A DNA stretch of 64,000 nucleotides from Candidatus Saganbacteria bacterium (GCA_016223245.1 JACRPL010000011.1:1-64000), one strand, 5' to 3'. Counted from the first letter of the stretch, positions 1 to 64,000 are shown. Numbers and translations are program-made. Notes: generated by a model from the sequence alone, not told the origin.

Positions 1-146
1 ATGATTTTTACTCTTTCTCGTTTAACCAGATCGCGTAGCCTTAAACCCTGTTCTTCCCATGACCTTTTCATTGGAATTTGGGTTAGGTTTTTGATGATTT
101 AACGAAAGGCCTTATGGTTAGATTTTAGATGATTTGATTCGTCTTA

Positions 147-175
147 TTGCCATTACATCATATTTATGGTATACT
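147..175 (+). promoter_or_regulatory. Sigma-70-type promoter of the rpsF operon
   Basis: TTGCCA at 147-152 and TATACT at 170-175 are separated by exactly 17 bases, each one mismatch or less from consensus. Transcription would begin near 182, and a strong AAAAAGGAGG Shine-Dalgarno stretch follows at about 187-196, just before the TTG start at 205. The rest of 1-204 shows no convincing gene. Confidence 0.7.
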
Positions 176-204
176 TAACGCTCCTTAAAAAGGAGGATGT
201 TTAA

Positions 205-570
205 TTGAAAGATTATGAGGCATTAATTGTAATTAGGGCGATATTGACCGACGATAAGGTGAATGCGCTTTTAGCAAGATTTGAGAAAAAAATCGCAGAT
301 AATGGCGGAGAATTGGTTAAAATCGAAAAGTTGGGCCAAAGGCGCTTGCCTTTCCGCCTAAAGAAACATAAAAATGACAAAGAAGGGCTATATACTTTGA
401 TAAAATTCAAAGGCGGAGGAAGCCTCGTTAGCGTTCTTGGCGAAGATTTTCGCATTCAAGAAGATATAATCAGGCACATGATTACAGTTGTTCCTGAAGC
501 CGAAAAAGTGATAGCCGAAGAAATTGCGTTGCAGCCAGCAGAAGAAGGGATAAGTGGCCAGCCTCAATAG
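205..570 (+). CDS. rpsF: 30S ribosomal protein S6
   Basis: This is ribosomal protein S6, which binds S18 on the small-subunit platform. The N-terminus MKDYEALIVI, the RRLPFRLKKHKN segment and the Y-T-L-I-K-F strand are typical, and 121 residues is a normal length. The start is TTG, chosen because AAAGGAGG lies 8-9 bases upstream and the S6 N-terminus begins exactly there. The gene heads the classical rpsF-ssb-rpsR-rplI order and overlaps the next start by 17 bases, implying translational coupling. Confidence 0.97.
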   Translation: MKDYEALIVIRAILTDDKVNALLARFEKKIADNGGELVKIEKLGQRRLPFRLKKHKNDKEGLYTLIKFKGGGSLVSVLGEDFRIQEDIIRHMITVVPEAEKVIAEEIALQPAEEGISGQPQ

Positions 571-964
571 GATCATTATTCTAGGAGATATTCTTTCCGA
601 TCCGGAAACAAGATTTTCAGTTGAAGGGGTTCCTATGGTCAAGTTCGCTATGCCGATTAGCAGCGGATTTAATCAAGCGAATAATCAGATCGAAGTCGTA
701 TGTTTTGGCAAGCTTGCGGAAACAAATAGCCAATTAGTTAGAAAGAATTTGAATGTTCTGGTCGAAGGCCGGATACAAATAAGATCTTTTGACGACCAGG
801 GCGGCACAAAAAAATGGGTGACTGAAGTTGTTGCAACATCGTTAAAGATATTGGGAGCCCAAGGCAAGCCCGAACAACCGGCAAAACTTGCCGTTCAGGC
901 TGTTGAAGAAGCGTTTGGCGAAGAAGAAGTCGAAGAACTTCCGCCGGACGATCTCCCATTTTAA
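554..964 (+). CDS. ssb: Single-stranded DNA-binding protein, first copy
   Basis: The product is a 136-residue OB-fold SSB. It opens MASLNRIIILGDILSDPETR, has the VEVVCFGKLAE-like core strand (here IEVVCFGKLAE) and the VEGRIQIRS loop, then a short acidic tail ending DDLPF. That tip is the usual docking site for repair and replication partners. The start is GTG inside the end of rpsF, as expected in this operon. A second complete ssb follows directly; the two are clearly divergent paralogs rather than a recent duplication. Confidence 0.95.
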   Translation: MASLNRIIILGDILSDPETRFSVEGVPMVKFAMPISSGFNQANNQIEVVCFGKLAETNSQLVRKNLNVLVEGRIQIRSFDDQGGTKKWVTEVVATSLKILGAQGKPEQPAKLAVQAVEEAFGEEEVEELPPDDLPF

Positions 965-985
965 TGCTTCGACAAGGCTCAGCAT
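964..985 (+). repeat. Small palindromic TTCGACAAG-core repeat
   Basis: ATGCT (964-968) and AGCAT (981-985) form an inverted repeat around a TTCGACAAGGCTC core. It fills the gap between the two ssb genes. The same core sits inside both miaA inserts and near the start of xerC, so this looks like a member of a dispersed repeat family. Confidence 0.5.
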
Positions 986-989
986 AAAT

Positions 990-1355
990 ATGTATAACAA
1001 AGTATTTTTAGTAGGCAATTTAGCCCGTGACGCTGAAGTAAGATATACTCCGGCGGGACTTCCTGTCGCGAAGCTTACGTTGGCCGTCAACAGGCAAAAG
1101 AAGAAAGATGGAAGCGTGTCCGAAGCGGATTTTATACCGCTTGTAGCCTGGAGAAAGCTTGCGGAGATTTGCGGCGAATATTTAAAAAAGGGAATGCCAA
1201 TCGCCGTTGAAGGGAATTTGCAGGTTAGGTCATTTAAAGGCCGGGACGGGCAAGATAGGACGATGGCCGAAGTAGTGATCGACAATATGCAAATGCTAGG
1301 ATCGAAGAAACGGGAAGGAAGCTCCGAAAATAAATCAGAAGAGGCCCCGTTCTAG
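990..1355 (+). CDS. ssb: Single-stranded DNA-binding protein, second copy
   Basis: This is a 121-residue SSB beginning MYNKVFLVGNLARDAEVRYT, with FIPLVAWRKLAE and VEGNLQVRSF motifs and an acidic tip ending EEAPF. ATG 990 is chosen because it matches the family N-terminus; an upstream in-frame TTG at 888 would add 34 basic residues read out of frame from the first ssb. It lies 25 bases after the first ssb, separated only by a palindromic repeat. Both copies keep the conserved C-terminal tip, so both probably work. Confidence 0.93.
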   Translation: MYNKVFLVGNLARDAEVRYTPAGLPVAKLTLAVNRQKKKDGSVSEADFIPLVAWRKLAEICGEYLKKGMPIAVEGNLQVRSFKGRDGQDRTMAEVVIDNMQMLGSKKREGSSENKSEEAPF

Positions 1356-1393
1356 TAGAAATTTAGGAAATATAAAATTAGGAGAGTGTTTCG

Positions 1394-1669
1394 ATGGGAA
1401 TGAGATCAAAAGCAAAATCAAGAGGAAGCGCCAATGACAGCGGGACTGGAAAGCCTGTAAAGCGCAGAAGAAAAAAACCTTGCATATTCTGCGAAGGAAA
1501 ACCGAATTTGGACTATAAAGATATCCCGTCGGTTAGGAAGTTCTTGTCCGACCGCGCAAAAATATTGGCTCGAAGGACGACCGGATGCTGCGCTCTCCAC
1601 CAAAGGATGGTCGCAAAAACAATTAAGCGGGCAAGACAGATTTCGCTTATTCCTTACACGCTGGATTAA
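1394..1669 (+). CDS. rpsR: 30S ribosomal protein S18
   Basis: This 91-residue protein is ribosomal S18, partner of S6. The basic N-terminal tail, the CIFCEGKP motif, DYKD, LSDRAKILARRTTGCCALHQR and the IKRARQISLIPYT end are diagnostic. CxxC plus CC..H indicates the zinc-binding form of S18. The start has GGAGAG seven bases upstream (1381-1386); a second in-frame ATG at 1400 is possible but less well placed. Confidence 0.97.
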   Translation: MGMRSKAKSRGSANDSGTGKPVKRRRKKPCIFCEGKPNLDYKDIPSVRKFLSDRAKILARRTTGCCALHQRMVAKTIKRARQISLIPYTLD

Positions 1670-1679
1670 CGGAGGGAAC

Positions 1680-2105
1680 ATGAAAGTCATACTTATTGAA
1701 GAGAACAGGGTCGCGGACGTTGCCGACGGGTTCGCGAGAAATTTTCTTTTTCCGAGAAAACTCGCAATCCTTGCGACAACTGTAAATTTATCAAAATTCG
1801 AAAAAAAGATGCAAGGGAAAACCGAAGAGATAGCCGCGCAGAAAAAAGCTGCGCAGGAAATATCCGACAAGATCATGGCGGCAGAAGTCATGATCAAAGT
1901 TGATGCATCTGAGGAAGGAAAACTTTTTGGGTCGGTTACAAACCAGGATGTCATTAATGCCGTAAAGGACCAGTTCGGCGTCGAGCTTGACCGGCGCAAT
2001 GTCAATTTGAACGAACATATAAAGATGATAGGCGAATATGTCGCGTCCGTTAAGCTCCATCACGAAGTTACCGCGCATCTTAAGATAAAAGTTGAGAAAA
2101 AATAG
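1680..2105 (+). CDS. rplI: 50S ribosomal protein L9, shortened N-terminal loop
   Basis: The product is ribosomal protein L9 (141 residues), which binds 23S rRNA near the L1 stalk. It opens MKVILIEENR and continues VADVADGFARNFLFPRKLA, the L9 signature, then a long charged helix and a C-terminal domain. Compared with the family pattern, about seven residues of the LGKKGD loop that normally join these parts are missing. GGAGG lies just upstream of ATG 1680. The 3' end overlaps the uvrC start by 14 bases. Confidence 0.95.
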   Translation: MKVILIEENRVADVADGFARNFLFPRKLAILATTVNLSKFEKKMQGKTEEIAAQKKAAQEISDKIMAAEVMIKVDASEEGKLFGSVTNQDVINAVKDQFGVELDRRNVNLNEHIKMIGEYVASVKLHHEVTAHLKIKVEKK

Positions 2106-3360
2106 AAAGGCATCCGACTTCCCCCATCTTCCGGGAGTTTACCTGTTCAAAGACGAGAATGGCCGGCCGATATATATCGGCAAGGCAAAGTCATTAAAGA
2201 ACAGGGTCTCTTCTTATTTTCGCAGACCCATAACGTCGCCAAAAACCGAAGCCATAATCAAGAACTACAAGGCGCTGGATTATATCGTTGCTGCGTCCGA
2301 GCTTGAAGCGCTTCTTCTCGAGAACAAGCTCATCAAGCAGTATAAGCCCAAATACAACGTTCTTTTGAAGGACGACAAGAATTACCCGTATATTAAGATC
2401 ACGATGGGCGAGGATTGGCCGCGCATACTGATGGTCAGGAAAAAAGAAAACGACGGCGCTTTCTACTTCGGCCCATACGAGGGAAAGAGCGTAAAAGAAA
2501 CGATCAAATTATTGGCCAGGCTGTTTTTTTTAAGGACGTGCAAAGAATCCCCGCTCAAGATGAGGGTGCAGCCGTGCCTCCAATATCACATAAAAAAATG
2601 CTGGGCGCCGTGCATCAAAGGGATATCGAACGAGCAATACCGGAACCTTTGCGCCGCCGCGATAGAAATATTAAAAGGGAATCTTGCGGCCTCGATTAGC
2701 GCGCTTAAGAAGGAAATGCTGCAGGCGGCGCTTATGCATAAGTTCGAGCAGGCCACAAAATTGCGCAATCAGATATCAGGTCTGGAGCGGATAAAAAAAG
2801 TCAGGAAATCCTGGATGCCTAAAGCAAGGGTTAACAGGGGGAACCGGGCCGCGTCCGAACTCGCGCTGGCAATAGGCCTCAAGCATAGCCCCGACCGCAT
2901 CGAGGCATTTGATGTTTCAAATACTTCAGGAAAACAGGTTGTCGCTTCGATGGTTGTTTTTGAAGGCGGGGAACCATTAAAATCAGATTATCGCAAATTT
3001 ATTATTCGAAGCGTTTCGGACCAGAACGATTTTGCATCGATCAATGAAGCGGTGTACAGGCGATATGCTAAAACCCTGAAGGGGAAACTGCCGATACCCG
3101 ATCTCGTGCTTATCGACGGCGGGATCCCGCAAATTGGCGCCGCAAAAAGCGCGCTTGCGAGGGCACGGACAAAGGTCCCTTTGATTTCATTGGCAAAAAG
3201 AGAAGAGGTCATTTATTTCCCGGACAGCCGTCCGCCATTAAAACTTCCGTGCGATTCGAAAGCCCTTCTGCTCCTTGAGCGGATTCGGGATGAGGCGCAT
3301 AGGTTCGCTGTCGCTTTCCATCGAAATCGGCGGAATAAAGCATTTTATGGAAACTTGTAA
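2092..3360 (+). CDS. uvrC: Compact UvrC excinuclease subunit
   Basis: This 422-residue protein has the UvrC core: a GIY-YIG nuclease (GVY near 15-17, YIG at 28-30, NRV near 37-39), a four-Cys cluster (C150, C162, C170, C174), a UVR segment near 203-236, and the RNase H-like nuclease with EAFDVSNT (D274), IDGG (D342) and RDEAHRF (H403). UvrC is normally about 600 residues. Here the long stretch between UVR and D274 is only about 38 residues, and the C-terminal helix-hairpin-helix domain is absent; no continuation in another frame is evident after 3360. The TTG start within rplI is the only one preceding the GIY-YIG domain. Catalytic residues are kept, so it is probably a functional variant. 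Confidence 0.88.
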   Translation: MRKNRKASDFPHLPGVYLFKDENGRPIYIGKAKSLKNRVSSYFRRPITSPKTEAIIKNYKALDYIVAASELEALLLENKLIKQYKPKYNVLLKDDKNYPYIKITMGEDWPRILMVRKKENDGAFYFGPYEGKSVKETIKLLARLFFLRTCKESPLKMRVQPCLQYHIKKCWAPCIKGISNEQYRNLCAAAIEILKGNLAASISALKKEMLQAALMHKFEQATKLRNQISGLERIKKVRKSWMPKARVNRGNRAASELALAIGLKHSPDRIEAFDVSNTSGKQVVASMVVFEGGEPLKSDYRKFIIRSVSDQNDFASINEAVYRRYAKTLKGKLPIPDLVLIDGGIPQIGAAKSALARARTKVPLISLAKREEVIYFPDSRPPLKLPCDSKALLLLERIRDEAHRFAVAFHRNRRNKAFYGNL

Positions 3361-3375
3361 TGAACATGCCGATTA

Positions 3376-3384
3376 TGTTAAGAT
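3376..3384 (+). promoter_or_regulatory. Extended -10 promoter, predicted leaderless start of the M23 peptidase
   Basis: TG-T-TAAGAT lies at 3376-3384 and six bases separate the hexamer from ATG 3391. No Shine-Dalgarno is present. This matches the leaderless pattern seen at smc, tamB and clpC, though the hexamer is weaker here. Confidence 0.35.
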
Positions 3385-3390
3385 TTTAAA

Positions 3391-4545
3391 ATGAAATCCC
3401 GCATTTATATACTGTCCCTGATTTTTGTTTTAGCGATATCAACAGCGGCATTTTCAAAAACAGGCGGCGTTCCAGGGGTGGCTTTATCCGAACAGGAAAA
3501 GCTCGAGGAAATACAGAAGAAATTGGAATTGAGCAAGCAGAAGCTTGTTGAAACAAAAAAGAAAGAAGAACAGGCGCTCTTCAAGCTTGTCGTCACAAAA
3601 AAGAAGCTGAACATTGCCGAGAAAAGTCTGAAAAAAGCGAACACAAAGATCACGCTGAACCAGGAACAGATACAAAAGCTGGCAGTGGACCTTAAAACGA
3701 CCAACGACCATTTGCTTGTAAAATCTGCCCAGCTCAAGAACCGGCTGCGCGAAATTTACAAGAACAGCAGCGTGAATTATCTCGAACTCCTTTTTTCTTC
3801 GGCCTCCATGTCCGATTTCATCAACAGGTCGTATTTCTTCACGAAGATCATCGAAAAGGACGGCGGGTTGATCTCCGGCATTGCGGAGGATTTTAACGAG
3901 CTTAAGACCGACAAAGAGCATTTGACAAAAAAAACAAATGAAATAAAACAGCTTGCGGAGGAGATCTCGGCCGAAAAAGAAGTGATCGCGCACGAGGCGA
4001 CGGAGATAAACGAAACTTATGGCGAGCTCAAAGGCAGGCGCGAAAACTACGAAAAGCAGGTCGCGGAGCTCGAAAAGAGCTCGGCTGAAATGGAAAAAAT
4101 AATCCTCGCAAAGATCTCCGAGAGGAAAAAGCAGAACCTTTCCATTTCTGGCAATACAGGCGCGCTCGATTGGCCCATGCGCGGAAGGATAACCTCCAAT
4201 TTCGGCTATAGAAGGCACCCTTACTTTGGCGGCGGAAGGCATATGCATACTGGCATGGACATTGCGGCCCCTTTTGGTGATATAATTCGGGCGGCGGATG
4301 GCGGGGTCGTCATCTTTGCCGGATGGTGGGACGGGTACGGAAAAGCTGTTGTCATCGATCACGGGAGCAATATTTCAACATTGTATGCGCATATGTCACG
4401 GATATACTTACAAGCCGGGAATGCAGTTAAAAAAGGCCAGATGGTCGGGCTTTGCGGCAGCACCGGATATTCGACCGGCCCGCACCTGCATTTTGAGATC
4501 CGCGTAAAAGGCAAACCGCAGGATCCGAGGAAATATTTGCCATAA
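3391..4545 (+). CDS. Secreted coiled-coil M23 (LytM/EnvC-like) murein peptidase
   Basis: A signal peptide (about 1-22) is followed by a long coiled coil (about 35-255) rich in E, K and Q. A C-terminal M23 domain carries the zinc motifs HTGMDIA (near 285) and HLHFEI (near 366). This EnvC/NlpD-like layout is typical of periplasmic proteins that cleave peptidoglycan, or activate amidases, at division. Because the H-x-x-x-D and H-x-H residues are kept, active hydrolysis is more likely than an activator-only role. It is followed 13 bases later by the CtpA-type protease, a common bacterial pair. Confidence 0.9.
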   Translation: MKSRIYILSLIFVLAISTAAFSKTGGVPGVALSEQEKLEEIQKKLELSKQKLVETKKKEEQALFKLVVTKKKLNIAEKSLKKANTKITLNQEQIQKLAVDLKTTNDHLLVKSAQLKNRLREIYKNSSVNYLELLFSSASMSDFINRSYFFTKIIEKDGGLISGIAEDFNELKTDKEHLTKKTNEIKQLAEEISAEKEVIAHEATEINETYGELKGRRENYEKQVAELEKSSAEMEKIILAKISERKKQNLSISGNTGALDWPMRGRITSNFGYRRHPYFGGGRHMHTGMDIAAPFGDIIRAADGGVVIFAGWWDGYGKAVVIDHGSNISTLYAHMSRIYLQAGNAVKKGQMVGLCGSTGYSTGPHLHFEIRVKGKPQDPRKYLP

Positions 4546-4558
4546 GGAGCATTAATAA

Positions 4559-5731
4559 ATGAAGATCAATAAAAGATTTGTTGCTGGAGTAATTGTGGTC
4601 TGTTTTATTTTTTCGGTCGGGTTTTTTATCGGGAAGCTCAAAGCCGCGGAAGAACTTGAGAACAAATTAGAGGTCTTCCTGCAGGTATTAAGTCTGATCA
4701 AAAGCCAGTATGTCGAAAAAAATCTTGATAATTCGAAGCTTGTGTACGGATCTATCCGCGGCCTGTTGAATTCTCTGGATGATCCTTACAGCAGATTCCT
4801 CGATCCTCAAGGATATTCCGAAATGCGCGTCAGGCTCAAAGGGACGTACAGCGGGATCGGGATCTATATCGGGATAAAAGACAACCAGATCACCGTTATT
4901 TCCCCCATCCCGGGAACCCCTGCCGACAAAGAGGGATTAAAGGCAAAAGACAAGATTATGGCCATTGACGACAAGGCAACCAAGGATATGGCCCTTGAGC
5001 AAGCAGTCTCGCTCATCCGAGGACAAAAGGGCACAAAAGTCAAACTTAGCATACAAAGGTTCGGCTTTAAAGAGCCAAAAGATTTTAGTGTTGCCAGGGA
5101 TAAGATAGAGATCAAGAGCGCAGCATTCAAATTATTGCCGGATAATATCGCATATATCAAATTGAATACTTTTGAAAAGCAAAGCGCGCCTTCCGAATTC
5201 AAAGACACAATTGATAAGGCTAAGAACAAGAGAGCCAGGGGATTAATAATTGACTTGCGCGGCAACGGGGGAGGGCTTCTCGATAATGCCATCCAAATAG
5301 GGAGCATGTTCGTCCCGTCAGGCGCGATTGTCCAAACTGTCGACCGCGAAGGGAATAAGGATATCAAGTATTCAACGGGGGCGGTTATCTGGAAACTCCC
5401 AACTATTGTGTTAATAGATGAATCATCAGCATCCGCATCAGAAATTTTGGCCGGCGCGCTGCAAGACCATAAGATCGCGACCATTGTCGGGACTAGGTCG
5501 TTCGGGAAGGCGTCAGTTCAAACTGTGCGCGTCCTTGAAGACGAGTCGGCGGTGCTTTTGACGATTGCAAAGTATTTGACGCCGAACGGTACAGATATTT
5601 CAAAAAAAGGCATTCAACCCGACATCGCGGTTGTTGAGCCGACAAGTGAAGCGGAAGCTGTGAGGCTTGACCAAATAGGGCATGATACCCAGCTTGACAA
5701 GGCAGTGGAAGTATTAAAAAGCAAACTATGA
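4559..5731 (+). CDS. ctpA: C-terminal processing protease, S41 family
   Basis: The 390-residue product has an N-terminal membrane anchor (about 7-27), a PDZ domain (about 95-175), and the S41 catalytic core. The nucleophile lies in DESSASASEILAGAL (Ser near 289) and the general-base lysine in SFGKASVQ (near 318). Such proteases cut periplasmic proteins from the C-terminus and often regulate cell-wall hydrolases, which fits the M23 gene upstream. An AAGGAG stretch precedes ATG 4559. The stop overlaps the next start (ATGA). Confidence 0.94.
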   Translation: MKINKRFVAGVIVVCFIFSVGFFIGKLKAAEELENKLEVFLQVLSLIKSQYVEKNLDNSKLVYGSIRGLLNSLDDPYSRFLDPQGYSEMRVRLKGTYSGIGIYIGIKDNQITVISPIPGTPADKEGLKAKDKIMAIDDKATKDMALEQAVSLIRGQKGTKVKLSIQRFGFKEPKDFSVARDKIEIKSAAFKLLPDNIAYIKLNTFEKQSAPSEFKDTIDKAKNKRARGLIIDLRGNGGGLLDNAIQIGSMFVPSGAIVQTVDREGNKDIKYSTGAVIWKLPTIVLIDESSASASEILAGALQDHKIATIVGTRSFGKASVQTVRVLEDESAVLLTIAKYLTPNGTDISKKGIQPDIAVVEPTSEAEAVRLDQIGHDTQLDKAVEVLKSKL

Positions 5732-6765
5732 GCCATCAGGACAATAATATAAGGTTAGACGCGTCAGGCATGCTTGATGTTGTCTTGCGTGCGCCCGCTG
5801 ACCTTATCGAAACATATAAGATCGAGCATGGCCCCGGACCGCAAAAAAAGTTTGATGGGATTGTTATCGGCGGGATGGGAGGGTCGGCGATCGCCGGAAA
5901 TGTCATCTCGGACCTATTTTCACAATCTTTAAAAATATCTATCTATGTATGCCGAAGGTACGTCCTTCCTGCGAATTTTACGGACAAATCCCTGTTCATT
6001 GCCATAAGCTATTCCGGCAATACTGAAGAAACGCTTTCAGCCATGAAGGACGCGGAGTCGCGGGGGATGCAGATCCTTTGCATCACTTCAGGCGGCAAGC
6101 TTCGGGATATCGCCCAGGACAAAAAGTACCAGCTGATCGAGATTAAAAAGGAACTCCAGCCGAGAGCCGCGTTCTATATTATATTGACATCCCTCCTTAA
6201 AGCGCTTGAGGGCTTAAAGATCATTCCTTCGCAGGGAACAGATGTCATCGAAGCGGCAAAAGTTTTGGAAAATATGAGACCGGAAATGCAAAGACCGGAT
6301 AGGACAAATGAAATAAAACAGCTTGCCCAAAAAATAAAAGACAAGGTACCGCTTATTTTCACGAGCGCCGGCGTGACAGAGGCTGCCGGCCGGAGGATGA
6401 AAACCCAGCTTAATGAAAATAGCAAGCTATCGGCCTTTATGACGGTTTTTCCGGAGGTCAACCATAACGAGATCGTAGGATATGCCGGCCTCAAGAAACA
6501 ATCAAGCCCTTATTCAATGATCGTCCTGCGCGATGAAGATGAGCATATCAGGATAAACAAGCGGATCGAAATTACCAAGTCTCTTATCGGAAGCAATCTC
6601 GGCGGTATAAACGAGATCAGGTCCCGAGGCAAAAGCAGGCTTGCCAGGATCCTTTCATTGATATTTTACGGCGACGTCTTAAGCGTCTACACGGCGTTTG
6701 CGCGCGGGATGGATCCCACGCCAGTTGATATCATAGAAAAACTTAAGAAGGAATTGAACAGGTGA
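5728..6765 (+). CDS. Bifunctional phosphoglucose/phosphomannose isomerase
   Basis: This 345-residue SIS-domain protein matches the bifunctional isomerase family that interconverts fructose-6-phosphate with glucose-6-phosphate and mannose-6-phosphate. GGMGGSAIAGN (near 47) and SYSGNTEET (near 94) form the phosphosugar site, and ELQPRAAF resembles the family's E-x-x-PR segment. A second SIS half follows. It is coupled to the genes on both sides by 4-base overlaps, so it likely feeds mannose-6-phosphate towards the nucleotide sugar made by the next enzyme. Confidence 0.9.
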   Translation: MSHQDNNIRLDASGMLDVVLRAPADLIETYKIEHGPGPQKKFDGIVIGGMGGSAIAGNVISDLFSQSLKISIYVCRRYVLPANFTDKSLFIAISYSGNTEETLSAMKDAESRGMQILCITSGGKLRDIAQDKKYQLIEIKKELQPRAAFYIILTSLLKALEGLKIIPSQGTDVIEAAKVLENMRPEMQRPDRTNEIKQLAQKIKDKVPLIFTSAGVTEAAGRRMKTQLNENSKLSAFMTVFPEVNHNEIVGYAGLKKQSSPYSMIVLRDEDEHIRINKRIEITKSLIGSNLGGINEIRSRGKSRLARILSLIFYGDVLSVYTAFARGMDPTPVDIIEKLKKELNR

Positions 6766-7832
6766 AGGCAGTAATTATAGCCGGAGGGCTTGGCACCAGG
6801 CTCCGCCCTCTTACATATAATACCCCGAAACCGATCGTTCCTGTCGCGAACAGGGCGTTTGTGATCCACCAGATAGAACATCTAAAACGGCATGGGGTTT
6901 CTGAAATAATTTTGAACCTCCATTATCTTCCGGACGCCATTAAGCAAGTTTTGGGCGATGGGTCGCAATTCGGGGTCAAACTTTTCTATTCGATAGAAAG
7001 CGACCCTCTGGGCACGGCCGGAGCCGTAAAAAATGCTGAAGAATATTTTGGATCTGATCTTTTGATCGTTTTCAACGGGGACGTGCTGACCGACCTGAAT
7101 ATCTCGAAAATGGTCGATTTCCACAGGCAAAAAAAGGCGAAAGCCACTATCGCATTGACCCCCGTTGAAGACCCGACCGCATATGGGCTTGTGCTGACAG
7201 GCGAGGATAGCCGCGTAAAAGAATTTTTGGAAAAACCGAACTGGGAGAGGCTTGAGGGGATCGCAAAGTTCGAAATAAACGCGGGAACATATGTTATCGA
7301 TCCTAAGGTTTTCAAGGATGTTCCCAAAAATACCCGATACATGTTCGAGCATGACCTTTTCCCCAAATTATTAATGGACCGCGAGCGGGTTTTTGGATAT
7401 TCTTCCGCGAGCTTTTGGCTTGATATCGGTAATATTGCAAAATATAAGCACGCCCATGAGGCGATACTTAGGGGAGAGGTCGCCGTCAGGGTGCTTGGCA
7501 TGCGCGAAGATGGGGCGTGCTTTATTGGGCGAGGAGCAAAAGTCGCAAAATCCGCAAAATTAATCAGTCCCGTATTGGTAGGCGAGGAAGCGGCAATAAT
7601 GGACGGCGCAGTTATTAAGGATTATTCGGTTGTCGGCTCCAAGGTAGCAGTCGGGGCAAATTCCACGGTTGAAAACTCGATCATATGGGATAATTCAAGC
7701 ATTGGCGAACACGTAAAGCTGTCCCAATCGATTGTTGGCTACAACTGCAGGATCGAGGACAATTGTTCGATCAGGGGAGTGGTTCTCGCGGATAATTCCT
7801 TGGTCGCAAAGGGGACGATTTTCAATGCTTAA
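6762..7832 (+). CDS. Sugar-1-phosphate nucleotidyltransferase (mannose-1-P guanylyltransferase type)
   Basis: The N-terminal domain has the nucleotidyltransferase signature AGGLGTRLRPLT (7-18), FNGDVLTD for metal binding, and EKP further on. The C-terminal third is a left-handed beta-helix of hexapeptide repeats (about 250-356). This is the GMP-mannose or glucose-1-phosphate nucleotidyltransferase architecture of 350-360 residues. GTG 6762 overlaps the preceding TGA. With the isomerase upstream, GDP-mannose synthesis is the most economical reading, but the sequence alone does not fix the nucleotide. Confidence 0.87.
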   Translation: MKAVIIAGGLGTRLRPLTYNTPKPIVPVANRAFVIHQIEHLKRHGVSEIILNLHYLPDAIKQVLGDGSQFGVKLFYSIESDPLGTAGAVKNAEEYFGSDLLIVFNGDVLTDLNISKMVDFHRQKKAKATIALTPVEDPTAYGLVLTGEDSRVKEFLEKPNWERLEGIAKFEINAGTYVIDPKVFKDVPKNTRYMFEHDLFPKLLMDRERVFGYSSASFWLDIGNIAKYKHAHEAILRGEVAVRVLGMREDGACFIGRGAKVAKSAKLISPVLVGEEAAIMDGAVIKDYSVVGSKVAVGANSTVENSIIWDNSSIGEHVKLSQSIVGYNCRIEDNCSIRGVVLADNSLVAKGTIFNA

Positions 7833-9090
7833 TGTTATATCCGGGAAAGAAATCGAGGCGGAGATCTTAAAGATAATCAGCAAAGAAGCTTTTGACAGAT
7901 CAACAGAAAATAAAGTTTCAGAGATCGTACTTAATGTAAAAAACAGGGGCGACGGGGCTATTTTCGAATATACAAAAGCTTTCGATAATATTGAAATCAA
8001 CGAGTTCAGCGTAACTGACCAGGAATTTAAGGATGCGTATTCCAATGTCGGCAGGGACTTTATCGAATCGCTTGAGGTATTGGGGAAAAATATAACCGAG
8101 TTCCATAAAAAAGAAAAAGGATCCGAATGGTTTGAACAACAGGACGAAGACGCCGTTGTCGGCATAAGGAATATACCGCTTGGATCCGCCGGCATCTACG
8201 TCCCGGGAGGTCGCGCGAAGTACCCTTCGTCGGTCCTGATGAATGCGATACCCGCAAAAGTTGCCGGTGTGCCAAGAGTCGTGATGGCGACCCCGCCGCC
8301 GATCGATCCGCATGTATTGGTTGCCGCGGCCGAGGTAGGCGTAAGGGAAGTTTATAAGATCGGCGGCGCCCAGGCGATAGCCGCGCTTGCTTACGGGACG
8401 CGTTCGGTCGCAAAAGTCGATAAAATAGTCGGTCCCGGGAATATATATGTCACAATCGCAAAAAAGCTTGTTTCATACGATGTCGGCATCGATTCTTTGG
8501 CCGGGCCGTCGGATATTTTAATAATCGCCGATTGCGACGCGGAGCCGCAGTATATCGCCGCCGACCTATTGTCGCAATGTGAGCACGATCCTCAATCCAG
8601 GGCAATTCTTGTCACTGATTCCGAGACCTTGATACCAAGAGTCTTAAAGGAGATCGAAAGCCAGTTCAAGAAATTAAAAAGGCAGGATATCATCAAGGGA
8701 TCCCTTGATGACAACGGCAGGATATTCCTGGTCCACAAATTAAAAGAAGCAATAGATATCGCGAACAGGATCGCCCCCGAGCATTTAGAGATATTGGTAT
8801 CGCCTCCTCAAAAGATATTTGAAAAAATAACGAACGCGGGAGCGGTTTTTCTCGGGCCATATTCGCCTGTCGCGATCGGTGATTACGGAGCAGGCCCGAA
8901 TCATGTGCTGCCGACCAATGGGACAGCAAGGTTCTCTTCTCCGCTTGGAGTTTACGATTTTGTGAAAAGACAGAGTTTTCTTGGATATACAAAGGGCGCA
9001 CTGAACAAAATAAGGAAATTTTCATCAAAAATGGCCGAAGTTGAAGGCTTTGACGCCCATAAAAGGGCTATAGAGATAAGATTTTCTTAA
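7825..9090 (+). CDS. hisD: Histidinol dehydrogenase
   Basis: This 421-residue enzyme catalyses the last two oxidations of histidine synthesis. Visible family motifs include GSAGIYVPGG, IGGAQAIAALAYG, VDKIVGPGN, IDSLAGPSD, QCEHDPQSRA and GPNHVLPT. ATG 7825 is chosen because it begins the conserved N-terminal region and overlaps the upstream gene by 8 bases; the longer TTG start at 7732 reads the preceding gene out of frame. No other his gene is in the window. Confidence 0.95.
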   Translation: MLNVISGKEIEAEILKIISKEAFDRSTENKVSEIVLNVKNRGDGAIFEYTKAFDNIEINEFSVTDQEFKDAYSNVGRDFIESLEVLGKNITEFHKKEKGSEWFEQQDEDAVVGIRNIPLGSAGIYVPGGRAKYPSSVLMNAIPAKVAGVPRVVMATPPPIDPHVLVAAAEVGVREVYKIGGAQAIAALAYGTRSVAKVDKIVGPGNIYVTIAKKLVSYDVGIDSLAGPSDILIIADCDAEPQYIAADLLSQCEHDPQSRAILVTDSETLIPRVLKEIESQFKKLKRQDIIKGSLDDNGRIFLVHKLKEAIDIANRIAPEHLEILVSPPQKIFEKITNAGAVFLGPYSPVAIGDYGAGPNHVLPTNGTARFSSPLGVYDFVKRQSFLGYTKGALNKIRKFSSKMAEVEGFDAHKRAIEIRFS

Positions 9091-9198
9091 CCCTCACCCA
9101 TATTTTTCTAATTTGAATTCTTGTTGCTATTTACCCTCTCCCACAGGGAGAGGGGTTGATTGGAGAAAATTTCAAAAATTAAAAAAAATGGGTGAGGG
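9091..9198. repeat. Nested palindromic element between hisD and miaA
   Basis: CCCTCACCCA (9091-9100) and TGGGTGAGGG (9189-9198) form a perfect outer inverted repeat. Inside it CCCTCTCCC (9134-9142) and GGGAGAGGG (9146-9154) form a perfect hairpin with a 3-base loop. The element fills the convergent gap, supplies the last seven codons of miaA, and could terminate transcription from both sides. Confidence 0.65.
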
Positions 9199-10171
9199 GT
9201 TTAATGGCATCTATCGGATTTTCTCTTGATTCAATCCAATTTACATCCTTGAATCTTTTAAACCAGGTCATTTGTCTTCTAGCAAAGTTACGCGTTCGTT
9301 TTTTTAGCTCTTCGATCATTTGTTCTTTAGTAAAGTTACCGTCTAAATATTCAATTACTTCTTTATAACCCAAAGCTTGGAAAGACCTAATATCCTTTGG
9401 ATAGCCTTTTGCCAATAAGCCTTTAACTTCGTCAATTAGGCCTTTTGCGATCATATTATCGACGCGCTTATTTATGCGTTCGTATAATATCTCTCGTGGG
9501 AGGCTTAATCCTATAATTGTGTAGCTTGACCCCCTCTGTCCCTCGACAAGCTCGGGACATCTCCCCCTTACCAAGGGGGAGAAAGAGAGGGGGTGTTTCT
9601 TCTGCAATTCCGATATTGGTTTCCCAGTAAGTTCAAATACTTCCAAAGCTCTTATTATTCTTTTTTTATCATTCCGATTTATTTTTTCGGCGGCGGCAGG
9701 ATCTATTTCAGATAGTTGTGAGTAGAGCGTAGGAGTCGGGATGGATTCAAGTTCCTCTCTAACTTCTTTATTCGTTTCGACGATCGGGAATTGAAATCCT
9801 TCAAGTAACGACCAGAGATAAAGCCCCGTTCCTCCGACGATTATATACCCCCTCTGTCCCTCGACAAGCTCGGGACATCTCCCCCTTATCAAGGGGGAGA
9901 ATGAGAGGGGGGGTATAAGCTTATTTACCTCTCCGACGAAATCGGAAACCGTCCATTCCTCGTTCGGATTTCTAATATCTATAAGATGATGAAGAATTCC
10001 CTGTCTTTCTTCGGTCGCGGGCTTTGCTGTTCCAATATCCATACCGCGATAGACCTGCATGGAATCGGCCGAAATGATCTCTCCATTTATTTTCTTGGCG
10101 AGTTCGATGGAAAGCTTTGTTTTACCGACGGCTGTTTGGCCTAAGAGGATAATGGGGTTTATATTTGGCAT
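9179..10171 (-). CDS. miaA: tRNA dimethylallyltransferase with two in-frame repeat inserts
   Basis: MiaA adds dimethylallyl to A37 of tRNAs reading UNN codons. The P-loop GQTAVGKTKLSIELA, SADSMQVYRGMDIGTAKP, VGGTGLYLW and the C-terminal ARRQMTWFKR are all present. Two near-identical segments of about 21 residues (core PLSFSP then RCPELVEGQRG) interrupt the family pattern, one just before VGGTGLYLW and one after TGKPISELQKK. Without them the protein would be a normal length of about 288. Both are encoded by 64-base palindromic repeats and keep the frame. The start overlaps the upstream ATPase stop by one base. Confidence 0.93.
   Translation of the reverse strand: MPNINPIILLGQTAVGKTKLSIELAKKINGEIISADSMQVYRGMDIGTAKPATEERQGILHHLIDIRNPNEEWTVSDFVGEVNKLIPPLSFSPLIRGRCPELVEGQRGYIIVGGTGLYLWSLLEGFQFPIVETNKEVREELESIPTPTLYSQLSEIDPAAAEKINRNDKKRIIRALEVFELTGKPISELQKKHPLSFSPLVRGRCPELVEGQRGSSYTIIGLSLPREILYERINKRVDNMIAKGLIDEVKGLLAKGYPKDIRSFQALGYKEVIEYLDGNFTKEQMIEELKKRTRNFARRQMTWFKRFKDVNWIESRENPIDAIKPLTHFF
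9530..9593. repeat. In-frame palindromic repeat, copy 1 inside miaA
   Basis: A 64-base unit with CCCCCTCT at 9530-9537 and AGAGGGGG at 9586-9593. A nested CTCCCCCTT/AAGGGGGAG stem lies at 9561-9569 and 9573-9581, with a TGTCCC...GGGACA pair around the CTCGACAAGCTC core. It encodes about 21 residues of MiaA near the TGKPISELQKK motif. Confidence 0.85.
9848..9911. repeat. In-frame palindromic repeat, copy 2 inside miaA
   Basis: A 64-base unit of the same length and orientation as the copy at 9530-9593, differing at only a few positions. It lies just before the VGGTGLYLW motif. Because both copies are in frame and read in the same direction, the same peptide is inserted twice in one enzyme. Confidence 0.85.
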
Positions 10172-11535
10172 TATTTTGAGATCTGATTTATGATATTTTC
10201 TATATTGAAAACAAGATAAAAAGGGATCGACAATAATTTGTACTGAATTACATGGCTGTTAGAAAGCGAAAGGCTGTGCTCCTCAAGCGTTAATTGCCCG
10301 TTGTATATCCTTATCCCTAAATTTAGCCCGCTGCGGTACAGGAATTGATGGAGAGACTTTAATGAACCGTGGCTTCCCGCCTTAACCTCGATGGGGCACA
10401 AACGTCCGTTTAATTGGATGATATAATCTAGTTCTGAAGATGTCCCTTTCTCTTCCCGCGTCCAAAAAAATAAAGGCCGCCTATCTCGGGGATCTAAGGC
10501 GAGCAATTCTTGCCCAACAAATTCTTCAAATAGCGCCCCCTCAAAAAAAGGATTAATTAATTTGTTGTAAATCTGGTCTTTGGACAAATTGAGCATATGA
10601 GCGCAGAGCCCAATATCGAGAAAGAATGCTTTTGGGGCAGATTTTAATTTCCTGGTTAGCGGGGCTGAAGTGTTTACCGTAGGGAGGATCCTTTCCACAA
10701 GCATAGCTTCATGCAAAATATTAAAAGCCTCGGAAATGTTTTTTGATGCTGTATTTGTCCCTGATAGTTTTGAGTATTTTATCCTATTGCCTATTTCAAA
10801 AGGGACCCTCTCCCAAACAAGCTTTAAATATTCTACTTCTGAACTTTTTGAGTATTTCACAAAATCCTCTTTAAACGACAAAGATAATGCCGTATGGAAT
10901 TCCCTGGCCAGCTTAATGCTTTTATTAGACATGAAGAGTTGTACTGCTTCCGGCATCCCGCCGATAACCATATAATCAGCCAAAAGCTTCAGTATCTTTT
11001 CATGGATAGGGGCTGCTAATGGCTTGTTGATTTTGCAGTTATTAATGTTTTCCAAAATAATATCTTCTTTTAAAGCATTAAGAAATTCAACAAAAGATAC
11101 CGGATAAAGATATAGGAATTCAACTCTTCCCACCGGAAAGGACCATCCTTCTTTTTTCATCCTGACTTCTAATAGGGATCCGGCCGCAATTACGTGTAAT
11201 TCGGGAATGTTTTCATAAAAATAGCGCAATAATCTTATGGCTGGAATTGAATTTTGTATCTCATCTATAAAGAGAAGCGTTTCGCCGGGAATTATCCTTT
11301 GGTTGGCCAAGCTTTCGATGCTTTGGATGATCTCGTCAATATTTTTTACTTCAGAAAAGATCTTATTTATGGCATCGATCTCAAGGTTTAATTCCACCAA
11401 ATGTTTAAACTCTTTTGAAAACTGCCTAATTACAGTGGTTTTCCCTGTTTGCCTCGCGCCTCTTAAGATCAGTGGCTTTCTGTTTTCCTTGGTTTTCCAT
11501 TGCAGCAGATCTTTTTCTATGTTTCTTTTGAACAT
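10171..11535 (-). CDS. AAA_14/DUF4143 ATP-binding protein with PDDEXK-like tail, copy 1
   Basis: This 454-residue protein belongs to the large AAA_14-DUF4143 family, whose cellular role is poorly known. It has Walker A GARQTGKT (about 26-33), Walker B LLFIDEIQNS, a DUF4143 middle, and a C-terminal restriction-like fold with SELDYIIQLNGRLCPIEVKAG (D-x(n)-E-V-K). Another family member lies at 31765-33105. Such genes are frequent cargo in accessory regions. A 19-base direct repeat lies just upstream of its start and may be its operator. Confidence 0.88.
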   Translation of the reverse strand: MFKRNIEKDLLQWKTKENRKPLILRGARQTGKTTVIRQFSKEFKHLVELNLEIDAINKIFSEVKNIDEIIQSIESLANQRIIPGETLLFIDEIQNSIPAIRLLRYFYENIPELHVIAAGSLLEVRMKKEGWSFPVGRVEFLYLYPVSFVEFLNALKEDIILENINNCKINKPLAAPIHEKILKLLADYMVIGGMPEAVQLFMSNKSIKLAREFHTALSLSFKEDFVKYSKSSEVEYLKLVWERVPFEIGNRIKYSKLSGTNTASKNISEAFNILHEAMLVERILPTVNTSAPLTRKLKSAPKAFFLDIGLCAHMLNLSKDQIYNKLINPFFEGALFEEFVGQELLALDPRDRRPLFFWTREEKGTSSELDYIIQLNGRLCPIEVKAGSHGSLKSLHQFLYRSGLNLGIRIYNGQLTLEEHSLSLSNSHVIQYKLLSIPFYLVFNIENIINQISK

Positions 11536-11546
11536 AGAAGCATTCT

Positions 11547-11598
11547 ACCAAAAGAATAGGTTGTTTGCAACATATGTTTACCAAGAGAATAGGTTGTT
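11547..11598. repeat. 19-base direct repeat upstream of the DUF4143 gene
   Basis: ACCAAAAGAATAGGTTGTT (11547-11565) recurs with one mismatch at 11580-11598, 33 bases apart and about three helical turns. The pair sits between the ATPase start and the next minus-strand gene's 3' end, which suits an operator or promoter, but no protein can be named. Confidence 0.6.
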
Positions 11599-11622
11599 AT
11601 TGCGAATTTTGTCTTAATAGAC

Positions 11623-12306
11623 TCAATCACGTTCGTTGCGAAGTGCTATTAGCCTGACTAAATTCAATACTGCCATCGCAGTTGCCGCGATGTAGGTTAA
11701 AGCGGCCGCATTTAGGACCGATCGCGCCATGGGGATCTCGTTTACAGTTAAATAGCTTCCATCGGACAATAATTTGATCGCGCGTGACGATGCGTTGAAT
11801 TCAACTGGCAGAGTAATTACTTGAAAAGCCACAGCCAATGAAAAAACAATGATGCCGATATCCATTAACATCGGGAAGCTAAATATCAAGCCCATAAAAA
11901 AAAGCGGGATGGCCATGTTTGACCCAAGCATCGCGGCAGGGACCAGATTGTTCCTTAAGGCCAATGGCGCATAAGCTTTTGAGTCTTGGATAGCATGGCC
12001 CACTTCGTGCGCCGCGACCCCGATCGCCGCGACCGAATTGCTGTTATAAACGGAAGTTGATAAATGGAGCGTTTTATCTCTCGGGTCGTAATGATCCGTA
12101 AGCTCTCCTTCAACTTGCTGGACCGGGATCGATCTTAACCCTGCAGCATCGAGGAGAGAACGGCTGACTTGTGCCGCCGTATTTCCGCTTGCGGCTTTAA
12201 CTTCGGAATATTTGCTGAAAGTCGATTTGACCTTGAATTGCGCGTAAACCGCTAGCAGCATTGCCGGAATTAATAATATAAAAGTAGGATCGGAGTAAAA
12301 AAACAT
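11623..12306 (-). CDS. yugP: YugP-type neutral zinc metallopeptidase, membrane bound
   Basis: This 227-residue membrane protein carries the zinc motif AAHEVGHA (H100, E101, H104) and the third-ligand segment LPVEFNASSRA. Four hydrophobic stretches surround it: one at the N-terminus, two near 120-165 and one near the C-terminus. This is the layout of the Zn_peptidase_2/YugP family. Substrates are unknown. It follows archease in the same direction with a short gap containing an AAGGGGAGG ribosome-binding site. Confidence 0.88.
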   Translation of the reverse strand: MFFYSDPTFILLIPAMLLAVYAQFKVKSTFSKYSEVKAASGNTAAQVSRSLLDAAGLRSIPVQQVEGELTDHYDPRDKTLHLSTSVYNSNSVAAIGVAAHEVGHAIQDSKAYAPLALRNNLVPAAMLGSNMAIPLFFMGLIFSFPMLMDIGIIVFSLAVAFQVITLPVEFNASSRAIKLLSDGSYLTVNEIPMARSVLNAAALTYIAATAMAVLNLVRLIALRNERD

Positions 12307-12340
12307 TATTCTTCCCCTCCTTTTCTAATAGATTCTTTTC

Positions 12341-12748
12341 TCAAACATCAAAAACGACCCTCGCTTTATTTTGTGTAAGTTCAAGCCCGTTAAAAGTCGC
12401 CTCTTTGATCGCCCTATGCATCAGGTGAAGCGATTTGTTGATGCGTTCGCCGTTTACTACAGCCTCAAGGCTGTTGTCGCTTAATCTTGTAATATTGAAT
12501 TCGCGGAATAGCATATGTTTTGCGTCCTCAAGATAATTGAGTTCGTTAAGCCAGTTGATGAAGAGATCTTCGCGGTCGTCGCCTTTGACTTTTACCGTAA
12601 ATGATTCAGCGGTTTTTACAGCTTGGAGCTCTGTCATAAGCGAGAACATGGCAAATGCGGCATTTTCGAAAACTTCTTTTATGTTCTTGCCGTGGGCAAT
12701 GATCCCGATATCGGTTGGATGTTTAATAGTTTCAAATTTGTTGATCAT
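12341..12748 (-). CDS. Archease
   Basis: This 135-residue protein matches archease, a small protein that helps RtcB RNA ligase turn over, binding metal through acidic residues. HPTDIGI near the start, LFINWLNELNYL in the middle, AVVNGE and the end RVVFDV fit the family. Its start overlaps the leuD stop (ATGA). No rtcB is in the window, so the partner must lie elsewhere or the protein acts alone. Confidence 0.88.
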   Translation of the reverse strand: MINKFETIKHPTDIGIIAHGKNIKEVFENAAFAMFSLMTELQAVKTAESFTVKVKGDDREDLFINWLNELNYLEDAKHMLFREFNITRLSDNSLEAVVNGERINKSLHLMHRAIKEATFNGLELTQNKARVVFDV

Positions 12749-13251
12749 ATGACTTTGAAGCCGCCATGCTTCTTGAAATGCTCTACCAGTCCGCCTTCAG
12801 AGAGCAATATTTGCATGGTTTTTGGGAGAGGCGCTATCTTGATATCTATCTTCTTGGTGTTGTTCACGATCTTTCCGTTATCGAAATCAATTGTCAGCTC
12901 GTCGCCTTCGCTTATTTTGTCGGTATCGCATTCGATCGCTGGAAGCCCAAGGTTGAAGCAATTCCTATAAAATATCCTTGCGAATGATTTTGCGAGCACG
13001 ACCGCAATATTCGCGTATTTAATAGCCATTGGAGCCTGTTCCCTGGATGATCCGCATCCGAAGTTGCGGCCCGCGACCAAAAAGTCGCCTTTTTTTACTT
13101 TTGAGAAAAATTCGGGGTCGATATCTTCCATTACATGCTTTGCGAGTTCAACAGGGTCTTGGATCTTGAATTTATATCGGCCGGAGATGATATAGTCGGT
13201 GTTTATATCATCCATAACTTTTAGAGTTCGGGCGCTACCTTTGAGTTCCAT
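12745..13251 (-). CDS. leuD: 3-isopropylmalate dehydratase small subunit
   Basis: This 168-residue protein is the swivelling small subunit of an isopropylmalate/homoaconitate-type hydro-lyase. DDINTDYIISGRYKF, GRNFGCGSSREQAP and KSFARIFYRNCFNLGLP are diagnostic of the short LeuD form. Together with LeuC it isomerises 2- to 3-isopropylmalate in leucine synthesis. Unusually, the leuC gene is 1.4 kb away, separated by two plus-strand genes and a broken small gene. Confidence 0.92.
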   Translation of the reverse strand: MELKGSARTLKVMDDINTDYIISGRYKFKIQDPVELAKHVMEDIDPEFFSKVKKGDFLVAGRNFGCGSSREQAPMAIKYANIAVVLAKSFARIFYRNCFNLGLPAIECDTDKISEGDELTIDFDNGKIVNNTKKIDIKIAPLPKTMQILLSEGGLVEHFKKHGGFKVI

Positions 13252-13275
13252 AATTGAGATAATTTTAGCATATAA

Positions 13276-13489
13276 CTAATATTGAGTAAATAAGCGAAGA
13301 AACTTCAATTCTTCCAATATCCTGTCCAGGATTTCCATTTTCTTTTTCACTTCGATATTGTTGTTGAGGGAAGAGCTGCGCTTGACAGCGTCGTAGACCA
13401 GCCCTGCAGCCGCAATCAGCTCCTCAAAATGTTTCTGCTTGAATGAAATCGTCAAAGAATGTTTTTTCTTTAGCAGACGTTTTAAGCAT
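13276..13489 (-). pseudogene. Small helical protein gene, interrupted by a +1 frameshift
   Basis: AGGAGG six bases before ATG 13489 marks a clear start, but that frame stops after 21 codons at 13424. The neighbouring frame is open to 13276 and encodes a charged helical peptide (KQKHFEELIAAAGLVYDAV then KKKMEILDRILEELKFL). Removing one base from the four-A run at 13480-13483 would give one 70-residue protein, MLKRLLKKKHSL onwards. Either the gene is broken, the base is an assembly error, or it uses a +1 shift. An internal TTG at 13455 could also start a 59-residue protein. Family unknown. Confidence 0.5.
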
Positions 13490-13530
13490 TAGATTCCTCC
13501 TATATCAATAGTTTACTACTTCAAGAGAAT

Positions 13531-13737
13531 ATGTCAAAAGCGGACCTCTCTGTATTCCTTGCACACCAAGGGATTACGGACATAAAAAATAGTTTGCCTC
13601 ATAGTGAAATTTTCGGGGGGGCTGTCGATATATATGCGGGCCAAAAAGAAAAAGATAATCCATGGGAAAATGGGTTGATTTTTCAGAGGTCTCAGAAGCA
13701 AGAAAGTGGACAAGCATGGGTAGGAGCCCTTATATAA
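13531..13737 (+). CDS. Hypothetical 68-residue protein
   Basis: I do not recognise this protein. It begins MSKADLSVFLAHQG, is mildly polar and has no signal peptide or membrane segment. Its stop is followed after one codon, in the same frame, by ATG 13741 of the next gene, so the two could once have been one reading frame. The ribosome-binding site is weak (AAGAGA). Confidence 0.4.
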   Translation: MSKADLSVFLAHQGITDIKNSLPHSEIFGGAVDIYAGQKEKDNPWENGLIFQRSQKQESGQAWVGALI

Positions 13738-13740
13738 ATT

Positions 13741-14649
13741 ATGTTATCCTTTGAAATTAATATTAGCCGCATTAAAATCCCTGGCCATGGGCGCTTGGCG
13801 TCTGTTCCGAATGCAAGGGAAGCGGCTAGATTTTTGGGCCAGTTTCGAAGTCAAACAAGGATTGACCTATCATCGACCGCAGAAAACCCAAGCTTTCCAT
13901 TTCAACGGCTGGCCGATAAATTGCGCGATGTCGGGGTGGCTGGATTGGCCGTTAATCCCATCGAATACAGCGACAAATCTAAATCTGAAGAATGGATAGT
14001 TTCCATATTAAAAACAATTGTACGCCGACCTCACGAAGTTGCTGCCAATTTAGATGAATTTCATATTTCGCCGTTATTTTCTTATGTTGTTGACCCGGGG
14101 GATTTGCCCGCTGTCCATCAAGCTATTCGTCAGAGAAGATTAGGATTTCTGGAGATAGATGATGTATGGAAGCTGGCAAGCCCCTTTTTATTGCCTACCG
14201 AATTGGTTAAGATCGCAACCATCTGCAAGGGGCGCGGGATTGGAAAAGCCATAGGGCATCCCTTATTTCCATCCGAGGTCGCGCCCCGCTTAATTGTTGA
14301 TTATATTGTTCGCCGTATGCGGACACCTGACCTATGGTTCACGGCAGACAAGATCGAACACCACATCGAACAAATCGGCGATGGTGATTTTTTTCGCTGC
14401 GAGACTTCTTCAATACTTGCTCTTTCAGTGTTATTGCGCGGCGGCTGGTATTATCTATATTTTACCGAGGAAGGTTCGCCAGAAGTCAGGTGGTGCGACG
14501 TAATCCGCAATATCCGCGGCGGTTTACTGGCAAAACCGATCGTAGCTAGGGAACAAATTCTTACCCTGCTCGAGGTTGAGAAGCCGCAATTAACTTGGCT
14601 TTTACGCAGGACAATGGAAGATGATTTTGAAAAAGAAATAACCTCGTGA
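13741..14649 (+). CDS. Hypothetical 302-residue protein
   Basis: I do not recognise this family. The sequence is soluble and mixed alpha/beta with no signal peptide. It includes FPFQRLADKLRDVGVAGLAV and a C-terminal section with SSILALSVLLRGGWYYLYF. It lies in a plus-strand island between leuD and leuC, which are both on the minus strand, suggesting insertion into a former leuCD pair. A GGAG lies about 14 bases upstream of ATG. Confidence 0.6.
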   Translation: MLSFEINISRIKIPGHGRLASVPNAREAARFLGQFRSQTRIDLSSTAENPSFPFQRLADKLRDVGVAGLAVNPIEYSDKSKSEEWIVSILKTIVRRPHEVAANLDEFHISPLFSYVVDPGDLPAVHQAIRQRRLGFLEIDDVWKLASPFLLPTELVKIATICKGRGIGKAIGHPLFPSEVAPRLIVDYIVRRMRTPDLWFTADKIEHHIEQIGDGDFFRCETSSILALSVLLRGGWYYLYFTEEGSPEVRWCDVIRNIRGGLLAKPIVAREQILTLLEVEKPQLTWLLRRTMEDDFEKEITS

Positions 14650-14661
14650 TATTTCTTATTC

Positions 14662-15918
14662 TTAAAGATACTTTCTCGGATCAGCTATCTTCCCTTCAAT
14701 GACCGAAGCTGCCACTGTTGCCGGGGATCCCAGGTAAATAAATGAATTGACGTTCCCCATCCTGCCTTTAAAGTTCCTGTTTGCTGTTGAAATAACATTT
14801 TCCCCATCAGATGGCACGCCATTGTGGGTACCAACACATGGTCCGCATCCAGGTGTTACAGCGACTGCCCCGGAATCAAGCAGTGTTTGATATGTCCCAT
14901 CTTTGATCATTGCCATCAAAATATCTTTTGATGATGGGGCGATTATAAGCCTGGAATCGGCATGGACTTTTTTCCCTTTTAAGATCTTTGCCGCAACTTG
15001 GAAATCTTCAATTCTTCCATTTGTGCAAGTTCCGATGAACCCTTGCTGGATAGGTGTTCCAATGACTTCGGTAATCGGGCAAACATTGTCTACCGTATGC
15101 GGTTTTGCGATCTGTGGGACAAGTTTTGTAACATCTATCTCAACTGCTTTGGCATAGACCGCATCTTTGTCGGCTTCGACAGGGTTTGGTTTTCTTTTTG
15201 GATGATGAGCGGCAACCCATTCCATGACTTTTTTATCAGCCTTCATAAGGCCAGCTTTGGCCCCGCATTCGATAGCCATGTTTGAAATAGTAAATCTTTC
15301 GTCAACTTCCATGGCATCGATTGATTCTCCGTAAATTTCGAGCACCATATAAGTCGCGCCATCAGCTCCGATCTGGCCGATTAAGCTTAATATTAGATCT
15401 TTTGAATAAATTCCTTTTGGCAATGCGCCTTTGTAAACAACTTTCATTGTGTCGGGAACTTTAAACCAAAGTTTTCCCGATATCATTCCGGCCGCGAGAT
15501 CCGTTGATCCAATGCCTGTCGAAAAAACATTGATCGCGCCATATGTGCAAGTGTGAGAATCGGCGCCTATAACTAAATCACCTGGAACGACATGCCCCTG
15601 TTCAGGGGTTATCTGATGGCAAACACCGCATCCAATGTCGTAAAGCTTGATGCCTTGGTCTTTTATGAAATTTCTGATCTTGTGGTGGATCGCTGAAACG
15701 CCCGAATTTGGCGAGGGGGAGCTATGGTCGATGATTATCGCGATCCTTGACGGGTCAAAAACTTTTTTTGCCCCCATTTTGTTGAAAGAATCGATCGCAA
15801 CGCCTGAAGTCCCATCTTGCCCGATCATAAAATCCAAATCGGCGATTACTATATCTCCTGCATGGGAATCAGTTTTGGAATGGTTCGACAATATTTTTTC
15901 AGCGATAGTTTTGGGCAT
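14662..15918 (-). CDS. leuC: 3-isopropylmalate dehydratase large subunit (HacA/LeuC-type)
   Basis: This 418-residue protein is the iron-sulfur large subunit of the aconitase superfamily. Cluster ligands appear in GADSHTCTYGA, GFIGTCTNGR and TPGCGPCVG. The 418-residue length and motif spacing match the short, archaeal-like LeuC/homoaconitase branch, so the substrate could be isopropylmalate, homocitrate or citramalate. LeuD at 12745-13251 is the likely partner. GGGAGGAAA precedes the start, within a leader very like that of the HEPN gene. Confidence 0.92.
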   Translation of the reverse strand: MPKTIAEKILSNHSKTDSHAGDIVIADLDFMIGQDGTSGVAIDSFNKMGAKKVFDPSRIAIIIDHSSPSPNSGVSAIHHKIRNFIKDQGIKLYDIGCGVCHQITPEQGHVVPGDLVIGADSHTCTYGAINVFSTGIGSTDLAAGMISGKLWFKVPDTMKVVYKGALPKGIYSKDLILSLIGQIGADGATYMVLEIYGESIDAMEVDERFTISNMAIECGAKAGLMKADKKVMEWVAAHHPKRKPNPVEADKDAVYAKAVEIDVTKLVPQIAKPHTVDNVCPITEVIGTPIQQGFIGTCTNGRIEDFQVAAKILKGKKVHADSRLIIAPSSKDILMAMIKDGTYQTLLDSGAVAVTPGCGPCVGTHNGVPSDGENVISTANRNFKGRMGNVNSFIYLGSPATVAASVIEGKIADPRKYL

Positions 15919-15947
15919 AATAAATACTTTCCTCCCGAGTGAAATTT

Positions 15948-16298
15948 TTAATTTTGATTTAAAGAAAGAAATTTTCCTTCTTTTTTTGCTTTTTTCATTA
16001 TTATGGATTTCTTGTCAATATTTTTAAATTCTTCCGGAGTATATCCTATAATATCCATAGGCACAGACCTCGTAACAGGATCAGCTCCTTGAATATGGGA
16101 CAAGAGTTCCAAGCGCTTCATAAATTGCATTTTCTTAAAATCTGGAGAAATAACAATAAAATCAATATCGCTATCCTTATGCGTTTTACCTGTGGCAAAA
16201 CTGCCAAATAAAAATACGCCATTCACCCTAATATTACTAGGAATATGCTTTAAAAAAGCATCTATTACTCTTTGTGGCTTAATTTTTTCTCTATCCAT
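15948..16298 (-). CDS. MNT-type nucleotidyltransferase (HEPN/MNT pair)
   Basis: This 116-residue minimal nucleotidyltransferase has the core motif GSFATGKTHKDSDIDFIV, with the two metal-binding aspartates in DSDID. Such proteins act as antitoxins by modifying the partner HEPN protein. It overlaps the upstream HEPN gene by 34 bases, so the two are coupled. All the key MNT residues are present. Confidence 0.88.
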   Translation of the reverse strand: MDREKIKPQRVIDAFLKHIPSNIRVNGVFLFGSFATGKTHKDSDIDFIVISPDFKKMQFMKRLELLSHIQGADPVTRSVPMDIIGYTPEEFKNIDKKSIIMKKAKKEGKFLSLNQN

Positions 16299-16669
16299 GA
16301 AAACACCTCTTTTGTTTTTGCAAAATGATAATCAGCTGTTTTTTTGTCGTATCGCAATACAGGGCCTTTATGGGAAATATCCGGATAACGAGCCGGCTGA
16401 TAATGCGGATTTAATTGTTCGATATAATTTTTGAATTCAATGGGCGGGTCCAGCCCGCTTTCCTCAAGAAGAAATATTAAATTGTGGACTCTTTTGGGTT
16501 CTTTGCCCATATCAACAAGTATTGTTTTTAATATTTTCTCGATGGCTTGTTGGCAATGAAGAACAGCTAATTGATAAGAATAATGTGATTTTGGATGTAA
16601 AACTAGAACTTCTGCCGCTTCTAAATCTGCCTTTGCGTATTCAAGCCATTTTTGAACTAAATATTTCAT
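16265..16669 (-). CDS. HEPN-domain protein (HEPN/MNT pair)
   Basis: The 134-residue helical protein matches the HEPN family: a YAKADLEAAEVL first helix, HCQQAIEKILK in the second, RVHNLIFLLEESG, and the RYPD motif after the last loop. The canonical nuclease R-x(4-6)-H is not obvious; RVHNL with a later H may substitute. It precedes and overlaps the MNT gene, the usual order. A GGGAGGGAAG Shine-Dalgarno precedes ATG. A toxin role is inferred from family only. Confidence 0.85.
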   Translation of the reverse strand: MKYLVQKWLEYAKADLEAAEVLVLHPKSHYSYQLAVLHCQQAIEKILKTILVDMGKEPKRVHNLIFLLEESGLDPPIEFKNYIEQLNPHYQPARYPDISHKGPVLRYDKKTADYHFAKTKEVFSWIEKKLSHKE

Positions 16670-16775
16670 AAAAAAACACTTCCCTCCCAGATGAAATTTC
16701 TAAAATCACTAAACGATAATATATTGTACCAGATTACAAGAATTTGGGTAAGCGCAATAATAGGAGGAAACAAAA

Positions 16776-16853
16776 ATGGCAATTGGTGAAGGTGTCGTAA
16801 GAGCGCGCATAATTAAGTTCAGGGCTTATTCCTGTTCCTCCTGCGCTCCTTGA
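16776..16853 (+). CDS. 25-codon micro-ORF with strong ribosome-binding site
   Basis: AGGAGGAA (16762-16769) stands six bases before ATG 16776. The frame encodes MAIGEGVVRARIIKFRAYSC and stops at 16851 inside a palindromic repeat. It could be a real small protein, a leader peptide, or the 5' remnant of a gene cut short by the repeat. The N-terminus MAI resembles that of the neighbouring TPR gene only superficially. Confidence 0.35.
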   Translation: MAIGEGVVRARIIKFRAYSCSSCAP

Positions 16854-16932
16854 GCTTCGGAGGACGAATTAAAAATTACCCGGCTTTGGTGAGTAGTCCC
16901 GATCTAATAACGGGATTGAAAGCTAAAGCTGG
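16835..16932. repeat. Cluster of palindromes; possible terminator of the TPR gene
   Basis: TCCTCC (16836-16841) pairs with GGAGGA (16859-16864) around an inner GCTC/GAGC stem. Further on CCCGGCTTT and AAAGCTGGG enclose TCCCG/CGGGA. On the minus strand this second structure follows the TPR stop and precedes a TAATTTTTAA stretch, so it may terminate that transcript. Confidence 0.45.
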
Positions 16933-16935
16933 GCA

Positions 16936-17859
16936 CTATTTCTTCTCTTTCTTTAATTTCAATTCTTCTTCAACCATTTTGACTTTTTGTGCGATGTAAG
17001 GATCGAGCCCTTCTATCTGGTTTAGTTCCCTTAACAAAGCGATAGCTTTCGGCTGGCGGCTTATTTCGGCGAGCTCCAGCTTGGCGCGGGCTGCGAGGTC
17101 GGTATAAGCGCCCGGAAATTTAATGATTTCTGTTAACGTTTTTTCAGCTTTCTTAAGATCCGAAAATTTCGCCCTTCTTCTTAGCAATTGGGCTCTGATC
17201 AGCTTGGTTTTTAGCGCGACGTAATCTCCAGGTCTTTCCCTTAATAATCTTTCCGCCCTGTCGCACAAAGTTATCGCTTCGGTAAGTTTTTTCGGGAAGT
17301 GGTAGAGGACAAGCTCTGCTTTGCCGAGCATTCCGCGGGCTCTGAAATACCAATGTGCCTTTCTTTCTTTTATTAATTTTTCATGAAGGCGCATGGCGAT
17401 CGTGTGATCTTTTGCTTTTTTATCGTCGCGAACAAGCCTAAGATCGGCTTCGATCGCGTAAGTTTTTGCCATAAAAAAATCGGATAGGTCGGTTTTGAGG
17501 TTTTTCCTTGCCGTTTCGCAAAGGGCCAAGGCGCTTTTTATAGCATCCGGCTTGATCCCGGGAGTTAAAAGTTCGGCTCGACCGATCTGGGCCCTGGCCC
17601 TCAAATATTCGGACCCGTAATTCTGCAGTATCTCGCTATATATCCCTTCAGCCCTTGCATAATCTCCGGGATTGTTGCGCCCGACCAGGGAGTCCGCCAG
17701 CCGGAATTTGATCTCCCCGATGTCCGATCTGAAAGGAAAGCTCTTAATAAGTTTTGTATCCCTTTCGATCAGCTTGTCGAGCTTTTCTTTTTCAGACGGG
17801 GCGGGGTAGTCGGTTTCCATCTGCATCGAGAATTCGGTAATTGGCGATACTATTGCCAT
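16936..17859 (-). CDS. TPR-like repeat protein
   Basis: This 307-residue soluble protein is built from helical pairs of tetratricopeptide character, for example KFRLADSLVGRNNPGDYARAEG... and later RAQIGRAELL and LAARAKLELAEIS. No catalytic motif, signal peptide or membrane segment is visible, so it is probably a scaffold. AAGGAG lies eight bases before ATG. Its start region overlaps the -35 of the divergent rnc promoter. Function unknown. Confidence 0.72.
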   Translation of the reverse strand: MAIVSPITEFSMQMETDYPAPSEKEKLDKLIERDTKLIKSFPFRSDIGEIKFRLADSLVGRNNPGDYARAEGIYSEILQNYGSEYLRARAQIGRAELLTPGIKPDAIKSALALCETARKNLKTDLSDFFMAKTYAIEADLRLVRDDKKAKDHTIAMRLHEKLIKERKAHWYFRARGMLGKAELVLYHFPKKLTEAITLCDRAERLLRERPGDYVALKTKLIRAQLLRRRAKFSDLKKAEKTLTEIIKFPGAYTDLAARAKLELAEISRQPKAIALLRELNQIEGLDPYIAQKVKMVEEELKLKKEKK

Positions 17860-17887
17860 TGATATTTCTCCTTATTTAATGTATTAT
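17859..17887 (+). promoter_or_regulatory. Promoter of rnc-pyrC
   Basis: TTGATA (17859-17864) and TATTAT (17882-17887) are 17 bases apart. Initiation would fall at about 17894-17895, two or three bases before ATG 17897, so the rnc message is predicted to be essentially leaderless. No Shine-Dalgarno is visible. Confidence 0.55.
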
Positions 17888-17896
17888 ATCATATCA

Positions 17897-18589
17897 ATGC
17901 AACGCGATAAAGAGCTAGCAGAACTTGAGAAAAAACTTGGAATATCCTTCCTGAATAAACAGCTTTTGAACCAATCACTCACCCATGCGTCTTTTGCACA
18001 CGAAGAAAAAATACCCGATAACGAAAGATTGGAATTTTTGGGCGACGCGGTGATCAAACTTGTGATATCCGAATATATTTACAATAAATTCCCATCAAGG
18101 CCGGAAGGCGATCTTACGAAAATCCGAGCCACAGTCATTTCCGACGAAACTTTGGCCCGCGAAGCGAATACCGTTAAACTTGGAGAATATTTGCTCCTAT
18201 CTGAGAATGAAAAGAAAACAGGCGGCGACCGCAGAAAATCAAATGTCGCAAACGCGTTCGAATCCCTTGTTGGCGCGATCTATTTGGATGCGGGCCTCGG
18301 GAAAGTCCGGGATTTTCTGCTTGATTTCCTAAGAGCAGAGATCGACAAGGTAAGCCGGGAGGGGTATATCAAGGACTACAAATCCGCACTGCAGGAATTT
18401 GTCCAAAAGAAAAAATGGCTGCTTCCCCAATATAAGGTTCTAAAAGAATTGGGGCCAAGGCATGAGAAATTATTCGTGATCGGGGTCAAAATCAAAGGGA
18501 AGATAATGGGCGAAGGCCGCGGCATGAACAAGAAAGAAGCCGAACAAAAAGCCGCCGAAGAAGCCCTGAAGGCTCTCCAATGCATGTAA
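17897..18589 (+). CDS. rnc: Ribonuclease III
   Basis: RNase III cleaves double-stranded RNA in rRNA maturation and mRNA decay. The signature DNERLEFLGDAVIKLVIS, the second acidic site ESLVGAIYLDAG and a C-terminal double-stranded RNA-binding domain ending KKEAEQKAAEEALKAL are all present. ATG 17897 (MQRDKELAELEKKLG) gives a 230-residue protein of usual length and sits at the predicted transcription start. An ATG at 17879 lies inside the promoter. The 3' end overlaps pyrC by 10 bases. Confidence 0.95.
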   Translation: MQRDKELAELEKKLGISFLNKQLLNQSLTHASFAHEEKIPDNERLEFLGDAVIKLVISEYIYNKFPSRPEGDLTKIRATVISDETLAREANTVKLGEYLLLSENEKKTGGDRRKSNVANAFESLVGAIYLDAGLGKVRDFLLDFLRAEIDKVSREGYIKDYKSALQEFVQKKKWLLPQYKVLKELGPRHEKLFVIGVKIKGKIMGEGRGMNKKEAEQKAAEEALKALQCM

Positions 18590-19863
18590 TAATAAAAGAT
18601 GGGACGATACTTGATGCAAGATCTCAAAAAGAGATTAAAGCGGATATTCTAATAGAAAACGGAAAGATAAAAGAAATCGGAAAAAATCTTAAGGGCCCGG
18701 CAAATACGACCATAATCGATGCTGAAGGGCTATTGGTCTCTCCGGGACTTATTGATATGCATTGCCATTTAAGGGATCCAGGCGATCCGGAAGACGAATC
18801 TATTGAATCGGGAACAAGATCTGCGGCGCTTGGCGGATTTACGACGATCGCCTGTATGCCAAATACAAATCCACCTCTCGATAATTCCGCCATGATCAAA
18901 TATATTACCTCAAAATCAAAACAGGTCGGAGTTGTAAACGTTCTTCCTGTAGGCGCTGTCACAAAAGGTCTTTTGGGAAGACATCTAACAGAAATGGGAA
19001 AGATGATCGAGGAAGGGGCCGTAGCATTTTCTGACGATGGAATGCCGGTTTCAAATTCGCAAGTAATGAGGCATGCTCTTGAATACGCGAAAATATTCGG
19101 GACCACGATCATTTCACACTCCGAAGATCTAGAGCTGTCCGCGGAAGGGCAGATGAACGAAGGGGGCCTCTCAACGATACTTGGCCTGAAGGGGATCCCC
19201 GCTCTTGCTGAAGAGACTGCCATTGCAAGAGATATCGACCTGGCAAGCCAATTTGGCCCGATACATATAACCCATGTTTCAACCGCAAAGTCAGTAGATA
19301 TTATCAGGGAAGCGAAAAAGAAAGGCATTCCGGTCACTGCCGATACCTGCCCCCATTACTTTTCGCTTACAGAAAATGCTGTTGAAGGATACAACACACT
19401 TGCCAAAGTCAATCCCCCATTAAGGACGCAAGACGATGTCGAGGCGATAAAAAAGGGACTAAAAGACGGGACGATCGACGCGATAGCGACCGATCATGCC
19501 CCGCACAAAGCTGAAAAGAAAAATGTCGAATTCGCTTCCGCCGCCAAGGGATCGGTCGGGTTTGAGACAGCCCTTTCACTGTCACTAGCGGAATTAAAGC
19601 CTTTATTAAGCGTAAATCAAATAATTGAAAAATTAACTTTAGCCCCATCAATAATATTGGGCATTCACAAAGGTGAAATTAAAGTTGGCGCCGATGCAGA
19701 CATAACGATTATCGACCCAAACGCGGAATATGAAATTAATATTGAGGCTTTTGTCTCGAGATCAAAAAATTCCCCATTCGATAAAAGATTCGTCCGAGGC
19801 AAAGTCCTTCACACTATCGTCTCTGGTAGAATAGTGGTCAGAGATGGTCGACTTGTGCAGTAA
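18580..19863 (+). CDS. pyrC: Dihydroorotase, class I
   Basis: This 427-residue amidohydrolase closes the dihydroorotate ring in pyrimidine synthesis. The metal site is visible as DMHCHLRDPG (H61, H63), and ATDHAPHK near 304 supplies the catalytic Asp. MPNTNPPLDN and HITHVSTAKS are also typical. The length and motif set match PyrC type I, the form that often works with an aspartate carbamoyltransferase. No other pyr gene is nearby. Its 3' end overlaps the following ORF by 20 bases. Confidence 0.95.
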   Translation: MHVIIKDGTILDARSQKEIKADILIENGKIKEIGKNLKGPANTTIIDAEGLLVSPGLIDMHCHLRDPGDPEDESIESGTRSAALGGFTTIACMPNTNPPLDNSAMIKYITSKSKQVGVVNVLPVGAVTKGLLGRHLTEMGKMIEEGAVAFSDDGMPVSNSQVMRHALEYAKIFGTTIISHSEDLELSAEGQMNEGGLSTILGLKGIPALAEETAIARDIDLASQFGPIHITHVSTAKSVDIIREAKKKGIPVTADTCPHYFSLTENAVEGYNTLAKVNPPLRTQDDVEAIKKGLKDGTIDAIATDHAPHKAEKKNVEFASAAKGSVGFETALSLSLAELKPLLSVNQIIEKLTLAPSIILGIHKGEIKVGADADITIIDPNAEYEINIEAFVSRSKNSPFDKRFVRGKVLHTIVSGRIVVRDGRLVQ

Positions 19864-20728
19864 ATCCAAACTTCCAACATCCAACTTCCAATTTGGTTTT
19901 TGGCATATTATTTTTGGGATTTGTTTGGTTGTTGGAAGTTTGATGTTGGGATTTTTTCTTTTAGGGTGCGGCGTAGATCAAGGCGTCAAAACAATCTCGG
20001 TTTCCTCTTCGTCAAAAACTATCGGCTTAAATAAGACGCAGCAATTTTACGCTTATGCTTTTGATGCGTCGAACGCGACGGTTTCAAAGACCTTCACGTG
20101 GGGAGTTGAAGGGTCGATAGGAACAATAGACGCAGCCGGATTTTTTTACGCGGGGGCCTCGCCAGGGTCAGGCTCTATTTCCGCTTCTGTTGATGGGGTG
20201 ACGGGCAAATCGACTGTCGTAGTCACAACAAAAGGGACAATAACAGGAAAAATAATAAACCAAGCGGGCGATCGAATATCGGACGTCATAATTACTGCAT
20301 CATCGCTTTCGGCGACATCAAATACAAGCGGCGATTATTCCATAAACGGCGTCGCATATGGGACATTCGAGGTTAAGACCCGGGAAAACATATTATACCT
20401 TTCAGCAACAACCGAAGCTTTTGTTTTGACCGGTGAATCAACCACGGCAAATATCACGCTTAATGACCGTTTTTCGGTCAAAAATGAAAATATAAGCGGA
20501 AATCCCATAACCATTTCAGGGAAAGTGCAAAATAACGGGACAACAGAGGCAGCCGGTGTTTCAATAATGTATTCTTTTTACGATGCTGACGGGAACCTGT
20601 CTTCTTCGGCAACACGAAACCTTGGAAACATTTCGGCGCAAAGCTCAAGCTCATTTAATTTGTCGCCCACTCCGATAATCAGCGCTTACTCAAGGGTTGC
20701 AAAGACGGTTTCCGCTGCAGGATTCTGA
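19844..20728 (+). CDS. Ig-like/carboxypeptidase-regulatory-like lipoprotein
   Basis: This 294-residue protein ends its signal segment with the lipobox FFLLGCG and then carries a Big_2-like Ig domain (VSSSSKTIGLNKTQQFYAYA), a carboxypeptidase-regulatory-like module (GTITGKIINQAG then SGDYSINGV), and a CARDB-like C-terminal domain. It is probably an outer-membrane or periplasmic lipoprotein with a binding role. The N-terminal 36 residues are encoded by an AT-rich inverted repeat, so the hydrophobic export segment appears repeat-derived. The start is uncertain; ATG 19844 lies within pyrC. Confidence 0.72.
   Translation: MVDLCSKSKLPTSNFQFGFWHIIFGICLVVGSLMLGFFLLGCGVDQGVKTISVSSSSKTIGLNKTQQFYAYAFDASNATVSKTFTWGVEGSIGTIDAAGFFYAGASPGSGSISASVDGVTGKSTVVVTTKGTITGKIINQAGDRISDVIITASSLSATSNTSGDYSINGVAYGTFEVKTRENILYLSATTEAFVLTGESTTANITLNDRFSVKNENISGNPITISGKVQNNGTTEAAGVSIMYSFYDADGNLSSSATRNLGNISAQSSSSFNLSPTPIISAYSRVAKTVSAAGF
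19868..19952. repeat. AT-rich inverted repeat with CTTCCAAC words
   Basis: AAACTTCCAACA (19868-19879) and TGTTGGAAGTTT (19930-19941) form a perfect 12-base inverted repeat. It overlies the signal segment of the lipoprotein. The same CTTCCAAC vocabulary flanks the S23 gene near 53920 and 54389. Confidence 0.6.
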
Positions 20729-20783
20729 ACTCTGACGAAAAACGATCAACTTCCCAGGCATACGAATTGCTGTATTATATTTT

Positions 20784-21752
20784 ATGAAAGAGACGATATC
20801 CAAATTGGTTTCAAATGCTATCGAGGCCAAAGCATCGGATATTCATATCGAACCCCGTGAAGAATTTGTAAGGGTAAGGTTCAGGATCGACGGAATATTG
20901 GAAGAGCAAGAAACCATGCCAAAAAGCCAGCAGTCGCCGCTTATTTCTGCTATCAAAGTCATGGTCAACCTGGATGTCGCAGAAAGCAGGGTCCCCCAGG
21001 ACGGAAGGCACAATTTTCGGCATAAGAAAAAACATTATGACTTAAGGGCATCAACCCTGCCTACGATCCACGGAGAAAAGATCGTAATAAGAATATTAGA
21101 GCGCGGATTTATACAAATAGGCCTTGACGATATAGGATTTTGCAATGAAGACCTCATCCTTTACAGGAAAATGATCTCAAAAAGGAGCGGGATGATCTTG
21201 ATAATCGGGCCGACGGGTTCGGGAAAAACAACCACCCTTTATGCTTCGCTAAACGAATTAAACAATAAAGAATATAATATTGTTGCCGTAGAGGACCCGA
21301 TCGAATATAAATTGCCGGGGATAAACCAGGTTCAGGTCAACAATAAGTCCGGTTTGAGCTTCCCTAAGATATTAAGGGCAGTGCTTAGGCAGGATCCCGA
21401 TATTATTTTGATCGGGGAGATAAGGGATCTGGAAACCGCTAGGATCGCCGTTCAAGCCGCGCTTACAGGGCATCTGGTGCTTTCAACCCTTCACACAAAA
21501 GATGCCAAAGGCGCGGCAACAAGGCTTGTAGAACTTGGGATCGAGGATTATCTTGTGAGAGATGTTTTGATCGGAACAATCGCCCAAAGATTGGTAAGAG
21601 TAAAGCCGTCAGGAAGGAGAGCCATATTTGAATTAATGACTGGATTTGAACCGCAAGAAAATATGAGGACGCTAAAAGACGAAGCGAAAAAATTATTGGA
21701 TGAAGGGCTTACAACAAGGGATGAAATATTAAGAGTGTTGGAAATTGATTAG
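20784..21752 (+). CDS. GspE/PilB-type secretion ATPase, short form
   Basis: This 322-residue ATPase drives type II secretion or type IV pilus assembly. SDIHIEPRE at the N-terminus, Walker A GPTGSGKTTTLYASL (near 140), the Asp box EDPIEY, Walker B DPDIILIGEIRDLETA and the His box LSTLHTKDA are all present. The N-terminal N1 domain and the tetracysteine zinc motif of full GspE/PilB are missing, so it resembles the PilT/PilU-size members. TATTAT lies a few bases upstream of ATG, so it may also be leaderless. Confidence 0.9.
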   Translation: MKETISKLVSNAIEAKASDIHIEPREEFVRVRFRIDGILEEQETMPKSQQSPLISAIKVMVNLDVAESRVPQDGRHNFRHKKKHYDLRASTLPTIHGEKIVIRILERGFIQIGLDDIGFCNEDLILYRKMISKRSGMILIIGPTGSGKTTTLYASLNELNNKEYNIVAVEDPIEYKLPGINQVQVNNKSGLSFPKILRAVLRQDPDIILIGEIRDLETARIAVQAALTGHLVLSTLHTKDAKGAATRLVELGIEDYLVRDVLIGTIAQRLVRVKPSGRRAIFELMTGFEPQENMRTLKDEAKKLLDEGLTTRDEILRVLEID

Positions 21753-22078
21753 TTCGGACTGCCGCCTCCACCTGATCCTGCGCCTCCGCCTGTCCCAGCT
21801 CCCGCTCCTTGTCCCGCTTGTGCTGAAGCTACGGCCCCGAATGTTGCCATAAGAAGCGATGCGAGGGCTACTATCCTATTGAATACCGCGGGTATAGCGG
21901 TTTCAACGGTTATTGCGACACATCGATGGCACTTGAGGCAGATCTTAAATTGGGCTTTTTGGGGAGAACAAGTTTTTCCTTTATAAAATATGCATTGCAG
22001 TTCTTCATCTTTTTTAGGACGCTTCAATTGCGCTTGTTCGGTTCTAGCGGAATCGATCTTATTTACTTCAAAGCTCAT
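21749..22078 (-). CDS. Small Cys-rich protein with Gly-rich tail
   Basis: I do not recognise this 109-residue protein. It has a polar N-terminus (MSFEVNKIDSARTEQAQLKR), a Cys-containing centre (CIFY, CSPQ, CLKCHRC), a hydrophobic helix (about 58-84) and an Ala/Gly-rich C-terminus. The hydrophobic segment could be a membrane anchor. Its stop overlaps the convergent ATPase end by four bases. An AGGAG-like site precedes the start. Confidence 0.55.
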   Translation of the reverse strand: MSFEVNKIDSARTEQAQLKRPKKDEELQCIFYKGKTCSPQKAQFKICLKCHRCVAITVETAIPAVFNRIVALASLLMATFGAVASAQAGQGAGAGTGGGAGSGGGGSPN

Positions 22079-22088
22079 TTATGGTCTC

Positions 22089-22756
22089 CTATTTATTAAG
22101 AGGATATTCGAGAACTGTCCGGAACGCAAGGCTTTCTGGGTCTTGCCAATCCCCATTATCCATTACAAGATCTAAACGGATGCCTGCTCCGTTCTCGCTA
22201 TGGAATTGATACGCAGGTTCAACCCTTCTTTGCCTTTCATCTCTTGCACCCCAATAAGATGCTATCGTGAGAAGACGTGCTCCTTCAAATTCAAATCTTA
22301 CGCCTAATGCGTCGGTTACAAGCCGTCTGCCGGTCGATTCGGCTACGAATCTAACAGTTCTAGATGCGGGATCCTGGGTGAAAATCAGTTTAGTCCCAAG
22401 CATTTTTTCCACATATGCTCTAAGGCCCATTGGCGGGGTAAATGTTAAAAGATTTCTTACAGCAGGATGGGCAACAGCTTCAAGTCCAACTGTATGAGCA
22501 TGCAATTGGCCGAGGCTTCTTTCTCTTCCTCCGATAACCGCTTTGAATCCTCCGAATGTGGGATCAACAGTAACCATTGGACAGAGCCAAGTATAGTTAA
22601 GCCCGGGTTTTGAGTTTTTAATCTGACGTTATATAGATTTGCAAGTTCTCTTGGGTCGTATCCGCGCCCGGCCCTTATTTCGAAAGTTGCCCTTGTCCCG
22701 CCTTTTGTTGCAACTTCGTATCTATTAATTATGCGAGGAGCAAATGAGGCCGTCAT
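22089..22756 (-). pseudogene. Unknown protein gene split by a one-base frameshift
   Basis: Two overlapping frames look like one gene. The first (22756 to about 22604) encodes MTASFAPRIINRYEVATKGG up to LKTQNPG. The second (to 22089) continues NYTWLCPMVTVDPTFGGFKA. They join if one G is restored in CCCGGG at 22602-22607, giving about 222 residues. Past that point the first frame reads as a shifted version of the second, ending in low-quality sequence. It may be a true break, an assembly error or recoding. No family recognised; no signal peptide. Confidence 0.55.
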
Positions 22757-22923
22757 TATATTTCATCTTTCCTTTTTGACAGTAAACTTGCGTTAAAAAG
22801 CTTTCTCTTTAAGGCGCCTGTATGGCCTGATCGTTCAAGATATTCCAAGAATTTCTGATAATCCGATGAGTTTGAAAAGTCTTCCCCCGAGCTCTTTTTT
22901 GAGAGGGTATTGCATATATGCAC
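22756..22923 (-). CDS. Small helical protein, 55 residues
   Basis: A frame from GTG 22923 encodes MHICNTLSKKSSGEDFSNSS then DYQKFLEYLERSGHTGALKR and ends at a TAATG junction with the next gene. The tight junction and charged helical content favour a real gene, but the GTG lacks a Shine-Dalgarno and the start is uncertain. Function unknown. Confidence 0.4.
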   Translation of the reverse strand: MHICNTLSKKSSGEDFSNSSDYQKFLEYLERSGHTGALKRKLFNASLLSKRKDEI

Positions 22924-22981
22924 CGTATTAGTTTATCCGACATATAAATTGAAAATTTCACTTTTTGGGCATGAAATTTTA

Positions 22982-22990
22982 TGTTATCCT
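22982..22990 (+). promoter_or_regulatory. Extended -10 of plsC, predicted leaderless
   Basis: TG-T-TATCCT lies at 22982-22990, with six bases to ATG 22997 and no Shine-Dalgarno. The -35 region is poor, as expected when an extended -10 is used. Confidence 0.45.
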
Positions 22991-22996
22991 TTTATC

Positions 22997-23710
22997 ATGA
23001 GATTGGTTAGATCAATAATCTTCTATTTCGCGCTCGTAGCATCGTTTTTTGTCGGGACTTTTCTTGCAATTATTCTTGCGATGTTCTCATCTCCAAAAGA
23101 TAGATATAAAATATTCCAAAAAACAGGCCGCATATGGGCTAGCTTTCTTGCATATGTCAGCGGAATACCGGCTGAAGTTTCGGGGCTTGAGAATATTCCA
23201 AAAGATGAAGCAGTGATCTTTGCTTCAAACCACCAAGGGGCTGCCGATATCCTTATTTTGCTTGCGTTTCTTCCTGTAAACTTTGCTTTTATCATTAAAA
23301 AAGAACTTTTTTCCGTGCCAATTTTTGGATGGTACCTTAGGCAGGCCAAATATGTCGGCGTTGACCGCGGAACAAGAAAAGGGGCGGCGGATTTCATAAA
23401 AAACGGCAGCGAAAACCTAAAAAACGGCGACCATATTATGATATTCCCCGAGGGGACAAGAAGCCCCGATGGGAATTTGCAGGAATTCAAAAGAGGAAGC
23501 CTTATACTTGCGTTTAAAGCCAAGGTTCGAGTTGTTCCAATTGCAATTAATGGCAGTTATAATATACTCCCCAAAAAAAGCTTGTTGTTGAATCCGGCAC
23601 CCGTCAAAATGAAGATCGGTAAGCCGATATCTCTTAAAAAGTTTGAAGGGAACCATGATCTTGCGAATAAAGAATTGCGTGAAGTTATCCAATCGATGCT
23701 TTTGCGATAA
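22997..23710 (+). CDS. plsC: 1-acyl-glycerol-3-phosphate acyltransferase
   Basis: This 237-residue membrane enzyme makes phosphatidic acid. An N-terminal membrane segment (about 5-30) precedes the catalytic NHQGAAD (H79, D84) and the phosphate-binding FPEGTRS (near 153). ATG 22997 is chosen over an upstream ATG at 22910 because it begins the family N-terminus and sits at the predicted transcription start. The last codons contain one copy of a 17-base direct repeat that recurs at the 3' end of radA. Confidence 0.93.
   Translation: MRLVRSIIFYFALVASFFVGTFLAIILAMFSSPKDRYKIFQKTGRIWASFLAYVSGIPAEVSGLENIPKDEAVIFASNHQGAADILILLAFLPVNFAFIIKKELFSVPIFGWYLRQAKYVGVDRGTRKGAADFIKNGSENLKNGDHIMIFPEGTRSPDGNLQEFKRGSLILAFKAKVRVVPIAINGSYNILPKKSLLLNPAPVKMKIGKPISLKKFEGNHDLANKELREVIQSMLLR
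23687..23703. repeat. 17-base direct repeat, left copy
   Basis: ATCCAATCGATGCTTTT lies in the final codons of plsC and recurs exactly at 27677-27693. The two copies bracket the HEAT-DUF58-transglutaminase gene. Confidence 0.7.
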
Positions 23711-23713
23711 AGG

Positions 23714-23784
23714 GAGACTAGTTAGGAACCTGCGAGTGAACCCTGCCTGCCGGTAGGCACGGCTCGCGGTTCCTAACCAGTCTC
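23714..23784. repeat. Palindromic repeat downstream of plsC
   Basis: GAGACTAGTTAGGAACC (23714-23730) pairs with GGTTCCTAACCAGTCTC (23768-23784) with one mismatch, around an inner CCTGCCGG motif. It may end plsC transcription. A second copy of the element is at 33179-33257. Confidence 0.75.
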
Positions 23785-23866
23785 AAAGGGTTCTTTTTAG
23801 CCATTCTACGTAACGCAGTTATTTATAGCTGAAATCCGTCCCTGTTTTTAACGATATATATATATA

Positions 23867-26800
23867 ATGGTTACTACGAGCGGACCGCAAAGAGTTTTAA
23901 GCGCAATGCCTGCCTCACTGCATTCGCAAAGCAGGGCAAAAACTGCTTCTCAAGCACAGCCATATACTATGCCGCCGATCCCAATACCCGAACAAACCAG
24001 AGCAAGCATCATACGGTATGCAAAGAATCTCTTTAACTGGAGGAAAAATCACGAGGATGGTACTCCTATTGCGCGTATTATTGGAAGATTTGGGAATGTA
24101 GACGATAAAAACTTAGCCTTTGGATATATTTCATCAGTACTGTTCTCCTCTGGAGTGTTCAACTCGGCGACAGACCATTATCAGACGAGGCTTTCTGTCC
24201 TTAGAACGCTTGCCGATGTTGGCGGAAGAGAAGCGCATGAAGCGGCATTAAGCTTCGCAAATAATAAGGATTCACAAGGGAGAATGTTTGGAGAAAAAGC
24301 TATTGCGGGCGCAGAACTTCTAAGGATGGGAGACATAAGGGGATTAGACATCCTTCGCGAGCTTTTTGAAAAACGATCAAACTTCGACAATGCCAGATTT
24401 CTTATAGAAGAACTGGGAAGGACTCGCGATGAAAGAGTTGTAGACTTGATCATTAAGTTGGACGACCTCACGCTTGGTGTTTTACCTTACGATATAATCG
24501 ACAGCCTTGGAAAAATCGGCGGGACAAAAGCACTAAAACATATAGAAGCATCCCTGCCCCGGAAGCAATACGGATTATCAATAGATGATATGTCGGCGCT
24601 TTGCCATAGCGATGAAGTAAGAAGAATCATGGACAGTTATCTAATTTCTATGGGTTCAAGCTTAAGAGTGTGCGCGCCCCATTCATTCTTAGAATGCAAA
24701 GAGCAAAAATTAAAAGAAATGATAGAAGTGCATGTGAAATCCGGGGACCTGGATACTTTGGACTATTGGGAGCATCAAGAGACTCAACATAAACAATTTA
24801 TTATTATGCTAAATCAATTCTTAAATAATTATCCCACTAGAACAAACTTAAATGAACCGCCTTTTGTCCCATCTCTAGATCCGATAAGAGAAAAAGCAGG
24901 GCTTATAAGGGCTGTATGCAGAGAAAAATACCATCAAGGTGCATTGGAAAACAAGTGCGGGGACGGGAACCGCGGGAGCAGGTGCGGGAAAAAATCCACA
25001 AATGCGGGATGGGACATTGTCGACTTGCGAACAGTCCAAATGTCGCAAGCAAATTCAAGGGCGATTGACTGGGGGGCAACAGCGCGGCTTCCCGAAGTTT
25101 CGGGCGAAGGGATGGTTGTCGAACGCCTCTATAGGGTGCAAGGGCGCAACAAAGTTATGATCGTTGTGGATCCGAGGTCGGTTGAAGGAGCTGACAGGAA
25201 AGAAAAAGCAAGTTTAATAGCCGGAACAATAAGCCAAATGGCTTTTCAAAGAGGGGACTCTGTCGGGTTAGTCATAGGCAAGAAAAAAGTATACATCGGC
25301 CCATCCCATGAGGCCATGCAGATTGAACGAATTTTACGGGCGATCGACTCGTATCATGAGGATGGGCAAACAGATGGATTAGTATCGATATTAGACCAAG
25401 ACCTTGTCCGCAAAAATATGCCAAAAGGATCTGAAATATTTGTCTTGACTTCGTTTAGCGAAGCAAGCCAAGAAGGGTTGACCAAACTTTGCAGGACATT
25501 TAGGAACTTTGGGGTCGAACTTATCCCAGTTTTCACGGCAGCAGAACTTGTCGTCCCTCACCCGACCGTAAAAATTGGAAGATTCAAATTTAGAGCAAGA
25601 GATAATATCGCAAGATTGATAGCGAACAGCATGGCGCTCTTGCAACAAGACCAGATGAAAACCATTCTATTAAAAACTGCGGGGGTCGTGATCGACGCGG
25701 AAGGGAAAGAGGGGGCGGATATGATTGTCCATGTGATTGCCGCCATGCAAGAAGACAGGAGAAAAAAGAGGGAAATTAAAATTGCAGGCAGGGTTGCTGG
25801 GGAAAAGGAAATAGACATTACAACCCCTGCTCCGCAAGAAGTATTGGATAAACTAAGATCAAGCACTTTTACTGCAAAATGGGAAAGCTTTGTATGTTAT
25901 AAACAGGCTTTGTGCAATGGATGGGAAGAAATATTGGTAATTTTTGACTCTGTTGTTGCAGAATCTATTGCACTTGCAAACAGATCGAAAAACTGGGAAC
26001 TGGCTGAAGAATTAATGGAAATAAAATACTATATGCAGAATGGCGACATGAGAGGTCGATTCTCATCAATTAAAATGCTTGAGCTGATCAAGGATGATGA
26101 AAATGCCGAAGGTTATATTGATGAATTTAGCAAGTATAGGATTTTGCATGATGAAATAGGAAGTAGAATCAAAGAGTTGCGAGATGCCGAACAATATTCT
26201 GCCGTAGTCACGCATTTATGTAAAAACGGACTATCTCTTTCAATCACAAGAAGACTTTATGCAATCGTACAAAAGCTAGAAGCCGAAAAAGCCCAAGAAA
26301 AAAAACACCTTGCAGGGAAACTGGATTCTTCTTTAAAAAGAATGGTCGCTCGCGTCCCTAGTATGCCTAATTTGGCAAACGAACGAATATTATCTCCAAT
26401 CTCTGCTTTTGATGAAGACAGATCAGATGACGATGAAAGAGTATGGATGACCCTATCTCCCGCGCCATCCGGCAGGAGCCGATATTATAGGAGCGGACTT
26501 GCTGTTGCGTATGATCCTGGCCACGCATCTTATAAAGCGGTCGAAAGCTTATCGATCGATCAACTTGTTGAAACAGGAGAGATGGAAATTAAAGGAAAAT
26601 TGGCGAACAAACTTAGAAAAGAGGATTTCATTCCAATCCCTGCAGGCGGATCAGTCGTAAAAGCAAATAAGAAAGAAATTTCTTTTTTCGTAAACGGAGA
26701 CAAACTTCCTGCCGGAGCTTCAAAAGTTTTATCAATGAAACTCTCGGAATTCAGAAAGCAAATAACGCAATTATACGGCAAAGAGCTTGGCGCAAAACTA

Positions 26801-27673
26801 ACATCGGCGCCAACGGCCGAACAATTAGAAAATATCGCTCCAGAAATTGCGGAAGAATGGAAAAAAGTCGTTGCGGAAACCCAAAGCATGAAGGTTGCGC
26901 AGGCGATCAAGCATATTCAAGGATACGTACTAAGTCACAAAAGAATAAAATACCATCGAGCGGAAACGAAGGTCGAAAAGATCTTGTTTGCGGAATTGAA
27001 AAGGAAAGCGGAAGCGGGAGAATGCGAAGCATGCGATAACCTAAAACTTATTATCCAGCTTGGGGGCGGGGTCTGCGCTGAAATGTCTGTTTTTGCGCTA
27101 AATTTAATGCGTATGGCAGGAATACCGACAGCTCTTTCCCATGGTTGGATAGCATCGGGAAGCAGAGTTAAAATAATGCCGCATAGATGGCCAGAAGCTA
27201 TTGTCGCATTAGGCGATGGAAAAATGTGCGGAATTCCTGTTGAAGCATCACGAATCGGCGCAACGCTTGCTATCCCTTCTTTTGCAGAAATGATCGGGGG
27301 AGCAAGAGAAGAGATAGGGAAAAAGGAATTGGCCATGCCGGAATTGGATAAGAAATGGCGGGAAGGAACGCTTGAACAAAGGATTCTGATCGCAAGAGCT
27401 ATCGACCTATTAAGAGCGATCGTCGAATTTTCAGAGGATAAACTTTGGACGAGAGAGAACGCCGCAGATTATTTTATAAGAGAACTTCGAAGAGAAATAG
27501 GATTTCCCATATCTGATTTCGCATTATTGCATATTGATGCCGAGCTTTTGCCGACAGAAAGGCTAAGAAAGTTGGATGGCGATTATTACAGAAAACTTGA
27601 GGCCTCCGATCCGGTAAGGGCGAAAGAGCTTCTTTCAGCGTGGTACCAGGCCGTAATAAGAGAAATCCCGTAA
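23867..27673 (+). CDS. HEAT-DUF58-transglutaminase fusion protein
   Basis: This 1268-residue soluble protein appears to combine three modules. Residues about 85-260 are HEAT-like helices (LADVGGREAHEAALSF, LEELGRTRDERVVDLI). Residues about 397-560 match DUF58: AIDWGATARLPE, then a von Willebrand-like strand VMIVVDPRS with a degenerate metal site, then GDSVGLVI. Residues about 1025-1130 form a transglutaminase core with GGVCAEM (C1070), HRWPEA (H1106) and LGDGK (D1117), ideal triad spacing. DUF58 and transglutaminase genes usually sit side by side with a MoxR ATPase and have membrane anchors; here they are fused, with no anchor, signal peptide or MoxR gene. A (TA) tract lies just before ATG. 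Confidence 0.8.
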   Translation: MVTTSGPQRVLSAMPASLHSQSRAKTASQAQPYTMPPIPIPEQTRASIIRYAKNLFNWRKNHEDGTPIARIIGRFGNVDDKNLAFGYISSVLFSSGVFNSATDHYQTRLSVLRTLADVGGREAHEAALSFANNKDSQGRMFGEKAIAGAELLRMGDIRGLDILRELFEKRSNFDNARFLIEELGRTRDERVVDLIIKLDDLTLGVLPYDIIDSLGKIGGTKALKHIEASLPRKQYGLSIDDMSALCHSDEVRRIMDSYLISMGSSLRVCAPHSFLECKEQKLKEMIEVHVKSGDLDTLDYWEHQETQHKQFIIMLNQFLNNYPTRTNLNEPPFVPSLDPIREKAGLIRAVCREKYHQGALENKCGDGNRGSRCGKKSTNAGWDIVDLRTVQMSQANSRAIDWGATARLPEVSGEGMVVERLYRVQGRNKVMIVVDPRSVEGADRKEKASLIAGTISQMAFQRGDSVGLVIGKKKVYIGPSHEAMQIERILRAIDSYHEDGQTDGLVSILDQDLVRKNMPKGSEIFVLTSFSEASQEGLTKLCRTFRNFGVELIPVFTAAELVVPHPTVKIGRFKFRARDNIARLIANSMALLQQDQMKTILLKTAGVVIDAEGKEGADMIVHVIAAMQEDRRKKREIKIAGRVAGEKEIDITTPAPQEVLDKLRSSTFTAKWESFVCYKQALCNGWEEILVIFDSVVAESIALANRSKNWELAEELMEIKYYMQNGDMRGRFSSIKMLELIKDDENAEGYIDEFSKYRILHDEIGSRIKELRDAEQYSAVVTHLCKNGLSLSITRRLYAIVQKLEAEKAQEKKHLAGKLDSSLKRMVARVPSMPNLANERILSPISAFDEDRSDDDERVWMTLSPAPSGRSRYYRSGLAVAYDPGHASYKAVESLSIDQLVETGEMEIKGKLANKLRKEDFIPIPAGGSVVKANKKEISFFVNGDKLPAGASKVLSMKLSEFRKQITQLYGKELGAKLTSAPTAEQLENIAPEIAEEWKKVVAETQSMKVAQAIKHIQGYVLSHKRIKYHRAETKVEKILFAELKRKAEAGECEACDNLKLIIQLGGGVCAEMSVFALNLMRMAGIPTALSHGWIASGSRVKIMPHRWPEAIVALGDGKMCGIPVEASRIGATLAIPSFAEMIGGAREEIGKKELAMPELDKKWREGTLEQRILIARAIDLLRAIVEFSEDKLWTRENAADYFIRELRREIGFPISDFALLHIDAELLPTERLRKLDGDYYRKLEASDPVRAKELLSAWYQAVIREIP

Positions 27674-27674
27674 A

Positions 27675-29021
27675 TCATCCAATCGATGCTTTTAGAGCTT
27701 CAGAAATAGTTTCTACCCCGATAATATTCATCTTTGACTTTTTTATTTGTTTTAAATTTCCTTTAGGGAGAATTATATTTTTAAATCCAAGCTTTTCGGC
27801 TTCTGTTATCCTTTGATCAATATGATTTACGGCGCGAACTTCCCCCGCAAGCCCCAATTCGCCGATAATTATTGTTTCATCGATCAGCGGCCTATTTTTA
27901 TAACTTGATGCAACGGCCATAGCGATCGGGAGATCGAGCGCCGGCTCGGAAGCGTGTATCCCGCCAGCAATATTTACAAAAACATCAAGTTCGGAAAGTT
28001 TAAAGCTCGCTCTTTTTTCAAGTATTGCCAATATGAGCATTGCACGGTTATAATCGATGCCCGATGCCGTTCGCCTTGGGTTTGCCATCTTTGTAAACGC
28101 GGTTAGAGCCTGGATTTCAACAAGAAGAGGGCGGCTTCCTTCAATTATAGCGGTTACAGCCGACCCGCTTTGGCCTTTGGGTCTCTCGGATAGGAATATC
28201 TCGGACGGGTTTGTTACGACTTTTAATCCGTTATCCTTCATTTCAAAAATCCCGACCTCGGAGATCGATCCAAAACGGTTTTTTACCGCGCGAAGGATTC
28301 TAAATTGCTTATGCTGTTCGCCTTCAAAATATAAAACGGTATCAACTATGTGTTCGAGCAATCTCGGGCCCGCGATATTCCCTTCTTTTGTGACATGGCC
28401 TACGATGAAGACCGGGATATGCGTGGTTTTGGCAATTTGTACAATATATGCCGCGCATTCCCTGACTTGTGAAACGGAACCTGCCGCGGATTCAATGTCT
28501 TCACGGAACATTGTTTGGATCGAATCGATGATGACCAAACTTGGCTTAACTTCTGTAATAATATTTTCAATTGCGTGCAGGCTTGTTTCGGCAAGGACTT
28601 TGAGAGTTTCAGATAATGTTCTCAATCTTTCTGCCCTAAGCCTCAATTGTTTCGTGGATTCTTCCCCTGTTACATAGAGGGTGTTCTTAACGGAATTCGC
28701 GACTTGAAGCATGAGGGTCGATTTTCCGATCCCGGGATCTCCGCCGACAAGAATTGCCGCTCCAGGAACGATTCCTCCTCCAAGAACCCTATCAAATTCT
28801 TCTATACCTGAAGTTATCCTATCTTCTTTCTTGAAATCGATATCTGATATCGAAATGGGTTTAGAATTTTGTATTTTGAGATTGTTTCGTGTTTCGTGCT
28901 TAGAATTTATTGTTCTTTCTTCCGTAAAAGAATTCCACGCATTACATGACGGGCACTGTCCGGACCATTTCGGGAAATCATTTCCGCATTCTTTACAGAA
29001 GAACTTTGTCTCGGTTTTCAT
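27675..29021 (-). CDS. radA: DNA repair protein RadA
   Basis: RadA is a RecA-like helicase for branch migration. The 448-residue protein has the zinc finger (C9, C12, C23, C26), Walker A GGDPGIGKST, the KNRFGS motif and a Lon-like C-terminal domain ending near GELGLAGEVRAV. Between the zinc finger and the ATPase, about 20 residues (RTINSKHETRNNLKIQ and on) are encoded by an AT-rich repeat rather than a conserved linker. The stop lies one base from the convergent fusion gene, and the start overlaps clpC (ATGA). Confidence 0.95.
   Translation of the reverse strand: MKTETKFFCKECGNDFPKWSGQCPSCNAWNSFTEERTINSKHETRNNLKIQNSKPISISDIDFKKEDRITSGIEEFDRVLGGGIVPGAAILVGGDPGIGKSTLMLQVANSVKNTLYVTGEESTKQLRLRAERLRTLSETLKVLAETSLHAIENIITEVKPSLVIIDSIQTMFREDIESAAGSVSQVRECAAYIVQIAKTTHIPVFIVGHVTKEGNIAGPRLLEHIVDTVLYFEGEQHKQFRILRAVKNRFGSISEVGIFEMKDNGLKVVTNPSEIFLSERPKGQSGSAVTAIIEGSRPLLVEIQALTAFTKMANPRRTASGIDYNRAMLILAILEKRASFKLSELDVFVNIAGGIHASEPALDLPIAMAVASSYKNRPLIDETIIIGELGLAGEVRAVNHIDQRITEAEKLGFKNIILPKGNLKQIKKSKMNIIGVETISEALKASIG
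27677..27693. repeat. 17-base direct repeat, right copy
   Basis: ATCCAATCGATGCTTTT lies at the 3' end of radA (its last codons on the minus strand), four bases after the end of the fusion gene, identical to 23687-23703. Confidence 0.7.
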
Positions 29022-31489
29022 TTTGAAACGATCAAAGATTCAACAGGGGCAGATTTCTGCGGCGAGGCTGTTTTTTTTGCCGTAAATATTAATTTGTCTT
29101 CTTTGAGGTCGCCTTTGATCGTCGACCCGAATTTTATTTTTCCTCTCAACACTTCCTCTGATAGGGGATCTTCGATAAAATCTTCGATCGTTCTGCGCAG
29201 CGGCCTTGCTCCATATTTCGGGTCAAAACCACGGCCTACTAGAAAATCTTTGGCTTTCTTTGAAATAGTAATGGACATTTCTTTTTCTTTTATCCTATCG
29301 TTTAAGTCTTTGATCATAATGTCAATTATCGTTGTGAGCTCATCTTTTGACAGCGGCTTGAAAACAACGGTTTCATCGACCCTGTTCAAGAATTCGGGCT
29401 TAAATTGTTTTGTTAGCTGTTCCAATACAAGTTTTTTTGTTTTTTCATAGCTTGCTTGCGCATCAGTACGCGTCATAAATCCAATTGAGGTTTCTTTTCG
29501 GAATAATTCTGCGCCAACGTTGGAAGTCATGATGATAACAGTATTTTTGAAATCAACTTTTCTTCCTTGGGCATCGGTTGCGGCCCCGTCATCTAATATT
29601 TGCAGAAGCGTGTTCATTACATCCTGGTGCGCTTTTTCAATTTCATCGAACAATACTACCGAATGGGGCTTGCGCCTGACAGGCTCGGTCAGTTGCCCTC
29701 CTTCTCCAAAGCCGACATAACCCGGAGGCGAGCCTAAAAGCCTTGAAACTGTGTGAGATTCAAGATATTCCGACATATCGATCCTTATCATTGCATCAAC
29801 GTCGCCGAACAAAAATTCGGCCAAACGCTTTGCGAGTTCCGTTTTTCCAACACCCGATGGGCCCAAGAAAATAAATGAGCCGATCGGACGATTCGGGTTT
29901 TTAAGGCCGGCCCTCGCCCTGCGGATCGATTTTGAAACCGCAGTTATCGCTTCTTCTTGGCCCACAAGATGCGTTTTTAGGGTTTCTTCCATTTTAAGCA
30001 AGCGTTCCGTCTCTTCTGCCGTAAGCTGTGTTACGGGCACGCGCGTCCATGAGGATACGATTTCCGCTATCGTATTTGAGTCAACGATCGGGAACCTGTC
30101 GTACGGGATGCCAGCAACTTTCTTCGCGGTTTCCTCGTATTTGACCCTTAACTCGTCTTCTTTGTCCCTAAATTGCGCCGCGGCTTCAAATTCCTGGTTT
30201 GAAACGGCAGTATCTTTTTTTGACTTCAGTTCTTCGATCTGTTTGTTCAATTCCAAGAGTTCAGGAGGCGCGATGGTTGATTTGAGCATAATTTTTGACG
30301 CGGCCTCATCGATCAGGTCTATTGCTTTGTCAGGGAGGTGCCTTTCGGATATATACCTGTCAGAAAGCCTTGCCGCCGAGACCAAAGCATCATCTGTAAT
30401 CCTTACTTTGTGGAAATCTTCATAGCGGCTTCTCAAGCCTTTTAATATCTCGATTGTTTCTTGGACCGTCGGCTGTTCGACAATTACAGATTGGAACCTG
30501 CGCTCGAGAGCAGGGTCGGATTCGATCTTTTTGCGGTATTCGTCAAGAGTTGTAGCTCCTATGCATTGGAGCTCTCCGCGGGCTAATGCGGGCTTTAGGA
30601 TATTTGCCGCATCCATTGCGCCTTCGGCGGCGCCTGCGCCGATTAATGTATGTATTTCATCGATAAAAAGGATCACTTTGCCCGACCGCAAAACCTCATC
30701 CATGATCTTTTTTAGCCTTTCCTCGAATTCGCCCCTGTACCTGGTCCCAGAGATCAAAAGCCCCATATCAAGAGTAATGACCCTTTTGTCAAGAAGGGGA
30801 GGGGGAACATCTGATGAAATTATCCTTTGCGCCAATCCCTCGACGATCGCGGTTTTCCCGACCCCCGCATCGCCTAAAAGCACAGGATTATTTTTTTTAC
30901 GGCGCGAAAGGGTCTGTATCACGCGCTCGATCTCTTTTTGCCTCCCGATCACTGGATCAAGCTTTCTTTCGCGCGATAGCTTTGTCAGGTCGCGGCTGAA
31001 GCTGTCGAGTATCGGGGTGTTGCTCCTTGCGTGGATTTTTTTCGACTGCACTGTTTCTTCGGCCATCAGGGAAACGATCTTGCTTTTAGCGGAAGTTGGC
31101 GTAATGTTGAACTCGGACAAGACCCTTGAAGCGCCGCTTTTTCCTTCCCTTAATACAGCAAGAAATAAATGTTCGACCCCGATGTAGCTGTGGCCCAAGG
31201 TCCTTGCTTCTTCCCAGGACAGTTCGATCACTTTTTTAACGGCTTGCGAGAATGGGATCTCGACTAAATGAGGTCCGGGTTCGGGCTTGATCAAATTTTC
31301 GAGGCTTTCTTTGATCTGGGATGGCGATACCGCAAGATGCTCAAGCATTTTGATTACAAGGGGTTCCCTTTCCCTAAGCATTCCGAGAAGCAGATGTTCG
31401 GGATAAACTTCATTGGATGACAGCCGCCTTGCTTCTTCCTGCGCGGCCATGATAACGCGGATCGCCCGCTCCGCAAAACGTTCAAACAT
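29018..31489 (-). CDS. clpC: ATP-dependent Clp protease ATPase subunit ClpC
   Basis: This 823-residue AAA+ unfoldase has the Clp N domain (MFERFAERAIRVIMAAQEEA), a first ATPase with GDAGVGKTAIVEG, a UVR-like middle segment (QEFEAAAQFRDKEDEL), and a second ATPase with GPSGVGKTELAKR and a C-terminal D2-small domain. It feeds substrates to ClpP, which is not in the window. ATG 31489 starts the conserved N domain; an upstream TTG at 31513 would lie within the promoter. It precedes radA with a 4-base overlap, as in many bacteria. Confidence 0.95.
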   Translation of the reverse strand: MFERFAERAIRVIMAAQEEARRLSSNEVYPEHLLLGMLREREPLVIKMLEHLAVSPSQIKESLENLIKPEPGPHLVEIPFSQAVKKVIELSWEEARTLGHSYIGVEHLFLAVLREGKSGASRVLSEFNITPTSAKSKIVSLMAEETVQSKKIHARSNTPILDSFSRDLTKLSRERKLDPVIGRQKEIERVIQTLSRRKKNNPVLLGDAGVGKTAIVEGLAQRIISSDVPPPLLDKRVITLDMGLLISGTRYRGEFEERLKKIMDEVLRSGKVILFIDEIHTLIGAGAAEGAMDAANILKPALARGELQCIGATTLDEYRKKIESDPALERRFQSVIVEQPTVQETIEILKGLRSRYEDFHKVRITDDALVSAARLSDRYISERHLPDKAIDLIDEAASKIMLKSTIAPPELLELNKQIEELKSKKDTAVSNQEFEAAAQFRDKEDELRVKYEETAKKVAGIPYDRFPIVDSNTIAEIVSSWTRVPVTQLTAEETERLLKMEETLKTHLVGQEEAITAVSKSIRRARAGLKNPNRPIGSFIFLGPSGVGKTELAKRLAEFLFGDVDAMIRIDMSEYLESHTVSRLLGSPPGYVGFGEGGQLTEPVRRKPHSVVLFDEIEKAHQDVMNTLLQILDDGAATDAQGRKVDFKNTVIIMTSNVGAELFRKETSIGFMTRTDAQASYEKTKKLVLEQLTKQFKPEFLNRVDETVVFKPLSKDELTTIIDIMIKDLNDRIKEKEMSITISKKAKDFLVGRGFDPKYGARPLRRTIEDFIEDPLSEEVLRGKIKFGSTIKGDLKEDKLIFTAKKTASPQKSAPVESLIVSK

Positions 31490-31495
31490 GAGGAA

Positions 31496-31524
31496 AGTAT
31501 ACCATTCATGCAAGTTTTCCGCAA
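31496..31524 (-). promoter_or_regulatory. clpC-radA promoter, predicted leaderless
   Basis: On the minus strand TTGCGG (31524-31519) and TATACT (31501-31496) are 17 bases apart. Six bases then separate the -10 from ATG 31489, so initiation should fall on the start codon. No Shine-Dalgarno exists in TTCCTC. Confidence 0.65.
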
Positions 31525-31554
31525 GGAAATGCGATAAATCAATTGAGGCGCGTT

Positions 31555-31749
31555 ATGGAAGTAGGCGGCATAAAAAATCCAATAGTTCTATATAAAACCG
31601 GCGGGAATATTACGATCGGCCCAAATGACAAATATGTTTCGCCTGATCCAAAAGTCAGGCTTGCAGATGTAGATAAGAAGATCGATCAAGCGGGACAATC
31701 AGAAACTTTTGCGAATATCCTTCTTAATAAGTTTATAGAGGTAGTGTAA
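31555..31749 (+). CDS. Hypothetical 64-residue protein
   Basis: The frame from ATG 31555 encodes MEVGGIKNPIVLYKTGGNIT then charged helix-prone sequence ending FANILLNKFIEVV. GAGG lies six bases upstream. It is divergent from clpC and convergent with the DUF4143 gene. No family recognised and no membrane segment. Confidence 0.5.
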   Translation: MEVGGIKNPIVLYKTGGNITIGPNDKYVSPDPKVRLADVDKKIDQAGQSETFANILLNKFIEVV

Positions 31750-31764
31750 TAAAGAAGATCGTCC

Positions 31765-33105
31765 TCATATGCCCTTCGTCAGCATAATGCTTCTTGCAAG
31801 TCTTGGCAAATGCTCGATCAAATAAAGCGGGATCGAAAGTATGCCGTCATAATATGACAGCTTTTCCTGCGAGATGCGGATCCCAAAGCGCAAACCTTTC
31901 TCCTTCATGAATAATCTCAAAGATTTTAATTTTCCTGCCTTGCCGGATTTTACTTCAACAGGCAGTATCTTGGCGTCAACATCGATCACATAATCGATCT
32001 CCGCCATGCTGCCTTTTTTATCTCTTATCCAAAAAAACAATTGGCTTGGCTTATGTTTGTCCCCATACGCGGTTAATTCCTGCCCAACAAACTGTTCGGC
32101 GATCGCACCCGAGTTTATCTGCATAATGTCCTGCTCAATGGCCAATTGGGCGGATATGCCGCATATATTTTGCATCAATCCGACATCAAGAAAATTAAGC
32201 CTGAATATTTTTTCTGTTATTTCCGCGCCCAAAGGCAATCCTGAAGCTTTTGTTCGGTAGATCGGCTTGATTATTCCCGATAAGGCCAACAATTCTATTG
32301 CATTTTTTAATTCTCTAGACTTGCTTTCCGCATCGATCTCCGAATATTTAATTTTTTTTCCTGCCAGCCGCGGTGCCATATCCATTACTTTCAATAGGTG
32401 TTTATGCTGGGCGCGATTTGAATATTTCCCGAAGTCAGAGCGATAAGTCTGGATGAGAGAACTTTGTATGTTCTGGCATTCCGCCATATCCTTATTGCTG
32501 AAATATTCCCTTAACACTGCGGGCATTCCGCCAAGCAGCATATAGCGGCGCACAAGTTCAAGAAGTTTATCGTGGGCGATTTCATCTGTATGATCCGTTA
32601 CATTCAGATTTGCCGTATATTGGCATAGTTGGCTATTTCCCAATGCCTCTAAAAATTCCCCAAAAGACAAAGGATCAAGATACAGAAAATGTATCCTTCC
32701 GACAGGCATTTTAAAATCTTTGCTGTTTAACGCAAATTCAAGCAGTGAACCAGCCGATATGACCGCAAGCTTAGGCATCTTTTCTTTGAAATACCTTAAA
32801 GACATTATCGCTTGCGGGCATTCTTGTATTTCATCAAAGAATAAAAGGGTGTTTTCTTCGTCAATTGGAACGCCAAGCTGCATTTTCAATTTATTGAGTA
32901 TTTCTCCGGGCTCCAATTCATTAAAACACTGTTTTAAATTTGGCTGCAGCTCAAAATTTACCGTAACAAGATGCTTAAAATTTTCTTTGCCAAATTGTTC
33001 TATAAGGTAACTTTTTCCAACCTGCCTGGCGCCCATGATAATGAGGGGGTATCTTTCGGCTTGATTTTTCCATTTAATAAGCTCTTTTTCAATATTTCTT
33101 TTCAT
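31765..33105 (-). CDS. AAA_14/DUF4143 ATP-binding protein, copy 2
   Basis: The 446-residue product has the same architecture as the protein at 10171-11535: Walker A GARQVGKSY, Walker B LLFFDEIQECP, a DUF4143 middle (MPVGRIHFLYLDPLSFGEFLEAL) and a PDDEXK-like tail (AEIDYVIDVDAKILPVEVKSG). The two share domain order but differ widely, so they are old paralogs or separate arrivals. The 3' end lies close to a small plus-strand gene, and a palindromic repeat lies upstream of its start. Confidence 0.88.
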   Translation of the reverse strand: MKRNIEKELIKWKNQAERYPLIIMGARQVGKSYLIEQFGKENFKHLVTVNFELQPNLKQCFNELEPGEILNKLKMQLGVPIDEENTLLFFDEIQECPQAIMSLRYFKEKMPKLAVISAGSLLEFALNSKDFKMPVGRIHFLYLDPLSFGEFLEALGNSQLCQYTANLNVTDHTDEIAHDKLLELVRRYMLLGGMPAVLREYFSNKDMAECQNIQSSLIQTYRSDFGKYSNRAQHKHLLKVMDMAPRLAGKKIKYSEIDAESKSRELKNAIELLALSGIIKPIYRTKASGLPLGAEITEKIFRLNFLDVGLMQNICGISAQLAIEQDIMQINSGAIAEQFVGQELTAYGDKHKPSQLFFWIRDKKGSMAEIDYVIDVDAKILPVEVKSGKAGKLKSLRLFMKEKGLRFGIRISQEKLSYYDGILSIPLYLIEHLPRLARSIMLTKGI

Positions 33106-33178
33106 AATATACGCCTATTGGATATAATCAGGGGTAATTATACACCATAAATGGTTAAAACACAAGAACAATCAATCT

Positions 33179-33257
33179 GAGACTGGTTAGGAACCTGCGA
33201 GTGAACCCTGCCTGCCGGCAGGCGGGTTCGCTGGTTTCTGAGTTGCTAACCGGTCTC
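33179..33257. repeat. Palindromic repeat, second copy
   Basis: GAGACTGGTTAG (33179-33190) pairs with CTAACCGGTCTC (33246-33257). The interior GGAACCTGCGAGTGAACC and CCTGCCGG match the copy at 23714-23784. It fills the gap between the DUF4143 gene start and the histidine-kinase stop, possibly as a terminator. Confidence 0.75.
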
Positions 33258-33281
33258 AATCTATTGTCATCGAGAATGAAT

Positions 33282-35471
33282 TCATTGCTGCGGCAACGTA
33301 ATCAAAAAGGTCGTCCCTTTTCCCACTTCGCTTTTAACTTTTATCGATCCTTTATGCTCCTCGATTATTCTCAATGTTATTGGAAGCCCCATCCCAGTGC
33401 CTTTGGCCTTTGTTGTGAAAAACGGGTCAAACAATGATTTTAAGTGATCCCGGGTAATTCCCGGGCCTGTATCTGTGATCTCAATGAAAACAACTTTTAT
33501 CGGCTCTTTGTCCTTTTCTTCTTCACCCCATACAACTGTCCCGTCTTCTTTTACAATCCCCTGTTTTATCTGTCCCAGGTGGACAACTTCCCCGATATCA
33601 GTTTTTATGATAAGTTCCCCGCCTTTCTCCATCGCTTGGATGCCGTTCAAAATAATGTTCACGAAAGCTTGGGATAATTGCTGCATATCTCCCGAGACCT
33701 CGGGGATGCCCGCGAATTTTTTTGTGATCCTTATCCCATTCTTTTTTGCTTCGCTTTCAAATAGGATCAAGATCTCTTCGATTATCGAGTTGACGTCGAC
33801 CCTGCCCATCTCGGGCTTCATGGGGCGACCGAACTTAAGTAGGCTTTCGGCGATCTTGTTGATCCGCTCTATCTCGGTCGGGACGATCTGGGCGAATTTA
33901 TCGCGGAATTCTTTATCCTCCCATTTCTGCTCCAGAAGCTGCGAAAAAATTCTCAATGATACCAAAGGATTTTTTATTTCATGCGCCATTCCCGCGGCCA
34001 TAGTCCCAAGAGACGCCAATTTTTCCGATAATATCAGGCGATCCTGGCTTTCTTTGAGGTCATGGGTCATCTTATTGAAGGCTGCGGCAAGCTTGCCGAT
34101 CTCATCTATTGAATCGATATTTATCCGATGGTTCAAATTCCCGTGCGAAATCTCTTCCGTTCCCAAATTTAATTTATGTATCGGCACTTCAATGCTTTGG
34201 GCCAAGAAAAGCCCCGTTAAAACCGTAAGCAGTATCCCTGCGATCACAAAAAGGAGAGAGTTTGTTTCAAGCTGCCGCATTTCATAATATGCGCTTACAA
34301 GGGGTTCTTCAACAATGACCGCCCCTCCAAATTTTTTGACAGGCGAATATGCTCCTACTTTTATCTCGTTCCATTCGTCAGGCTTGAATTGCCCGAAGCC
34401 TGTCTTGCCCGATAGGGCTAAGCGCACTTGCTCCAATTTTGAAAGGTCCGGGCGCGCCCCCGCGTATGCAGGATCCGGATGCGCCAATAATATGCCGTCT
34501 TTTGATACGACGTATGCTATTCCTGCCCGGCCGACGCGGGTCTCTCTTATTATCTTATCAGCGCTTGCTATGTTAAATTCTTGGGAGTTCTGTATCCTCT
34601 GCGAAATGCCAAGCGCCGCCTCTTTGTAACTTGAGAAAATCGAGCTCTGCAGGGCTTGTTTGCTTAATGTAAGCGTTGCAAGCGTTGTTGCCTCGAACAA
34701 AATGACGATGAGAAGGACGAAGATGAAAATTAACTTAAACAATAGCCTGCTCCTGAAAAAGTTGAAAGGATTTTTTGCAAGGTCTGATGTTTCCGGGATT
34801 ATTTCGGCTAGTATTAAGAATAGCGCCCCGATCAATGTCATAACCCAAGAAGCAAGAAGAAAATTCCCGCTGCTTGACACCGAATAAGAAATGGTGCTCA
34901 AATACGAGCTTATAAAAAGCAGCGACGCGAAAGCATCGCAAAAAAGCAGCGGTCTTGGTCCGGCGTTCTTAAGGTAGCGATAAGCGGAAAAAACAAAAAG
35001 AACGGCCCAGGACAGCATCCAGATTGATCGGTAAGGGGAGGGGTTGGAGAACGTAACAATCGGCTCGACCACTGAAAAACTATAAACTAGATTTACTGAA
35101 GATGTGCCGAGCCTGTATATTGCCGCAGCCGATGCCGCAACATACGCCAAGATGAACCAGTCCATATAAGGGACCTCGAATTTTGTCTTGATGAACAAGA
35201 ACACGAGGAATGACCCTGTCACAAGGTCAAAAGCGATCAATTTTTGGAGGAAAATGATATTTTCAATGGGTTTTCCCAGGTTGTACAAGAGTTCTGACGC
35301 AAGCATTAGGCCCACGAATGCAAAGAACGACAAGAACAAGAGGGATAATACTAGGTCTTTATTCTGCCGGCCCCGCAAAAATCTTTTTATAAATGCAAAA
35401 GCGCCGGACAATAAAATCCCGCAAGCAAATATTTCAGCGAAAATACTTATTATCGCGACGGTCGAGAGCAT
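33282..35471 (-). CDS. Membrane sensor histidine kinase
   Basis: This 729-residue protein has about seven N-terminal transmembrane helices (up to about 230), then a further helix and an extracytoplasmic sensor region of Cache type (AYVVSKDGILLAHPDP), another helix, a HAMP segment, the HisKA phosphorylation site in MAHEIKNPLVSL, and a HATPase with NIILNGIQAM (N box), DTGPGI and GTGMGLPI. The combination of a seven-helix entry and a Cache domain is unusual. No response regulator lies next to it, so the partner is elsewhere. The gene downstream (in transcription order upstream) encodes a secreted protein four bases away. Confidence 0.92.
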   Translation of the reverse strand: MLSTVAIISIFAEIFACGILLSGAFAFIKRFLRGRQNKDLVLSLLFLSFFAFVGLMLASELLYNLGKPIENIIFLQKLIAFDLVTGSFLVFLFIKTKFEVPYMDWFILAYVAASAAAIYRLGTSSVNLVYSFSVVEPIVTFSNPSPYRSIWMLSWAVLFVFSAYRYLKNAGPRPLLFCDAFASLLFISSYLSTISYSVSSSGNFLLASWVMTLIGALFLILAEIIPETSDLAKNPFNFFRSRLLFKLIFIFVLLIVILFEATTLATLTLSKQALQSSIFSSYKEAALGISQRIQNSQEFNIASADKIIRETRVGRAGIAYVVSKDGILLAHPDPAYAGARPDLSKLEQVRLALSGKTGFGQFKPDEWNEIKVGAYSPVKKFGGAVIVEEPLVSAYYEMRQLETNSLLFVIAGILLTVLTGLFLAQSIEVPIHKLNLGTEEISHGNLNHRINIDSIDEIGKLAAAFNKMTHDLKESQDRLILSEKLASLGTMAAGMAHEIKNPLVSLRIFSQLLEQKWEDKEFRDKFAQIVPTEIERINKIAESLLKFGRPMKPEMGRVDVNSIIEEILILFESEAKKNGIRITKKFAGIPEVSGDMQQLSQAFVNIILNGIQAMEKGGELIIKTDIGEVVHLGQIKQGIVKEDGTVVWGEEEKDKEPIKVVFIEITDTGPGITRDHLKSLFDPFFTTKAKGTGMGLPITLRIIEEHKGSIKVKSEVGKGTTFLITLPQQ

Positions 35472-35474
35472 TTA

Positions 35475-36014
35475 TTATTTTGCCTCCTCGGAAGGGCTTC
35501 TAACTATTATAGTTGTTTTCGTGACCGCAAGCCACCCTTGCTTATTGGCGGCCGCGACGGGGATTTCTTTGTTCCCCACTTGGACGGACGGGTCGATATT
35601 TGATTGCAGCGAATATATCCCATCATTTGCGACCCTGTCGCCCCAAAGCCCGTTGTCGACCAGGATTGTGTTTGAAAGCCTTCCGATGGAGCTTAGGTCT
35701 GCTCGCACGCCTGAAAGATTAGGCAGGCCCATCGGATCTTCCACTCCGGCTGAAATTTCAAGCACCGATCTCCCGTCAGGAGGGATGCTTCTTGGTATCG
35801 CCTTGATATATTTGATGTTTGGGACCAGCTTGATCCTGTTTACGCGGCTAAGGTCATATCCGATCGTCCAGGAAAATAGGTCGCCAATTTTATTCTTGAT
35901 AAAATCCGTCGCAGAAAGGCGCGATATCGCCTCGCCTTTGGTTAACGCTTCATCGGCAAATGCAGGCGCCGCCCACCAGCCGAAAATTATCAATATAAGT
36001 ATTATTTTTTTCAT
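35475..36014 (-). CDS. Secreted hypothetical protein
   Basis: A signal peptide (about 1-20, ending PAFA) leads a 179-residue protein. The mature part contains an Ig-like or regulatory segment (LEISAGVEDPMGLPNLSGVR then VANDGIYSLQS), similar to domains that describe physical change in other secreted proteins. It overlaps the PorV-SLH gene by one base (TAATG) and lies four bases from the kinase gene, suggesting one envelope operon. Function unknown. Confidence 0.75.
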   Translation of the reverse strand: MKKIILILIIFGWWAAPAFADEALTKGEAISRLSATDFIKNKIGDLFSWTIGYDLSRVNRIKLVPNIKYIKAIPRSIPPDGRSVLEISAGVEDPMGLPNLSGVRADLSSIGRLSNTILVDNGLWGDRVANDGIYSLQSNIDPSVQVGNKEIPVAAANKQGWLAVTKTTIIVRSPSEEAK

Positions 36015-37804
36015 TAGCGTATTGCGCCGAATTTTTTAAATATTTCTTCGGCTTCGGTTTTGCTTACCGCCGCGTCAGGCATGAATTTGTCGCCAATTGC
36101 GGCCATTAGGCCGTATTGAACCGATACTTTGATGTATGGGGCGTACGGATGGGTTTCGGGGACGTCAATGAAAATAGGCGCTGTAACTCTCGGAAGCGGA
36201 AGCCCTGCCGCTTTCACAAGCCAGCTTGAAAGCTCCCCTCTTGTTACAAGGGCTTCAAGCTTGAATTCGGAGTCAGGGACAACCTCAACCACGCCCAAAG
36301 TCGCCAAGGCCTCTACTTTCCGCTTCCTTTCAAGGACAAGCTTGATGTCTTTTTTTATTTTTGCCTGTTCATCGGCTGTCGCAGCTTTTTTCAGGGCTTC
36401 TTCAAGCTTCTTTTCTTCAGAAATAACGATCTTAGCTTTTCTTAATACCTTTTTTGATATCTTTGAAATGGTATTTCCGTATTTGATATCTATTAATATC
36501 AGGTTTTTCCCAGGGTTTAACGGTAATTGGGCTTCGAAATTGCCATTGGTTTCGATAAATGCCGGCTGATTATTGATCTTGACCTCGACTCCAGGCTTTG
36601 CGTTCCCCGCAATTTTTATCCTGTCATCATATGTTTCCGCCTCATCGGATGGAAATGAAATTATCGCAGGGTCTTTTATTTCAATTGTTTTTTCTTCGGT
36701 TTTTTCAGTTTTCTTTTCAAATATCCATTCTTCCGGGTCGTATATTATTGAAAGCGAAACGATTCTCGAATTCGCGAAGCGTCCGACAAACGACGATAGG
36801 TCCAATCCCCATCCAAAGGCGCGCATTCCAAGGCCTAGGCTTGATGTATCATTTGATGATCCAAGCTCCGCAAGGCCCGCGCGCAAAAACAAAAATCCCC
36901 TGAAGCCCCATTCCAAACCAATGGAACTTGTGCCTAACGTCCCCCTTTGACTGCGGGAGTCGATATTTATCGTTGCTTCGTTCCCTTCAACATAGATCGG
37001 CGACCTTGCGTCGCCGACCAGTTTTGCGCTGATGCCTGTATTTATTATTGTCCCTGCGCCATCGATTTCGCCGGTATTCCAGCGGATCGCCCCAATAGCG
37101 CTTGATTGAGGCAGGATGTTTAATGCAGAAAGCCCGACCGATGCCCAAGGCAAGAATTTATACATTCCGCCAAGGTCCATCTCGATTCCTGAACCTGTCT
37201 TATCGAATTCCCCGCTAACCATCAATGTTTCGCCGAAAATATATTTCAGGTTTGCGCCAATGCCGATATTCTGCGAGTCGGGGATCATATTCAGTATCGG
37301 CAGCGCCGCAATCTTGCTCGAGGCGGAAAGGATAAGCATGCTGTTTGAAACATCCGCCCGTTTTGTTGACGCTGCTGCCTCAATGCTTTGGATGCTTGTT
37401 TGGACGATCGCTATGCCATAAGTTGCGCCAAAGCCGGTAGGATATGCCTGGGCGGCGGCAATATTATTTGGCAAACTTTTTCCAAAAACCATGACGCCCT
37501 TGGACCAAGGCAACCCTCCCGGATTGTAAAAGCTTGAATTTTGGTCATTTGATTGGCCAGCAAATGCATTTCCCATGGCCTGAGGCCGTGATCCGATGTT
37601 TAAATAAAAAGGAGGGTAGTTGAAATCAGAGAGGGTGGTGGCGCTTACTGGGAAAAATAATACGGAACAAATGCTAAATCCTAATATCGAAATTTTAAAC
37701 AAATTTAAAATTCTAATATCAAAACCCAAAACCTGTTTAAAATTTAGAATTTTGGTTATTAGATATTGTTTAGTGTTTATGGTTTCGGATTTCGGGTTTT
37801 TCAC
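36014..37804 (-). CDS. PorV-like outer-membrane barrel fused to Ig-like and SLH domains
   Basis: After a long N-terminus (about 1-55, partly repeat-derived, ending in a signal-like FFPVSA), residues about 65-330 match PorV/UPF0164 barrels: RPQAMGNAFAGQSNDQNSSF then YNPGGLPW. An Ig-like module follows (KIAGNAKPGVEVKINNQPAF), then a charged linker, then an SLH domain near the C-terminus (TRGELSSWLVKAAGLPLPR, YAPYIKVSVQYGLMAAIGD, SKTEAEEIFKKFG). SLH domains normally bind cell-wall polymer, so this protein may tie the outer membrane to the wall. ATG 37804 overlaps the preceding stop (ATGA). Confidence 0.82.
   Translation of the reverse strand: MKNPKSETINTKQYLITKILNFKQVLGFDIRILNLFKISILGFSICSVLFFPVSATTLSDFNYPPFYLNIGSRPQAMGNAFAGQSNDQNSSFYNPGGLPWSKGVMVFGKSLPNNIAAAQAYPTGFGATYGIAIVQTSIQSIEAAASTKRADVSNSMLILSASSKIAALPILNMIPDSQNIGIGANLKYIFGETLMVSGEFDKTGSGIEMDLGGMYKFLPWASVGLSALNILPQSSAIGAIRWNTGEIDGAGTIINTGISAKLVGDARSPIYVEGNEATINIDSRSQRGTLGTSSIGLEWGFRGFLFLRAGLAELGSSNDTSSLGLGMRAFGWGLDLSSFVGRFANSRIVSLSIIYDPEEWIFEKKTEKTEEKTIEIKDPAIISFPSDEAETYDDRIKIAGNAKPGVEVKINNQPAFIETNGNFEAQLPLNPGKNLILIDIKYGNTISKISKKVLRKAKIVISEEKKLEEALKKAATADEQAKIKKDIKLVLERKRKVEALATLGVVEVVPDSEFKLEALVTRGELSSWLVKAAGLPLPRVTAPIFIDVPETHPYAPYIKVSVQYGLMAAIGDKFMPDAAVSKTEAEEIFKKFGAIR
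37640..37803. repeat. AT-rich word repeat over the PorV-SLH 5' end
   Basis: The 5' end of the PorV-SLH gene is built of AAATCC, AAATTTT and GATATTAGGATTTA words (the last also near 60090). It supplies about 50 residues upstream of the mature protein, including much of the hydrophobic export segment. Edges are approximate. Confidence 0.5.
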
Positions 37805-39018
37805 TTTGTCACCAAAACTTTTATATGTTCCTTTCCCTGCCAGCCCAATTTATCGGTTGCAGTCACGGTGATCATTTTTTCCCCGGTCGATTCAGGCGAT
37901 CCGGCGAATTGCAAAGTATAGACCCCGCCGTCAGAAGACATTTCGGCGTCCTGCGGCCCGCCAAAAGATGAAATATCGGCCAATACATTCAATATATCTG
38001 CCTCCCTGTCCTCGATCTTTACCTCTAATATTACAGGCGTTCCGCCGTTTAGCGCGATTGAATCCGGAACAACGGCTATATTTTTGATTTTTGGCGGAGT
38101 ATTAATTTTGCAATAATTTGAATACCCTTCATTGAAATTTAGCAGCCATCTTTGCCGGCCCTTGACCTTGGGGAACCTTGTGAGCAGGACCGCCGCTTCC
38201 GCCCTTGTGATCTCGCGTTCCGGCTCAAAGATAGCGGTCTTCCAAGATATCCCGCGGATGAGGCCTTTTTCCTTGGCGTTTGTAATTTGCGAATAATAAG
38301 GATAATCCTTTGGGACATCGTAGAACACCGAGACGATCTCTTTTTCAAAGGTTGCTCCCTCCGCATTTAGCGAGGCCATGGCGGCTTCGCTTCTAGCGAT
38401 CGGAAGGTCTACTCCGAAATTCCCGCTTGCATCCGGAAGCATTATTTTCCGGTCAATTATTTCTTTTATGAACGGGGCCCTCCAATGTTCTTTCGGGACG
38501 TCGTTTGAGACGTCTTTTAGCGGGATGCTTGTTTTATACCCTTCAGCCCTGCAGATCCAAGACGCAAGTTCCCCTCGCGTCAAGCTCTTGTTCAAATAAA
38601 AGTTACCATCGGGAAACCCCTCTATTATTCCAAGTGTTGAAAGCGTGACGATCGAATTCCTTGCCCAGTGGGTCTTATAATTGAAGTAAACCTCCACGTC
38701 CGGATAAGTTATGATCCGCAGTATTTTGCGGGTAAATATTTGGTAATTGTCCCATTTGTCCCATGCTTCAATTTTTGAAAAATTTTTGCCCGGCGCAAGG
38801 ACAAGCCCGCAGGTGAACGAATTTTTTTCTGCGCCGATCGATATGCCGTTCACTCTTGCCGCCGATAATTTTGGTCCTTCGCCTTTTAATATAAGCACGC
38901 TTAAGGATGTGATCGTTCTGTCTTTTGGGGATAAGGAAGAGAGCACTTGCGCGCTTGATGCGCATGCCAATGCCAAAAAAATAATAAAAGCGGCATGCAT
39001 AGACAGGGATTTTCGCAT
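37801..39018 (-). CDS. Secreted SLH-domain protein
   Basis: This 405-residue protein has a signal peptide (about 1-23), an Ig-like segment, and SLH repeats: VTLSTLGIIEGFPDGNFYLN then LTRGELASWICRAEG; VPKEHWRAPFIKEIIDRKIM; and YYSQITNAKEKGLIRGIS with ITRAEAAVLLTRF. A C-terminal Ig-like module follows. SLH domains bind secondary cell-wall polymers on the murein side. It shares the operon with the PorV-SLH protein through an ATGA overlap. Confidence 0.87.
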   Translation of the reverse strand: MRKSLSMHAAFIIFLALACASSAQVLSSLSPKDRTITSLSVLILKGEGPKLSAARVNGISIGAEKNSFTCGLVLAPGKNFSKIEAWDKWDNYQIFTRKILRIITYPDVEVYFNYKTHWARNSIVTLSTLGIIEGFPDGNFYLNKSLTRGELASWICRAEGYKTSIPLKDVSNDVPKEHWRAPFIKEIIDRKIMLPDASGNFGVDLPIARSEAAMASLNAEGATFEKEIVSVFYDVPKDYPYYSQITNAKEKGLIRGISWKTAIFEPEREITRAEAAVLLTRFPKVKGRQRWLLNFNEGYSNYCKINTPPKIKNIAVVPDSIALNGGTPVILEVKIEDREADILNVLADISSFGGPQDAEMSSDGGVYTLQFAGSPESTGEKMITVTATDKLGWQGKEHIKVLVTK

Positions 39019-39066
39019 TTGAGTTTATTTTAACCCGCCAGAGGCGGGCAGGCAAGCCCCGATGTG

Positions 39067-39075
39067 TGATATAAT
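39067..39075 (+). promoter_or_regulatory. Extended -10 of smc, predicted leaderless
   Basis: TG-A-TATAAT at 39067-39075 ends seven bases before ATG 39083. No Shine-Dalgarno exists and the -35 region is GC-rich and poor, as expected for an extended -10 promoter. Confidence 0.65.
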
Positions 39076-39082
39076 CTAAAAA

Positions 39083-41413
39083 ATGTATTTAAAATCTTTG
39101 GCTTTGAAAGGATTCAAGACTTTTGCGGACAAGGAAGAACTTGTTTTTGATTCTCAAACGGGCATTACGGCTGTCGTGGGCCCGAACGGCTGCGGAAAAA
39201 GCAATATTGTTGACGCGTTCAGGTTCGCCTTGGGCGAGGGCAACATTCGAGAGCTTAGGGTCCATGCGCTCCCAGAGGTTGTTTTTGCGGGGACCGACTC
39301 CAGAAAGCCTCTTTCACTCGCCGAAGTTTCTCTTTCTTTCGATAATTCAAACCATGCCCTTCCAATAGATTATTCCGAAGTTTCCATCAAACGGCGGACA
39401 TTTCGCGACGGAGAAAGCGAATTTTCGATCAACAGCCAAATTTGCAGGCTCAAGGATATCCGCGATCTTTTCTTGGATTCGGGATTGTCAACCCAGTCGA
39501 TATCGATCATGAGCCAAGGCAACGTCGACGCCGTGTTATCGTCAAAACCCGAGGATAGGCGCGCGATATTTGAAGAAGTTGCGGGCATCAGCAAATATAA
39601 AACAAGAAAAGTAGAAGCCGAAAAAAAGCTTATCATGTCCGAGCAGAATTTGCTGCGGATATCCGACCTTAAAGTTGAAATATCCGAACAATTGATCTCA
39701 CTTGAGTCCCAGGCAAAGACCGCCAGCGAATATAAAGGCATACAAGAACAGCTTAAGTCGTTAGAGCTTGCAACTTTTAAAAAGCAGGCTAAACAGCTTT
39801 TGGAAAGAAAGGGCCAGGTATCGTCCGAACTTGAAAAGATAAAAAGATCAAACCAGGAAAAAGAAGACCAGAGAAAAAAAATATTCGAAGAGAAGGCTTT
39901 ATTGGCCCAGCAATTGCGCGAAATTGAAAGATTAATCGATCAAACGCTTTTAGAAACCGATAGGGCCAAAGACCAGATCGAAGAAGAACGCGGCAATTTG
40001 GTCCTCGAAAAAGAAAGATATCTTTATTCGGAAAAAGGCAAGCTTAGGGACATAAAAGAAGAAGAACGGTTTTTAGTTTATGAAATAGGGAAAATTTCAG
40101 AAGATATCAGGCTTCTGGAACTGAAGAAGACCGATCTTATTGAAAAAAGCAAAGACCTAGCTAAAGGCAGCCTGTCAGAATTCGGGGATTTCAAGGAAAC
40201 GATCAGGCTTACGATCGATATTTCGCAAAAATTGAAAGAGATCTTGAGATCCGCGTTCGGAAAAACTCATGAGTACCTGAATTCGAGCAGCCAAGCCGAA
40301 CAGTTCAATAAATTGCTTAACATCGAAAAATCCCATATAGACGAAGAGATGGAAGCTCGAAAGAAAGAAAATATTTTCAAGGCCAAAAAGCTTGAGGAAC
40401 TCAAAGGCGCGATCAAGCTTGCCGAGGCAAGCCTAAAAGAACTTGAGCTTGCGACGGAAGAATTCATCAAAACGCCAATGGGCCAAATAGCGGCCGAGCT
40501 TGTAGAAAAAAGGAACAATGGATTAAAGAAGCTGGAAGAGCTAAGGCTGTCCCGGGAACAGGCATCGCTAAAACTTGAGGAATTGGAAAAGGCGTCGTAT
40601 GGCGGGGCCGTTTCCAATGACGGGACATCCGACCTGATCAAGCAGGAGATATTTTTGGCGAAAATCGATTCGGAGCTTGCGCAGATCGAGTCGCACATAA
40701 GAGTCGAATATGGTCTAACATATGACGAGCTTCTCCAATTCCAAGACGAAAGCCCGAACGTATCAAAAAGCAAAAAAGAGATCGAGAGTTTGAAATATCG
40801 CTTAAGGGAGCTTGAGCCGGTCAATCTGCTTGCGATCGACGAATTTGAAAAATGCAAAGAAAGGAATTCTTTCGTCGAATCGCAGCATCAAGACATCGTT
40901 TTAGCCCGCGAAAACCTCAAAACCTTGATCACGGAGCTTGATCTAAAAGCGCGGGAGGATTTCATAAAAAGCATGGAGGCCTTGGCCGCGAATTTTTCGC
41001 AGGTATTTTCCGAGCTTTTCGAAGGCGGCGAGGCAAAGATCGAGATCGAAAAAGATAAAGACGCGCTTGATGCCGGGATCGAAATATCCGTCAGGCCAAG
41101 GAACCGCAAATGGCTGCATTTGTCCCTGCTTTCTGGCGGGGAGAGATCTTTGACGGCGATCGCTTTGCTCTTTGCGATATTGAAAACATCCCCATCCCCA
41201 ATATGTATCCTTGACGAAGTGGATGCCGCGTTAGATGACGCGAATGTCGGCCGGTTTGCGGGATATCTAAAAAAATATGCCGAGGCTTCCCAGATCATTG
41301 TTATTACCCACAATAAACGTACAATGGCCGTTGCAGATACGATCTATGGGATAACGATGGAAGAACCCGGAGTATCGAGAGTCCTATCGATGAAGCTTGA
41401 AAAGGCAGCGTGA
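39083..41413 (+). CDS. smc: SMC-family chromosome ATPase lacking a visible hinge
   Basis: This 776-residue protein has canonical SMC heads. The N-terminal head carries GPNGCGKSNI (33-42), and ISIMSQGNVDAVLSSKPEDRR with FEEVAGISKYKTRK. The C-terminal head carries LLSGGERSLTAIALLF (682 on), Walker B ICILDEVDAALDD and VITHNKRTM; PVNLLAIDEFE marks the usual re-entry. Bacterial SMC is normally about 1180 residues with a globular hinge halfway. Here the middle (about 200-600) is almost all coiled coil and I find no hinge-like stretch. It could be a compact condensin or a divergent SMC with another role. The stop lies 4 bases before the next start. Confidence 0.87.
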   Translation: MYLKSLALKGFKTFADKEELVFDSQTGITAVVGPNGCGKSNIVDAFRFALGEGNIRELRVHALPEVVFAGTDSRKPLSLAEVSLSFDNSNHALPIDYSEVSIKRRTFRDGESEFSINSQICRLKDIRDLFLDSGLSTQSISIMSQGNVDAVLSSKPEDRRAIFEEVAGISKYKTRKVEAEKKLIMSEQNLLRISDLKVEISEQLISLESQAKTASEYKGIQEQLKSLELATFKKQAKQLLERKGQVSSELEKIKRSNQEKEDQRKKIFEEKALLAQQLREIERLIDQTLLETDRAKDQIEEERGNLVLEKERYLYSEKGKLRDIKEEERFLVYEIGKISEDIRLLELKKTDLIEKSKDLAKGSLSEFGDFKETIRLTIDISQKLKEILRSAFGKTHEYLNSSSQAEQFNKLLNIEKSHIDEEMEARKKENIFKAKKLEELKGAIKLAEASLKELELATEEFIKTPMGQIAAELVEKRNNGLKKLEELRLSREQASLKLEELEKASYGGAVSNDGTSDLIKQEIFLAKIDSELAQIESHIRVEYGLTYDELLQFQDESPNVSKSKKEIESLKYRLRELEPVNLLAIDEFEKCKERNSFVESQHQDIVLARENLKTLITELDLKAREDFIKSMEALAANFSQVFSELFEGGEAKIEIEKDKDALDAGIEISVRPRNRKWLHLSLLSGGERSLTAIALLFAILKTSPSPICILDEVDAALDDANVGRFAGYLKKYAEASQIIVITHNKRTMAVADTIYGITMEEPGVSRVLSMKLEKAA

Positions 41414-41417
41414 TCCA

Positions 41418-44084
41418 ATGCGCTTTGCATTAGGCGTATTATTTTTAATTTTTTTATCTCCAGCTCTTGCCGCAAATATGCCTGCGCCGCAATGGGGCGA
41501 AAAAGGGATCACAATAAACAGTACCCCAGGTAATACCGTCCAACAGCATCCAAAGGTCGCTAAGATCGGAAGTTCCGAATATGCCGTTGTTTTTGAGGAT
41601 TTTCGGTCGGGCAATTCGGGGCTATACCTGCAAAAGATAAATGAAAGCGGCAATCTCCTCTGGGATAAAAAAGGGTCGCCCGCAACCAATCTTAAATGCG
41701 AGCATCTTTATCCGCAAATTTTATCCAATAATTCAAATGAAGCATATATCGTTTGGCAAGACAATAGAAGCAATACTTTTAATGTATATTTGCAAAAGAT
41801 CGATCTTAACGGGAACTCCATTTTCCCCCAGAATGGGATAAGGATATGCGGAACAACCGAATATCAGGTATTTCCTGAAATGATCTTGGCCCAAGACGGC
41901 GGGGTTATTATTTCTTGGGTTGACTATCGTTCAAAAGAAGAAGACATATATGCGCAAAAAGTAAGCCCGAACGGTGAAAAACTTTGGGGAGAAAACGGAG
42001 CCCCTGTTTGTACTCTGCGCGGGACACAATGGTCGCAGAAGATCGTTCAAGACGGGTCGGGCGGGGCTATCATAGTTTGGGCCGACAGGAGGTCGGGAGA
42101 TTTTGATATTTACGCCCAGCATTTGGATCCTTCGGGAAAAGCCCTTTGGCCCATAAATGGCATTGCTGTTTGTAAAAAACCGGGAAACCAGGAAAATCCA
42201 AAAATAGTCCAAAATGGCCTTTCCGGCGCGTACATCGCATGGTCTGAAAATGGGGCTGATGAGGTCGGAATATATGTTCAAAATATGGATCCGTTCGGCC
42301 GTCAAACCTTTGGCGAATTAGGGGTCAAGGCCTCAAAAGTCTTTTTGAAGCCCGGAGCTTTCGATATTGGAAAAGACAACAATAATAATGCGATCCTTGC
42401 CTGGAGCGATTCGAATGCGGGAGATCCGGACATCTATATGCAAAAGATATCAAGCGACGGGACGCTATTGCTTGGCGACGAGGGACTGCCGGTCGCGAGG
42501 ATAGGCGGCGCGCAGGAGGATCCTAAAATATTCGGGACCGCAAAATTAACCGTTGTTTGGGAAGACCTTCGGGGGAACGGCCGCCAATTATTTATACAGG
42601 AATATAATGAAGATACTGTCCCGCAATTTAGCGACAATGGGATGCCGATATCATTGGGCCAGCATAACGCGCGATCGGCGGATATTGATCTCTCATCCGA
42701 TATGTCCGCGCTCATTTTATATCAAGACGATAAACACGGCAATTTTGATATATATGCCCAAAAACTGACCAATTCCGGAGGAAGAGAATTTGGCGACCAC
42801 GGAATGATCGTCAATAATGCGATAGGATCCGTTATGAGGCAGAATATGCGGGCGAGAGCCGACAATAAAAATAATATTTTTGCCGTTTTTGAGGACAAAA
42901 GGTCCGGACAGCTAAATGTATACGCCCAAAAGATAGGGCCTTCAGGGAAATTGCTTTGGGGAAAAAATGCGGTCCCAGTCGGAGCATTAAAAACCATGCA
43001 GGTTGACCCCGATGTTGTTCCCGACCATAAAGGCGGAGCTTATATTGTCTGGGAAGATTTTAGGGAAGCACAGCCTATGATCTATTTTCAACATTTCAAT
43101 GAAAAAGGAGAAGCGCAAATAAGCCATGGAGCAAGGCTTACCCCGTGGGCCATAACACTTGGGCAGAAAAAACCAAGAATTATAACCGATCAAAAAAATG
43201 GCGCAATTGTTGTATTTGTTGATGATAGAAGCAATTTGAACGAAGACGATATTTATGCCCAAAGGATAAGCTTTAAAGATAATTCTTTGCTCTCAAAAAA
43301 CGGGAAACTTGTTTCTGCTGGGAATGGGAATCAAGGCGATCCGCGCATTTCCCCTAGATCATTGATCATAACTTGGACCGATTATAGGGCGGGCGACAGG
43401 AATTCCGATATTTACGCCCAAAAGATCGATCTGTCGTTAAATACAAAATGGGAAGAAGACGGCATTCCTATATGCCAAGCTCCAGATTCCCAAAGGGATC
43501 CCGCGATCATTGACGATGGGAAAGGCGGAGCAATAATCACATGGACGGATAAGGGCGGCGGCAATTATGATATTTACGCGCAAAGGGTCAATAAAGATGG
43601 ACAAGTTTTGTGGATAAAAGACGGGGTTCCTGTCTGCCAGGAAGGTGGGGCTCAGCAACAGCCAAAAATTGTTCCGACAAATCCCGGAGAAAGTTTTATT
43701 GCATGGGAAGATTTTAGGTTCAGCGATTGGGATATTTACGCGCAGTCATTGGATGGCCAGGGAAGGATAGGGGCCAATCCTGATGGCATTCCTGTTTGCA
43801 GGCTCCCGGGCACCCAGTACTCTCACGATGTCGCGCGATATTCGGATAAAATATTAACAGCTTGGGAAGATTACAGGAATCAAAATAAATATAATATATA
43901 TCTGCAGGCATTCAGTTTATCCGGAGAAAAGATATTAAAAGATGGCGGGATATTAATTGATGGGACGCAAAACGGAGGGAGAACCCCCCAATTAGCCCCG
44001 TTGAATGATAAAGAATTCGTATTAGTCTGGGAAGATCGCGCCGACGGCCGGCACGATCTTTCAGCCCAAAAATTTAGATTTTAG
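41418..44084 (+). CDS. Secreted repeat protein, beta-propeller-like
   Basis: A signal peptide (about 1-19, ending ALAAN) is followed by some 16 repeats of about 55 residues. Each repeat has a core such as [20 protein letters not shown] followed by [10 protein letters not shown] or a variant. The pattern of W-x-D-x-R and IYAQKI recurs to the C-terminus. Repeats of this type form beta-propeller-like surface proteins. No enzyme motif is visible. ATG 41418 begins the signal peptide; an upstream TTG at 41397 lies within smc. The 3' end overlaps metK by 11 bases on the opposite strand. Confidence 0.82.
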
Positions 44085-45270
44085 CTGCCGCTTTTTTCAA
44101 TGCTTCGGCCTTGTCAGTTCTTTCCCAAGGCAAGTTCAGTTCCGGCCTTCCAAAATGCCCGTACGCCGCGACTTGCTTATAATGGGGTTTTCTTAAGTCC
44201 AAGCTCTTGATCAATAATCCCGCACGCAAGTCAAAATGTGCGTCGATCAATTCGGCTATTTTATCTTCAGATATCTTTCCCGTGCCAAATGTATCAACCA
44301 TGATAGAAAGCGGTTTGGCAACGCCTATCGCGTATGCAAGCTGAACTTCGCACTTTGTGGCAAGCCCTGCCGCTACGACATTTTTTGCCACATACCTTGC
44401 CGCATAAGTACCTGAACGATCAACTTTGGTCGGGTCTTTTCCGGAAAATGCTCCGCCGCCGTGTCTTGCGTAACCGCCATATGTATCAACAATGATCTTT
44501 CGCCCTGTAACACCAGTATCGCCTTGCGGGCCGCCGATAACAAAACGTCCGGTTGGGTTTACATAGTACTTGATCTTGTCGTCAACCAAATTTTGAGGAA
44601 GTATCGGGATGATAACCCTCTCGATGATCTCTTCTCTTATTTTTTTGACATCAACTTCCGGGGCATGCTGCGCCGCGATCAAAACCGTATCGATCCTAAC
44701 AGGCCTCCCTTTGTCATACTCAACGGTAACCTGTGATTTTCCATCAGGCCTTAAATATGAAAGTTCGCCTGTTTTTCTGACATCGGCCAGTTTCTTAGCC
44801 AATCTATGGGACAGGGTAATTGGGAGAGGCATAAGCTCTGGTGTTTCGTCATTAGCATATCCAAACATCAATCCTTGATCTCCGGCTCCTATTGATTCAA
44901 GGTCTTCTTTTATAACTTCGCCGCCGCGGATCTCTAGCGCTTTATCAACTCCGCGAGCGATATCCTTACTTTGTTCTTTTAGAGAAACCAAAACACCGCA
45001 TGTTTCATAGTCGAAACCGTATTTCGCGCGGGTATATCCGATCTCCTTAATTGTATCTCTAACTATCTGGGGAATCTCGACATATGATCCTGTTGTAACC
45101 TCACCCGCTACAACGCATAAACCATTTGTTACAAGAGTCTCAACGGCAACTCGGGCAACGGGGTCTTTCGCAATGATCGCATCGAGGATCGCATCGGACA
45201 CTTGGTCGCAGACTTTATCGGGGTGGCCTTCGGTCACGGACTCGGACGTGAAAAGATATCTTTTTTCCAT
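44074..45270 (-). CDS. metK: S-adenosylmethionine synthase
   Basis: The 398-residue enzyme makes S-adenosylmethionine from methionine and [53 protein letters not shown] and [16 protein letters not shown] are diagnostic. ATG 45270 is chosen because GGGAGGAG lies a few bases upstream and the family N-terminus begins at [11 protein letters not shown]; a longer start at 45300 would put residues before it. It reads divergently from the M15 peptidase gene. Confidence 0.97.
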
Positions 45271-45312
45271 TTTTAACTCCTCCCTCTTACGAGCGGACAA
45301 GATATTGAAATA

Positions 45313-45341
45313 ATCATATTATATTAAATTTGATTTGTCAA
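45313..45341 (-). promoter_or_regulatory. metK promoter
   Basis: On the minus strand TTGACA (45341-45336) and TATGAT (45318-45313) are 17 bases apart, a near-consensus promoter. The leader of about 35 bases is too short for a SAM riboswitch. It overlaps the promoter of the opposite gene. Confidence 0.8.
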
Positions 45342-45358
45342 TTACTACGGGATATAAT
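45330..45358 (+). promoter_or_regulatory. Promoter of the M15 peptidase-xerC genes, predicted leaderless
   Basis: TTGATT (45330-45335) and TATAAT (45353-45358) are 17 bases apart and six bases precede ATG 45365. The metK -35 lies inside this spacer, so the two promoters overlap and may compete. Confidence 0.7.
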
Positions 45359-45364
45359 CACTTC

Positions 45365-45793
45365 ATGGGCAACTTATCCGAACACTTCAGCAACGAAGAT
45401 TTTAAGTGCACGTGCGACCTTTGCAAGGGCGAAGAGTTCCGCATTCACTTGGGGCTTGTTGGGGCGCTTGAGATGATAGCCGAGCATTTTAATAAAAGAG
45501 TCCTTGTCGGCTCGGCTTATTGGTGCGATAAATATTATGAGAGCTTGAACCGCAGCCGAAGAAGCTACCATACAAACGGCAAAGCCGCGCATATAAGGAT
45601 CGACGGCGTTGAACTAAAGGATCTTTTTAAATTTGTTGAGACAATTCCGGGATTGAACGGGATAGGCTTTTATCCAAAAGAGAATTTTGTCCATATCGAT
45701 ACGAGACCGATCGAAAAAAAAGAAACCTGGATCAAAGAAGGGGAAACTTACAGCCTGCCGACTTCCGACAAACGAAGCCTTTATGGCCTCTAA
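45365..45793 (+). CDS. Peptidase M15-family protein (D-Ala-D-Ala carboxypeptidase-like)
   Basis: This 142-residue protein matches the Peptidase_M15_3 domain. HFSNEDFKC at the start, SYHTNGKAAHIRIDG (zinc His and Asp) and FVHIDTRP (third His) are visible. A CTCDLC pair near the N-terminus is an extra feature. It lacks a signal peptide, so it may act in the cytoplasm or be exported by other means. ATG 45365 begins the domain and sits at the predicted transcription start. It overlaps xerC by 11 bases. Confidence 0.82.
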   Translation: MGNLSEHFSNEDFKCTCDLCKGEEFRIHLGLVGALEMIAEHFNKRVLVGSAYWCDKYYESLNRSRRSYHTNGKAAHIRIDGVELKDLFKFVETIPGLNGIGFYPKENFVHIDTRPIEKKETWIKEGETYSLPTSDKRSLYGL

Positions 45794-46673
45794 TCTCGAA
45801 CCTGTCGAAGCATACCTCAAATCTCTAAAAGCCGAAAGAAATTATTCCCTGTATACTATTAAAAATTATAATATTGATTTGATCGATCTTCTGGGTTTCT
45901 TGAAAGATAGGTCTGTTTTTTTGTTGAAGCGCGATGATGCCAGAAGGTTTCTTTATTATCTTGAAGAAAATAAATTCAAAAGAAGTTCTCTTGCGAGAAA
46001 AATATCCGCTTGCAGATCTTTTTACACTTGGCTTATGAGGGAAAAATATATCAATGAAAATCCATTCAAGCTTCTTTCGACCCCAAAACTCGAAAAGAAA
46101 CTGCCGAATTTTCTTTACAGGAATGAAACAGATAAATTGTTTAATGTCTTTTCGGGACCCGAATTCCATGATGTTCGCGATAAGGCGATCATTGAATTAT
46201 TGTACGGGAGCGGTATCCGCGTTTCGGAAGCCGTAAAACTTAATCTTTCGGATATCGATCTTTTTTCCGGCGAAGTAAGGGTCATGGGAAAAGGATCCAA
46301 AGAAAGGATAACATTGATCGGCAGTAAAGCCATTGAAGCTTTGAGGGCATATATAAAAGAAGCTAGGCCGAAATTAATGGCCGGTGAAACAAGGGCTGTT
46401 TTCTTAGGCCGGGGCGGGGGACGATTGACGCAAAGGAGCATTGAAAGGCTTATAAAAAAGTGGATAAAGCGCGCGAAGATCGATAAAAATGTTACACCCC
46501 ATACTTTGCGTCATTCGTTTGCGACGCATTTATTGGACAGCGGCGCCGATCTGCGGTCCGTCCAGGAGCTTTTGGGACACGCTTCGCTTTCAACAACTCA
46601 AGTATACACGCATATCACCAAGGAGCGGATGAAATCCGTATATAATTCTTCGCATCCCAGGGCCAAACGTTAA
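45783..46673 (+). CDS. xerC: Tyrosine recombinase XerC/XerD
   Basis: This 296-residue tyrosine recombinase resolves chromosome dimers. An N-terminal SAM-like domain (VEAYLKSLKAERNYSLYTIK) precedes the catalytic domain with the Arg in YGSGIRVSEAVKL, HTLRHSFATHLLDSGADLRS, LLGHASLSTTQ and the nucleophilic Tyr in VYTHI. The start, ATG 45783, lies within the M15 gene's stop. The first codons after it (NLEPVEA) match the TTCGACA repeat family found elsewhere. No dif site was found. Confidence 0.93.
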   Translation: MASNLEPVEAYLKSLKAERNYSLYTIKNYNIDLIDLLGFLKDRSVFLLKRDDARRFLYYLEENKFKRSSLARKISACRSFYTWLMREKYINENPFKLLSTPKLEKKLPNFLYRNETDKLFNVFSGPEFHDVRDKAIIELLYGSGIRVSEAVKLNLSDIDLFSGEVRVMGKGSKERITLIGSKAIEALRAYIKEARPKLMAGETRAVFLGRGGGRLTQRSIERLIKKWIKRAKIDKNVTPHTLRHSFATHLLDSGADLRSVQELLGHASLSTTQVYTHITKERMKSVYNSSHPRAKR

Positions 46674-46682
46674 TGATATAAT
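46674..46682 (+). promoter_or_regulatory. Extended -10 of tamB, predicted leaderless
   Basis: TG-A-TATAAT at 46674-46682 overlaps the xerC stop, and seven bases separate it from ATG 46690. No Shine-Dalgarno is seen. Confidence 0.65.
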
Positions 46683-46689
46683 TGGTTTG

Positions 46690-49600
46690 ATGAGATGGAG
46701 TAAAAGCCGCCCTTTGTGCTCGGAACCTGAGACCGAAGTCTCGGTTCCTCGCATTTGCATAAAAACAATTGTAACCGCGAATTTATTCGCAGGTTACAAT
46801 TTCAAATTGTTGCCCATCCTGTTATTCTTTTTATGTTTTTCTTCAAGCGCAAAAGCCGTTCCAATTGTTGATTCAATATACGAGAACATCAGGCAGCAGG
46901 CGCTCATTAGCCTGCAGGGAACTTTCAATCGGCCGATAAAAATAAAAAGCACCGGAGGCAGGATAATCGGCAAGATCATCTTGAACGACGTTTCTATAGG
47001 CAGGGACCTCAATTTTGAAAGGTTTGTCATCGAATTCGATCCAATAAAATATGCCGCGAACCGCGGGAACATCGACCCAGCTATCTCAAAGATCATTTTG
47101 GTTAACGGTAAAGCCGATATCCTGCGCGACGCTTCAGGCAAAATAAGCATCGTCGATATTTTAAAGACTGGAAAAGAAGGCGGCCCTCCCCTTAAAGCTA
47201 AATTACAGCTCAAGAACATCGAAATTAAATTCAAAGATGTTGCCGGGCTCCCGTACAAGAAAGTCCCCCTCGAAGCCACTTTTAAAAACGCAAATGGGAC
47301 GATTAATCTCCAGAAATTCCCGAATATTGACATCTCGCTTGCGGCTTTCCAGGACAAAAGCGTTATCGCGGTCAAGGGATCGATAAATTCGGAGAATAAT
47401 TCTTATGATTTGCGGCTTACGGCTAAAAATCTTGATGGGAAAATATTCGGGAATTATCTTGTGCCCGTCTTGAATTTTAGCGGCGGATCAATCACTGCGG
47501 ATATCAAGGTCAAGCCCGAGAATACTGTGATTGCGATCGATTCGATCCTGGATAATATGCAGATCAAAGCTTCCGGCAGCATGCGAAAGAGCCTTGATCT
47601 TAATGTCGATATCAAAAATGCAGACCTAGACAAGCTTAAAGATTCTATTCCGGACCTGAAGGCTCTTAGCCTGCGCGGCAAGATCGATGCAGGGTTAAAA
47701 ATAACAGGCACCTTAAAGAACATAAATGTTGTCTCAAAATTATCCATAAAAAACGGGAAATTCCTGAATAGCGGCATCACGGGCGACGCATTTCTTGGAT
47801 ACGCGGGCAATAAGCTTGAAATTAAACGGGCAAGCGTAAAAGCATATTCAGGGGAAATTAATACTTCCGGATCAATTGGTTTTGTTGGGGGTTCCCCGAT
47901 TATAAATTTTTCAGGCCGCGCATTGGGGATATCCCTAGACAAGCTTTCGTACGGTTCTCCCGGCATAGAAGGAAAATTAGATATAGATTATTCAGTTGCT
48001 GGATCGTTGAATAAGTTTTCCGCAAAAATTTCGGGAGTATTAGACGGCGCGGCCTTATGGGACCAGCCTGTAAAAACTTTGAGCGGATCTTTTGGATATG
48101 AAGATGGAAAGCTTATTATCAATGGGATCAAGATCGCTTCCGGCCAATCGGAGTTTGAGGGATCCGGGGCAATGTCGCAAGATAAGGATATCTCGTTGAG
48201 TTGCAATGCGCGCGAGATACTTTTGAGCGGCAAGAGCGATCTCGGCCCGATCCGGCTTAAAGTCGGGCATTTTCTTGGAGACGTCAGGTTCAAGCTCGAC
48301 GAAAAATTTATCCGAGCCCCTGTCAGAAACCTTGCGGCTGCAGGCACTATTGAGATCGGAAGCTCAAATATTGGAGCGCAAAAAATCACATCCGGTTTTG
48401 GAGATATGGCTTTTACGCATGGGAAGATCGCCTCGGCAAATATGCATTTTTTTGAGGGCGATTCGTCGATAGAAGTTGTGGGCAAGGTTTCCACCCTCGA
48501 AGCATCAGATATCCTTATTAGAAGCGACAGGATCAGGCTTGAGGACCTGAAAATTTTGAATTCGTTCCTTCCGCTTGAAGCCTCTGACCCCAAAGGCGAA
48601 ATAAAACTTGTCCTGAATGCCGCCGGGAAACTGTTTGAAATAAAGGGAGCGAATGATCTCCCCCGCCTAAACCTGTCCGGCAAGCTTTCCGGCAGGGATA
48701 TAAGGATCGGGGACACCAGTTTGTCTATTGCTTCGATTGAAGGGTCCTTCATTGATAATAGCTTGACCATAAACAATGCTTATGTCAAAACGGAAAGGTC
48801 TAATTTTTCGGGATATTTGCGGAGGGCCGGGAACAATAATCTGCAGGCAAGGCTCATCGGCATTGCGGACCTTGATGATTTGAAATTCATAATCCTAAGA
48901 TACGGCGCGATATCAGGCATTGCAAAATTCGACCTGTGGGCCGCAGGCAATGTAGGCGATCCTGTTGTAAATATGTCATTCGACATTTCCAGGGCGCGAT
49001 TGAACAGCGCCTTAATTGACAGGATCACGGGCGGGTTAGAGCTTAAGGGAAAACAATTAAAGATCGCAAAGCAGTTGAATATTACAGCGCTTAAAAATAA
49101 TCTGCAGGTAGACGGCGCCGTGGGCCTCTCCGATGATCTTTTAGAAAGCAATGTCGACTTGGCCGTAAAACTCCAAAAAGGCGACCTGTTCGACGGATCA
49201 AAATTTGCGCTGAATGCTTACAGGGAATCAGAGAGGATGCTCAAGCCTGTTCTGCAGAGCCGCGCGAAGATAGAGCTTCCGCAAAGCGTTTCGCTGACGG
49301 TTGAAGGTATGGCATTATACAAAATGTTGGATAAATTAGTTTCAGACATTAAGGGATACAAAAAGTCCCTTGAGCCTGCTTTTGTCGAAAAAGTGGACGG
49401 GGAAATAGATGGCTCTGCCAGGATTTCAGGCTTGATCAATGACCTAAAGATCGAGGCTGATGTAAACATTATGAACGGCAATTACAATAAATATAGATTT
49501 GATAAATTTAGCTCCCATTTTTACGTCAGCCGCGAAGGCATCCAAATTTCAAGGGCCTCCCTTGCAAATAAAGATGGCAGGGCCGAAGCTTCCGGCGGAT

Positions 49601-51444
49601 ATTTATTCTCGCCGCAGGCTTTGAAATTCAGGATAATAGGAACTGATTTCCCTATTGATTTCCTGAAACTTTGGGTCGATAAGGAATTTTCCGGGCGACT
49701 TTCATTCGGTTGCGCCGTCAATGGGACGATCTTAACCCCTGAAGCGGATGCCTGGATCGCGGCTAAAAAAATAAACCTTGCGGGAATTGATTTTAGCAAG
49801 ATCGGAGGGGAGATATCATACAAAGGCGAGAGGCTCAAGCTTAAGGATATAAATTTAAGCGAAGGCCAAAAAACTTCCTCTATCAATGCAGAGATATTTA
49901 GCGACGGAGGATTTAGCGCCATTGCATCGCTCGAGGGGAATTCGTTAGGCCTCATCAACCTGTTCAACGATGAAGTGAAATGGCTTTCAGGGGCATCTAC
50001 AGGCTACGTTAGCATTTCCAACAAGAATGGGCTTGCTATTTCAGGCGACCTATCAATAAGCAAAGGGATAGCGCGCATTAACAAGCTCGGCACGGATATC
50101 GGCGGCCTTGATGTCAATGCAAGCGCGTCGAATAAAGTCGTCTATTTGAAAAAGTTGAACGGTTATTTTTACGGGGGGGGCAATGCGGCGCCCAGTCCAG
50201 TTTCAATCTACGGGTATCTCGACCTGGATAATAACTATGTCAATTTGAGATCGATCGACGGGAATTATAGGATCAATTATTCAAATATTTACGATGGCAT
50301 GCTTTCAATAAAAAATGCGTCGATTTTTGGGCCGTTATCCCTGCCCCTTGTTTCATGCGAAGCCAAGCTTGAAGACGGGGCGGTATCTATCCCGCAGGCT
50401 TCGGGCGATAGCGCAGGATCGCAGGCCGCAAACCCTATCGGCCTCGATATCAAGCTTGATATCGGCAATAATATTTATCTGACATCGGGGAATATCAGCG
50501 CCTTGAACAATATTTTCCTCAATTTAGAAATTTCCGGGGACAACATTGAAGTTAACGGCACGCAAAATGACCCGAAGTTGACTGGGCTTGTCTTGTTCAA
50601 CCGGGGATCGGTCAGCATATTGAACCGGGATTTTTTGCTGCTTACAGAATCGCAGAAAAAAGAGATATACCCTTATGACCTGGACATGCAATCGAAAGAT
50701 TACGCCGAATTTTTTGGGGGAATATTGCCAAAGTTGAATATTACTGCCATGACAAGGCTAGAAGAAGCGGAGAACAGCAAAAACGCCGAAACAGCGGCCC
50801 CTAATCCAAAAAAAGAAATTACCATCATTTCAAAAATTACAGGAATACCGTTCAGCGCGGAAAAGGACAAGGTTCTAAAGATCGGGTTTAGCGCCTTGGA
50901 AGCGGATAGATCGACGAGTCCCCCGACATACAAGAGTTCCGCATACACCGAAGACGAGATCCGCGTCCTTCTGCTCCCTGATTTTATCAAATCGGCCGTC
51001 GGATTAAATAAAAGCGGGGCAACTTCCATAGATACAAATGCAGTGATGGCCGATTATTTGAACAGCAGGCTTCAGGCGTACGTTTTCCGCGGCCTTGAGC
51101 GCGGGCTCGAAAAAGCTTTGGGGCTCGAAAGCTTGACGCTCCAATATAACTTCGGGCGGGACTTGAGAAAAGCTTTGGGAGCAAAAGATACAAGCCAGGC
51201 GGCGGCGCAGACCTTAGGCGTGCAGTTTGTGAAAGGGTTTTTCGACAAATTCTTTATCGACGTCAAGTATTCCCAGCCGATGGAAACAACAGTTGGCGCG
51301 GCAAGCCAGACTTATATTAACTACCAAGTTACCTACAGGTTGACATCAGTGCTTTCAATCTCGTATTATAGAGAGCCTATAAGCATTAACGATCTCGTGA
51401 GCGGCTATGCAAAAGGGTCGTTGCGCGCGGGGTATTCGTTCTAA
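46690..51444 (+). CDS. tamB: TamB/AsmA-like translocation-assembly protein
   Basis: This very long protein (1584 residues from ATG 46690) has an N-terminal hydrophobic export/anchor segment (about 38-57, LLPILLFFLCFSSSAKA), then AsmA-like repeats of beta-strands, and a C-terminal DUF490/TamB region that ends in aromatic-rich strands (VTYRLTSVLSISYYR). TamB-like proteins span the periplasm and help move lipids or barrels. It is followed by a bamA-like gene 8 bases away, the classical TamA/TamB partnership. The first 38 codons, before the hydrophobic segment, encode two hairpins and look repeat-derived. Confidence 0.9.
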   Translation: MRWSKSRPLCSEPETEVSVPRICIKTIVTANLFAGYNFKLLPILLFFLCFSSSAKAVPIVDSIYENIRQQALISLQGTFNRPIKIKSTGGRIIGKIILNDVSIGRDLNFERFVIEFDPIKYAANRGNIDPAISKIILVNGKADILRDASGKISIVDILKTGKEGGPPLKAKLQLKNIEIKFKDVAGLPYKKVPLEATFKNANGTINLQKFPNIDISLAAFQDKSVIAVKGSINSENNSYDLRLTAKNLDGKIFGNYLVPVLNFSGGSITADIKVKPENTVIAIDSILDNMQIKASGSMRKSLDLNVDIKNADLDKLKDSIPDLKALSLRGKIDAGLKITGTLKNINVVSKLSIKNGKFLNSGITGDAFLGYAGNKLEIKRASVKAYSGEINTSGSIGFVGGSPIINFSGRALGISLDKLSYGSPGIEGKLDIDYSVAGSLNKFSAKISGVLDGAALWDQPVKTLSGSFGYEDGKLIINGIKIASGQSEFEGSGAMSQDKDISLSCNAREILLSGKSDLGPIRLKVGHFLGDVRFKLDEKFIRAPVRNLAAAGTIEIGSSNIGAQKITSGFGDMAFTHGKIASANMHFFEGDSSIEVVGKVSTLEASDILIRSDRIRLEDLKILNSFLPLEASDPKGEIKLVLNAAGKLFEIKGANDLPRLNLSGKLSGRDIRIGDTSLSIASIEGSFIDNSLTINNAYVKTERSNFSGYLRRAGNNNLQARLIGIADLDDLKFIILRYGAISGIAKFDLWAAGNVGDPVVNMSFDISRARLNSALIDRITGGLELKGKQLKIAKQLNITALKNNLQVDGAVGLSDDLLESNVDLAVKLQKGDLFDGSKFALNAYRESERMLKPVLQSRAKIELPQSVSLTVEGMALYKMLDKLVSDIKGYKKSLEPAFVEKVDGEIDGSARISGLINDLKIEADVNIMNGNYNKYRFDKFSSHFYVSREGIQISRASLANKDGRAEASGGYLFSPQALKFRIIGTDFPIDFLKLWVDKEFSGRLSFGCAVNGTILTPEADAWIAAKKINLAGIDFSKIGGEISYKGERLKLKDINLSEGQKTSSINAEIFSDGGFSAIASLEGNSLGLINLFNDEVKWLSGASTGYVSISNKNGLAISGDLSISKGIARINKLGTDIGGLDVNASASNKVVYLKKLNGYFYGGGNAAPSPVSIYGYLDLDNNYVNLRSIDGNYRINYSNIYDGMLSIKNASIFGPLSLPLVSCEAKLEDGAVSIPQASGDSAGSQAANPIGLDIKLDIGNNIYLTSGNISALNNIFLNLEISGDNIEVNGTQNDPKLTGLVLFNRGSVSILNRDFLLLTESQKKEIYPYDLDMQSKDYAEFFGGILPKLNITAMTRLEEAENSKNAETAAPNPKKEITIISKITGIPFSAEKDKVLKIGFSALEADRSTSPPTYKSSAYTEDEIRVLLLPDFIKSAVGLNKSGATSIDTNAVMADYLNSRLQAYVFRGLERGLEKALGLESLTLQYNFGRDLRKALGAKDTSQAAAQTLGVQFVKGFFDKFFIDVKYSQPMETTVGAASQTYINYQVTYRLTSVLSISYYREPISINDLVSGYAKGSLRAGYSF
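46722..46800. repeat. Two hairpin repeats inside the tamB 5' coding region
   Basis: Hairpin 1 (46722-46748) pairs GGAACC/GGTTCC and GAGAC/GTCTC around CGAA. Hairpin 2 (46768-46800) pairs ATTGTAACC/GGTTACAAT and GCGAA/TTCGC. Both are followed by the hydrophobic export segment and lie in frame. Confidence 0.75.
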
Positions 51445-51452
51445 GGAGCTAT

Positions 51453-53129
51453 ATGAAGAAAAAAATTGGCGTTTCGGCGATCTTGTTGATAATGGCGTTA
51501 TTATCGCTCTCATTTATCGTGTTCGCGGAAGAGGTCGATATCCCCGCGAAAATAACCGCGTTTGAAGTTTTGGGGAATTCCCATGTTCCCGCGAAGGAGA
51601 TATTGGAGGCGGTATTCAGCAAGGTAAATGAAAATGTCGACCAGGACAAGATCAAGAACGACCTTAAGGCCATTTATGCCCTTGGGTATTTTAAGGATGT
51701 TAATGCTTCATTTGAGGCTTTCAAGGACGGCACGAAGATAATATACAACGTTTCGGAAAATCCCATCCTCCGCGAAATAAGCATCCATGGGAATACGGCG
51801 TATCCTACAAGTGAAATAATAAGCGCTATGGGCATTATCCGAGGCGGCGTGCTCAATCTAAAAAATATCAGGAACGGCATTGATTCGATAAATAAAAAAT
51901 ATAAAAAAGACGGATATACCTTGGCAAGGGTAGTTGACATCTCAACAGATAAGGACAAAGTTGCGGTTAAGCTTGCCGAGGGTGTAGTCGAGGGGATAAG
52001 CCTTGAAGGAAATGAATCGACCAAAGACTATGTTGTTTTGCGCGAGATGGACACGAAGGCGGGAAAAGTCTTCAATGAAGAAGTGCTTTCAAAAGATTTA
52101 AGAAGGATATTCAACTTGGGATTTTTCTCCGAGATCAATCCGGCTTTTGAGCCGGGCTCGTCAAGCGATAAGATGATCTTAGTCATCAAAATAAAAGAAA
52201 CGAGGACCAATACTGTGAATTTCGGAGGCGGCTGGGGGGAGCGCGACGGCTGGTTCGGGTTTGCCGACCTTGCGATCAACAATTTAATGGGTACAGCCCA
52301 GGGGCTTATGGTCCGCGGACAAGCAGGCCAGCAGCTCACGACTTACCAATTCAAATATTCAAATCCCTGGTTTTTGCCCGAAAAACTCGGGAACAGGACA
52401 TCGTATACATTGCGAGCATGGAATACCCAGGGGAACGATATTTACTTGACCCAGCAGGACCAGTACAATGTCGGCTGGGATATGGCTTTCGGTAAAACTT
52501 ACAAGGATTTTTTTGGGGGCAGCATCAACTTCGGATCCGAAAGCATCTCTCCCAGAAGCGGAGCGTCTTTTGAGGCGTATACTGCGCCGTATATCGGAGC
52601 CACTTTCTCGTATGATACGCGAGATGTCTGGATGAATCCCAAAAAAGGCGTTTATGACGTTTTGTCATTGAAACAAGGTTGGAATGTTACCAAGTCATCG
52701 ACAAATTTCTTCAAGATCGGTTTGGACCTGAATGGTTTCAGGCCGGCAGCCGATTCCCAGGTCTTTGCGGCTCATTTTGGGGTTGGGCTTGGCATTGGCG
52801 CGGTTCCTCTTGGCGAACTTTATTGGGCAGGGGGGCCGAATACTGTCCGAGGGTACGGGTTAACCGAGCTGCGCCGGGGAGCAAGGAAAATTATTGCAAA
52901 CCTCGAATACAGGTTGACGTTCAACGAAATGTTCCAAGGTGTCTTTTTCTACGATTGGGGAAATGCTTGGGATGTCGGCATGCCAGAGACCGAAAAATTT
53001 ATGGCGGGGTGGGGGCCGGGATTGCGGCTTAACACGCCTCTAGGGCCTATTCGTTTGGATTACGGGATCGGCACGGCAAAGACCGCCTCCGATGGTATCT
53101 TGCACTTCAGCATTGGTCAAGCCTTTTAA
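51453..53129 (+). CDS. bamA: BamA/TamA-type outer-membrane assembly protein
   Basis: This 558-residue protein has a signal peptide (about 1-25), three POTRA domains (about 30-250; VLGNSHVPAKEIL, IHGNTAYPTSEII, LEGNESTKDYVVL) and an Omp85 barrel with GGWGERDGWFGFAD and RGYGLTELRRG. It inserts barrel proteins into the outer membrane. Three POTRA repeats fit either a short BamA or TamA; the pairing with tamB favours TamA, but if no other Omp85 exists it may serve as BamA. AAGGAG lies upstream. Confidence 0.92.
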   Translation: MKKKIGVSAILLIMALLSLSFIVFAEEVDIPAKITAFEVLGNSHVPAKEILEAVFSKVNENVDQDKIKNDLKAIYALGYFKDVNASFEAFKDGTKIIYNVSENPILREISIHGNTAYPTSEIISAMGIIRGGVLNLKNIRNGIDSINKKYKKDGYTLARVVDISTDKDKVAVKLAEGVVEGISLEGNESTKDYVVLREMDTKAGKVFNEEVLSKDLRRIFNLGFFSEINPAFEPGSSSDKMILVIKIKETRTNTVNFGGGWGERDGWFGFADLAINNLMGTAQGLMVRGQAGQQLTTYQFKYSNPWFLPEKLGNRTSYTLRAWNTQGNDIYLTQQDQYNVGWDMAFGKTYKDFFGGSINFGSESISPRSGASFEAYTAPYIGATFSYDTRDVWMNPKKGVYDVLSLKQGWNVTKSSTNFFKIGLDLNGFRPAADSQVFAAHFGVGLGIGAVPLGELYWAGGPNTVRGYGLTELRRGARKIIANLEYRLTFNEMFQGVFFYDWGNAWDVGMPETEKFMAGWGPGLRLNTPLGPIRLDYGIGTAKTASDGILHFSIGQAF

Positions 53130-53260
53130 ATCGCTGTTGTTTTTATCGTCAAAATAATTTTTTAAAACCACTTTACAGCCTCACTATATCCAATAATACC
53201 CGTTTGCCCGCCTTTGGAGGGCTTCTGGCATAAAAATTGCTATTAACTGTTAGAAACAAA

Positions 53261-53764
53261 ATGAAACAAACAATGCCGGAAGAAATAATTGAAAGAAGGA
53301 TCTATTTGATAAGAGGGCATAAGATCATGCTTGATCGTGATCTAGCCGAACTTTATGGAGTTGAGACTTATAACCTTAATAAAGCTGTTAAGAGGAACAA
53401 AGAAAGGTTCCCTGAGGATTTTATGTCCCAACTTTCAAAAGAAGAATACAAAGCTTTAAGATTCCAAATTGGAATCCTAAAAAGAGGGCATCATTCAAAG
53501 TTTCTGCCATATGCATTTACGGAATTGGGTATTTCCATGCTTTCTTCTGTTCTGCGAAGCAAAAGAGCGATAGCTGTCAATATCCAAATTATGAGAACCT
53601 TCGCAAAATTGAGAGAAATTCTATCTTCACATAAAGACTTGCGGAGAAAGATCGAAGAAATGGAATCAAAATATGATTATCAATTTAAAGCAGTTTTCGA
53701 CGCTATCAAAGCGCTGATGGATGAGCCAGCGAGCAAAACGGGCAAAATTGGGTTTTTGAAATAA
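53261..53764 (+). CDS. ORF6N-domain protein
   Basis: The N-terminal ORF6N domain (about 5-95) has RRIYLIRGHKIMLDRDLAEL followed by YGVETYNLNKAVKRN, then RFPEDFMSQLS and FTELGISMLSSVL. A helical tail ends with KTGKIGFLK, a common C-terminal cap of these proteins. ORF6N proteins resemble phage antirepressors. It stands alone without other phage genes, so its target is unknown. ATG 53261 is preferred over a start at 53237 or 53273, with little to decide between them. Confidence 0.82.
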   Translation: MKQTMPEEIIERRIYLIRGHKIMLDRDLAELYGVETYNLNKAVKRNKERFPEDFMSQLSKEEYKALRFQIGILKRGHHSKFLPYAFTELGISMLSSVLRSKRAIAVNIQIMRTFAKLREILSSHKDLRRKIEEMESKYDYQFKAVFDAIKALMDEPASKTGKIGFLK

Positions 53765-53807
53765 TAGACGCGAAGTTGAGCTATTTCGGCGAATTTTCGT
53801 TCCAGAC

Positions 53808-53841
53808 GGCGGGGTTGCCTTCGGGGTGTTGGCGCCCCGCC
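53808..53841. repeat. GC-rich hairpin
   Basis: GGCGGGG (53808-53814) pairs with CCCCGCC (53835-53841), with an inner GCC/GGC pair. No T tract follows, so it is more likely a repeat than a terminator. Confidence 0.5.
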
Positions 53842-53874
53842 ACGATGGAAAATGCAAATCAATAGGAGGGTGGA

Positions 53875-53946
53875 ATGGATACATATGAAATAGATAAAAT
53901 TTTAGGGTACGAAGATGCTTGCAACTTCCAACTTCAAAACAAATAA
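53875..53946 (+). CDS. 23-codon micro-ORF with strong ribosome-binding site
   Basis: AGGAGGGTGGA stands before ATG 53875. The frame encodes MDTYEIDKILGYEDAC and then enters the CTTCCAAC repeat, ending at 53946. This looks like a gene start cut off by the repeat, or a leader peptide for the S23 gene whose ATG (53915) lies inside it. Confidence 0.35.
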   Translation: MDTYEIDKILGYEDACNFQLQNK

Positions 53947-54346
53947 TAATATCCAAATTCCAAATATCGAACAAAAAGAAGCCAAGCCGAGGGATTTAAG
54001 GGAAAGGCTTTTTAGGTTTTCGGTGGATATATTATTTATATGCAAGAAATTGCCAAATTCTGCTGAATTTGAAAACATCAAAAAGCAGCTATCTAAATCG
54101 GTCACTTCGATTGCCGCAAATTTTGAAGAAGCCGATGGCGCCCTTTCAAAAAAGGATTTTATCAATAAGTTAAGCATCGCCAGAAAAGAAGCGAAAGAGA
54201 CAAAATACTGGCTTAGAGTATTGGGCGAGATCCATTTAAATGAAATTGATTATTATTTAGATGAATCCGAACAAATAATTAAAATATTGAGCTCAATCCT
54301 GTTCAAGTCCGGTTATAGATCACGATTGAATAACTTGCAATCCTAG
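53915..54346 (+). CDS. S23/four-helix-bundle protein
   Basis: This 143-residue helical protein matches the four-helix-bundle family first found within intervening sequences of 23S rRNA genes. RDLRERLFRFSVDIL, IKKQLSKSVTSIAANFEEAD and IARKEAKETKYWLRVL are typical. The first about 25 residues (LATSNFKTNNNIQIPNIEQ) come from an AT-rich CTTCCAAC repeat. The gene is bracketed by inverted copies of that repeat, so it may be a mobile unit. No 23S rRNA is here. Confidence 0.82.
   Translation: MLATSNFKTNNNIQIPNIEQKEAKPRDLRERLFRFSVDILFICKKLPNSAEFENIKKQLSKSVTSIAANFEEADGALSKKDFINKLSIARKEAKETKYWLRVLGEIHLNEIDYYLDESEQIIKILSSILFKSGYRSRLNNLQS
53921..53972. repeat. AT-rich flanking repeat, left of the S23 gene
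   Basis: The words AACTTCCAACTTC, AAACAAATAATAA and CCAAATTCCAAATA recur in reverse complement downstream at 54347-54434. The alignment is imperfect, so limits are approximate. Confidence 0.55.
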
Positions 54347-54434
54347 TATTTTGTATTTGATTGTTTGAATTTTGAATATTGTTTGGGTGTTGGAAGTTGG
54401 AAGTTGGAAGTTGGAAGTTGGAAGTTGGAAATTG
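54347..54434. repeat. AT-rich flanking repeat with six GTTGGAA units
   Basis: The right flank of the S23 gene carries GAATTTTGAATATTG words, then six exact tandem GTTGGAA units at 54389-54430. In reverse complement it resembles the left flank. The 7-base tandem array could expand or contract by slippage. Confidence 0.75.
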
Positions 54435-54444
54435 CCTAGAATGG

Positions 54445-54680
54445 TGTTATAATGACCCTATCAGGTTCCAATCGACTCGGAGCATCGATGGCAAATCGTT
54501 TCTACCATCAAAAAGGTTTATATTTACCCCTTACGGCACAACTTTATCCAAAAATTCCCGCAAAACCGATTTTATGCATATTTTCTTGGGCGAGGCTTGG
54601 GAAAATAACGTGAAATTAATGTTGCGTTTTGCCGATATATATAAGGGATTTTTGAAATTGGATAAAAGGAGCGGCGGATT
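54445..54680 (+). promoter_or_regulatory. Promoter and long leader of the Ig exoprotein gene
   Basis: TG-T-TATAAT lies at 54445-54453, giving a start near 54461 and a leader of about 220 bases before TTG 54681. The leader contains a 53-codon open frame from 54452 that starts inside the -10 and is unlikely to be translated from it. I see no known riboswitch. The leader length makes control of the large gene plausible. Confidence 0.45.
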
Positions 54681-57600
54681 TTGAAGAAGTTAATACTTGC
54701 AATCATTATTCTTCTATTTTCAAGTATGGCGTTTGCTGCACCATCGATAACGATCTTTTCTCCAAAAAGCGGAGACAATATCGGCGGGAGCATAAATATA
54801 ACTTGGTTAGCAAGTGATTCTGTTGGTTTTTCTTTAACCCCAATTTCAATTTATTATTCGGTTGATGGCGGCGCAACTTACACTAAAATTACAAATGCGA
54901 CAGAAAATGACGGACAATCTTGGTGGGGAAGTTGGGGCATATCAGACACTGCAGCGGCTAAAATAAAAATAGAAGCAAAAAATCTGAACAATGAAATAGC
55001 AACCGCCGAAAGCAATGTTTTTAGCATCTATTCATCGCCTTATACAAATTTAGCAGTTTCTATACCATATATATTGATTGGGGGGACAACGCAAGAAATA
55101 TCTTGGAATTCATATGATGCCGGCAGCGACTTATTGGAGAATTCTGTAAGCATCTATTTTCGAGAGAATTCTAATACAGACTGGGTGCTCCTTGCCTCAA
55201 ATCAGGCATTAAGCGGCAAGTATATTTTTTCGGTGCCATTGATAAACAGCTCGAATGCAGCGATAAGATTTGATGTAAAAGATAAAGCAGGGCATGCGGG
55301 AAGCGATTCTTGGGGTTTTTCAATCACCACAAAGCCCCCTTCTATCGCGGTTTCAGCCCCTAATGGAGGGGAAAAAATCGATGGCGGGAAGCAATATACA
55401 TTAAAATGGACCGTTGCAAACAGCGAAAGCCTGCCGGCATATCCATTTTCACTTTTTTATTCATTAGATAACGGGAGCAGCTATACAAAGATCGCCGAGG
55501 GCATTCAAAGAGGCGCCACTTCATACAATTGGGCGGCTCCATTAATAAACAACGCGCTGGCAAAAATAAAAATTACAGCTGCGGATGTATTTGGCAAAGT
55601 ATATTCCGACGAAAGCGATAATGCCTTTACATTATATATGCCGCCGGCAGGGACGATCCTTTCTCCGAACGGCGGAGAAAACTTGAAAGGCGGAGATGTG
55701 GCAAATATCACGTGGATCGCCTCCGGCGAGGGGATCAATCCATCAGATTGCAAGGTTAATCTGAAATACTCGACAAACGGCGGAAGCGCATGGCAGGATA
55801 TTGCGAGCGGATTGGACAACAGCGGATTATACGGCTGGACTTTGCCCAAGATCGACAGCAACAAAACCAAAATAAAAGTTGAAGTTATTAACAGCAAAAG
55901 CGAAGTTGTAAGCAGCGACCAAAGCGATAATGATTTTACGATCGACAGCACCCCGCCGACTGTTACTATTTTAAAGCCAACAGCAACGTACATATGGACC
56001 TTGAATAATAGTTACGGCTATGGGGGAGGCAAGTTCGGTTCAGATTTAACAATTTCTTATAATGCTAATGATAATTTTGGATTTTCAAGCGCAGATTTAT
56101 ATTTTTCAAATGACGGAGGCAACTTATATAAATGGATAGGCGCATCTCAAAAAATAAATGAAAATAGTTCTTTTTGGATTGAAGAGCCAAACGATACGGA
56201 AATCGCAAAAATAAAGGTTCAAGTCAAAGATAAGGCGGGAAATATTGCAACATTAGAAAGTGCCGCGTTCAAAGTAGCATCTGTCCCATTGGTTTCAATT
56301 ATCTCTCCAAGTTGGAATGAGTATATTAAAGGCGGAACATCTTATAAGATCAAATGGCAGGCAAGCGACTTAAAAAATAATCTTTTGTCGAATCCAATTA
56401 CAATAAAATATTCTTCAAACAATGGAACGTCATGGCAAACAATTGCATCAAATGAGGTCAATGACGGCGAATATGACTGGACTGCGCCAAGCATCGATGT
56501 TAATCAATATAACGGGAAATTGAGGATCGAAGCGCTAGATTCCGATGGCAATGTCGGGTTCCAAGAAGTATATGCGGGCATTGATTCGACCGCGCCGACG
56601 GTAAAATTCACAAATCTGCCGGCGGAAGACATGATTAAAACCGATGGGCAAATTAATTTAACCTGGAATATAGTCGAAAAAGGAAGCGTCAAGGGAGCGG
56701 AGCTGTATTATTCAACAGATAGCGGCGCAAGCTATAGCAAAGTTGAGCAAACAATAAATTATTGGAATAATGGCGGGAGCTGTACATGGGATGTCCCGCA
56801 AGCGCTAAATGGGAAAAACGTTAAGTTTAAAGTTGAAGTTGTTGATTATGTAAATAATGCCGCCACCGATGAGAGCAAATCCTATAAGATAATGTTTATC
56901 CCGAAAGTTTCAATTGTTTATCCTATCCCTTACTCATTTGCCGGCGGGTCGACCTATAACATCAAATGGAAGGCAAGCGCCACCGCTAGCAATTTAGCGC
57001 AAAATCCCATAACGATAAAATTTTCTTCAGACAATGGAGCTTCATGGGAAACAATTGCGGCAAACCAGCCGAATACTTCCGAATATATATGGAAGGTCCC
57101 TTCAATTGATGCGAAATATTGCAAGATAAGGATAGAAGCTGTCGACGTAGACGGGACCATAGGATCATCAGACATGGGATTTAGAATTGACAGTACTGCT
57201 CCCGATATTATCCTAACCTCATTAAACAGCGGAGAAACTATTAATTCCGGACAAAATTACAATATCACTTGGAAATGGACGGATAAAAACAGCGGACAAA
57301 ATGGAAGCACCCTTAACTGCATTATTTCATATTCAACAAATGAGGGAGCTGCCTATTCGAAAATAGGCGATTCTTCGGCATATTTTTATGGGTGGGACGG
57401 CTATAAAGATGGAAATTTTGTTTGGACTGTTCCTGACAATATTTCAACAAGCAGCGCCAAGGTGAAATTGGAAGCAATAGATAATGCAGGCAATATTTCA
57501 ACCGCCGAAAGCGCAAAGCCTTTCAGCATAATGATCCCGCCTGTCGGGACCGTCCTGTCGCCAAACGGGGGAGAGAATTATTATTATTTGGATACGGTCG

Positions 57601-59177
57601 GCATAAAATGGAAAAAAGACGGCGGAGAAGCTGTTGCCAATGATTATTTAGTCGATCTTTATTACAAGAAAAATGGCGGAAGCGATTGGAAAACGATTGC
57701 CCAAGCAATAAAGAATACAGGCGCGTATTCGATTCCGGTATCGGTAATCGTCGCCGACTCAAAAACATATATCAATGAAGCTAAGATCAAAGTTGAAATG
57801 GTGAAAAATGGGACAATTTCTTCGTCGGATGAAAGCGACGATGTTTTTGTGGTTTATAGCGGCACATCATCAAATGTGAATAACGCGATATTAATTAAGG
57901 CGCCATCAACGGGTGAGGTTCTAACTGCCGGCAGCACTTATAAGATTGCTTGGGAAACAAATGACAACCTATATCTTAGTAAAAAAGATAAAATATCCAT
58001 TTATGTTTATTATTTCAGCGACCATGATGAATATCCATATAACAAGAATGTATCCGGAGTAGATTTTATTGCCAAAGATCAACCGGGCGATCAAAATTAT
58101 TTTAATTGGAAAATCCCAACTAATACCAAAGCCGCGAAATTCGCAAGAATATATGTAAACACGAGCGGCAAGCAATATGCCAATGGTTACAGCGCGGAAT
58201 TCTCGATTGATTCGCCATTCACGGATAAAAACTTATATTTCGACGCATCCGGCGAGGCAAAAATCGAATTTCCGAATGGAGTTGAATCCGGCTTGAAATG
58301 GGCGAAGTTTGAAGAAACACCGTCGCCCAAAACTGCGCCAAGAGGGGCGAAGATCGTAAAGGCCCCATTCAAAATATCAGGAGATGTTGACGACCTTAAG
58401 GCGGAAGGCCAATTTTCGCTCCCATTCGCTTCCGAAATCAAAAACCCGAAAGTATTCTGGTTTTCTCCAAAAGAAAATAAATGGCAAAAAGTCGCTGCCG
58501 TAAAACTTGGCGATAAAATGCTCTTTAAATTCAGGAAGCTCGGCGTCTTTGCTGTTTTTGACGTAATCGACAACAACCCTCCGGAGATTTTTTCAATTAA
58601 GGTAAATGGGAGAAAAGTCGCAAAAGACGACTCGATCCCAAGCTCCCCCGATATCCAAATCGATGTTAAAGATGATTATGGGATCGACATCGGAGTCATG
58701 TCTCTTTCAATAGATAATGAAGAAGCAAAATCACTGCAATTGGATGGAATTTCGGCAAAATCGGACGCTTTTCCCGTTCAGGCCGGCACGTTCAGGACCA
58801 AAGGCGCGTTAAGCGCGGACCTGCCGGTCGGACCGCATACATTTACAATTGTTGCGTCCGACGAAGTCGGCAATTCAACAACTTTTATTGAAACGCTATA
58901 TGTCGTCGGCTCGTCCGTTTCGGGGCTTATGGTTTATCCGAACCCGTACCATATCGGCCAAACCCTTAAATTCGACGGCCTGGCATCCGACGTCAATGTC
59001 TATATATATGAAATATCTGGCGATCTGGTGTGGCACGGATTTACATCGGGAGCGGCGAGCATATCGTGGGACGGCAAAAACAATTTCGGCAATGCAGCCG
59101 TGCCGGGCGTGTATTTATACCTTGTAAAAGATTCCCAAGGGAGCAGATCAATTGGCAAAATTGCAGTTATTAAATAA
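54681..59177 (+). CDS. Very large secreted Ig-repeat protein with FlgD/T9SS-like C-terminal domain
   Basis: The 1498-residue product has a signal peptide (about 1-19) and then about ten modules of the Kre9/KNH-like type: NGGENLKGGDVANITW, a STNGGSAW turn and a WTLPKID strand. A later region (about 1185-1300) resembles a domain ending ENKWQKVAAVKL. The C-terminal about 80 residues (VYPNPYHIGQTLKF, VYIYEISGDLVW, SWDGKNNFGNAAVPGVYLYL) match FlgD-like or type-A sorting domains. It is probably exported to the surface. TTG start with AAAGGAG upstream. It overlaps the PorV gene by 26 bases. Confidence 0.85.
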   Translation: MKKLILAIIILLFSSMAFAAPSITIFSPKSGDNIGGSINITWLASDSVGFSLTPISIYYSVDGGATYTKITNATENDGQSWWGSWGISDTAAAKIKIEAKNLNNEIATAESNVFSIYSSPYTNLAVSIPYILIGGTTQEISWNSYDAGSDLLENSVSIYFRENSNTDWVLLASNQALSGKYIFSVPLINSSNAAIRFDVKDKAGHAGSDSWGFSITTKPPSIAVSAPNGGEKIDGGKQYTLKWTVANSESLPAYPFSLFYSLDNGSSYTKIAEGIQRGATSYNWAAPLINNALAKIKITAADVFGKVYSDESDNAFTLYMPPAGTILSPNGGENLKGGDVANITWIASGEGINPSDCKVNLKYSTNGGSAWQDIASGLDNSGLYGWTLPKIDSNKTKIKVEVINSKSEVVSSDQSDNDFTIDSTPPTVTILKPTATYIWTLNNSYGYGGGKFGSDLTISYNANDNFGFSSADLYFSNDGGNLYKWIGASQKINENSSFWIEEPNDTEIAKIKVQVKDKAGNIATLESAAFKVASVPLVSIISPSWNEYIKGGTSYKIKWQASDLKNNLLSNPITIKYSSNNGTSWQTIASNEVNDGEYDWTAPSIDVNQYNGKLRIEALDSDGNVGFQEVYAGIDSTAPTVKFTNLPAEDMIKTDGQINLTWNIVEKGSVKGAELYYSTDSGASYSKVEQTINYWNNGGSCTWDVPQALNGKNVKFKVEVVDYVNNAATDESKSYKIMFIPKVSIVYPIPYSFAGGSTYNIKWKASATASNLAQNPITIKFSSDNGASWETIAANQPNTSEYIWKVPSIDAKYCKIRIEAVDVDGTIGSSDMGFRIDSTAPDIILTSLNSGETINSGQNYNITWKWTDKNSGQNGSTLNCIISYSTNEGAAYSKIGDSSAYFYGWDGYKDGNFVWTVPDNISTSSAKVKLEAIDNAGNISTAESAKPFSIMIPPVGTVLSPNGGENYYYLDTVGIKWKKDGGEAVANDYLVDLYYKKNGGSDWKTIAQAIKNTGAYSIPVSVIVADSKTYINEAKIKVEMVKNGTISSSDESDDVFVVYSGTSSNVNNAILIKAPSTGEVLTAGSTYKIAWETNDNLYLSKKDKISIYVYYFSDHDEYPYNKNVSGVDFIAKDQPGDQNYFNWKIPTNTKAAKFARIYVNTSGKQYANGYSAEFSIDSPFTDKNLYFDASGEAKIEFPNGVESGLKWAKFEETPSPKTAPRGAKIVKAPFKISGDVDDLKAEGQFSLPFASEIKNPKVFWFSPKENKWQKVAAVKLGDKMLFKFRKLGVFAVFDVIDNNPPEIFSIKVNGRKVAKDDSIPSSPDIQIDVKDDYGIDIGVMSLSIDNEEAKSLQLDGISAKSDAFPVQAGTFRTKGALSADLPVGPHTFTIVASDEVGNSTTFIETLYVVGSSVSGLMVYPNPYHIGQTLKFDGLASDVNVYIYEISGDLVWHGFTSGAASISWDGKNNFGNAAVPGVYLYLVKDSQGSRSIGKIAVIK

Positions 59178-60060
59178 AATATTTTTAATAATAATCGCTG
59201 CCGCTTTAGGCGCTTCACCGGCGTTCGCGCAAAGCGACCAGGCAGGGACATCCGGCAGTGCGTTCTTAAAACTTGACCAAAGCGTCAAGGCGGCGGGGCT
59301 CGGGGGAGCGTTTGCCGCCTTGGCCAATGACCCTTCGGCGATCTATTATAATCCCGCGGGGCTCCAGATGCTGAAAAACAAAAAACTTTCTTTTACAAAC
59401 ACAAATTGGCTTGTCGGTTCGAATTATTCAACTATTTGCTATGCCCAGCCGTCGGGAGGCTCCGATACGTTTGGAGGCTCGGTTTCTTATCTTAATTATG
59501 GAAGCATACAAGAAACAACGGCAGTTTCCCGGACGGGGACTGGGAGGTCTTTTGCTCCTGTTTCATATCTTGGGATATTATCTTGGGCGAGGAATATGAG
59601 ATGGGGGTATTTGGGGGTAAGCGCAAAACTCCTCCAGCAGAATATCGATTCATACAGCGAAAACGGCGTCGGGGTTGATGCCGGTATTTTGAGCGCGACA
59701 CCTATGGAGTACCTAAGATTTGGAGCATCTGTCTTGAATTTGGGATGGAGCGGAGATAAAGTCCTCCCTTATACTATCTTGATGGGCCTTGCCTATGAAA
59801 CAAACTTTGGTTTGGATATATTAGCCGATATGCGAATTCCAAGAGATGCGTTATCGACCATACATTTAGGAGTCGAATATGCTCCAATTCCGCTTTTATC
59901 TTTAAGAGGAGGGATCAACACGAAAGCAAACGACGAAGCAGGCGGGAATTACAGTTTAGGGTTGGGGCTTAACCTTTCTGCTTTGAATATTGATTATGCA
60001 TATGTCCCTTATGCCGACCTCGGGGCAACACATAGGATAGGAATGGAGGCCAAATTTTAA
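59152..60060 (+). CDS. PorV-like outer-membrane protein
   Basis: A signal peptide (about 1-25, ending PAFA) leads a 302-residue barrel of the PorV/UPF0164 family. GSAFLKLDQSVKAAGLGGAF with ALANDPSAIYYNPAGLQML is the family signature. In type IX secretion PorV carries substrates with C-terminal sorting domains to the surface. Here it sits directly after such a protein and overlaps it by 26 bases. Other T9SS genes are not in the window. TTG 59152 follows GGGAG. Confidence 0.85.
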   Translation: MAKLQLLNKIFLIIIAAALGASPAFAQSDQAGTSGSAFLKLDQSVKAAGLGGAFAALANDPSAIYYNPAGLQMLKNKKLSFTNTNWLVGSNYSTICYAQPSGGSDTFGGSVSYLNYGSIQETTAVSRTGTGRSFAPVSYLGILSWARNMRWGYLGVSAKLLQQNIDSYSENGVGVDAGILSATPMEYLRFGASVLNLGWSGDKVLPYTILMGLAYETNFGLDILADMRIPRDALSTIHLGVEYAPIPLLSLRGGINTKANDEAGGNYSLGLGLNLSALNIDYAYVPYADLGATHRIGMEAKF

Positions 60061-61325
60061 TGACAAATCGAAAATTGGTTTTTTGGATTTTGATATTAGG
60101 ATTTACCACGTTAGTGGTCGGTTGCGGGAAATTATCTAACTCTCCAAATATAGTAAGCCTTGCAAACCAAGGCGAAATATCAGGTAAAATTTACAGCCTT
60201 TCTGCTTCAAATTACTATGCCGATAAATTTGTCCCAATCCCGGGGGCAAAGGTCACGGTTGGGACAATAGAAGTTATTGCGTCGGCGGACGGGTCTTATA
60301 AAATTTCAGGGGTGCAGGCAGGGGAAATGCAAATAACGGCAACTGCTGAAGGGTTTTCGGCTAATACAATTAAAGCAAACAGGAATGTGATAAATTTCTA
60401 TCTTCAAGGCGGATCATCGTCAACTGAAAAAGGAACAGCAACAATTACCGGAACAATTTATGGCTTGCCTTCGGGAATTTCCAGTGTTTATGGAAGTGCG
60501 ATTTCCGCTGCAAAAGGCTCTTCAAGCTCAAGTTATGACCCCTCATTATACAAGTACACGATCACTGGCGCCCCTGATGATGGGGAAACCTATGTTTTTG
60601 CATATTATTCAACTTACGAAGCAGGGTTAAATAGGAGAGTTTACTCGTATAAAAAAGTCAGCATGACGTCCGCGAGCCGCGAGGTTGATCTGGATTTCGC
60701 GGCCTCCGACAAATCCTTGGTCGTAAATATTAAAAACAAGCAGGGACTTGTTCCGGGAACATTGTATGCGCACCTTTATAATGGATATAGGCTCCTGCTT
60801 TCCGGGCTTTACAATAAAAGCCAGACGCAAGAAGGGACTGTTAATATTTCGAAGATCCCCGCGCTTGAACCAGGGGACAGTTATTCGGTAAATATATATG
60901 CCTCGGGAACGGCCGCAGGCGATATAACCTCGATAAATTTATATAAAAACAGCCTGACTGCAGGGCAAAGTGTTGATCTAGACATATCGACAATTCCTGA
61001 TTTTAAGATCAATAGCCCAACTAGCGGCGAAACTCTATCAAGCCATCCGACTTTCGCGTGGGAGCCGATAAGCGATGATAAAACTTTATATGTAGTTTAT
61101 CTGTATCCTACCGACTCTTATAGCACAATTTGGTGGGGAATGACGAAAAGCAGTTCCATAACGCTTCCTGAAGCAGTCATATTAAACAGTGGCGGGTACA
61201 AATGGTCTGTGGCAGTCCTAAATGCCTCAAACTTAGATCCTGCGGATATAATCCCGTCAATTTCACAATCATCTTATAATTGGATAATTGGATCGTCAAT
61301 GAGGAGCTTTACTTATGCGAAATAA
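60060..61325 (+). CDS. Lipoprotein with carboxypeptidase-regulatory-like domain
   Basis: The lipobox LVVGCG (Cys near 22) gives a 421-residue lipoprotein. A carboxypeptidase-regulatory-like module (GKIYSLSASN, then PGAKVTVGTIEVIASADGSY) is followed by further beta-rich domains (GTATITGTIYGLPSGISS; SPTSGETLSSHPTFAW). The signal peptide segment VFWILILGFTTLVV is encoded by AT-rich words shared with the PorV-SLH gene. It begins at the TAATG junction with the PorV gene. Confidence 0.8.
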   Translation: MTNRKLVFWILILGFTTLVVGCGKLSNSPNIVSLANQGEISGKIYSLSASNYYADKFVPIPGAKVTVGTIEVIASADGSYKISGVQAGEMQITATAEGFSANTIKANRNVINFYLQGGSSSTEKGTATITGTIYGLPSGISSVYGSAISAAKGSSSSSYDPSLYKYTITGAPDDGETYVFAYYSTYEAGLNRRVYSYKKVSMTSASREVDLDFAASDKSLVVNIKNKQGLVPGTLYAHLYNGYRLLLSGLYNKSQTQEGTVNISKIPALEPGDSYSVNIYASGTAAGDITSINLYKNSLTAGQSVDLDISTIPDFKINSPTSGETLSSHPTFAWEPISDDKTLYVVYLYPTDSYSTIWWGMTKSSSITLPEAVILNSGGYKWSVAVLNASNLDPADIIPSISQSSYNWIIGSSMRSFTYAK

Positions 61326-62028
61326 ATTGATATTTGCTGTGTGTGTTTTGGGTTTTATTTTTTCATTTGAGATTTGTCATTTGTCAATCCCCGCAGGGGC
61401 AATGGGAGCTCCTATTCCACGAAGTGAACAAATAGAGATCCTCCGGATAGATGACTTTGAAGATGGGGATATCGCAAAAAGCCCGTCATGGTGGGTTTTT
61501 GATAATATATCCTGCGAAATCATAGGCAGCGGTGGGCTAAACGGAGGCGATCTGGGCGTAGAGCGGTCTGTTGGAGAAAGAGCTCTATTAATAAAGAGCA
61601 AAGGGAATATCGAGTGGTACGCGGGCGGGCTTGGATTTATCGAAAAATATCCAATAGACTTGTCAAAGTATAAGGATCTCCAATTTGATATTTTCGGATT
61701 TGGGGCGGGAGATGGGACGCTAAAAATTGAAATTTATGATGACGATAATGATAGTTGGACGTTTGAGAAAGACAAAAAAGACCAGAACAAGCTATTATTT
61801 GACGATAGGTTTATCTCGGCTATCCCAATAAATTGGAGCGGATGGAAAAGAGTTTCTGTTCCGTTTGATTCATTTATTGACGATAATCCGGGAGCGGGGA
61901 ATGACAAGTTTGATCTGGGGGCAAAAAATGGCAAAGGCGGCGTTCTGCAGATACAGCTGATCTGTCTCGCTTCGACTAAAGGCTCACCCATTAAGTTTGC
62001 CGTTGATAATTTGCGGTTGGCCAGATAG
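61315..62028 (+). CDS. Secreted carbohydrate-binding-like protein
   Basis: This 237-residue exported protein has a signal peptide (about 1-29) and a jelly-roll-like domain: DDFEDGDIAKSPSWWVFDN, ERALLIKSKGNIEWYAGGLG, DLSKYKDLQFDIFG and the ending FAVDNLRLAR. This resembles CBM11-like modules that bind sugars. The start overlaps the lipoprotein stop by 11 bases, so the four genes from 54681 form one export cluster. Confidence 0.68.
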   Translation: MRNKLIFAVCVLGFIFSFEICHLSIPAGAMGAPIPRSEQIEILRIDDFEDGDIAKSPSWWVFDNISCEIIGSGGLNGGDLGVERSVGERALLIKSKGNIEWYAGGLGFIEKYPIDLSKYKDLQFDIFGFGAGDGTLKIEIYDDDNDSWTFEKDKKDQNKLLFDDRFISAIPINWSGWKRVSVPFDSFIDDNPGAGNDKFDLGAKNGKGGVLQIQLICLASTKGSPIKFAVDNLRLAR

Positions 62029-62047
62029 AGCTGGGGAGGACAACAGC

Positions 62048-62078
62048 GTATCAGATCCCGAGCCTGATATTCTGATAC
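62048..62078 (+). repeat. Perfect hairpin after the export cluster
   Basis: GTATCAGA (62048-62055) pairs with TCTGATAC (62071-62078) around a 15-base loop. No T tract follows. The rest of 62029-62250 holds only a GGAGG-led 8-codon frame near 62100 and no gene I can support. Confidence 0.5.
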
Positions 62079-62250
62079 TCTGAAAAACGGAGGGTGAGAT
62101 GAAAAAAACATCGAGGGGCAAGTAGCAAGAAGGAAGCTCCATAATGGCATGGAGATTGCTTGTATTTGTGTATAGGGGGCAATAGGAGAGAAGTCAAGGC
62201 GAGATATCGTATTAATTGACGAAAAGGCATCTGATGGAAAAATATTTATT

Positions 62251-63264
62251 ATGAAAAGCAAAAAAACAGACCAAAATCGCTACGACAAATTAATAAATTC
62301 CATAGGAATATTGCTTAATAATGCTCGTGAAAAAGCTTTTCAGCAAGTAAATAGTATATTGGTAAAAACATATTGGGAGATTGGAAGGCACATAATCGTT
62401 TATGAACAAGAAAATAATCTCAGAGCCGAGTATGGGTCAAAACTGCTAGATCAGATCGCTCATGATTTGAAGGAAAATAATGGAAAAGGATTCAGTCGAA
62501 GTAATGTTATATATATGAGACTGTTATACAAGAAGCATCCAATAAGTCAGACACTGTCTGACCAATTGAGCTGGAGTCATTTCGTAGAATTGCTGGGCGT
62601 AGAGGATGACCTGGCCCGTTCTTTTTACGAGAAGGAGTGTTTGTCTAACCGATGGAGCGTCAGAGAGCTTAGGCGACAGATCGATTCAATGCTTTTCGAG
62701 AGATTAGCCTTAAGCAGAGACAAAAAAGGGATTCTTGAGCTGGCCGTCAAAGGGCATAAAATAGAAAAACCGGAGGACATGGTCAAAAATCCATATGTAT
62801 TGGAATTCTTGGGGATCCCAAAGGATTACAAGTACTCGGAAAAAGAACTTGAGCAAAAAGTTATTGATAATATGCAAGAATTTTTGATGGAATTAGGCAA
62901 AGGATTTTCTTTTGTAGCGCGTCAATTTCGTATTACTTTGGGCAACAAGCATTTTTATGTTGATCTGGTGTTTTACCATCGGATCTTAAAATGCTATGTG
63001 CTGATCGACCTTAAGCTTAATGCGGTTTCGCATCAGGATGTAGGGCAGATGAATATGTATCTCAATTATTTCAAGAAAGAAGAAATGCATGAGGGCGACA
63101 ATGGGCCGATCGGAATAGTTTTGGGCGCAGAGAAGAATCACGTTCTTGTTGAGTATGCATTAGGCGGGATATCAAATAAACTGTTTGCTTCAAAATATCG
63201 ATTATCTTTGCCGGATAAGAAGCTTTTGCAAGGCGCCATGGAGAAATTTGTTGTCGGTAGTTAA
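62251..63264 (+). CDS. DUF1016/YhcG-type PDDEXK nuclease
   Basis: This 337-residue protein matches the DUF1016 family. The N-terminal domain has VKTYWEIGRHIIVYEQENN and GKGFSRSNVIYMRLLY; the C-terminal nuclease domain has FYVDLVFYHRILKCYVLIDLKL, giving D-x(n)-D-x-K in place of the usual D-x(n)-E-x-K. Such proteins often ride with restriction systems or transposons, but none is here. A TATTTATT stretch lies just upstream of ATG and no Shine-Dalgarno is seen. Confidence 0.88.
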   Translation: MKSKKTDQNRYDKLINSIGILLNNAREKAFQQVNSILVKTYWEIGRHIIVYEQENNLRAEYGSKLLDQIAHDLKENNGKGFSRSNVIYMRLLYKKHPISQTLSDQLSWSHFVELLGVEDDLARSFYEKECLSNRWSVRELRRQIDSMLFERLALSRDKKGILELAVKGHKIEKPEDMVKNPYVLEFLGIPKDYKYSEKELEQKVIDNMQEFLMELGKGFSFVARQFRITLGNKHFYVDLVFYHRILKCYVLIDLKLNAVSHQDVGQMNMYLNYFKKEEMHEGDNGPIGIVLGAEKNHVLVEYALGGISNKLFASKYRLSLPDKKLLQGAMEKFVVGS

Positions 63265-63339
63265 AAAAATAGCGTGCAATTTGGGGTGGGAATTGGCGAT
63301 AATAAACTAGTGCGAAGTTGGAATAAACCGGAGGAAGAA

Positions 63340-64000
63340 ATGAGAAGTAAAATATTGGTTGGTGTTATTGTTTTTGGAATTTTGGGAATAGTTTTAACCG
63401 GATGCAATAAGCCGCCGGAAGAATTAGTAGGAAGCGCATTAGACAAAGGTACTACGACAACCGCAACCAGCACTACTTCAACTTCCTCGACAACTTCGAC
63501 TACCACAACGGTTATTGTATCAACAACTACAACCACCCTTGCGAAGCAGATACTCCTTCCTCCTGATAGCGTTTCGGCCCAAGCAACTGATACCTATGTC
63601 GAATTAACTTGGAAAGATAGCCCAAATGCGCATGTGACAGGATATAAAATATATCGAATGAGCGCTGGAAGCTCCGATTTTAACCTGCTCTCAACCCAAG
63701 GCAAAGTTAATAAATACAGCGATCATTCGGTTGAAAGCGGGCAAACGTATATTTATGCCGTAAGATCGATTGGGGATGGATCAGATAGCGATCTTTCCAT
63801 CGCCGCGGTAATAATATTTACACTTGTCGACAAAATAGCGCCGGCGGCTCCAGTAAGCCTTTCCGTTTCTTCCGGTACCACGACCGTTTCTTTGGATTGG
63901 CAGAAAAATTCGGAGGCAGACCTCTCCGGGTACAATATTTACCGAAAAACCGAAGATGAAGCGTTATTCAATAAGATCAATAAAAAACCAATAGTTTCTA
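63340..64000 (+). CDS. Fibronectin type III lipoprotein, cut by the window end
   Basis: The frame opens at ATG 63340 after GGAGGAAG and runs off the window without a stop. A lipobox VLTGCN follows the signal segment (Cys near 22). A Thr/Ser-rich linker (about 38-70) precedes at least two fibronectin type III domains (VELTWKDSPNAHVTGYKIYR; VSLDWQKNSEADLSGYNIYR). It is probably an extracellular binding protein anchored in the envelope. Confidence 0.85.
   Translation, partial: MRSKILVGVIVFGILGIVLTGCNKPPEELVGSALDKGTTTTATSTTSTSSTTSTTTTVIVSTTTTTLAKQILLPPDSVSAQATDTYVELTWKDSPNAHVTGYKIYRMSAGSSDFNLLSTQGKVNKYSDHSVESGQTYIYAVRSIGDGSDSDLSIAAVIIFTLVDKIAPAAPVSLSVSSGTTTVSLDWQKNSEADLSGYNIYRKTEDEALFNKINKKPIVS

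Follow-up and report, generated by a model that had tools for sequence, protein, structure and literature searches.

DUF58 proteins are widespread beside MoxR ATPases and transglutaminases. Pseudomonas aeruginosa encodes PA2875, which we take to be a MoxR, and PA2874, presumably a DUF58 protein. Together with PA2873 (TgpA), these genes form one co-transcribed three-gene unit, and TgpA carries a periplasmic transglutaminase domain, has activity in vitro and is critical for viability (PMC3507681). In bifidobacteria, MoxR, DUF58 and transglutaminase genes stand side by side in the PFNA cluster; DUF58 accompanies MoxR both there and in the mycobacterial moxR operon, and its function is stated to be unidentified (PMC12067865). 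Published MoxR-vWA conflict systems combine repeats, vWA domains and, occasionally, transglutaminase-like peptidase domains (PMC7159879).

The locus described here encodes a DUF58 domain and a transglutaminase-like domain in one protein, a fusion for which no description was found in the open-access literature searched. It lies in a stretch of 64,000 nucleotides from Candidatus Saganbacteria bacterium (JACRPL010000011.1:1-64000), analysed at its full length and referred to below as the window; the host belongs to the Saganbacteria (WOR-1) group and is a groundwater bacterium about which little is known. The 1268-codon reading frame is intact, and its parts follow one another in the order N-terminal tail, repeat region, DUF58, helical linker, transglutaminase-like domain and C-terminal region:

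23867..27673, plus strand: complete fusion gene, 1268 aa (intact reading frame; relatives align over most of its length at 20-29% identity)
23867..23992, plus strand: Pro/Ser/Ala/Thr/Gln-rich tail, residues 1-42 (composition, alignment)
24347..24562, plus strand: weak HEAT_2 match, residues 161-232, within the variable N-terminal module (Pfam E=0.0018, below cut-off)
24959..25666, plus strand: DUF58 (vWA-like) domain, residues about 365-600 (Pfam, structure model, Foldseek, profile-profile comparison)
25724..26401, plus strand: mostly helical, poorly conserved linker, residues about 620-845 (alignment, structure model, hydrophobicity)
26894..27286, plus strand: transglutaminase-like core, residues about 1010-1140 (Pfam, alignment, profile-profile comparison)

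The preliminary description of this gene had placed both domains in a single chain, and this is borne out by the intact frame and by profile-profile comparisons for each domain; judged from its sequences, the fusion is genuine and conserved. Among 95 genomes searched, 6 further ones of the window's class carry the same fusion, bringing the total to 7 of the 31 genomes of that class; one of the 6 (G018) has three copies. The complete relatives measure 1211-1468 aa and keep the same domain order. A first scan of genome contigs using only the window protein as query yielded no relatives, and the alignment of the 7 long members is too divergent for a pattern scan. The G018 contig is identical to the Candidatus Saganbacteria record JACRKQ010000037.1, and the relative-bearing contig of G002, a genome of the same taxonomic family as the window, is identical to MEUB01000053.1 of candidate division WOR-1 bacterium RIFOXYB2_FULL_37_13. 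In the third G018 copy (L017:1-3018), the frame runs to the contig end, and the transglutaminase domain would lie beyond the sequenced part. In addition to a canonical MoxR-DUF58 operon, a genome from another class of the phylum (G053) holds two long DUF58 proteins at other sites, L086:5856-10109 and L087:1-2696, which contig ends truncate at 1418+ and 898+ aa, respectively; L086 has a transglutaminase-like motif between hydrophobic segments and represents a distant version of the fusion.

Taken as a single sequence, the window protein falls below the Pfam gathering scores for DUF58, Transglut_core and HEAT_2, and a PDB sequence search with it as query returned a chance match only. Its DUF58 match (PF01882; residues 397-530) has E=1.3e-4 and 21.7 bits for the whole protein; in the genome scan, the same stretch reaches 25.4 bits and passes the cut-off of 23.4. 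Relatives score well over the cut-off (L015, E=1.8e-12; L020, E=4.6e-14), and a profile-profile comparison of the fusion family with stand-alone DUF58s of related genomes gave a probability of 99.2 and E=1.7e-19. Crossed controls stayed at probabilities below 1%. In the structure model of the domain (mean pLDDT 66, core about 75-90), strands and helices succeed one another in a vWA-like order; the top Foldseek matches to this model are vWA domains (E 7e-6 to 2e-5), those of Bacteroides BatB and of an aerotolerance-related membrane protein among them. The DUF58 core that had been recognised from short motifs is therefore present. Two of its stretches are of particular use for comparison:

25058..25090, plus strand: DUF58 signature RAIDWGATARL, residues 398-408 (alignment with fusions and stand-alone DUF58s)
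25163..25180, plus strand: VVDPRS, residues 433-438, a degenerate sequence (D-P-R-S-V) at the site of the MIDAS DxSxS motif (alignment)

The DxSxS motif occurs in all 15 readable stand-alone DUF58s versus none of the 9 fusions that cover the region. Since this motif is not part of the Pfam definition of DUF58, its loss marks the fusions as a divergent DUF58 subgroup. The genomic setting differs as well. Stand-alone DUF58 genes (about 290-300 aa) were found in 30 genomes of the same phylum, and in 29 of these the contig also carries a strong MoxR match no more than about 1-2 kb away (counted by eye; in the remaining genome, the DUF58 gene stands at the contig start). MoxR over the cut-off is present in 0 of the 7 fusion genomes of the window's class, a strong contrast, although its Fisher P value (7.8e-7) overstates it because the genomes are related. 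Within the class, the fusion and the canonical operon occur in 7 and 6 of 31 genomes, respectively, with an overlap of 0 that is not significant (P=0.18). The window's own genome (G000) is listed as 100% complete, and the fusion is both its only DUF58 and its only transglutaminase in the genome scan. No MoxR had been noticed near the gene; the whole-genome scan extends this, with no MoxR ATPase over the cut-off anywhere in that genome. One AAA_3 match was considered as a MoxR and rejected, as it is below the cut-off and its N-terminus reads as RarA/MgsA, a resemblance that we take from the start of the protein.

With MoxR missing from the whole genome, the fusion module must work in another way, and the absence may leave room for another AAA+ partner in trans. 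We infer that the fusions lost MIDAS function and MoxR together, and this joint loss suggests a mutual dependence of the two. A DUF58 joined to an enzyme without MoxR represents a natural simplification, suggesting a direct action of DUF58 on the transglutaminase or on its substrate.

The enzymatic half is similarly faint in the window protein alone. Its Transglut_core match (PF01841; residues 1062-1113, E=1.4e-3) is below the gathering score, and the stretch exceeds the cut-off in the genome scan only together with neighbouring stretches (25.2 bits). The domain that had been proposed here is upheld by the relatives (L015, E=3.1e-9; L020, E=7.3e-8; L022, E=3.7e-12) and by profile-profile comparison of the fusion family with stand-alone transglutaminases of related genomes (probability 98.8, E=5.8e-16). 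A PDB search with the transglutaminase profile gave 8 matches, all 8 to transglutaminases or transglutaminase-like proteins, none of them significant singly (best E=0.046). Three residues stand out:

27074..27076, plus strand: C1070, predicted nucleophile, where a predicted helix begins (invariant; aligned with the stand-alone catalytic Cys)
27182..27184, plus strand: H1106, predicted catalytic His (invariant; profile alignment with stand-alone transglutaminases)
27242..27244, plus strand: E1126, predicted third catalytic residue, replacing the usual Asp (invariant in 8 of 8; aligned with the Asp of 'PVDTS')

All three are unchanged in the 8 members that cover the domain. The triad first put forward was C1070/H1106/D1117, and its Cys and His were placed correctly; D1117 was discarded as a catalytic residue, as its position is variable (G, T, G, M, D, E and Y in relatives) and E1126 is invariant instead. 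The fusion 'PVEAS' aligns on the stand-alone 'PVDTS', which puts E1126 at the position of the catalytic Asp; L086, the distant relative from another class, retains Asp there. Where the transglutaminase-like superfamily is defined by a Cys-His-Asp triad, the window protein thus presents Cys-His-Glu. By these alignments, the Cys-His-Glu set is a feature of the fusion family, and it may well form a working catalytic centre. Cysteine proteases with such a triad are known elsewhere, the adenovirus protease being one.

The structure model of this part (mean pLDDT 47.5) is too poor to serve as evidence of the fold, and Foldseek gave no significant match to it; at this low confidence, a helix starts beside C1070 and the order of secondary structure fits Cys-helix, strands, His and acid. 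The low profile scores of the window protein, the poor model and the replacement of Asp by Glu could be read as signs of a non-catalytic scaffold with a degenerate transglutaminase fold. We regard this as very improbable: few positions stay invariant in this very divergent domain, Cys, His and Glu among them, which is hard to explain without catalysis, and a Glu in the third position has its precedent in the adenovirus enzyme. Since the three residues are invariant despite 20-29% overall identity, an active transglutaminase-like enzyme is probably under selection.

Set against the described systems, the fusion shares with the TgpA unit a transglutaminase-like core with Cys and His and, through that unit, an association with DUF58 and MoxR. 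TgpA, however, is a separately encoded six-helix membrane protein, whereas the fusion holds DUF58 in the same chain, has Glu for Asp and lacks MoxR, and the window protein lacks a membrane segment; of the MoxR-DUF58-TgpA module, neither MoxR nor a membrane-embedded transglutaminase is found in it. DUF58 and transglutaminase are also neighbouring partners in the bifidobacterial PFNA cluster, but as two of five separate genes (pkb2, fn3, a MoxR-type aaa-atp, duf58 and tgm), a kinase and MoxR among them. The Bat-like MoxR and DUF58 operons of the same phylum are linked to the fusion by DUF58 homology in profile-profile comparison and differ in their shorter DUF58 of about 290-300 aa with DxSxS, in the adjacent MoxR and in having no joined transglutaminase. 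The MoxR-vWA ternary conflict systems likewise combine a vWA-like domain with repeats and, rarely, a transglutaminase-like peptidase (PMC7159879), but comprise three separate core proteins including MoxR; at the fusion locus, MoxR, vWA and a third core protein do not occur together, and neighbours are not conserved.

We lean towards interpreting the fusion as a single-chain, MoxR-independent derivative of the MoxR-DUF58-TgpA module, in which a Cys-His-Glu thiol enzyme would be offered its substrate. DUF58 and the variable N-terminal region, whether repeats or a propeller, would together bind a partner protein and hold it against the transglutaminase-like domain of the same chain. Cys1070, aided by His1106 and Glu1126, would then attack a glutamine side chain or a peptide bond to form a thioester, to be resolved by an amine (crosslink) or by water (deamidation or cleavage). 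We envision that such a module, having neither the MIDAS motif nor an ATPase, would be controlled through the binding of a partner, not through ATP-driven remodelling. Both domains, the conserved Cys-His-Glu, the lost metal motif, the absence of MoxR and two predicted topologies are read from sequence; to these we add, by inference, the presentation of substrate by repeats and DUF58, the thioester chemistry and the cytosolic location. The earlier suggestion of target recruitment by DUF58, for crosslinking or cleavage, is consistent with these data, which fit both reactions alike. As a single chain, the fusion lends itself to purification and testing.

The same gene had been described as encoding a soluble protein of a distinct intracellular system. 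For the window protein itself, this agrees with a hydrophobicity scan of the whole protein, which found no segment of membrane-spanning quality, and with the lack of a signal peptide. As a trait of the family, solubility does not hold. L018 and L019, from the two genomes that belong to the window's own taxonomic family, each have two strong hydrophobic segments flanking the transglutaminase domain; L086 has one before the domain and a second, read from the translation, after it. All three have a probable membrane-spanning segment at the end of the linker, where the window protein has none, and the long relatives L015, L016, L020 and L021 lack the flanking pair. By predicted topology, the family therefore has soluble and membrane-spanning forms. 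The fusion-family tree gives strong support to three pairs only, and loss versus gain of the segments is not settled by it. What stands of the proposed distinct system is the single chain, the absence of MoxR and a recurrent family with features of its own; its intracellular character does not extend to the family.

Positive charges around the segments of L018, L019 and L086 lie on the sides expected to be cytosolic and suggest that the N-terminus is inside and the enzyme outside the membrane, a membrane-flanked arrangement shared with TgpA (PMC3507681). It is on this ground that one might view the fusion as an envelope-assembly enzyme like TgpA, descended from a membrane-anchored ancestor with an outside catalytic domain, the window protein reaching the envelope or surface by an unrecognised route. 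We consider this unlikely, given that the window protein has neither signal peptide nor membrane segment, that four long relatives lack the flanking pair, and that the DUF58 part would be on the cytosolic side even in the anchored forms. Under the single-chain, partner-regulated reading that we prefer, all steps would take place in the cytosol for the window protein, and the catalytic domain would be outside the membrane in its anchored relatives.

The N-terminal module is the variable part of the fusion family. Its tail (residues 1-42) is probably disordered, and similar tails in other members precede a conserved 'LPxxxRxxxL' stretch. The HEAT-like helices initially noted here are visible only as the HEAT_2 match below cut-off listed above and as a comparable one in L019 (1.2e-4, also below cut-off), and in L021, Pfam places a WD40 propeller at the N-terminus instead; in the other members, the module has no assignment. 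Divergence is rapid: the window genome's RadA is 71-72% identical to that of two family relatives (60-66% to others), and the fusion is only 21-23% identical overall to the same two. The protein changes fast; its Cys, His and Glu do not.

A conflict protein, for defence or self-killing, might look much like this, its fast-changing N-terminal region sensing an invader and its thiol enzyme acting as effector. The patchy occurrence within the class, the three copies in one genome, the exchange of HEAT for WD40, the divergence relative to RadA and the domain vocabulary of the MoxR-vWA systems (PMC7159879) all accord with it. We nevertheless hold this reading to be doubtful. PADLOC gave no match for the fusion, no relatives were found in phage records or viral contigs, and MoxR is lacking. 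Nor do the loci offer recognised defence neighbours or any neighbour gene in common, and the fusion therefore appears to act alone. The membrane-anchored relatives are, moreover, unlike a purely intracellular sensor, and rapid divergence also fits weak constraint. A broader version, tentative at best, would see a Saganbacteria sensor-effector family with exchangeable N-terminal modules (HEAT-like, WD40 and other repeats), a DUF58 without its metal motif and a MoxR-free Cys-His-Glu transglutaminase or protease, in cytosolic and membrane-spanning forms, used against invaders or neighbours.

At the window locus, the upstream neighbour is an acyltransferase gene (Pfam), and the downstream radA-like gene is convergent with the fusion gene. 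The upstream intergenic region contains one further element:

23715..23783, plus strand: strong hairpin, T-rich after it, between the acyltransferase gene and the fusion gene (MFE -49.8 kcal/mol, z=-6.0)

This hairpin likely separates the acyltransferase and fusion transcription units. Upstream of the acyltransferase gene, 22089-22577 on the minus strand encodes a 162-aa protein with no Pfam or NCBIfam match, and 13741-14649 encodes a 302-aa protein with no Pfam match. At one other fusion locus, that of L021 in G004, a putative Ser/Thr protein kinase gene (L021:7525-8457) lies two genes downstream of the fusion and recalls the kinase Pkb2 of the bifidobacterial PFNA cluster; it was seen at this locus only. 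The core of the window's hairpin is the palindrome TGCCTGCCGGTAGGCA (23744-23759), which is found 13 times across the two strands of the genome, versus 0 for the reversed control, and looks like a dispersed repeat family.
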